From NCBI GenBank assembly GCA_031273105.1, contig JAISSN010000165.1, positions 1 to 34,286 of the forward strand: 34,286 nt of DNA. Reading direction: 5' to 3'. Every line of letters starts with the position of its first letter. Position 1 is the stretch's first letter. The notes under the pieces were generated by a model. It searched no databases and was not told where the DNA came from. It saw only the letters and a program-made list of their open reading frames with translations. The position numbers and the translations under genes are program-made. Shown in pieces: positions 1 to 34,286 of the stretch. The DNA comes from Holophagales bacterium. Its GTDB lineage: Bacteria; Acidobacteriota; Holophagae; Holophagales; Holophagaceae.

Positions 1-1
1 C

Positions 2-106
2 TTGGAAGATCAACTGTTTCACGGTCTCAGAGACCTGGAAAACCATCCCGAAATCACCAAATCCATTTCATCCTGGCCTTGGATAATTAATGCAATTTGT
101 AATTAG
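2..106 (+). CDS. C-terminal end of an unidentified protein (partial, truncated by window start)
   Basis: Open frame from base 2 to TAG at 104-106: LEDQLFHGLRDLENHPEITKSISSWPWIINAICN*. Short; the other two frames also stay open for a similar length. Confidence 0.3.
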   Translation: MEDQLFHGLRDLENHPEITKSISSWPWIINAICN

Positions 107-460
107 AATTGGAATCAAAATTAAACCGCTCTAGCTATCAAAATTAAATCCACTTTTTTCTGAAGTGTTTATATTTTTATAGCCAACGCGCTCAAAAAAG
201 TTGCTGGGCAAAAATTACCGAATTGAAAAAAAAAAAAATAGCCATAATAAACATTTGAGGGGGCGCGTCTGATGCTTATTCACTCAAGGTACCGCATTGG
301 CGAGTGTTCTGAGGGGGTTTGTACTCTTTGTCCATGCGTCCCCTCTGTTTTTTTTATCGCAATCGGTTTTGGGAGCGCGCGAAAACGCTCCAAACTCCGT
401 AAACACTATCGTTTCCCCCAACCGAGGTTTAAATTCCTCGCTTTCAACACAGGAGCCTGT

Positions 461-2605
461 ATGCCAAACATAAGATACATGCCTAAATGGCTTGCCTTCT
501 TAATCCCAATCACACTTTCGTTTGCGCTGCTGGGCGCCCTGGGGTGTTCCAGCGACGACGCCAAACCTGCGCCGCCGCCCATCGTGTACAACCAGGAAAC
601 GGGGATAGCCAATATCACCATCTCGCAGGGCGAGCTGATGCCGGCCTACAACGACGACGTGAGAAACTACGGCGTATCAACGTTTTACGCCCCCACGTCC
701 AGCCTCGCGGTGGCGGTGACGTTAAAAGACCCCAAGTCAAGGCTCTTTATAGGCGGGCAAGAGCGCAACAACGGACAGGTTACGCCTGTCACTCTCAATA
801 GCAGCGGCGATACTACCATACCCATAAGCGTGCAGGCAGAAGACGGCAATAATTTCAACGTCGTCACATTAACCACAAAGCAGATGAGGCCCAACACAAC
901 GGTCTATGTGTACGACAGCATTGGCGGCAATCTCCTGGATGGCGACGTCAGGCTCTCACTGCGGGACGCCTATACAGGCGAGTTGCTGGCATCGGACATA
1001 GCCTTTCCCGTTGAAGCCCAGGGCACTGTGTTTCTGGGGCTGGATAAAACAAGGAGATACAACATTTACGCCCGCCGCGCCGACACGGCCATGGCCTGTT
1101 TCGCCGACTTTGACCCCTCCAGGGAAGACACGGTAACGCTATATTCCCGCAGGGACTGGGGCAATTCTCTCCCCGCCTCGGCGCCAATAATCACAGATAT
1201 AGCCTTTACCTTTTTCCCAAATTATACAGAGTGGAAGTCAATGCCCCCCGGTGAAAACTACATCGCCGAAACAGCCGATAACCTGCAATTCATTAAGATA
1301 ACGGCCATGGCCGAGAGCTTTTTGCAATATACCCAGGCGGGCGGCGTTTCCTTCCACGTCGGTGTTGACAATATGCCCTATGCAGGCCAGGATGTAGGCC
1401 ATTTCGTCCAGGTAATGGATTTTTGGGAAGGCATCGGCAACATTTCTGTAATTGAGGACGGCAAGCGGTACTTGATGACGTCAATCTACTTTTACATAAC
1501 CAACGGGCTGCCCCAGGGCGAACACTTCATTGACATAGTTATATATGACTGGGCCAACAACAGGACGGAACAAAGGATTTATCTTGATGTCACAAATTCA
1601 TCATCCATGACAACCGTTGACCTCAGCGGAAGCAAGCCGGACTGGTACAACCAGCGGGCAACCACATACGGCGTGAGCTACAATTTATACTCCAAGGAGA
1701 CGGCAGATCCGATTGAAAACGCCCTCATGTCTCTCCCGCCTGACCCGGTTGGCCCCAATGGCGACACGATACGAATATACTTTGACCTTAATTACTTACA
1801 ACAAGGCTACCAGGGCTATGAACTGGAGCGTTCCTTAAACCAAAACGGCCCGTTCCAGACAGCGGTCAGACGCGTTTTTATAAACCCTCCATCCCGATTT
1901 AATATCACGGTTTATGACGCCAGCGCCGAGTTGGTGGGGGGCGTCACCTACTACTACAGACTGAGGACTTTTAACAATAACGGCTACTCCCAGTACTCGG
2001 ACGTCAGCGCCATCACGCCGCTTCCATCCTTCAACGTAAACCTTGCCTTTCCGGCCAACCAGGCCGTCATCAATACCTTGCGGCCCACATTCAAGTTCAG
2101 GGTGACCAACGACGCCCTGCTAAACCCTGAAATGGCCGATTTTTGCGACTTTACCTTGTATGTCAGAAACAAGAGCGGCGCTGATATACTCAAGACGCGC
2201 TTTGAGGTTGACTTCACGGATATTGACGAAGAAGGCAATCCTACCGTTTGGTTTGAGTACCCCTACGGGAGCTACTCTTTTTACGCGGTTGCAGAAGACC
2301 CCTTTGTCTGGATTGAGGATAACGGCATAATCGTAATTGACACAAGCCTCGCCAGTAAAATTGATATAGATGACGAAGCTATTGAATTAGGGTACTTTGA
2401 GCCTGGCGTGGGGTACGAATGGAACATCTTCGGCCAGGACGCCAGCAGCGACGCGGGTTGGAACAACTCTGACGGCAGCGCCATGTTTTTCCAAAAAACC
2501 TGGAGTCTCCGAAAAACGTCTCAATCTTTCTCCACGATTATGGATGAAGGCTCCGGGGCGACAAACGGCTACTTCACGTTCATCATGCACCCCAACGCGG
2601 AATAG
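461..2605 (+). CDS. Predicted lipoprotein with N-terminal cadherin-like beta-sandwich region and an FN3-like domain
   Basis: The ORF track starts at 272, but ATG 461 follows AGGAG (451-455) and gives a lipoprotein signal (MPNIRYMPKWLAFLIPITLSFALLGALGCSSDD). 'ANITISQGELMPAYNDDVRNYGV...ISVQAEDGNNFNVVTL' resembles cadherin-like beta-sandwich domains. 'GYELERSLNQNGPFQTAV...GVTYYYRLRTFNNNGYSQYSD' is FN3-like. Confidence 0.75.
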   Translation: MPNIRYMPKWLAFLIPITLSFALLGALGCSSDDAKPAPPPIVYNQETGIANITISQGELMPAYNDDVRNYGVSTFYAPTSSLAVAVTLKDPKSRLFIGGQERNNGQVTPVTLNSSGDTTIPISVQAEDGNNFNVVTLTTKQMRPNTTVYVYDSIGGNLLDGDVRLSLRDAYTGELLASDIAFPVEAQGTVFLGLDKTRRYNIYARRADTAMACFADFDPSREDTVTLYSRRDWGNSLPASAPIITDIAFTFFPNYTEWKSMPPGENYIAETADNLQFIKITAMAESFLQYTQAGGVSFHVGVDNMPYAGQDVGHFVQVMDFWEGIGNISVIEDGKRYLMTSIYFYITNGLPQGEHFIDIVIYDWANNRTEQRIYLDVTNSSSMTTVDLSGSKPDWYNQRATTYGVSYNLYSKETADPIENALMSLPPDPVGPNGDTIRIYFDLNYLQQGYQGYELERSLNQNGPFQTAVRRVFINPPSRFNITVYDASAELVGGVTYYYRLRTFNNNGYSQYSDVSAITPLPSFNVNLAFPANQAVINTLRPTFKFRVTNDALLNPEMADFCDFTLYVRNKSGADILKTRFEVDFTDIDEEGNPTVWFEYPYGSYSFYAVAEDPFVWIEDNGIIVIDTSLASKIDIDDEAIELGYFEPGVGYEWNIFGQDASSDAGWNNSDGSAMFFQKTWSLRKTSQSFSTIMDEGSGATNGYFTFIMHPNAE

Positions 2606-2617
2606 AGGAGGCGCGAC

Positions 2618-4990
2618 ATGAATTTTTCACGCATTAAACATTACCCCCTGGCCCCGGCCTTGCTTTTAGCCCTGTACATTGGCTGCGGCGGCGGCAATCC
2701 ACAGGATGAGCCGGGCGGGCCGAACGTCCCGCCAATCAAAGACATACCCGTAGTCACTGAGCCGGTCGTCAAGTACAATTTCTATGAGCCTAAGACAGAA
2801 GAGGGCCTCAGGAATGACACCAACTACGGCTATCTGATTGCCAAGGCAAGGTCTGGCTTCAAGACCGCCCACTTTGAAAAATTGGGCCTGAAAGTAATCG
2901 GCAGCATAGCCGCCGATGGCGCTGTCTATTACCGCCTGCATAAAGAAGGCAACCTGTTGCAAACGCTCAATAAAGCAAAAAAACATACCGGCCTAGTTTA
3001 TATTGAGCCTGAAATTATCCACAAACTCCACGCCAACGTTGAAACAAACCCCATAACTTTTACAGCTCTGGACCAGTTTCTGGCGGACAAACTGGCGTAC
3101 GCCCCCTACGCAATAAAGGCCTATGACGCTTGGGTGAAGTATGGCTTCGGCAACCCAAATAATAAGCCCGTCATCGCCTCCGTTGACTCAGGCGTGCGCT
3201 GGCGTCACGAAGATTTAATAGGCAGGGTAAAGCACGCCTTCTCCTGGTACACGCCATTTGGCCCTGGCGCCTATGACAACTATTGGATAGACCACGTTCA
3301 ACTGGACAGCGGCAATATACCCCTTGACGGCGAGAGACTCCTTGAACTGCTGCCCGACTTCACACGCCCGTGGAAGGGCTACAACTGGTACAGTACTGAT
3401 ATAGGCGGTCACGGCACGCATACGTCCGGGACCATGATAGCCACGGGAAATAACGGCGTGGGCGCGGCGGGCGTCAGTTGGAATAATGAGCTTATTCACT
3501 ATAAAGGCTTTGATTCATACGGCTACGCCTCAAATTGGTCTATTTATGGCTCTATCTGGCATCTGGCCCGCTGGAAAGAGGCCAATAATTACACGGCGAC
3601 CATCCCGATTAATTACTCATTAGGTTCCCCCCTTGCCACCCAGTTTGCCCTTGACATGATTGCCCACGGTCTGCAAAACGGCATCGTGATGGTAGCAAGC
3701 ACGGGCAACCTCGGTAACAGGATGGTCTATTTTCCCACAGCCTTTTCGGGCGTGATAGCCGTGGGCGCTACAAACATAGCCGACAAGCTGGCGCCTTTCT
3801 CCTGTTGGGGTCCCCACACATCAGTTGTGGCCCCGGGAGAAAACATCATTTCCACCATTATTGTTGACGACTATACCTCTGTTGAAGAGCCTTTCGAAGA
3901 CAGCAACATCACATATGGCCTGTCGAGCGGCACGTCCATGGCGGCGCCCCACGTGACTGGCCTTATCGGCTACATGCTGAACTTCAACCCCAACCTGAAG
4001 CCCGACCAAATAAAGACCTACATAGAGCAAAACGCCGATTTTGTTGATGGCAAGACGGGCTTTTCCGATGAATACGGCTGGGGCCGCATCAACGTGCTGA
4101 AAACCATAGAGGCCGTCATAACCGACGTGCAAAATGACACGACTCCCCCCTCTAATTACGCCCTTGCCCCCGTCAGGGTGAAGGCGCCCATAAACGGGCT
4201 GAGCGTCTATCTCTACAACTGCAGCAGCAGCGGCGACATTGAAAACTATGTGGCGTCTTCAGTAACGGGCGAATACCTGGCGGGCGCAAACCCCGACACG
4301 GGCCAACCCAGAGAAAATAACGTGGCCTATTTCAACATGCTGCGGCCTGGGCGCTATATAGCCAAGGCCCACATGGGCCTCAACCAGGTAGCCAGCACCC
4401 AGCCCTTTAACGTCGAGGCCAGCATGGGTCCCCTGGAAGTGCCCCTTGCCTTTGACGCCGATATGCTGACTGTGCAGACCTTTTACACACAGGACGCCAA
4501 AAACAGAACTGCTGATGAACTAATGTGGGAATACACAGACACCTGCCTTGAGTTGTATGATTCTCAAGGCAACCTGCTCTTGCAGCACGACTGGCTGCTG
4601 ATGGATTCCGTGACGTTCCCCGAGCCGCCAACCCCCGGCAATTACTACATACGAGTATATCAGTATGGGGACGAAGCGGAAGGAATATACGCGGATGAGA
4701 TAATAGGGGAATATGCTCTATGGTTTACCAACGGCCAACCCTGGGCGCCGGAGAACCCTGATGAATATATAACTTTCACTTTCCCCGATGGGACGATTGA
4801 CAGAACTCCGGTGGCCCCAGGCACATTTGCCGCGCCGACAGGCGGCGTTAAGAGCCTACAGCACACAAGCAGGGCCGCCGCCCAGGCGGCCCAGGCCATA
4901 GACCGCAAAGTTATTTACTATGGCCGTTTCAATGACGCTGGCGGCACCAGCGGAGCGACCGGCCACTGGTACAAGTTCACCGTTCAGTAA
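2618..4990 (+). CDS. S8 family (subtilisin-like) serine peptidase, predicted lipoprotein with propeptide and C-terminal beta domain
   Basis: Catalytic triad motifs: Asp 'ASVDSGVRWRHEDL', His 'GGHGTHTSGTM', Ser 'GLSSGTSMAAPHVTGL'. Signal MNFSRIKHYPLAPALLLALYIGCGGG. Fervidolysin-like prodomain pattern. AGGAGG just before the ATG. Confidence 0.93.
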   Translation: MNFSRIKHYPLAPALLLALYIGCGGGNPQDEPGGPNVPPIKDIPVVTEPVVKYNFYEPKTEEGLRNDTNYGYLIAKARSGFKTAHFEKLGLKVIGSIAADGAVYYRLHKEGNLLQTLNKAKKHTGLVYIEPEIIHKLHANVETNPITFTALDQFLADKLAYAPYAIKAYDAWVKYGFGNPNNKPVIASVDSGVRWRHEDLIGRVKHAFSWYTPFGPGAYDNYWIDHVQLDSGNIPLDGERLLELLPDFTRPWKGYNWYSTDIGGHGTHTSGTMIATGNNGVGAAGVSWNNELIHYKGFDSYGYASNWSIYGSIWHLARWKEANNYTATIPINYSLGSPLATQFALDMIAHGLQNGIVMVASTGNLGNRMVYFPTAFSGVIAVGATNIADKLAPFSCWGPHTSVVAPGENIISTIIVDDYTSVEEPFEDSNITYGLSSGTSMAAPHVTGLIGYMLNFNPNLKPDQIKTYIEQNADFVDGKTGFSDEYGWGRINVLKTIEAVITDVQNDTTPPSNYALAPVRVKAPINGLSVYLYNCSSSGDIENYVASSVTGEYLAGANPDTGQPRENNVAYFNMLRPGRYIAKAHMGLNQVASTQPFNVEASMGPLEVPLAFDADMLTVQTFYTQDAKNRTADELMWEYTDTCLELYDSQGNLLLQHDWLLMDSVTFPEPPTPGNYYIRVYQYGDEAEGIYADEIIGEYALWFTNGQPWAPENPDEYITFTFPDGTIDRTPVAPGTFAAPTGGVKSLQHTSRAAAQAAQAIDRKVIYYGRFNDAGGTSGATGHWYKFTVQ

Positions 4991-5014
4991 CCAAAGAGAG
5001 AGAGGAGAAAACTT

Positions 5015-7417
5015 ATGAAGAAGCATTTCTACTTACTGATTGCGGCCATGATGGCCCTGCTGTTCTCATTTGCCGCCTGCGGCGGAGACGATGACGTCAA
5101 GGTCAAAGGCGTATCGCTCAATAAGACCGCAGCGTCGATAGCCGTTAACGCCAGCGAAACGCTGGTTGTAAACTTCGAGCCTTCAAACCCTAAAAACCAA
5201 ACCGTGTCCTGGGCGAGCAGCAACACCAGTGTAGCCACGGTGACAGACGGCGGTACTATTAGGGGCGTAGCTCCGGGGACGAGCAATGTAACGGTCAGCA
5301 CGGAACAGGGTGATTTTAAGGCCACCTGCGTCGTCACGGTGTTCATTCCCCCGGCGACGGGCGTGGCGCTTAGTAAAACGTCCACGTCAATCATTGCGAG
5401 TCTGGACGAGCGCCTGATAGCTACGGTTACGCCCTCTGGCGCAAACCAGACCGTGACCTGGCAGAGCAGCAATATAGCCGTAGCCCAGGTAGCCAGGGAA
5501 GGCAACGGCACGGTTATTGCGGCTGCCCCCGGCGACGCTATCATAACGGCTACTACCCTTGACGGCAAATACACGGCAAGCTGCGCCGTAACCGTGATGC
5601 CGCTGGTCATTGACGTGACGGGCGTGACCGTGGTTCCGCCATCGCTGACGCTGCTGTCGGCCATACCGAATTATCCGGCCGGAACCGCCCAGATGACGGC
5701 AATAGCCACGCCGCCAATCGCACCGCCCGCCCAGCAAGTCCTGACCTGGAGCAGCAGTGATACAGCCGTGGCGACAGCATCTCCCACAGGCTTTGTGGAA
5801 GCCGTTGCCGCAGGCAGCGTTGAAATCAGGGCCACTGCGGCCAACGGTGTTGTGGGCGCCTGCGCCCTTACGGTAGCCGACCCCGTCAGGGTGACGGGCG
5901 TTACCGTGGAGTCAGACTCATCTGCGATTCAGGCGGGGCAGCCCCTGCGCTTATTGGCAACCTTGACGCCATCCAACGCCACGTATAAAGACGTGACCTG
6001 GTCCTGCGCTCCAGCGGACATAGCCCAAATATCCCCCGCAGGTTCTGCATGTATTGTGACGGGTCAGAGGGCCGGCCCAGCCACAGTCACCGTCACCACC
6101 GTTGACGGCAGCCGTACGGCGAATTTCAACGTGACATTCACTCCCGCTCCGGTTACGGGCGTGTCCATGAGGGGTTACACAGAGGTGCTGATTGGCGGCA
6201 CAGTGCAGTTGACGCCCACGGTACTTCCCTCCTACGCTGAAAACAAGGCCGTGACCTGGGATTCCGACAAAAAGGACATAGCGGATGTATCCGCTACGGG
6301 CCTCGTGACGGCCAAAGCCATCGGCAGCGCTGTAATCACTGTCACTACACTTGAAGGGGGCTTTGAGGCAACCTGCAAGGTGGATGTAGTAAGCGAGCTG
6401 GCCAATATTTATATGGCGGGGAGTTATGTGGATCTTCGCTACAGCGGCGCTTTGTCGTATTCGTACCCGGCATGGGCAAAAAACGGAGAATCATGGATTC
6501 TGGATAATACAGAAGGATACGGCAACGCATATTCCATATCCGTAGCGGACGACGGCAGCGTATATAAAGGGGGTAGCACCGACAACATCACCTATGGTAT
6601 TCTTCGGGTAGCTATCTGGAAAGACGGTCAATTTCATCAATACCTCGACAACCCCCGTGGAGACGCCACAGGTTCTGTGGCTTACTCCATGTTTATCTCC
6701 GGCAATGAAATATATGCCGCAGGGTACGTTCAAGACGCCCCCGGCTTCTGGAAAGATAACGTAATTACGGTTCTCCCTTATACGCTTACTGGAGTAGCCC
6801 GTTCTATCGCTGTATCAAACGGTATTGCCTACGTAGTGGGATATGACATGAACGATTCCTGGGCCAGCTGCGCCATGCTATGGAAAGAAGGGGAACCGCC
6901 AACAGTCCTCTACGACCCTGCCGGAGCGTTAAATTCAGACGCCTATTCCGTCTTTGTATCCGGTGGCAGCGTGTATATAGCGATGCGCTATAATGTTGAC
7001 TATCAGGAATACTGGGCAGTCTGGAAAGATGGCGTATTGACTACATATCCTCTGGTCCAGGGGGCGATGCGCCAGCGGTTTGAATCTATATTTGTAGCGA
7101 ATGGTAAAGTGTACGTGGCGGGAACCGCCACATTTACGGCATATTCGACGGCCGTGCTTTGGGAAGACGGCGTACCGTTGCTTCTCCACAGGCAGGACCC
7201 CGATTATGACTCCGAAGCGTCGTGCGTCTATGTGTACAATGACAACGTGTATGTGTCCGGGCTTATAACTTCTTATGTTGACAACGTTATCACCCGTTAC
7301 CCAACGGTATGGATAAACGGCGAGCCCACAACCATCTCAATGCCCGCCTCACCCCTGCCAACTTTCTCCGATGATGATTACATTTTGCCAAGAGCTATAT
7401 TTGTGACCAGTAAATAG
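5015..7417 (+). CDS. Predicted lipoprotein with five BIg2 (bacterial Ig-like) repeats and a C-terminal seven-repeat beta-propeller-like region
   Basis: Signal 'LLFSFAACGG'. Five repeats of the form 'V.GVxL...TVTW.SS...VA.V...G.V.A...G...ITVTT..G...A.C.V.V'. C-terminal repeats of the form 'vYvaG...WkdG'. Confidence 0.88.
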   Translation: MKKHFYLLIAAMMALLFSFAACGGDDDVKVKGVSLNKTAASIAVNASETLVVNFEPSNPKNQTVSWASSNTSVATVTDGGTIRGVAPGTSNVTVSTEQGDFKATCVVTVFIPPATGVALSKTSTSIIASLDERLIATVTPSGANQTVTWQSSNIAVAQVAREGNGTVIAAAPGDAIITATTLDGKYTASCAVTVMPLVIDVTGVTVVPPSLTLLSAIPNYPAGTAQMTAIATPPIAPPAQQVLTWSSSDTAVATASPTGFVEAVAAGSVEIRATAANGVVGACALTVADPVRVTGVTVESDSSAIQAGQPLRLLATLTPSNATYKDVTWSCAPADIAQISPAGSACIVTGQRAGPATVTVTTVDGSRTANFNVTFTPAPVTGVSMRGYTEVLIGGTVQLTPTVLPSYAENKAVTWDSDKKDIADVSATGLVTAKAIGSAVITVTTLEGGFEATCKVDVVSELANIYMAGSYVDLRYSGALSYSYPAWAKNGESWILDNTEGYGNAYSISVADDGSVYKGGSTDNITYGILRVAIWKDGQFHQYLDNPRGDATGSVAYSMFISGNEIYAAGYVQDAPGFWKDNVITVLPYTLTGVARSIAVSNGIAYVVGYDMNDSWASCAMLWKEGEPPTVLYDPAGALNSDAYSVFVSGGSVYIAMRYNVDYQEYWAVWKDGVLTTYPLVQGAMRQRFESIFVANGKVYVAGTATFTAYSTAVLWEDGVPLLLHRQDPDYDSEASCVYVYNDNVYVSGLITSYVDNVITRYPTVWINGEPTTISMPASPLPTFSDDDYILPRAIFVTSK

Positions 7418-7426
7418 ACAGTCATT

Positions 7427-7460
7427 TGACTTGTGGAGCAAAATGCCGCTCCACAAGTCA
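7427..7460. terminator. Perfect hairpin between convergent genes, candidate bidirectional terminator without a U-tract
   Basis: TGACTTGTGGAGC (7427-7439), 8-nt loop, GCTCCACAAGTCA (7448-7460). It lies between the stop of the BIg2 ORF (+) and the stop of truA (-). No poly-U on either side. Confidence 0.5.
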
Positions 7461-7514
7461 GACGGGCGAACGTGATTACGCTCTTGTAGAAATGTTTCGC
7501 GGAAAAAGGCCAGC

Positions 7515-8306
7515 TCATGCGCCCAGGGTGCTTGGTATTGCTTCGCCTATACCCCACTCCGGCGAGTACCATATTTTTTCCAGGTATAGACCCTCAGGCG
7601 GCGCGGTTGGGCCTGCCAGCTTTCTGTTTTTGGAATTAAGCATTTCTGAAACGCGCTCAGACTTTATCTTTCCGCGTCCAATCTCAATAAGCGTACCGGT
7701 CATTATTCGTACCTGGTGCATCAGAAATCTGTCGCCCTCAAATACAAGATTAAATTCGGTACCCATGGATTCCAAACGTATGTCAAATATAGTTCTGACG
7801 GGCGTTGGCGCGGAACACTCCTTGCACCTGAAAGTCGAAAAATCATGAGTGCCAATCAAGCCAGACGCAGCGTTTAGCATTGCCTCCCTGTCTATCGGCG
7901 CGGCGCCGTACAGATGCCAGCGGCGCGATTCCAAAAAAGGATTTGCCGAAGGGCCTTCATCCAACCTGTACACATACCGCTTGGCCACAGCATGGTGGCG
8001 GGGAAAGAAACCATAGGGAGCTTCCTGTACGGCCCTTACCCTTACATCAGGGGAAAGGTGGGCGTTTAGCGCGGCTAACAGGCGATACGCGTCCCAACGC
8101 TTTTGCGTCCAGAGCAACACTCCCTGTTCTTTTGCGTGAACTCCGGCGTCGGTTCTACCGGCCCCCTGAGGCATAGGCGCGTCAATCCAGAGTTTGCGAA
8201 TGGCCGACCACAATTCTCCTTGTACGCTCCTGTGCGCGCTTTGTACTTGCCAGCCATGAAAAGCGGCGCCTGCATACGCCAAAACGAGAAAATACGGGTG
8301 CGCCAT
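7515..8306 (-). CDS. truA: tRNA pseudouridine(38-40) synthase TruA
   Basis: Catalytic motif 'GAGRTDAGVHAKEQ', N-terminal 'YFLVLAYAGAAFHGWQVQ', 'FLMHQVRIMTGTLIEIGRGK'. Confidence 0.93.
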   Translation of the reverse strand: MAHPYFLVLAYAGAAFHGWQVQSAHRSVQGELWSAIRKLWIDAPMPQGAGRTDAGVHAKEQGVLLWTQKRWDAYRLLAALNAHLSPDVRVRAVQEAPYGFFPRHHAVAKRYVYRLDEGPSANPFLESRRWHLYGAAPIDREAMLNAASGLIGTHDFSTFRCKECSAPTPVRTIFDIRLESMGTEFNLVFEGDRFLMHQVRIMTGTLIEIGRGKIKSERVSEMLNSKNRKLAGPTAPPEGLYLEKIWYSPEWGIGEAIPSTLGA

Positions 8307-8326
8307 CTATTTATTCTAATTCCCAT

Positions 8327-8363
8327 TTCCAAATCGAAATCGTTCTGTGATTTCGATTTGGAA
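8327..8363. repeat. Perfect 15-bp inverted repeat (7-nt loop)
   Basis: TTCCAAATCGAAATC (8327-8341) / GATTTCGATTTGGAA (8349-8363), between truA and the HU gene. Confidence 0.9.
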
Positions 8364-8601
8364 GCTTGCCTGCAAGAATGATCGCGTTTCACAAAATTCA
8401 AAAGTAATGAATATTACATAAAAAATTTTGAAATCAAGCCCCATGGGAGTGGGGGGCCAAATGCCCCGCGCAAGTCTGCAAAAACACGCAACTTTATACT
8501 TTTCAATTTTTACGATTCCCATGACCTATGTGTTTCGACCCATTTTGGGTATCTGGAACGGCATTGACATTGAATCAAAAAAAAAAGTTTAAAAAAAATC
8601 C

Positions 8602-8630
8602 TTGACATGCAAATTCAACAAACCTATCCT
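8602..8630 (+). promoter_or_regulatory. Sigma70-type promoter for the HU gene
   Basis: TTGACA (8602-8607), 17-bp spacer, TATCCT (8625-8630). Implies a long (~135 nt) 5' UTR. Confidence 0.75.
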
Positions 8631-8772
8631 GCAATTACTTTAGTTCACCCCCCGAATCCACTGGGCTTTGTGCGGGGCGCTATTTGAAAACCCAACCGGG
8701 ACGCCTATCATGTGATAGTCCGCTCCCACAACCAAAACCAGGGGAGTTTATTCCCCATAAATGGAGGTTTCT

Positions 8773-9069
8773 ATGAACAAGGCCGAACTGATCAACGCCG
8801 TCGCTAAAGAGGCTGAAATCAGCAAGTCCAAAGCCGCAGTCGCGCTGGATACGGTTATTGCCAGTATCAGCGGCGCCCTGAAGGCGAAAGATAAAGTAAC
8901 CCTTGTGGGTTTCGGTACCTTCTCTACCGCTACCCGCAGCGCCCGCACAGGCCGCAACCCCCGCGACGGCAAAGCTATCAAGATTGCCGCCAAAACTGTT
9001 GCGAAATTTAAACCGGGCAAAAAACTTTCCGACGAAGTAAACGGCAAACATCCAAAGAAGAAAAAATAA
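8773..9069 (+). CDS. hup: HU/IHF-family DNA-binding protein
   Basis: MNKAELINAVAKEAEISKSKAAVALDTV...VTLVGFGTFSTATRSARTGRNPRDGKAIKI. GGAGG at 8763-8767 places the start at 8773 rather than the 8761 of the track. Confidence 0.93.
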   Translation: MNKAELINAVAKEAEISKSKAAVALDTVIASISGALKAKDKVTLVGFGTFSTATRSARTGRNPRDGKAIKIAAKTVAKFKPGKKLSDEVNGKHPKKKK

Positions 9070-9090
9070 TATCGTCTGACTGTTTTTTTG

Positions 9091-9117
9091 AGACGGCCCG
9101 GGTTGTACGGGCCGTCT
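9091..9117 (+). terminator. Intrinsic-terminator-like hairpin downstream of the HU gene
   Basis: AGACGGCCCG (9091-9100), 7-nt loop, CGGGCCGTCT (9108-9117), followed by a weak T-rich stretch. Confidence 0.65.
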
Positions 9118-9278
9118 TGCGTTTCAAAGTTTTTTTCGCTTTTTGTTTTTTACCTGACTGCGCATTTTGTTTTTGGAAGAGACAACCGGAGCAATTCGAT
9201 TTCGAGAAAGCCAGACGCGCTACAGGTAGGATTTGGTTGCAAATCCCGCCATAAGCGTCGGTAGAGAAACTTGCCATA

Positions 9279-9446
9279 ATTCCAATTCTAAATAGAAATT
9301 GCTTTAATTTCTATTTAGAATTGGAATGCGCGACACGGATGTCGCGCCGAAATGCGTAGCATTTCTAGAGGCAAGGCGAGACCACGCTCTCGCCGCAGCC
9401 GACTACTTCAAAATTGCAGGACGCAATTTTGAAGTAGAAATGGAAT
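9279..9446. repeat. Multi-hairpin intergenic element with imperfect terminal inverted repeats
   Basis: Ends ATTCCAATTCTA / TAGAAATGGAAT (11 of 12 complementary). Internal perfect inverted repeats: 9279-9300/9306-9327 (22 bp), 9328-9334/9341-9347, 9349-9355/9359-9365, 9375-9381/9388-9394, 9403-9417/9423-9437 (15 bp). Confidence 0.85.
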
Positions 9447-9677
9447 AAGACGTATTTTTTGCCTTAGCATTTTGGGTTTTTGTAAAATTGGGTAAAGGCA
9501 AGCTGCCCTCGACGCAAATTCGCCTTAGCCACCCATAAATATCATAAACTCAGCATTTTTTGATTGCGAAATATTTTAAAACCTGTAGAATTGTTGTGAC
9601 AGGGTTATTCGCTGTTTACAGTTTTTTGAAAAACCAGATAAACTCTAGTCAGGTCGGCTTCCTGGAGGCGTTCTCAC

Positions 9678-10286
9678 ATGAGTATCAAAAAAATCATGAT
9701 ATTTGGCGTCGTAGGCTTGGTTGTCCTCGCGGGCGCAGGCGCGGCGTACTATTTTCTTGTTCTCAACAAGCAGGGCGGGCAAGAGGCATCTGACTCGGGT
9801 CATGAAGAATCCGGTTCATCTGAAGCTCCATCTTCTTCTACTCCGCCGCCCGCTGCCCAGCCTCCTGCCGCAAGTAATGATTACGATGATGATCTTCCCG
9901 CAGGCGAAGAAGATGAAACCGGCATTGTGGTAGCCACGCAAACCCACGTGATCAACCTGCCGACAGCCAGCCCGGGGGCCAGAGGAGGTTTTCTCAAATG
10001 CGTATTCGCCATCTTTATCAGAGACGCGGAGCTGGGTGCGCAAATGACCTCTGAAACTCCTACTCCCCAAAGGGAAGAGGCAAAGGCCATCATATTGGAA
10101 ATCCTTTCTGATATGACCGCTGAAGAGGTTCTTGACAGTGAAATCAGAATAACCGTAAGGCAGGACATCATGGACAGGCTTAATGAAAGCTTCAGGCCAA
10201 AGCCCTCCGCCGACAAAAAAGCGCCGCAACGCCCCAGGAAGCCCATCAAAGACGTGCTGATTACCGAATGGGCTGTTCAACGATGA
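9678..10286 (+). CDS. fliL: Flagellar basal body-associated protein FliL
   Basis: Single N-terminal TM, Pro/Ser-rich linker, FliL-like domain 'THVINLP...GGFLKCVFAIFI', 'EEAKAIILEILSDMTAEEVLD'. GGAGG upstream of ATG 9678. Adjacent to fliN. Confidence 0.8.
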   Translation: MSIKKIMIFGVVGLVVLAGAGAAYYFLVLNKQGGQEASDSGHEESGSSEAPSSSTPPPAAQPPAASNDYDDDLPAGEEDETGIVVATQTHVINLPTASPGARGGFLKCVFAIFIRDAELGAQMTSETPTPQREEAKAIILEILSDMTAEEVLDSEIRITVRQDIMDRLNESFRPKPSADKKAPQRPRKPIKDVLITEWAVQR

Positions 10287-10349
10287 GTGATAAGTCAGTG
10301 ATAAGTTAGCCCCACGCTTTGCAATGCCTTTTGGTATTTTTTTGACCCT

Positions 10350-10661
10350 ATGCCAATTACGAGACGCCCTGAAAAAAACGAATCTGAAAAGGCCGCCACT
10401 TTTGTGAGCGTGATTGCCGACCTGATTCCGTTCATTGATACGCCTTTTCGCCTCAACATCAATCTGGGCGAAACCAAAATGACCATTCAGGATTTGTTGG
10501 ATTTGGAGGTTGGCTCTATCATTGAACTTAAAAAAAGCGCCGGAGAACCGATGGATGTGTTGGTCAAAAACAAAACGATCATGAGAGGCGAAGTTACCGT
10601 GCTGGAAGATTCCCTCGGCCTCCGTATTGTGGAAATAGTAGACCTTTCCAAAAAAGTGTGA
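10350..10661 (+). CDS. fliN: Flagellar motor switch protein FliN (SpoA domain)
   Basis: 'DTPFRLNINLGETKMTIQDLLDLEVGSIIELKKSAGEPMDVLVKNKTIMRGEVTVLEDSLGLRIVEIV'. Confidence 0.88.
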   Translation: MPITRRPEKNESEKAATFVSVIADLIPFIDTPFRLNINLGETKMTIQDLLDLEVGSIIELKKSAGEPMDVLVKNKTIMRGEVTVLEDSLGLRIVEIVDLSKKV

Positions 10662-10673
10662 TTTTTCTGGTGG

Positions 10674-11546
10674 ATGCGCCGGTTTGGACAACCTAATTTC
10701 AGATGTCCCTATCAGCTTGATGTTACAGGAGGCAGTATCCGCCGCCAGTTTGGACAGAGCTTAATTTCAGACGTTCCTATCGCGTTGTTCCTGGGCGGCT
10801 TTGACCCTTCCGGCGGCGCTGGGATTTTGCGCGACGCTGTGACTGTATCCGGTCTGGGCGTTCATCCGATGGCCATCCCTATGGCCGAAACGGTGCAAAA
10901 TGGCGTTGAGTGCATAGATATAGCCCCGCCTGGCCTAAACCCGCTTGCGCGCTTGTATTCGCTGAAACCCCATCTGTGCGGGAGCTGGGGCGTAAAGCTA
11001 TCCATGTTTTACAATTGCTCACTGTTGCGCGACCTGGCGCCGCAAATTCATCAACTGGGGCCGAGCGCCGCGATATGGGATCCCGTGATAGCGCCGACAA
11101 ATGGAGCAAAATTGCACAATCCCGCTTCCATCAAAGAAGCTCTCGGCCTGCTTTCCAATGGTCTATGGCTGGCCTCGCCAAACATACCTGAGGCCCGCCT
11201 GCTTGCGGATATTCCCGATGGGCCTCTGGAGGCCGTAGCAAAAAAACTGGTGGATTTGGGGATGAAATGCGTGTGGATTCGCGGCGGTCACGGCTCTGGT
11301 AAAACAGTGCAAGATCTTTGGTGTGACAATGACGGCTCTAAGTGGCTGACGCCATACAAGCGCCTTGATGGGGACCCTAGAGGCTCCGGCTGCACGGCGA
11401 CATCCGCGTGGCTGGCGTTTCGCCTTAACGGAATGGAGCCAATACGCGCCGCTGAAGCCGCTGTACAATACATAAGAAGCGCCTGGAACAGGTTACACAC
11501 ACCGGGAAGAGCAGGCCGCCTGACGTTTCCGCCAAGAGTACAGTAA
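10674..11546 (+). CDS. thiD: Bifunctional hydroxymethylpyrimidine kinase/phosphomethylpyrimidine kinase family (ThiD-like)
   Basis: 'LGGFDPSGGAGILRDAVTVSGLGVHPMAIPMAETVQN' and 'DGDPRGSGCTATSAWLAFRL'. Start codon uncertain; the first ~40 residues overlap an imperfect tandem repeat. Confidence 0.75.
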   Translation: MRRFGQPNFRCPYQLDVTGGSIRRQFGQSLISDVPIALFLGGFDPSGGAGILRDAVTVSGLGVHPMAIPMAETVQNGVECIDIAPPGLNPLARLYSLKPHLCGSWGVKLSMFYNCSLLRDLAPQIHQLGPSAAIWDPVIAPTNGAKLHNPASIKEALGLLSNGLWLASPNIPEARLLADIPDGPLEAVAKKLVDLGMKCVWIRGGHGSGKTVQDLWCDNDGSKWLTPYKRLDGDPRGSGCTATSAWLAFRLNGMEPIRAAEAAVQYIRSAWNRLHTPGRAGRLTFPPRVQ

Positions 11547-12724
11547 TGATAAGAGAAGGTCACGGTTTTGTTATTCAAACAGCCCCGGATTCTCCCTGGT
11601 CTGGGTGGTTCAGTGTAAGGGAATTAGACTGGGCTGATCTTATAAAAACAAGCCCGTCAATGTTTTTGCGGCGACTGGGGGAAATCCTGGCCGTATTGCC
11701 AGGAGGCGTTGCGATTTTATGGGACATCGTGGAAGCGCCGCAACAGAGCGGCCCCGCCCTGCTGACCACACTGGAAAGCATATTGCTGTATTTGCCTGGC
11801 CTCAGCCTTCACCTAAAAAGGCCGTTGCTCTCTGATCCGATTGAGGCCCCCCTTAACGCATGGTACCACTCACGGGAAGCGCCGGATGGCGATTTGGCTG
11901 AATGGTGGCGCAAGGGCTTCATTGGATGGGTTCCAGAGTCCGGGAGCGGTTGGTCTTTGCCGGGAATAGGATATGCGCCAACGGATGAGGATGACTGCCC
12001 CAGCGGCATGTTATGGGGCGATGTGACGATACCAGTGCCGGCGGTGCGCCATCTGGACTTCGAGGGCCTCAAACTCGCCCTTGAAGATGCCCAGGCGCAC
12101 GTGGAGCGGGCATTGAGTCTGCGCGTCAACGTAGGCGCGTGGCCTCAATCAATTACGTTCCAGCGCCGTAAAACCGCGTGGCGGCTAATGCTTACAGGCG
12201 GATGGGAATATCAAATTTCAGGTCAATCATGGGAAACGCTTGCCTCCGACTTATTTTCGCTGCAAAAAAAGCTGCGCGATCAGTTGAAGTGCGCGATTCA
12301 TACAGGTATAAGTCACAACGCAATAATCGCGGGAATACTCGGCGAACAAGCCATGAGGCACGGTCTGCCGTGGCGGAACGCTTTGGGCTTACCTCCTGCC
12401 CCGCCAAGCTTTACGCCGGGCATATTCGCCGACCCCAGAAAAACAAGCCCGCTTGAAGCCAGGGCTTCTCTCCCCAAACCATTAGCCCCGTTGCTATCAG
12501 ACCCGCCTGTCGCGCTGCTCCGCGTACCAACAGCGCCATCAATGGAAGGAGTTCGCGCCTTTTTGCGAAGCCTGGAAGCGGCGCCGGCCATTCGCTGGCT
12601 TCCGCGTGAAATACCCCCGCCAGGTCCATTTCACGCAGATATTCCATGGGATCTGCCGGAAACGCTTCCCGCCGTCGCGGATGGCAATACAAGCCAGCCC
12701 AGGCTGTTTGACTGGGACGAATGA
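11546..12724 (+). CDS. Hypothetical protein, 392 aa, no family recognised; ends in ...SQPRLFDWDE
   Basis: Long ORF in the operon direction. It abuts thiD and overlaps the dnaG start by 4 bp (ATGA). Confidence 0.75.
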   Translation: MIREGHGFVIQTAPDSPWSGWFSVRELDWADLIKTSPSMFLRRLGEILAVLPGGVAILWDIVEAPQQSGPALLTTLESILLYLPGLSLHLKRPLLSDPIEAPLNAWYHSREAPDGDLAEWWRKGFIGWVPESGSGWSLPGIGYAPTDEDDCPSGMLWGDVTIPVPAVRHLDFEGLKLALEDAQAHVERALSLRVNVGAWPQSITFQRRKTAWRLMLTGGWEYQISGQSWETLASDLFSLQKKLRDQLKCAIHTGISHNAIIAGILGEQAMRHGLPWRNALGLPPAPPSFTPGIFADPRKTSPLEARASLPKPLAPLLSDPPVALLRVPTAPSMEGVRAFLRSLEAAPAIRWLPREIPPPGPFHADIPWDLPETLPAVADGNTSQPRLFDWDE

Positions 12725-14445
12725 TGCGGGACAGGGAATTGATTCAGCGGATAAAAGACGCGACAGACCTTGCAGAGCTAGTCGGTCAGGTTGTCAGGCT
12801 GCGTCGCCAGGGAAACGCCTGGACCGGCCTCTGTCCTTTTCATTCAGAGAGGACACCCAGCTTTAGCGTAGTACCGGACAAAGGATTTTACCATTGCTTT
12901 GGCTGCAACGCGCACGGCGACGCCTTCACATGGCTGATGGAACGCGAAGGCTTGAGTTTTGCCGAAGCAAAAGAGCAGCTGGCTAAAGCGGCGGGTATTG
13001 AACTGCCAGTCTATAGCGCGGGGCAGGACTTTGCCAAAGAAGAATTAAACTCCAGAATACGTTCCGCTCTGGAAATAGCCCAGGTCTATTATCAGCGCCG
13101 CTTAAACGAGGGCGGCCCCGCCAGGGATTATCTGCGTCAGCGCGGCGTCAGCGATGATTTTGCAAAGACGGCCGGACTTGGCTTTGCGCCCGACGGCTGG
13201 GAAAACATTGTAAACTTGCTGCGCCAGCACAATTTCAGTTCAGAGCTAATCGAACAAACGGGTCTGGCGACGCGCAACGACCGTGGAAACCTGCGGGACT
13301 TCATGCACAGTCGTCTCACGATACCAATTCATGATACGAGAGGGCGCCTGGTGGCTTTTGGCGGCAGGGCGATGGGCGACGACAAGCCGAAGTACTTGAA
13401 CACGCGCGAGACCCAACTCTTTAAGAAAAGCGAAACGCTATTTGGCTTTCATCGCGCCAAAGGGCATTTGCGCGACGGCGCGCTACTCGTGGAAGGTTAC
13501 TTTGACGTTCTCACGCTACACCAGGAAGGCATAAACCAGGCCGTTGCCCCGCTGGGTACGTCCCTTACAGATGAACAGATCAAAGCCATCGCCAGATTCA
13601 CAAAAAAAATCGTACTCTGCTTTGACGGCGACGCCGCCGGCCAAAGGGCGACTGAAAGATCCCTTAAACTGGCCCTGCCTTTGGGCTTAGACATCAGATT
13701 ATTACTGCTTCCGCCAAACGAAGACCCCGACACTTGGTGTATAAGGCTTGGCGCAGATGGGTTCCGCGACTTGATCAGACGAGCGCCCGATTGGGCGGGT
13801 TTTGTGCTGGATCGCGCGCGGGAGGGCCGCGACATCAGAAAAATTGCGGACAGGATGGAAATATTTCAAACATTCGTGACATTTTTCGCGTTTCTCCCTC
13901 GGACGCCGGAAAATTGGAGCCTTCTCCAAAGCGTAGCGGCGGAGTTGAGCATTCCAAAGCACGAACTAAATCGCGCGCTAAAAAACCAAGCGGCGCAAAA
14001 AACGCAAAACGTCGGCAACGCGCGAATCCACGAGGTCGAGAGCCTTGATGTGGATGAATTGATACGGTCGCTTATTATCCTTTGCCGCGACGCGGACAAG
14101 CGGCGGGAAATACTTCAACTGCCAACCGCCTGGTGGGAATACTTAAAGGGCGCGCCAATACTGCAAGCCGTTTTAGACAGCGATGGCAGCGATTTGCTCA
14201 TTCCTGACGAACTCCTGGGCGCTATCAGAAGACTCGAAGCAACCTGGGCAAACAAAGAAGATTCGGTTATAGCTATAGAAAGGACCATACACAATCTGGA
14301 AAAGGCGTACTTGCTCAGGGAGATAAAGTTAGGCGCCCAAATGCTGAAAAGCCCGGAAATACTCACGGACTCTGAGGCCAGGAATCGTCTTGAAGAGCGC
14401 CAGGCCAGGTTGCTTCAACGCAAATCGTCATTGCTCAGAAAATAA
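12721..14445 (+). CDS. dnaG: DNA primase
   Basis: CHC2 zinc finger 'CPFHSERTPSFSVVPDKGFYHCFGCNAHGDAFTWLM'; TOPRIM 'LLVEGYFDVLTLHQEGINQAVAPLGTSL...VLCFDGDAAGQRA'. Confidence 0.97.
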   Translation: MMRDRELIQRIKDATDLAELVGQVVRLRRQGNAWTGLCPFHSERTPSFSVVPDKGFYHCFGCNAHGDAFTWLMEREGLSFAEAKEQLAKAAGIELPVYSAGQDFAKEELNSRIRSALEIAQVYYQRRLNEGGPARDYLRQRGVSDDFAKTAGLGFAPDGWENIVNLLRQHNFSSELIEQTGLATRNDRGNLRDFMHSRLTIPIHDTRGRLVAFGGRAMGDDKPKYLNTRETQLFKKSETLFGFHRAKGHLRDGALLVEGYFDVLTLHQEGINQAVAPLGTSLTDEQIKAIARFTKKIVLCFDGDAAGQRATERSLKLALPLGLDIRLLLLPPNEDPDTWCIRLGADGFRDLIRRAPDWAGFVLDRAREGRDIRKIADRMEIFQTFVTFFAFLPRTPENWSLLQSVAAELSIPKHELNRALKNQAAQKTQNVGNARIHEVESLDVDELIRSLIILCRDADKRREILQLPTAWWEYLKGAPILQAVLDSDGSDLLIPDELLGAIRRLEATWANKEDSVIAIERTIHNLEKAYLLREIKLGAQMLKSPEILTDSEARNRLEERQARLLQRKSSLLRK

Positions 14446-14452
14446 TTTACCC

Positions 14453-14480
14453 TTGATTTTTGACAGAAACATACTATACT
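14453..14480 (+). promoter_or_regulatory. Candidate sigma70 promoter between dnaG and rpoD
   Basis: TTGATT (14453-14458), 16-bp spacer, TATACT (14475-14480). Confidence 0.5.
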
Positions 14481-14499
14481 GAAAGGTTCTGAGGTTTTG

Positions 14500-16224
14500 A
14501 TGTTTTTCAGCCCACCGCGCGAATGCTACTATCCCCTTACAAAGGCGCTCATCTCTTTGGGAAAAAAACGTGGCTACGTTCTTTTAGACGAGTTGAACGA
14601 CTTCATACCCGAGACCAGTTCCATAGTTGAAGACATGGAGCAACTGGAGTCCATGTTTCTCAGGCTCGGCATCGGCGTAGGCGCCACTAAAGAAGAAGCG
14701 ATTGAGGCCAGAAAGGCCGCCATAGCGGAAAAGGCCGCCTCTTTTGACTTTTCAGGCAGGGCCGACAAAGAAAAAGGGATTGACATTGAAATTGACGACC
14801 CTGAAGGTGATAAGTTCAACGATCCCGTGCGCATGTACCTAAAGGAAATGGGTACGGTTCCTCTGCTAAAGCGCGAGGATGAAGTTGAAATTGCCAAGCG
14901 CATTGAAGTTGGCATCAGGGGCGTTATGAGGTCCCTGTCCAGAAGCCGTCTGGCCTCCAGCCTGCTGATTGACATCGGCAAAATGCTAAAGGAAAATCCA
15001 GGCAAAATACGGGAAGTGGTTGGACTGTCCGATGAAGTTGACGAAGACGAAGACGCGGGCAATACCTCAGCTACGCAGCACGTCCATAATCAATTTGAAA
15101 AACTGCTCCAGCATGACAAAGCCCTTCAGGATCTTGTAAGCGATAAACTAGTCGGCAAGGTTCCTTCAAAATTCAGGAAAAATTTAAACCGCGAAATCCT
15201 CTTCCGTCGCGCGCGCATAAGCAGGCAAATACGCCGCTTAGGGCTGAACAGCCTTGCCGTCACGCGCTTGATTGATAAGATCACCAAGCAACATGAAAAA
15301 GTCAGGGAAGGCGAGCGCCGCCTCAGGGAGCTAAAGGACAGAATTGGAAATCCGGTATTTGCGTCACTCAGGGAGAAGTACAAAAGGGAAATAGACGTAA
15401 TTACCAATGAGCTAAATCGTTTTTTTCAAAGATACGAAACCGACAGCGAAAATTTTCACGCGGACTATCAAGGGCTCAAACACGCGGAAAGCATTTGCAG
15501 GGCGGCAAAAGCCGAATTGATCGAAGCCAACCTGCGCTTGGTCGTGTCTATAGCCAAACGCTACACCAACAGAGGGCTGCAGTTCCTGGACCTCATACAA
15601 GAGGGCAACATAGGCCTCATGAAAGCAGTGGATAAGTTTGAATACTCAAGGGGATTCAAATTCAGCACATACGCCACCTGGTGGATTCGCCAGGCCATCA
15701 CGAGGGCTATAGCGGATCAGGCCCGCACTATCCGCATACCGGTTCACATGATTGAGACTATCAACAAACTGATACGGACGCAGAGAGAGCTGGTGCAAAA
15801 ACTCGGCAGGGAGCCTCTTGGCGAAGAAATCGCAAAAGCCATGGACATGCCCGTTGCCAAGGTCCGTAAGGTCATGAAGATTGCCCAGGAGCCAATCAGC
15901 CTGGAAACCCCAATCGGTGAAGAAGAAGACAGTCATTTAGGCGATTTTATTGAGGACAGGGCGATACTATCCCCGGTCGAGCAGGTAGTTCAGCAGCGTT
16001 TGAAAGAAACTGTAAACACCGTGCTTAAAACGCTTTCAGAGCGCGAGGAAAAAGTATTGCGTATGCGGTTTGGCGTTGGTGAAGAAACCAATGAACACAC
16101 GCTTGAAGAGGTCGGCAGCGAATTTGCCGTGACCCGCGAGCGCATACGGCAAATCGAATCCAAAGCCCTGAGAAAAATCCGCCACCCCCGCTACTCAAAA
16201 ACGCTGAAGGCGTTTTTGGGATGA
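14500..16224 (+). CDS. rpoD: RNA polymerase primary sigma factor RpoD
   Basis: '[29 protein letters not shown]', '[77 protein letters not shown]', C-terminal '[19 protein letters not shown]'. The track start 14497 is a TTG; ATG is at 14500. Confidence 0.97.
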
Positions 16225-16260
16225 TCAAATTCTAATGTCAGAGTCAGAGATACTGGAACC

Positions 16261-16941
16261 CTATTCCCTGTTCTCAAGGCGCTGGAAGCGAAATCTCACT
16301 TGACGCGCCAGAGCGCGGCCTTCAGGCGAGGCCGCCTCGCCTTCAACTATTGAATCCCCCCTGAATTCGGGAATCATTAGCATCGGCTCTATTCCATACG
16401 ATACAAGCCTCCTGGCCACAGCCTGGGCGCGCTCACTGCTTAACGCCCACGCATCGCCGCCATTGCGGCTACGCTCCCGTGGCGCCGCCTGTCCTTCCAG
16501 CACCAGGCTATACCCTTGGTATTCTCTGCTCAACGCGGCAATTCGCTCCAGCCAGGGCTGAAATTCCTGCCTTACCACCGCGCTGCCTTCGTCGAAAAGT
16601 ATGCTCCCCCTGAACGTGACAACCCGCAGGCGCACGCCTTCATCCGGCCCTTCTTCGGTTTTTTCCTCGGCAACAAGTTTTTCCAAATCAGAAGCCCTGT
16701 CGGGATCAATCCCCAAAGCCCCCGGCAAAATGCCATCCCCTTCGGGCACCTCGCTCTTTAGCCCCAGTTCCTCCCTCAGCGCCTGAATCAGCGCGCCTGG
16801 GTTAGGATTATTAAGGTAAGTATAAGAAAGAACGACAGCGAAAAAAGCCATGAGCTGAACCATGAGGTCAGCAAAAGAAATGAGCCACAAGTTTTCTAAC
16901 TGACCATCCTTTTTCTGGGTTTTCCCAAAGTAGTCACGCAC
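16261..16941 (-). CDS. motB: Flagellar motor stator protein MotB (OmpA-like C-terminus)
   Basis: 'LWLISFADLMVQLMAFFAVVLSYTYL' plug/TM with Asp; OmpA-like 'WALSSERAQAVARRLVSYGIEP'; overlaps motA. Confidence 0.87.
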   Translation of the reverse strand: MRDYFGKTQKKDGQLENLWLISFADLMVQLMAFFAVVLSYTYLNNPNPGALIQALREELGLKSEVPEGDGILPGALGIDPDRASDLEKLVAEEKTEEGPDEGVRLRVVTFRGSILFDEGSAVVRQEFQPWLERIAALSREYQGYSLVLEGQAAPRERSRNGGDAWALSSERAQAVARRLVSYGIEPMLMIPEFRGDSIVEGEAASPEGRALARQVRFRFQRLENRE

Positions 16942-17719
16942 CGAACCCTCCCTTGGCGGGCGACAGGCTTCTCTTTACCTTTTGACTTGGAGCGAGAAAG
17001 GCGTTCAGGTGTTCTTCCAGCCGGGCAGGGTGCATTTCAGACTGAATCCCAAGGATGCCTTCCAGCATCAACACCTTATTCTGCGCTTCTTCGCGGCTTC
17101 TGATTTCCAGCTTGCCCGCTATCGGCAACGCAAAGAGATACGCGATAACCGCCCCCCACAGCGTTGACAGCAACGAGAGGGCCATGGCGGCAGCCAGCTT
17201 CCTTGGGTCGTCCGTGCTGGCAAACAATTGTACCATGCCAATCAAGGTCCCGACCATGCCAAAGGAAGGCGCGGCCTGAGCAATAAATCTGAAGGTTTCC
17301 TGTCCCAAACTGTGGCGGTCCAGCGTGGCTTGTATTTCAGCATTGAGGATATCCTTAACCCTGTCCACTTCAACGTAGTCAACAACCAGATTCAGGCCCA
17401 TCGCCAAAAACTTATTGCTGGGCATGTGGTTTTCAAGGGCTAATAATCCCTCGCGCTTGGCCCTCATGCTAAGGCCCACCAGAAGCGTCACCAAGTCCTG
17501 ATGGTTTTGCGGACGAGTAAAAAATGCCCTGGAGGCCACAGCAAATGAAGAAATTACGTTTGAAAACGGAAAGCGGATGAATGTTGACGCGACAATCCCG
17601 CCGACTACGACGATAATGCTCTTTGCGTGCAGGAAGGACTGCGCGTTTCCGCCTTCAAATATAGCAAAGGCCAAAAGGCCGATCCCCAGCAAAAAACCCA
17701 AGAATGTTCCACGATCCAT
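16934..17719 (-). CDS. motA: Flagellar motor stator protein MotA
   Basis: MotA/ExbB-type 'GNAQSFLHAKSIIVVVGGIVASTFIRFPF', 'AAPSFGMVGTLIGMVQLFASTDDPRKLAAAMALSLLSTLWGAVIAYLFALPIAGKLEIRS'. Confidence 0.95.
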   Translation of the reverse strand: MDRGTFLGFLLGIGLLAFAIFEGGNAQSFLHAKSIIVVVGGIVASTFIRFPFSNVISSFAVASRAFFTRPQNHQDLVTLLVGLSMRAKREGLLALENHMPSNKFLAMGLNLVVDYVEVDRVKDILNAEIQATLDRHSLGQETFRFIAQAAPSFGMVGTLIGMVQLFASTDDPRKLAAAMALSLLSTLWGAVIAYLFALPIAGKLEIRSREEAQNKVLMLEGILGIQSEMHPARLEEHLNAFLAPSQKVKRSLSPAKGGFGA

Positions 17720-17841
17720 AACAAAACCTCACGAATGTGAGCTAATTGCAAAACCTCCAGCTTTGCCGGAAACTCGGACGCCAGACCCGCATTTTTCAGA
17801 AATTGCGCACTGGCTTGCGATGTTTCCAGGAGGTTTTGCGA

Positions 17842-17919
17842 TTACCTCTTGTATTTATTTATGTCTTCGGCCAGTGCCTGAACCCAGGCTTCAAGAGACA
17901 CCTTAATACGTAAAAACAT
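17842..17919 (-). CDS. Putative 25-aa small ORF in the motA leader
   Basis: GGAGTGTTT-ATG; MFLRIKVSLEAWVQALAEDINKYKR*. The frame stays open without a start for more than 40 codons beyond the TAA. Confidence 0.4.
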   Translation of the reverse strand: MFLRIKVSLEAWVQALAEDINKYKR

Positions 17920-17964
17920 AAACACTCCAAAAAAAGTGGATTTAGTTTTGATTTAGTTCATAAG

Positions 17965-18036
17965 TCAATTGGACCTTGGTGATAATGGCGCTACTATCAT
18001 CAGAATAGCAATCGCGCAAGCAGACCTAGTGTTCAT
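17965..18036 (-). CDS. Putative 23-aa small ORF / leader peptide upstream of motA
   Basis: GGGAGACTCCA-ATG; MNTRSACAIAILMIVAPLSPRSN*. Lies immediately downstream of a TTGACA promoter candidate. Confidence 0.4.
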   Translation of the reverse strand: MNTRSACAIAILMIVAPLSPRSN

Positions 18037-18059
18037 TGGAGTCTCCCTTTGAATTGATA

Positions 18060-18089
18060 ACGCTATCATTCCAAACCGGTACGTGTCAA
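18060..18089 (-). promoter_or_regulatory. Candidate sigma70 promoter for the motAB leader
   Basis: On the - strand: TTGACA (18089-18084), 18-bp spacer, TAGCGT (18065-18060). Confidence 0.5.
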
Positions 18090-18208
18090 CAATTTTAGGT
18101 AGCCGCAGCATGCGTTGACCGTGACGCGCCCGATCCACGCCATAAAGGATGCACCAACGCGGTTTGTGTTCAATGACCTATACGCCCTCAAAAAGGCCTC
18201 CTGCATTA

Positions 18209-18859
18209 TCAATTTTCGCTTGCCTCAATACCAGAAAACAATCCGCCGACACCCTCCCCGGGTATCTCTGTTTCCAACTGAGACAAGGCCAGCGCTTCTA
18301 AATTGCCTTCTCCAAAATCAGCCAGCTTCGGCAAATCCTGGATGTCTTTTAGACCAAAGTGCAGCAAAAAGCCCGCTGCGGTCGCATACATCATAGGCCG
18401 CCCGACGACGCGCCTGCGACCAATCGGCATGATCAATTCGCGCTCCAAAAGGCTCCTGACCTGATTTGAAACGGATGTGACGCCGCGAAATTCACATATT
18501 TCGGGCATGGTTATTGGTTGCCTATAGGCAATTATGGCTAATGTTTCCAACTGGGCTGGCGTCAAGCGCCCGCTTCGTAGCGTTGTAACCAATTTAGCCA
18601 CCAGGCTTGCGTATTCGGGGGCCGTGGCCAGGCGCCATCCGCCTCCGACTTCCAGCAATCGGACGCCTCTTGGAGGTTGACAGCGTTCAGACAAGGCTTC
18701 TATGCCCTGGCGGACGACGCCTTCTCCCAAGCCTGTGAGCTCGCGCAAGCGCTCTAACGTAAGGGTTTCGCCTGTGGCCGTAAAAAGCGCCTCAAGGGCG
18801 CCTACAAGGTCGCCTCCTTCGCTCCAAAGAGATTCCTGATAAAAAAACTCTTCCATCAT
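18209..18859 (-). CDS. scpB: Segregation and condensation protein B
   Basis: 'LEALFTATGETLTLERLRELTG', 'GWRLATAPEYASLV', 'LTPAQLETLAIIAYRQPITMPEICEFRGVTSVSNQVRSLLERELI', 'GRPMMYATAAGFLLHFGLKDIQDLP'. Confidence 0.93.
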   Translation of the reverse strand: MMEEFFYQESLWSEGGDLVGALEALFTATGETLTLERLRELTGLGEGVVRQGIEALSERCQPPRGVRLLEVGGGWRLATAPEYASLVAKLVTTLRSGRLTPAQLETLAIIAYRQPITMPEICEFRGVTSVSNQVRSLLERELIMPIGRRRVVGRPMMYATAAGFLLHFGLKDIQDLPKLADFGEGNLEALALSQLETEIPGEGVGGLFSGIEASEN

Positions 18860-19713
18860 CTGAATTCGCCCAGACGCTGACCAACTTTCATAAGGCCTTC
18901 CGCTGCTATCGGCTGCCAGCTATTTGCCCTCAGGCCGCCAACAAGTAGGACGACCGTGGAGCCAAACTGAAACAGGCCCAAATCATCGCCCTGGGCGCAT
19001 TGCAAATCGGAAACCTCAAAGCCGCCGTTCCTCGTCAGGTCGCGGCCTCCTAACCAGCGTTCATCAATAACGCAGCCGCCAACGTGGGTTGCCCCAACCA
19101 GCACACAGGCAACAAGCAACCCTTCATCCAGGCCCCTGCCCTGGGCAAGCCATGTTGCGCGGCGGTTTCGCTCGTACAGCCTCGGCACGCGCGTCACGCT
19201 TGCGTCATTGACGGGCCAAAGCTCTCCCTCTACCCTGGCGACGGCTTGCACTACGCCTTCAAGAGGAACATGGATGCGGTGGTAATCCTTCGGACTAAGG
19301 TAAAGCGTAAGAAAATGCCCCCCTTCAAACCGTTCGGGCCCGGGCGTGAATTTGAGCAGCTCTTTCAGGCTGTAAGACAGCCCCTTCGCTTGTATGAGCG
19401 TTCCGTCAGATATACGCCCCAGGGTGACGAGGCGGCCATCCACAGGGCAATTTATCGCGCCCGGAACAATTTCATCCTGGGGGCGCGCTCCTGGTTTAAG
19501 CCTGCGCGTAAAAAACTCCTGAAGGCTTTTATAATCTTCAAGGGGCTTTTCGGCTTCATCCAAATTTACGCCGTAATGACGCGCAAAAAGGCGCAAAAGC
19601 GATACGCGAATTATTTTTGGCAAAGACATGAAGGCTATCCGGCCCGCCAGGACAGAGGCCAGTTTTTTTGGATAAATACGCAAAAGGTTGACCATAACCC
19701 CTATTTTGCCCAC
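18856..19713 (-). CDS. psd: Phosphatidylserine decarboxylase
   Basis: 'SLQEFFTRRLKPGARP', 'CPVDGRLVTLGRI', 'LYLSPKDYHRIHVPLEGVV', pyruvoyl-forming 'QFGSTVVLLV'. Confidence 0.94.
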   Translation of the reverse strand: MGKIGVMVNLLRIYPKKLASVLAGRIAFMSLPKIIRVSLLRLFARHYGVNLDEAEKPLEDYKSLQEFFTRRLKPGARPQDEIVPGAINCPVDGRLVTLGRISDGTLIQAKGLSYSLKELLKFTPGPERFEGGHFLTLYLSPKDYHRIHVPLEGVVQAVARVEGELWPVNDASVTRVPRLYERNRRATWLAQGRGLDEGLLVACVLVGATHVGGCVIDERWLGGRDLTRNGGFEVSDLQCAQGDDLGLFQFGSTVVLLVGGLRANSWQPIAAEGLMKVGQRLGEFR

Positions 19714-20711
19714 TTGGGCGGCAATTTAAGCAAATCCCTGTCCAACAAGTGCGTGGTTTTTACGTTCATCATCGCCCGCAGCATACACCTGCGGAGGTCG
19801 GGGGCGTCTTCAACCAGCTCGCTGATTAACTCTTTCATCTGAACCCTTTTAGACAGAGGGGATGAACAAAAACCCAAAGGGCATCCGCTTGAAACTAACG
19901 TGTAGCCGCTAAGTTTGGCGTAATCCCGCATGTCTGATTCGTCGCACGTCCCCATAGGCCTTATAACCGTTACCGTGCCGTCATTACTAAGTAATTTTAG
20001 GGGCATGGCGCTCAGCCTGCCCTCAAAAAACAGGTTCATCAGCAGTGTTTCCAAAATATCGTCCAGATGATGACCAAGGGCTAACTTGCTAAAGCCCTTT
20101 TCCCGCATGTGGGAGTAAAGGACGCCCCTGCGAAAGCGGGAACATATAGCGCATGGGCTGTACTTTGGCTTTGCACCCGGACTGGGTTTCGCCGCCGACG
20201 CCTGCTTTGAATACGGCGGCTGGGGCATAAGAGGTTCACAAGCAAATCCCGGCCTCGCTGAGCCTGACATAGAGCGATCAAGCCCTGCGGCCTCGCCTGG
20301 TTCATCCTTCACAACCTTGAACTGTTCTAACACATGCCTAATTGGGGCCGTCAGCAAAACGTGGTGAACGCCGAGTTCAGAACACTTTTCCTGAATTGGC
20401 CCCGGATTAAATGATGGAAAACCGCCGTCAATGGTGGCGGCGCATACGGAAAACCGAACAGGGGCGTATCGGCTCAGGTTGAGCAGCAGATCCAGCATGG
20501 TCCAACTGTCCTTGCCCCCGGACAGGGCTACCAGCACAGTGTCCCCTTCTTCCAGCAGGCCGTACTCCGTGATCGCCGTACCCATCTTTCTCCGCAAACG
20601 CTTTTGCAACTGGGAAAGACGGCGGCTCTGTGGAAGTTTGTTGATTTCTGACACTACTGATCCAGTGTTTTGCAATGGGCCGCAAATAGTAATAAGGGTT
20701 ACATTTTTCAA
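19701..20711 (-). CDS. ttcA: TtcA-like tRNA 2-thiocytidine biosynthesis protein
   Basis: PP-loop 'VLVALSGGKDSWTMLDLL', 'CAICSRFRRGVLY', 'KLALGHHLDDILETLLMNLFFEGRLSAMPLKL'. Confidence 0.85.
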   Translation of the reverse strand: MKNVTLITICGPLQNTGSVVSEINKLPQSRRLSQLQKRLRRKMGTAITEYGLLEEGDTVLVALSGGKDSWTMLDLLLNLSRYAPVRFSVCAATIDGGFPSFNPGPIQEKCSELGVHHVLLTAPIRHVLEQFKVVKDEPGEAAGLDRSMSGSARPGFACEPLMPQPPYSKQASAAKPSPGAKPKYSPCAICSRFRRGVLYSHMREKGFSKLALGHHLDDILETLLMNLFFEGRLSAMPLKLLSNDGTVTVIRPMGTCDESDMRDYAKLSGYTLVSSGCPLGFCSSPLSKRVQMKELISELVEDAPDLRRCMLRAMMNVKTTHLLDRDLLKLPPKWAK

Positions 20712-20746
20712 ACGCGTTGACTATAACCAATCGTCTCTAAACCAAC

Positions 20747-21235
20747 CTACCACTCCTTATAGGGAATTCCATTCAACCCGGTTCCCTTTGCCATGCTGTT
20801 TACATCAAAAACGCTGCCGCCGCCCCAGGCATTTGCGTTTGGGTCATCGTTTAAGGAACGCAGCGACCATTCAGCCCTGCCCGTGATTGGGTCAATGGGG
20901 ATTTTGCGCAAAAAAGGGATCTTACCTGCGCTGGAGCGTCTTGGAGCGCCCTCGACAAGAATTTCCAGCGACTCGGGGTATCCAAAATTTTCTGCGGGCG
21001 GCGGGTTTATAATCCCCGCGTCTGCGGCCCTTTTGTAGTTATCAATGGCTTCGCGCATTTGGCGTAAGGTTTGGTACAGCTCAATTTCTTTATCCCTGCG
21101 CTGTGAGTTTTTTAATACGGGGATAGTCACTGCTGACAAGACAGACAGTACCATGAGCGTGACGAGCAGCTCCAGGAGCGTGAATCCGGCTTTGGGCTTA
21201 GAATCGTTACTCAGCTTCATGTCACTCAATTTCAA
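20747..21235 (-). CDS. Type II secretion/type IV pilin-like pseudopilin (GspG-like)
   Basis: Class III signal 'KAGFTLLELLVTLMVLSVLSAVTIPVLKNSQRRDKE'; GspG-like C-terminus 'IPIDPITGRAEWSLRS'. Confidence 0.88.
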   Translation of the reverse strand: MKLSDMKLSNDSKPKAGFTLLELLVTLMVLSVLSAVTIPVLKNSQRRDKEIELYQTLRQMREAIDNYKRAADAGIINPPPAENFGYPESLEILVEGAPRRSSAGKIPFLRKIPIDPITGRAEWSLRSLNDDPNANAWGGGSVFDVNSMAKGTGLNGIPYKEW

Positions 21236-23600
21236 TGAGAGCGTTTTGGATTTGCGCCGTGATTGGGTTTCCGCTCATAAAACACTTGTAAGCGTCAACC
21301 ATTATCGCCGCGTTTCCCTTTTCAGTCGCCTCAAGGTCAAGTGTCAGCAATGTTCCGCTGCCGCTTGCGGCTGTCTTTCTCTGAAAGCTGACCGTGATGA
21401 GTCCGTCAACGATGGGACCGGAAATTATATTGCCGCCTTCGTTAATCAGGAAATCCGCTCCTGTCACACCATGCAATTTCAGTTTCGGGTCAATTCTGAA
21501 AACAAATTCGCCAGAAGTGACGCCCCTGCCTCCACTGACCATCATGTTTATCTGACGTCTCTCGCCAGTCGATATTTGACTTGTGATTGGCGACAGGAAA
21601 AGGAATAAGTCTGATTCCGCAGGCCGCTTTTCTGCTTTGTTTTCTGTCGCAACCTCGGTACTTCTTGTGGCGTCAGTTGTCTGCTGCTGTGTGGCGGCGC
21701 CGGAAATATTTGTTTGCGTCTCTTCTGTTTGCCTTGAGGCAGGGGGTTGCGCCGGGGAAGGAGGCGTTGATTCCGCAGCGGCTGCGTTAGCCCTTTCCCT
21801 TTCAGCGTTTTGTCTAGCTTCCAGCAGTCTGTTAGCTCTTAACTCGGCTTCCAACTCCTCTTGCAAGGCGGTGAAATCGGGGTCAAAGGGACGGAAGTCT
21901 TCTTCCCGCAAGTCTGGTTTCCTGACTATGACGCAACGAACTGTTAATAATACGTCTGTTTTCGATATGTCTTTGCGGTTATTGCTAACCAGTTTGCCAA
22001 TTAGTGGAATATCGGCCAGGCCCCAGATGCCTTTTTTGGATTTTTGTTCATCTTCCCGCAACAAACCGCCGAAAATGATGGTTTCGCCATTTTGCATACG
22101 AACCTCTGTATCCAGTTTGCGCTGCCCTATATCCGGCCTGTCGGCGTTTGCGCTGGCTTTGAGGCTTGTTACTTCAGATTTTAAATCAAGCGTAATGTCA
22201 TCATTGTGATGAACCCTTGGAGTAATTTGTATTTTTACGCCAACGTCCTGTTGCTGATAATTGTTGCCATAAGGGAGGTTGTTGTAACCATAACCTTGAA
22301 GTTGCTGGGACAGGGCGCTGCTTGCGGACGATGTCGTTGGGGTGCCTGTCACAACAAAGATTTTATCGCCGAAATTAAAGGTAGCGGAAGCGTCAGAGGC
22401 AATTCGCATATTTTGTCTTGCGGCCATTTTGGCTTCGCCGCTGGTTTTAAGGGCGTCCAATTGAATGCTGGGGAATAAAAATCTTATATCTTCTTTGGAA
22501 ATTCTGATGGCGCCTTTATTGATATTAGGTCCGCCCGAGTTGTCAATTGTAGCGCCAATCTTATAGATGCCTTCGCCGCCGGGCGACAGTACCGGCATCA
22601 GGCCTACCTGCTCCATGCTGCTCTCGGTTACTTCAAGCAGTTCAACATAGACCATGACTTCGGCCTTGGCTTTATCAAGCTGACGAGCCATTCTGGTGAC
22701 TAGTTTTACGTCATTCGGACGGCCTTTTACGATGATTGCGTTAAGACGATTATCAGGCGTTAATTGTATTCTTTGAGATTGTCCTAGAAGGCGTTGCAAA
22801 GTAGTGGCTATATCCTGGGGCTTGGCGTTATCAAGGTAAATAGTTTTATATTGCTGATTTTCAAATTCAGCCCTTTGGGCAGCGTTAGCGCCGCCTTTAA
22901 ACACCATCACCGTTTTTGTGTCTATATACCTGTAATAAAGATCGTTTTGAAGAGCCAGCGTGTCTAAAATGCGTTCCAAAGACATGCTCTTAGCCGAAAA
23001 TTGTATAGGCGCATCAGCGCCTTGAGAAAACTGATTATGAAAAAGAAAAGTAATATCGAAATGCTTTTCAAGTACCTTGAAAACTTGCTTTAATGGCTGA
23101 TTATTCATAACAAATTCATTTAGCGTTGGTTCTTTTGGGTCAAGTTTAATTATTGGTTCACTTTCAACCCTGTTTCTGATTGCCCGCAGGTCTTCATCAA
23201 GGGTTTTAAGGGATTCATCCCGAAATTTTGCTTCCTCAATAGCCGCCAGCCAATCAAGGGCCACAGAATTTTGCGGGTCAAATCGCAGCGCCCGAATGAT
23301 ATTTTCCTGAACAACTTCAGAATGACCCCTCTTTTCGGCTTCCTTAGCCTGCAACAAGTAACCTTCCGCCGCCAACACCGCTGAGCGTTTATACCCCATT
23401 TTAGCTTTGACGTTGCTGGGGTTTTGCTGAACAAGCCTTGAGTAAGCATGGGCGGCTTCTTCGTACTTGCCTTCATCGAAAGCTTTGTTGGCCCTGTACA
23501 GGTTGCAACCGGTTGAAACCGCGAGAATGGCGGCCAGTGCTGTTATTGGTAAAAGTGGCGTATGGCGTTTTGGTGGCATCATGTAACCGTCCGTTTTCAT
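21222..23600 (-). CDS. Secretin (PilQ/GspD family) with N-terminal TPR region and C-terminal cohesin-like domain
   Basis: 'VTRMARQLDKAKAEVMVYVELLEV', 'VGVKIQITPRVHHNDDITLDLKSEVTS', 'QNGETIIFGGLLREDEQKSKKGIWGLADIPLIGKLVSN'. C-terminal ~130 aa look like a cohesin fold. Confidence 0.92.
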   Translation of the reverse strand: MKTDGYMMPPKRHTPLLPITALAAILAVSTGCNLYRANKAFDEGKYEEAAHAYSRLVQQNPSNVKAKMGYKRSAVLAAEGYLLQAKEAEKRGHSEVVQENIIRALRFDPQNSVALDWLAAIEEAKFRDESLKTLDEDLRAIRNRVESEPIIKLDPKEPTLNEFVMNNQPLKQVFKVLEKHFDITFLFHNQFSQGADAPIQFSAKSMSLERILDTLALQNDLYYRYIDTKTVMVFKGGANAAQRAEFENQQYKTIYLDNAKPQDIATTLQRLLGQSQRIQLTPDNRLNAIIVKGRPNDVKLVTRMARQLDKAKAEVMVYVELLEVTESSMEQVGLMPVLSPGGEGIYKIGATIDNSGGPNINKGAIRISKEDIRFLFPSIQLDALKTSGEAKMAARQNMRIASDASATFNFGDKIFVVTGTPTTSSASSALSQQLQGYGYNNLPYGNNYQQQDVGVKIQITPRVHHNDDITLDLKSEVTSLKASANADRPDIGQRKLDTEVRMQNGETIIFGGLLREDEQKSKKGIWGLADIPLIGKLVSNNRKDISKTDVLLTVRCVIVRKPDLREEDFRPFDPDFTALQEELEAELRANRLLEARQNAERERANAAAAESTPPSPAQPPASRQTEETQTNISGAATQQQTTDATRSTEVATENKAEKRPAESDLFLFLSPITSQISTGERRQINMMVSGGRGVTSGEFVFRIDPKLKLHGVTGADFLINEGGNIISGPIVDGLITVSFQRKTAASGSGTLLTLDLEATEKGNAAIMVDAYKCFMSGNPITAQIQNALIEIE

Positions 23601-23605
23601 TCTGA

Positions 23606-24307
23606 CTAGAAGTAATTCGTGACTTGCGGCTGCTGGCCAGAGGTCTGGCCGGAAGCGCCGAGTTGGGCTTTAATGGTAAATTTAAGTTCTTGAAACTTTG
23701 TATTTTGAAACTGGGCTTCTTCTTTATCTTTTATTGCCGCGAGTTGCCAGTTTGGCGTTATTTCATCGCCAATTTTGAAGAAGTGAATGTCGTCGCCTTT
23801 CTGGAAAACGCCCTGTACGGGACTGGTGCGTCCATGTACGATGGCAATAAATTTATAATCAGAAGGCTGCGCCCTGACCTCTCTGTCTATCGCGGCCTGC
23901 CGCGCTGCTGCGGCTAACTCCTCAGGCGTGGGCGGAGGCTTTGGCGGGGCCTCGACCTTTGGCTGCGGCGCTACCGCCTTTGGCGGCGGCGGCGGAGAGT
24001 CAAAAAGAAACAAGTCGCGGAACATTCTGCTTTCGCTGGGAAGCTCGCCGGCCTTATGAAGCCCAGCCAGATTTGGTAATTTTTGCAGGGCGGCGGTTTG
24101 CGTGACCTCTAAAGGCTGTCCGATCACATTGCGGGGCGCGTTGACACGCTTATTACTTGAGCCGCTGCCCTTGGGAGCGAACAACTCGTACCCAAGATAT
24201 CCGACTACCAATACAAACATGGCGAGCGCCGCTTGTGTTTTGCGGTTTGACTTCAATTCCTGAAGCCAGGCCCTGGTTTTGTTTCCATTGCTCTGAGGCG
24301 CGCTCAT
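23606..24307 (-). CDS. Inner-membrane assembly protein, PilP/GspC-like by position
   Basis: One N-terminal TM, Pro-rich linker, small C-terminal beta domain ('FIAIVHGRTSPVQGVFQKGDDIHFFKIGDEI'); sits between secretin and PilO-like genes. Confidence 0.6.
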   Translation of the reverse strand: MSAPQSNGNKTRAWLQELKSNRKTQAALAMFVLVVGYLGYELFAPKGSGSSNKRVNAPRNVIGQPLEVTQTAALQKLPNLAGLHKAGELPSESRMFRDLFLFDSPPPPPKAVAPQPKVEAPPKPPPTPEELAAAARQAAIDREVRAQPSDYKFIAIVHGRTSPVQGVFQKGDDIHFFKIGDEITPNWQLAAIKDKEEAQFQNTKFQELKFTIKAQLGASGQTSGQQPQVTNYF

Positions 24308-24891
24308 GACGCCTCCTCAAAGGTCTGACCAGAGCCATCGGTTTGTCTGAAAGCTCGAAGCACCACAGACAGCCGTCCGCCCTCAGGGCTTTCGTCCAGC
24401 TTAACCGTGGAAGCCCCAAATGGCTGGTCGCTGCTTTCCAGAGCAAGCATGAAAGCCTTTAAGTTCTGATAGACGCCTACAGCGGTGAATTCCACGTCTA
24501 ATGTTTCTATACCGGTATTTTTTGAACCGTCTTTGTTGGGAACACTATATTTTATATTGGGAATTCTTACGTTGGACTCGCTGGCAAGTTTAAACAGAGT
24601 ATTCCTCAGACTGAATTGAAGGTTGCCAACGCTGCCCTTTGGCATGTGTTCTTCCAGTTCGGCTATGCGCTGACGTCCCTCGTGGATTCTGTCCAGCATG
24701 TTTTGATATTCAGACAACTCATGGAGCTGCCGCTCCAGCGCCACCTGGGCTTCCTGCGCTGATCTGCGTTCTTTGGCCGCTTTTCCAGAGGCGTCCGGCA
24801 AAAGAAAGATGGCCACCAGCACCGCTAACGCGGTGAGGCCGATGCCCAGCCAAAGGCGGCTTGCGCTTGATTTCATGCTACTGCTGTTCAC
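24304..24891 (-). CDS. PilO/GspM-like inner-membrane assembly protein
   Basis: N-terminal TM, coiled coil, ferredoxin-like C-terminus ('LDVEFTAVGVYQNLKAFMLALESSDQPFGASTVKL'); position in cluster. Confidence 0.65.
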   Translation of the reverse strand: MNSSSMKSSASRLWLGIGLTALAVLVAIFLLPDASGKAAKERRSAQEAQVALERQLHELSEYQNMLDRIHEGRQRIAELEEHMPKGSVGNLQFSLRNTLFKLASESNVRIPNIKYSVPNKDGSKNTGIETLDVEFTAVGVYQNLKAFMLALESSDQPFGASTVKLDESPEGGRLSVVLRAFRQTDGSGQTFEEAS

Positions 24892-25714
24892 GCCTTAGTC
24901 CTCTGCCTAATTGACGGGGCGCCGGGGCGCGGCGCTCTGGCCTCACTCTCTCCCTAAGCGCGTCGCGCTCTTGCGGAAATTGAGGCTGAGGCGGTTGTGG
25001 GACTACCTGAGGCGCTGTCGGCGCCGCAGGCTCGGCTTGCGGTTCGGGCTTTACTTCCGGCTTTGGCGGCGGCTCGCTGACAGTGGTAGTTTGGCCCGGT
25101 TTCCGCTCAGGCCCGTACTTGGGCAGCAATTCGTATGGCGGCGGCTCGGTGCTCAGGTGCAGGTTGTAGTCAAATTCTAAAGCTCCGCGCCTGTTTGTTA
25201 TTTCAGACTCGCGTTCCAAAACAACTTGCGCAAAAGCAAGATTTTCATGAAGCGATTTAATAAAATCAGCCTCGGCCTCCTCGGTTCTGGATTCACCGCG
25301 CAATTTTATCTGTACGCTTTGATCGGCGCCTCTCGCGCGCTGAAGGCTTTTAATGCGCACATCATGCACGAGGCTGCGTTCAAGCTCCGCCGTAACCCTG
25401 GACCATGGCAACGCCCGTTCCATCAGGATTCGCTCGGCGAGCCTCCAGCGGGGCATTTCGTTATCAACGCTGATTTCGCGCAGCTCATCCAGTACATTGG
25501 CTTGTTGCCGCTGAGCCGCGCGGGCCTGATCCGTGATGGCTACCGTCTTTTGCCCCGCCCTGTCCGCCTCCTGGTAAGCCCTGACCGTGGCGACAATCGA
25601 AATACCCAGCCCAGCGACGCCGATAACAAAAACTATCCAGGAAATAATGCCGTGGTGTAGCCGCCAGAGCGTTGGGGGGGGCGCCAGATTTAGTTTAATG
25701 ACCGGGACGCCCAT
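24878..25714 (-). CDS. PilN/GspL-like inner-membrane assembly protein
   Basis: 'MGVPVIKLNLAPPP...IVFVIGVAGLGISIVATVRAYQ' TM near N-terminus. ATG 25714 overlaps the upstream stop (TAATG) behind GGAGG; the track start 25795 is unlikely. Confidence 0.65.
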   Translation of the reverse strand: MGVPVIKLNLAPPPTLWRLHHGIISWIVFVIGVAGLGISIVATVRAYQEADRAGQKTVAITDQARAAQRQQANVLDELREISVDNEMPRWRLAERILMERALPWSRVTAELERSLVHDVRIKSLQRARGADQSVQIKLRGESRTEEAEADFIKSLHENLAFAQVVLERESEITNRRGALEFDYNLHLSTEPPPYELLPKYGPERKPGQTTTVSEPPPKPEVKPEPQAEPAAPTAPQVVPQPPQPQFPQERDALRERVRPERRAPAPRQLGRGLRREQQ

Positions 25715-26445
25715 TATATGGCCTCCTGATTGGGAATCAGGGATTGAAAGACTTTGTGAGGTATTGCGCCGGTCGGCCAGTCGTCGGGGCCCCATACAAG
25801 CAGTTCCATGGGGGTCTTGCCGTCCCTTTGAAGAAACGCGATTGTCGGTTCGATCCGATCAGACATCCAGACTCTGATATCAGCGGAGTCAGACCATTGG
25901 CGAATGAGAGACAGAGTTTTGCCCCAGGTGGCAATGCTGCCGGTGTATGTTTCTCCTCCAGCCTTGCATAGTGACAGTAGCATACCAGGCTTTTCGCGGG
26001 TTGACGCCGCCCTGTTATACAGCCATAACCATCTGGGAATCATTGCGTGAAGCGGCCGTCCCAGTTTGGCTGCCAGGTTAATCCAGGTTTCCTGCAGGTC
26101 GAGGGGCATACCTGAAAGGAGCCAGCCCTGCTCGCCCAGGGAAAGTCCTTGTACCGCGTATGCGCCTTCCACGGCGAGGGCCTGACCGTACTTCCACCTG
26201 AAAAACGCTTCCCTGGCTTCAGAACCCTTAGGTACCTCAATAATATCTTTGAGAATTATGGATGGGGCGATGACGTCGTCCAGAATCCACTTTGTCGGCC
26301 CGGTGGGAAGCGATGACAGCGCGAGGGATAATTGATCTTCTGTAGCAAGGGCGTCTGTAATTCTGATTTTGCCGCCCGTAGCAAGCCTGTTTGTCTCTAT
26401 CCAGACGACATTTCCCTGTTTAGCTTTGATGGAAAACAAACTCAT
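25714..26445 (-). CDS. PilM/GspL-like cytoplasmic assembly protein (divergent)
   Basis: First gene of the PilM-N-O-P-Q order; 243 aa; no clear actin-like ATPase motif seen. Confidence 0.45.
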   Translation of the reverse strand: MSLFSIKAKQGNVVWIETNRLATGGKIRITDALATEDQLSLALSSLPTGPTKWILDDVIAPSIILKDIIEVPKGSEAREAFFRWKYGQALAVEGAYAVQGLSLGEQGWLLSGMPLDLQETWINLAAKLGRPLHAMIPRWLWLYNRAASTREKPGMLLSLCKAGGETYTGSIATWGKTLSLIRQWSDSADIRVWMSDRIEPTIAFLQRDGKTPMELLVWGPDDWPTGAIPHKVFQSLIPNQEAI

Positions 26446-26565
26446 AGTGCGCCCCAGACGAAAGCGTGTGTAGATTGGAGACCAAGGCTATGCGACTTGT
26501 CCGTCAAAATCTGGCGCGTCAGGTTAAATAACAAAGCTACTCCGATGCGTAAACACAAGGAAATG

Positions 26566-26595
26566 ATTATACAATCTATTTGGCTCTACTACCAA
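26566..26595 (-). promoter_or_regulatory. Sigma70-type promoter for the pilus/secretion operon
   Basis: On the - strand: TTGGTA (26595-26590), 18-bp spacer, TATAAT (26571-26566); ~120 nt upstream of ATG 26445. Confidence 0.6.
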
Positions 26596-26810
26596 GGAGT
26601 AGTTCAAGCCAAACCCCGCAGTAAAGAGGCTAACGCTGATAATAATGGGGCGAACCTGGATGATGTTCCCCAATAAATTTTGTCGACCCTATGCTATTTT
26701 TGCTTTTTTTGTATTCATCAATGAACACTAATCGGATAATTCTATAGCCTGTGGTTCATGCCGGATATCGCAGACCGATTTCGGCTCCGCCTGATTCTAA
26801 AGTAACGCTG

Positions 26811-29800
26811 ATGCGCCTTATTTCCCTGGAAATACACGGATTCAAATCCTTTGCCGATCCCCAAAAACTGGTTTTCCCCTGGGGGATGACAGCTGTCGTG
26901 GGGCCGAATGGATGCGGCAAATCCAACATATCCGATGCCTTAGCGTGGGTTTTAGGCGAGCAGCGGGCAAGCCTTTTGCGCGGCGCGGAGATGGCTGACG
27001 TAGTGTTCGCGGGTACCAGCGAGCGAAAGCCCATGGGCATGGCTGAGGTAAAATTGGTTCTGGAGATGCGCGACCAATCCAAACCAGAGACATTAAATGA
27101 AGTTACGGTGTCCAGGCGACTGTTCCGCGATTCGGGCAGTGAATATCGAGTTAACGGCCGCGAGCGCCGCCTGAAGGATGTCCAGGATTTACTCATGGAT
27201 ACCGGAATGGGCGCCAGGGGCTATTCCTTTATTCAGCAAGGCCAGATTGACCAGATACTCTCCACAAAGCCAAAGGATCGCAGGCAGTTATTAGAGGAAG
27301 CAGCCGGCATTACAAGGTACAAAGTGCGAAGGGCGGAAGCGGAGCGCAGACTGGATGAAACAAAGGCAAACCTGCAAAGGCTGGACGATATCCTGTTTGA
27401 AAAAAGCAAGCAGCAGGATTCGCTAAAGCGCCAGGCCGCTAGGACAAGGCGCGCCCTTGAATTAGACCGGGTCATCAGGGATACTCAGCGGATTTTATTG
27501 ACCGGCAAAGTCATGGAGCTTGAGGCATCCAAAGAAGGCGTTGTTCAGAATCTGGATAACTTAGACGGCCGGATTGCCCAGTTGACGGCCCAAGCCGCTG
27601 AAAAGGCTCAGGAAGTCGAGCGACAGCGCCTAACATTAGCTGAATTGCACAGACTGCAAGAACAGAGGATTCAGCAAATCAGCGCCATAGACCACAAGCT
27701 GGGGCTGCTGGAGCAGGAGCGCGGCTTTCAGGAGTCGCGCATAGAAGAGGCAGGTGAGGCGTTAAACCAAATAAATCAACGAGCTACAGGCTTAAACGAC
27801 AGAGGCGGAGATTGGTCGTCTGAAATTGAGCGCCTTGTAAAAATGAAAGACGAAGCCCAGGCGGCGCTGGACGCCCGCGAAGATCTCGTCCGGGAGACAG
27901 AAGAAGCCGTGGCCCTGGCCGGAGGCGCGCTGAGATCTGTTGAATCTGAGTTAAAGACCCTGCGCGCCAGACAGGCTGAAGTCGCGCAGGCGGCCATCCA
28001 ACATCAGAAAACGCGCCAGAGCATTTATGCGCAAATTGCCCAGCTCGAAGGTCGCCTGGATACCCTCAATCACGAAGAAGCCATGAGGGCGCCGCAATTA
28101 GACGGCCTCATGGTTGAATCAAAACGCCTTTCGAGGGAAATCGAAGGGACAGAAGAAAGATTCAGCGAAATAGAGGATGCTGTTTTATTACAAGCCACGG
28201 TTCGCAATGAAGCCCAGGACGCGCTGCAAGCCAGCGAACGCAATTACCGCGAAACGACAGGCGCCCTTGAGGCGGAAGAATTGCGCCTGAATCAGCTTTC
28301 AGACGCTTTGAAAACCGCGGGCGGCGCGGCGATTAACGAGGAAGCCGTTAAGCGGCTGAAGAAACAGGGCGTCACTCCGAAAGCCCTGACGGACGTCCTG
28401 AAAATTGACGAAAAAGCGCGTCCCGACTTAGAGCGCGTCCTGGGCAACTGGATCAACGCCGTTGCCTTGAAGACCGATTGGCAAACACTGAAACAACTGC
28501 CGGGTCAGTTAATTGTGTCCATAGAACAGAACAATTCCCTCATCGTCCCCGTAGTTCCCTCCCCACAGACCGCAGGTACGGCGTCGCAAGCGTTCCAGGC
28601 GCGTCCTCTGATTGAATATATCCGCTGGCAGAGCAGGGCGCCAAAGGTGCTGGAAGGGCTGCTCAACAGAGTATTCCGCTGCAGGGACGACGAGTTTATG
28701 GATTTAGCCACGGCGCATCCTGAACTGGCATTTGTTTCAAAGTCTTTTGTCAAGCTGCCCTACGGCCCGGTTCAAGTCGGCGTCGAGCCTCCGGCGGCGT
28801 CTCCATTAAAAATGCTGGCCGAGCGCGAGGCTTGCAACGTAGCGCGGGAAAATCTTCTGAATAGCCTGGAGAGCCTTGAAGCTGAAAAAAAATCCCTCGC
28901 CCTCCGAGCGTCTGAGGCCCAGGAGCGATTGAGGGAAATGGAAGAAGACCGCGCTAACGCGAAGCGTTCCCTCGAAGACAAAATGGGGCGGTGGGCTTCT
29001 GTAGAGAGGCAAATCAAGGAGATTATTGAGGCCCAGCAGCGCGCCGACGCGCAGTGGGAACTGCACGAAGGCGAAATATCCAAACTAAAGGCGCGGCTAA
29101 AGGAGATAGACGAGGCCCATCCCGAAGACGCGGAACGGGCGCTTGAGGCCGAAATTCGCGGAACTGAAAGCAAACAAACGGAGGCGCAGGGGCGTTTGGA
29201 AGAGCGCAGGGAAACCCTGATGGAAGCAACCAGGACGAGGGCTTCCGCATGGTCTGAAAGAGATTCCGTGGAGCGCCAGCTTCAGCACCTGCAGAGGGCC
29301 GCCTTTGACCTGGAAGCGGAGAAAAAACGCCTGGCGGCTGAACTGACGGAAGCTAAAGAGCGCCGGACAGCCGCCGCTGGCCGCGTAGCGGATATAGAAC
29401 GGGAAGTCCAGAACCTGCTTGACGATAGGTTGAATATTTCTAAAACTCAAACCGACGCTCAGCCTGAAACAGAGCGAGCCAGCGAGGTACTGCGCACACA
29501 AGAGCGTGCGGCCAGAGAGTTTCAGGAATCATTGGAAAACGCTCGGCAACTGCGCCAGGATTTCATGGTTCGGGCCGCGGAGGTACACGGCAAGATTGAG
29601 GCTGTAGCAAAAGAGGTCGAATTTGCCCTTGGCCTATCCGTTCCCGATTTCATTGCATCAATTACAAAAGACGAAAAGGAGGCGTGGGAGCAGGGCGAAT
29701 TAGTCCATCAAACGAGGCTGAACGAGCTTCAATCCCGGCGCACGGATCTAGGGAGCGTTAACCCCCTGGCCATTCAGGAGTTGGAAGAAGTCGAAGCCAT

Positions 29801-30362
29801 GCTTGGCTTTATGAATGAACAGAGGGCGGACGTCCTTGAGGCGATTGCCAATCTGGAAACTACCATAAAAGAAATCAACTTGGCAAGTGAAGAGAGGTTT
29901 CGTGAGGCCTTTGACTTTATCAATTCGAGGTTTCAGGAGGTCTTTCGCCAGGTGTTTGGCGGCGGCAGCGCCCATTTGAGCCTTCAGGACCCAAAGGACT
30001 TGTTGGAGTGCGGCATTGAGATAACAGCCCAGCCGCCGGGCAAAACCGCAAAGGTATTAACGCTACTGTCAGGGGGCGAAAAGGCCCTGACGGCTATCTC
30101 TCTGCTTTTTGCCATATTCCACTTCAAGCCGAGTCCGTTTTGCGTTTTAGACGAGGTTGACGCGCCGCTCGACGAGGCAAACGTGGCGCGCTTTGCCACA
30201 CTGGTTAAAAACATGAAGGAACATACCCAATTCATCGTCATAACCCACCAGAAACCAACGATGATTGCAGCAGATACTCTGTACGGCGTAACCATGGAAG
30301 AAAAAGGCATAAGCAGGCTGGTGAGCGTACAGTTAAAAGAGGCGGAGAAATTAACTAATTGA
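26811..30362 (+). CDS. smc: Chromosome segregation protein SMC
   Basis: MRLISLEIHGFKSFADPQKLVFPWGMTAVVGPNGCGKSNISDALAWVLGEQ; long coiled coils; signature 'TLLSGGEKALTAISLLFAIFHFKPSPFCVLDEVDAPLDEAN'. ATG 26811 preferred over the track start 26751. Confidence 0.97.
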   Translation: MRLISLEIHGFKSFADPQKLVFPWGMTAVVGPNGCGKSNISDALAWVLGEQRASLLRGAEMADVVFAGTSERKPMGMAEVKLVLEMRDQSKPETLNEVTVSRRLFRDSGSEYRVNGRERRLKDVQDLLMDTGMGARGYSFIQQGQIDQILSTKPKDRRQLLEEAAGITRYKVRRAEAERRLDETKANLQRLDDILFEKSKQQDSLKRQAARTRRALELDRVIRDTQRILLTGKVMELEASKEGVVQNLDNLDGRIAQLTAQAAEKAQEVERQRLTLAELHRLQEQRIQQISAIDHKLGLLEQERGFQESRIEEAGEALNQINQRATGLNDRGGDWSSEIERLVKMKDEAQAALDAREDLVRETEEAVALAGGALRSVESELKTLRARQAEVAQAAIQHQKTRQSIYAQIAQLEGRLDTLNHEEAMRAPQLDGLMVESKRLSREIEGTEERFSEIEDAVLLQATVRNEAQDALQASERNYRETTGALEAEELRLNQLSDALKTAGGAAINEEAVKRLKKQGVTPKALTDVLKIDEKARPDLERVLGNWINAVALKTDWQTLKQLPGQLIVSIEQNNSLIVPVVPSPQTAGTASQAFQARPLIEYIRWQSRAPKVLEGLLNRVFRCRDDEFMDLATAHPELAFVSKSFVKLPYGPVQVGVEPPAASPLKMLAEREACNVARENLLNSLESLEAEKKSLALRASEAQERLREMEEDRANAKRSLEDKMGRWASVERQIKEIIEAQQRADAQWELHEGEISKLKARLKEIDEAHPEDAERALEAEIRGTESKQTEAQGRLEERRETLMEATRTRASAWSERDSVERQLQHLQRAAFDLEAEKKRLAAELTEAKERRTAAAGRVADIEREVQNLLDDRLNISKTQTDAQPETERASEVLRTQERAAREFQESLENARQLRQDFMVRAAEVHGKIEAVAKEVEFALGLSVPDFIASITKDEKEAWEQGELVHQTRLNELQSRRTDLGSVNPLAIQELEEVEAMLGFMNEQRADVLEAIANLETTIKEINLASEERFREAFDFINSRFQEVFRQVFGGGSAHLSLQDPKDLLECGIEITAQPPGKTAKVLTLLSGGEKALTAISLLFAIFHFKPSPFCVLDEVDAPLDEANVARFATLVKNMKEHTQFIVITHQKPTMIAADTLYGVTMEEKGISRLVSVQLKEAEKLTN

Positions 30363-31363
30363 CTAAATTATCCCAGTCCGTTTTTTTTATTGGCTCCGTA
30401 CCGGTAAAACCGGCCCTGGCATTAGCTCCGTTACATGAAATCACAGACCAGGCGTTTCGCAGCTTTATGCGCGAAATCGGCGGCTTAGGCTTGACTGTGT
30501 CCGAAATGGTTTCCTGCGAGGCGTTAATACGCAAGGCTGCCAAAGCCGAAAAAATGCTGGCTGGCGATGGCGGACGCCCGTTTGCCGCGCAGATAGTTGG
30601 AGCGCGCCCGGAGGCGATGAGGGAAGCGGCCATTATCGCGGAGCAGTCAGGCGCTGATATTGTTGACATCAACATGGGGTGTCCAGCTTCCAACGTGACA
30701 AGCGGCCTTGCCGGCTCGGCGCTGCTGAGGGATATAAAACTGGCGGAGTCATGCGTTAAGGCAACCATTAAAGCGGTTAAAACTCCCGTCACGGTTAAAA
30801 CTCGCATAGGCTGGGATGATTCGCAAAAAGAACGCGCGGACTACCTGGATTTTTTGAAGATGTTTGAAGATAATGGCGTTGCCGCCGTGACTATACATCC
30901 CCGTACAAGATCCCAACAATATAAGGGCAAGGCGGACTGGAGCTTTATCACAAGAGCCGTGGAGCTTGGCTTGAAGTATCCGATAATCGGCAACGGAGAT
31001 GTTCTCACCCCCGAAGACGCGGAAAGAATGTTTGGGGAAACGGGATGCGATGGCGTAATGATAGGAAGGGGCGCTCTGTACAATCCTTTCTTGTTTAAAC
31101 AAATAACAGATAATTCGTTTTGTGTATCTCACGTTAAGCGCGTTGAAATAACGATTCGTTTTTTTGAAATAGTTATGAAGCAGTGTAATGAGAGAGAATC
31201 GCTGCATAAAATTAAAAAAATCAGCGGTTATTTTACAAAGGGAATTCCAGGCGCGTCCGGTCTGCGCCAAAAGCTTAATGGACTATGTGACCCAGCGGAA
31301 ATTTTAAAAGAGCTGAAAATCGTCGTCTGCCATGCCGGATACCCCAAAAAAATTCCCAGGTAG
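30359..31363 (+). CDS. dusB: tRNA-dihydrouridine synthase (Dus family, DusB-like)
   Basis: 'LAPLHEITDQAFRSFMREIGG', 'ADIVDINMGCPASNVTSGLAGSALLRD', 'TVKTRIGWDD', 'TIHPRTRSQQYKGKADWSFI', 'IIGNGDVLTPEDAERM'. TTG start overlapping the smc stop. Confidence 0.93.
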   Translation: MTKLSQSVFFIGSVPVKPALALAPLHEITDQAFRSFMREIGGLGLTVSEMVSCEALIRKAAKAEKMLAGDGGRPFAAQIVGARPEAMREAAIIAEQSGADIVDINMGCPASNVTSGLAGSALLRDIKLAESCVKATIKAVKTPVTVKTRIGWDDSQKERADYLDFLKMFEDNGVAAVTIHPRTRSQQYKGKADWSFITRAVELGLKYPIIGNGDVLTPEDAERMFGETGCDGVMIGRGALYNPFLFKQITDNSFCVSHVKRVEITIRFFEIVMKQCNERESLHKIKKISGYFTKGIPGASGLRQKLNGLCDPAEILKELKIVVCHAGYPKKIPR

Positions 31364-31597
31364 CGTCATATTATAGCAATTTCACAAATTGTAGCCCATA
31401 CCAACAATCTTCATTCCAATTCATTAACGCCTTGCTTTTGGACTACGAATGGCATAGAAAATGTGTCTGCGCCCTATGATAGTGTTTGTGTTTGCTGGCG
31501 ATAGTTCATACACAGACATCAAGGAGCCCCCCGTTGTATAGGCGTATCTCTTATCATGGGATGCAACCCGTCCTATTCCTGTTCTCTTGTCCCTATA

Positions 31598-31750
31598 AAG
31601 GGCTACAGGCGCCTGCAGGGGCATGTACCGATAATAGCCCAAAACAAACGCAGGGGTAAAGCCATTCCAATGAAACCGGCGCAGGCATTAAGGTTCAGGG
31701 AGCGGAGTTCTGTTGAGCGGGTAAATTCAAACCTGAAAGACAATTACGGC
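31598..31750 (+). pseudogene. Transposase C-terminal remnant
   Basis: 'KGYRRLQGHVPIIAQNKRRGKAIPMKPAQALRFRERSSVERVNSNLKDNYG' resembles the C-terminal catalytic region of IS4/IS1182-like DDE transposases; no intact upstream frame. Confidence 0.6.
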
Positions 31751-31843
31751 TACGAGATGTATAATGATCATCTGGGAAGCCCCAAGTACGAAACAAATGG
31801 AAACATTGACCAAAGCACAACAGGGAAATAGAGGGAAGCGCCT

Positions 31844-34286
31844 ATGCTGAAGTTCAGTCGTATCGCAAGCATGATGTTCACGGTCGCGTTTTTGCTGATC
31901 CTGCATCCGGGCTGTGGGAAATCCACCGCAGATCATTCAGGCGGATCTGTGAAGTACAATTACGCTTCGTTCCGGGATGTTCCCCATGTAACGGAAGAAG
32001 AGATAAAGGCCGTCGAGGCGCTAAAGGAGGGGCGCGACCACTTTGTGTACGCCATAGCGCCGTCTTCCATGTGTTTCATTGACGCTAACGGCGAGCTGAG
32101 AGGGTACTCGGCGCTGTTCTGCGAATGGCTGACCGACTTGTTTGACATTCCGTTTAAGCCGGAAATGTTTAGCTGGAACGATTTTTGGTCTAAGATAGCA
32201 AGTCACGAAATTGATTTTACAGGCGCGATGACCGCCTCTGAAAAACGGCGGAAACAATTTTTTATTACCACCGACATTGCCGTAAGCGCGGTGCAGCACT
32301 ACCGTCTGGTGAACAGCGAGCCGCTGGAGTACATAGCTCTATCCCGCCCGCTGCGCTATGTCTTTATTGAGAATTCCATACTGCTTGAGCAGTTTGTCCC
32401 CAAACTTGAACCTGGCACATTTGAAGTGGTGCTGGCTAAGGACATAGGCTCTGTCCATAGAATGCTTCGCAACGGCAGAGCCGATGTTTTTTTCAGCGAA
32501 AAAATGTTTGAAATGTCCTTTGACGTCTATGGAGACGTGGTCGCAACGGATTTCAGTCCACTGATTTACAACCACTATTCATTGGCAACGCAAAATCCGG
32601 CTCTGAAACCTGTTATTTCCATCGTACAAAAAGCCATAGACGGCGGGGCGCTGAATTATCTCGTTGATTTGCTCAACAGGGGTCAAAAAGAATATTTGAA
32701 ACACAAACTGTTCGCGCAACTCACTAAGGAAGAAAAGAATTTTATAAAAAACTCTGGCGTTATATCTTTCATTGCCGAAACCAGCAATTATCCTATAAGT
32801 TTTTTTAATAAGCATGAAAGTTCCTGGCAGGGTATCGCTTTGGACGCGTTGCGTGAAATCGAGGCTATCACAGGCTTGCGCTTTGAGCGATACAACGACG
32901 AAAAGGCTGATTGGCCCGCGTTGCTTAAAATGCTCGAAGACGGCAGAGCGTCCATGATCACGGAACTGATACGCACAAAAGATCGGGCCGATGATTTTTT
33001 ATGGCCCAAAACCGCGTTCATAATAGACAATTCCGCTATGATATCCAAGTCGAATAAACACAATGTCACATTAAACGAGATCCTTTATTTGAGAGTGGGT
33101 TTGCTCAAGGATTACGCCCACACGGATTTGTTCAGGAAATGGTTTCCGAATCATAACAAAAACATAGAATATGAAAGCGGTACAAAAGCCTTTGATGCAT
33201 TGGATCGCGGTGAAATAGACCTGGTGCTGACGAGCAGTCACGAAATTCTGACACTGACGCATTATTTAGAGCGATCGAATTACAAAATTAATTATCTGTT
33301 CGATAGTCCATTCCCCTCCACTTTTGGATTTAATAAAAATGAGGTTGTCCTGTGTTCTATTATTGACAAAGCTCTCCGCTTGGTAAATACAGACACTATC
33401 TCAAACCAGTGGATGAGAAAGATTTATGATTATCAGGCAAAGGTCGCAGAAAAGCGACGTCCGTTGTGGATAGGCTCCTTCGTATTGTTTGCCGCCCTTG
33501 TAAGCGTTCTTTTACTTCAAAGCAAGCTCGCCAACAAACGAATGGAAGCGCGGGTCAAAGAGCGGACTCAAGAGCTTGAAGCACAAACCTCCACGCTCGC
33601 CACGCTGTTTGACTCCATTCCCGACCTGATTTTTACCATGGACTTGAGTTTGCGTTTTACGAATTGCAACAAAAGCGCGCTCAGGCACTTTAACCTGCCT
33701 ATTGAGGATATTATCGGAAAAAACGAAAAAGAAATCGGGTTCCCCGATGCGCTGGTGGAAAAATACGTTGAAGTAAACCACATGGTCGTCGGCGAGCGCC
33801 GCACAATCGTGTGCGAAGGTCCTGTACCCAGTTTTGACGGGACTTTACCACTATTTGAAATTATGAAAGCGCCGCTCACTATGAACGATAAAGTAGTTGG
33901 AATTTTGATCATAACCCGCAACATAACTGAACGAAAGGCGCTGGAAGAAGACCTTGCGCTGAAAACCACCATGCTTACGGCTCTGTTTGACTCTGTTCCC
34001 GACATTATTTATGCCAAAGACACAAATATGCTATATACCCATATCAATAAAAGCATGTTGAATTTTCTTGGCGTCAGCGGATCTGATATCATCGGCAAAA
34101 CCGTTACGGATATATTTGGCGCCTCGTCTGCGGAAATCCAAAGATATATTGATGAAGACCAGAAGATTATTAAGGATAAAAAAATTATTGTTGTCGAAGA
34201 AACTTTAGTGTCCCAGGCTGACGGCGGTAAAAGCCTGATCGTTGAAACCATCAAAGCCCCGATGGTAAGCAACGGCGAAATATTAG
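31844..34286 (+). CDS. Sensor protein with two periplasmic solute-binding-like (SBP_bac_3) regions, one TM and at least two PAS domains (partial, runs off window)
   Basis: Own translation from ATG 31844: MLKFSRIASMMFTVAFLLILHPGCGKS...; 'PSSMCFIDANGELRGYSALFCEWLTDLF', 'SSWQGIALDALREIEAITGLRFERY', TM 'LWIGSFVLFAALVSVLLLQ', 'ARVKERTQELEAQTSTLATLFDSIPDLIFTMDLSLRF', second PAS 'LTALFDSVPDIIYAKDTNMLYTHINKSMLNFLGVSGSDIIGKTVTDIFG'. No stop before the window end, which explains its absence from the ORF track. Confidence 0.85.
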   Translation, partial: MLKFSRIASMMFTVAFLLILHPGCGKSTADHSGGSVKYNYASFRDVPHVTEEEIKAVEALKEGRDHFVYAIAPSSMCFIDANGELRGYSALFCEWLTDLFDIPFKPEMFSWNDFWSKIASHEIDFTGAMTASEKRRKQFFITTDIAVSAVQHYRLVNSEPLEYIALSRPLRYVFIENSILLEQFVPKLEPGTFEVVLAKDIGSVHRMLRNGRADVFFSEKMFEMSFDVYGDVVATDFSPLIYNHYSLATQNPALKPVISIVQKAIDGGALNYLVDLLNRGQKEYLKHKLFAQLTKEEKNFIKNSGVISFIAETSNYPISFFNKHESSWQGIALDALREIEAITGLRFERYNDEKADWPALLKMLEDGRASMITELIRTKDRADDFLWPKTAFIIDNSAMISKSNKHNVTLNEILYLRVGLLKDYAHTDLFRKWFPNHNKNIEYESGTKAFDALDRGEIDLVLTSSHEILTLTHYLERSNYKINYLFDSPFPSTFGFNKNEVVLCSIIDKALRLVNTDTISNQWMRKIYDYQAKVAEKRRPLWIGSFVLFAALVSVLLLQSKLANKRMEARVKERTQELEAQTSTLATLFDSIPDLIFTMDLSLRFTNCNKSALRHFNLPIEDIIGKNEKEIGFPDALVEKYVEVNHMVVGERRTIVCEGPVPSFDGTLPLFEIMKAPLTMNDKVVGILIITRNITERKALEEDLALKTTMLTALFDSVPDIIYAKDTNMLYTHINKSMLNFLGVSGSDIIGKTVTDIFGASSAEIQRYIDEDQKIIKDKKIIVVEETLVSQADGGKSLIVETIKAPMVSNGEIL

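Follow-up and report, generated by a model that had tools for sequence, protein, structure and literature searches.

Non-autonomous DNA transposons (MITEs) related to IS630 are a known kind of element, exemplified by RUP of Streptococcus pneumoniae, the MITE of IS630-Spn1 (PMC2229807). RUP resembles the HU-fliL family described here in being small (~100-200 bp), non-coding, intergenic and present in high copy number (PMC2229807), in having terminal repeats in common with a resident IS630 element and in its ability to insert in other mobile DNA, but it differs, as judged from its description, in using TA targets where the HU-fliL family uses TNA. The Correia elements or NEMIS of Neisseria likewise come in two size classes set apart by an internal segment and have strong stem-loops and terminal inverted repeats of 24 nt (PMC2229807, PMC10969869), but they carry TA at their termini and by description are a different element. 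Within the IS630 family proper, ISY100 duplicates TA (PMC2170065) while ISHsp2, a reported exception, duplicates TTAA (PMC3606827); the partner transposases found here match the transpos_IS630 and DDE_3 models of this family, yet the duplicated target is TNA. It is this target that is the unusual part of the present case. Target duplications of 3 bp with the sequence TNA or TWA are made by IS5-type elements of the IS1031 group and by PIF/Harbinger elements, but these use a transposase of another family, whereas the partners here are of IS630 type.

The HU-fliL element and its genomic copies

The window, that is the whole stretch of 34,286 nucleotides analysed, is contig 102 of a Holophagales genome of 2.07 Mb in 193 contigs, which was searched for copies. 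In the gap flanked by HU (PF00216, 8761-9069) and fliL (PF03748, 9678-10286) a sequence-only reading had described five consecutive inverted repeats over 168 bp. All five are present, as a perfect 22-bp left hairpin with a 5-nt loop (9279-9327), three internal hairpins supported by the repeat check and the fold (9328-9347, 9349-9365 and 9375-9394, plus strand) and a subterminal 15-bp hairpin at the right end (9403-9437, plus strand). The first of the internal hairpins, GCGCGACA/TGTCGCGC, has 8 bp, one pair more than had been counted, while the other two have the 7 bp described and the 15-bp hairpin is likewise as described. The outer ends are indeed inverted repeats, 79 % complementary over 24 nt (9279-9302 against 9423-9446). 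As RNA the stretch folds at -83.1 kcal/mol compared with a mean of -38.2 for shuffled sequences (z -12.4), and as DNA with a z of -13.2 relative to shuffled sequences, a stability far beyond chance.

The span of 168 bp needed a small correction, in that the outermost A (9279) and T (9446) belong to a target duplication and the element proper covers 166 bp (9280-9445, plus strand). Strong matches were obtained at ~40 places in its own genome, so the stretch is not single-copy, and these loci either have exactly the same ends or are truncated where a contig ends. The best copies are 95-98 % identical over their full length and keep the same two endpoints unless a contig end intervenes; repeats break assemblies, hence copies that stop at contig ends are expected. 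Being short and non-coding, with many copies and common ends, the element has the properties of a MITE, and the hairpins make up its palindromic architecture. Its left end (9280-9326, plus strand) is a terminal inverted repeat with an inverted copy, forming a hairpin of 21-22 bp, and its right terminal inverted repeat is TTCCATTTCT (9436-9445, minus strand), or TTCCAATTCT in many copies; the right end carries a further hairpin. We identified size classes of ~166 bp, which includes the HU-fliL copy, and 196-200 bp, with odd members of 154, 289 and 357 bp. A 30-bp loss between two GCAAGG repeats distinguishes the 166-bp class from the 196-bp one, and comparison with loci L021, L023, L024 and L026 places the scar of the missing segment at GCAAGG (9371-9376, plus strand). 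A simple ORF test placed 25 of 26 copies between genes. Searches of phage records, plasmid records and viral contigs gave no match, and the earlier impression that the family was not a recognised one holds for the resources searched, none of which returned a named family. The HU-fliL element is one of ~40 copies of a MITE family that is new and belongs to an IS630-type subgroup.

Several other repeats were noted. A second dispersed palindromic repeat of ~110 bp lies in the window at 17739-17848 (GAGCTAATTGCAAAACCTC...GAGGTTTTGCGATTACCTC) and has ~40 genomic copies; a copy of the main MITE has inserted into one member of this repeat. A related MITE family with the ends TTCCATTTCTACATAG... and ...TTTTGAAGTAGAAATGGAA occurs in L224, L225 and L227 (contigs C22, C72 and C171), the C72 copy having TTA on both sides. 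CRISPR-like repeats, CCCCACGCACGTGGGGGTGTTT, adjoin a MITE on contig C72 (L225, upstream of 1839, minus strand). A third repeat family, TATAGCATTTCCGGTTCAAAACCGC...GCGGTTTTGA(A/G)CCGGAAA, is found in L037, L091, L092, L097 and L219 and is often nested with the MITE.

Target duplication and empty sites

Alignment of the flanks of the copies revealed T-N-A on either side, in the HU-fliL copy as TAA at 9277-9279 and again at 9446-9448. Both ends could be read in 26 copies, and in 22 of these the two triplets have the same middle base (9.1 expected), a number reached by none of 200,000 shuffles, and inverted-complement agreement is 0. Because the middle bases agree directly and never as inverted complements, TNA is a direct 3-bp duplication that lies outside the inverted repeat; the target-site duplication that had been proposed as a check was therefore found. 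The 2-bp TA duplication that is taken to define IS630 elements is replaced here by TNA, including TGA and TCA, which hold no TA, and the TGA copies (L005, L015, L029) mean that TA cannot be the target.

These duplications also bear on the proposal that the stretch is REP-like, a REP/REPIN-type element moved by RAYT or by an IS200/IS605-like HUH transposase acting on hairpins. Although the family is palindromic, dispersed and intergenic with hairpins at both ends, HUH elements make no target duplication, which the clear TNA duplications contradict, and its ends are held in common with IS630 elements of the DDE type, making such an origin highly improbable.

The left end of the MITE also occurs alone elsewhere as a 47-bp palindrome. 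Standalone palindromes of 47-51 bp, each consisting of a MITE end joined to an inverted copy of itself, were seen in L090 (~1932-1978, contig C70), L218 (~1190-1238) and L219 (~2260-2309); the C70 palindrome has equal TTA flanks, while in L218 and L219 the flanks, of the TTA/TAA type, are inverted complements of each other. As the flanks are mostly unequal, clean transposition is not the origin of every copy.

To look for empty sites, 100 bp from either flank were joined so as to keep a single TNA, and the product was compared with the available genome stretches. The joined flanks of L012 align ungapped across the junction to uninterrupted paralogous places in L219 (91 %) and L225 (87 %), those of L011 give an ungapped match of 113 bp to L213 (76 %), and L005 sits within another dispersed repeat whose unfilled members are present in L004, L029, L032, L210 and L214. 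The joined flanks of these three copies, all of them other than the HU-fliL copy, match uninterrupted paralogous sequence, and real empty sites therefore exist. For the HU-fliL site no empty allele was obtained at base resolution and the comparison with congeners is one of gap length and absence of the element. The HU-fliL gap of congener G002 measures 342 bp, as against 608 bp in the window, and lacks the element; in congener G001 the HU and FliL frames lie at most ~400 bp apart. Genome-wide, two congeners have hairpin-level matches of 28-38 nt only and a third has none. The HU-fliL copy is very probably a lineage-specific insertion into an intergenic gap.

Partner transposons and their relatives

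Contig ends also carry solitary occurrences of the end sequence TTCCAATTCTAAATAGA or of a near variant, and here we identified parts of two IS630-type transposons, IS-A and IS-B. Left ends of IS-A are on C44 and C110 and right ends on C102 (window 1-114), C130 and C161; that the two kinds of end form one element is inferred, since the assembly lacks its middle part. In the window the right end (1-114, plus strand) is cut by the contig end and comprises the transposase C-terminus (2-103, plus strand) and the terminal inverted repeat TTCCAATTCT (105-114, minus strand), which is followed by TCA. At least three copies of this right end are present in the genome. Partner transposases were compared with the Pfam DDE_3 and NCBIfam transpos_IS630 models (NCBIfam IS630 cut-off 100). 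The C-terminal 65 residues of IS-A match both models; this fragment of only 65 aa gives 5.6e-9, below cut-off, while a relative (L142) scores 116.7 with the NCBIfam model. The IS-B transposase C-terminus, in a 130-residue version at one end of C19, matches DDE_3 at 3.6e-24, over the cut-off, and IS630 at 2.1e-24, so that the partner is assigned to the DDE_3/IS630 transposases. At the other end of C19 the IS-B end TTCCAATTCTAAATAGAAATTGCTTTA lies directly behind the transposase C-terminus and is identical over 27 bp to the start of the MITE (the first 27 bp of 9280-9326), whereas the IS-A ends share 10-17 terminal bp with it. The MITE thus has ends in common with two autonomous-type elements of the same genome, both incomplete. 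IS-A was the first candidate parent and was dropped for IS-B as the closer to the MITE end; judged by ends only, the 27-bp identity makes IS-B the likelier parent. Neither element is complete in the assembly and the second end of IS-B was not found in it; with both broken at contig ends, the active transposase stays putative.

The proposal that the stretch is a non-autonomous mobile element is thus supported by the multiple copies, by their terminal inverted repeats and target duplications, by the empty sites and by an insertion sequence with the same terminal 27 bp. On the observed copies, boundaries, duplications, empty sites of other copies and ends common with IS630-type elements, we hold it to be very probable that the HU-fliL element is a MITE which a DDE transposase of IS630 type mobilises in trans. 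This enzyme would recognise the ends TTCCAATTCTAAATAGA..., excise the MITE, probably by cut-and-paste chemistry, and make a 3-nt staggered insertion into a T-N-A target, so that the MITE comes to be flanked by TNA on either side.

The same target rule holds for relatives of the IS-A transposase fragment, which were taken from genomes of many phyla. An apparent inverted-complement TNA at four end pairs, from the search with the C-terminal fragment, rested on ends picked for long inverted repeats, a biased choice, and was set aside for a flank-blind test, in which ends were chosen by the inner repeat alone (T[AT]C[CT]...) and flanks were left out of the choice. The 33 elements with detectable ends, which are of the TTCC/TACC type, have T-N-A on both sides in every case (33/33), and the triplets are identical in 28 (shuffled mean 9.9), as TTA (12), TAA (9), TGA (5) or TCA (2). 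In many relatives a helix-turn-helix part at the N-terminus and a DDE part at the C-terminus are encoded by two reading frames that overlap, and IS630 elements with this layout are thought to use frameshifting (PMC3606827). No description of a TNA duplication for IS630 was found in the literature searched, and it may be recorded in ISfinder. A broad IS630-type subgroup in many bacterial phyla may join its ends with a 3-nt stagger at TNA in place of the 2-nt stagger at TA that is taken as defining, with the MITE family as its non-autonomous offshoot and a target rule that has gone undescribed; this is quite possible, although we would stop short of calling it probable.

Host function and wider meaning

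A structured ncRNA had also been suggested. A conserved ncRNA gene could account for the z-score of -12.4, but Rfam returned sub-threshold chance matches only, none above gathering score; internal lengths and deletions differ among copies, and the congeners lack the element save for the short hairpin pieces that occur in two. Base pairing is retained in 97 % of cells, yet both sides have changed in only 3 of 61 pairs, in one sequence each. Such changes are compatible with maintenance of the palindrome and are weak evidence for RNA function. The element has no terminator-like site, and together with the weak covariation and the Rfam result this leaves a conserved ncRNA unsupported and very hard to credit. 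No evidence was found for the nucleoid-protein or recombinase site that had also been suggested.

A MITE by origin could nevertheless now serve as a host RNA-processing or regulatory module, for instance by having read-through transcripts cut by RNase III or by supplying promoters, as described for Correia elements. The very stable fold, the intergenic placement of nearly all copies, the location of the three compensatory pairs in the left hairpin and a weak promoter-like match on each strand within that hairpin would fit such a role. The promoter matches however reach 9/12 and mirror each other because the DNA is palindromic, covariation is barely above controls, the terminator-like site is lacking and the position is not conserved in the congener examined. 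We find this role unlikely and regard the element as selfish, though it may incidentally affect read-through RNA; the MITE would then be without host function.

The MITE family accounts for a striking repeat and for many of the contig breaks in this genome. The TA dinucleotide is treated as a signature of IS630/Tc1/mariner transposition. If a large TNA subgroup is real, the stagger has changed within this family, which is testable in vitro, and annotators should seek TNA when delimiting IS630-type elements and their MITEs.
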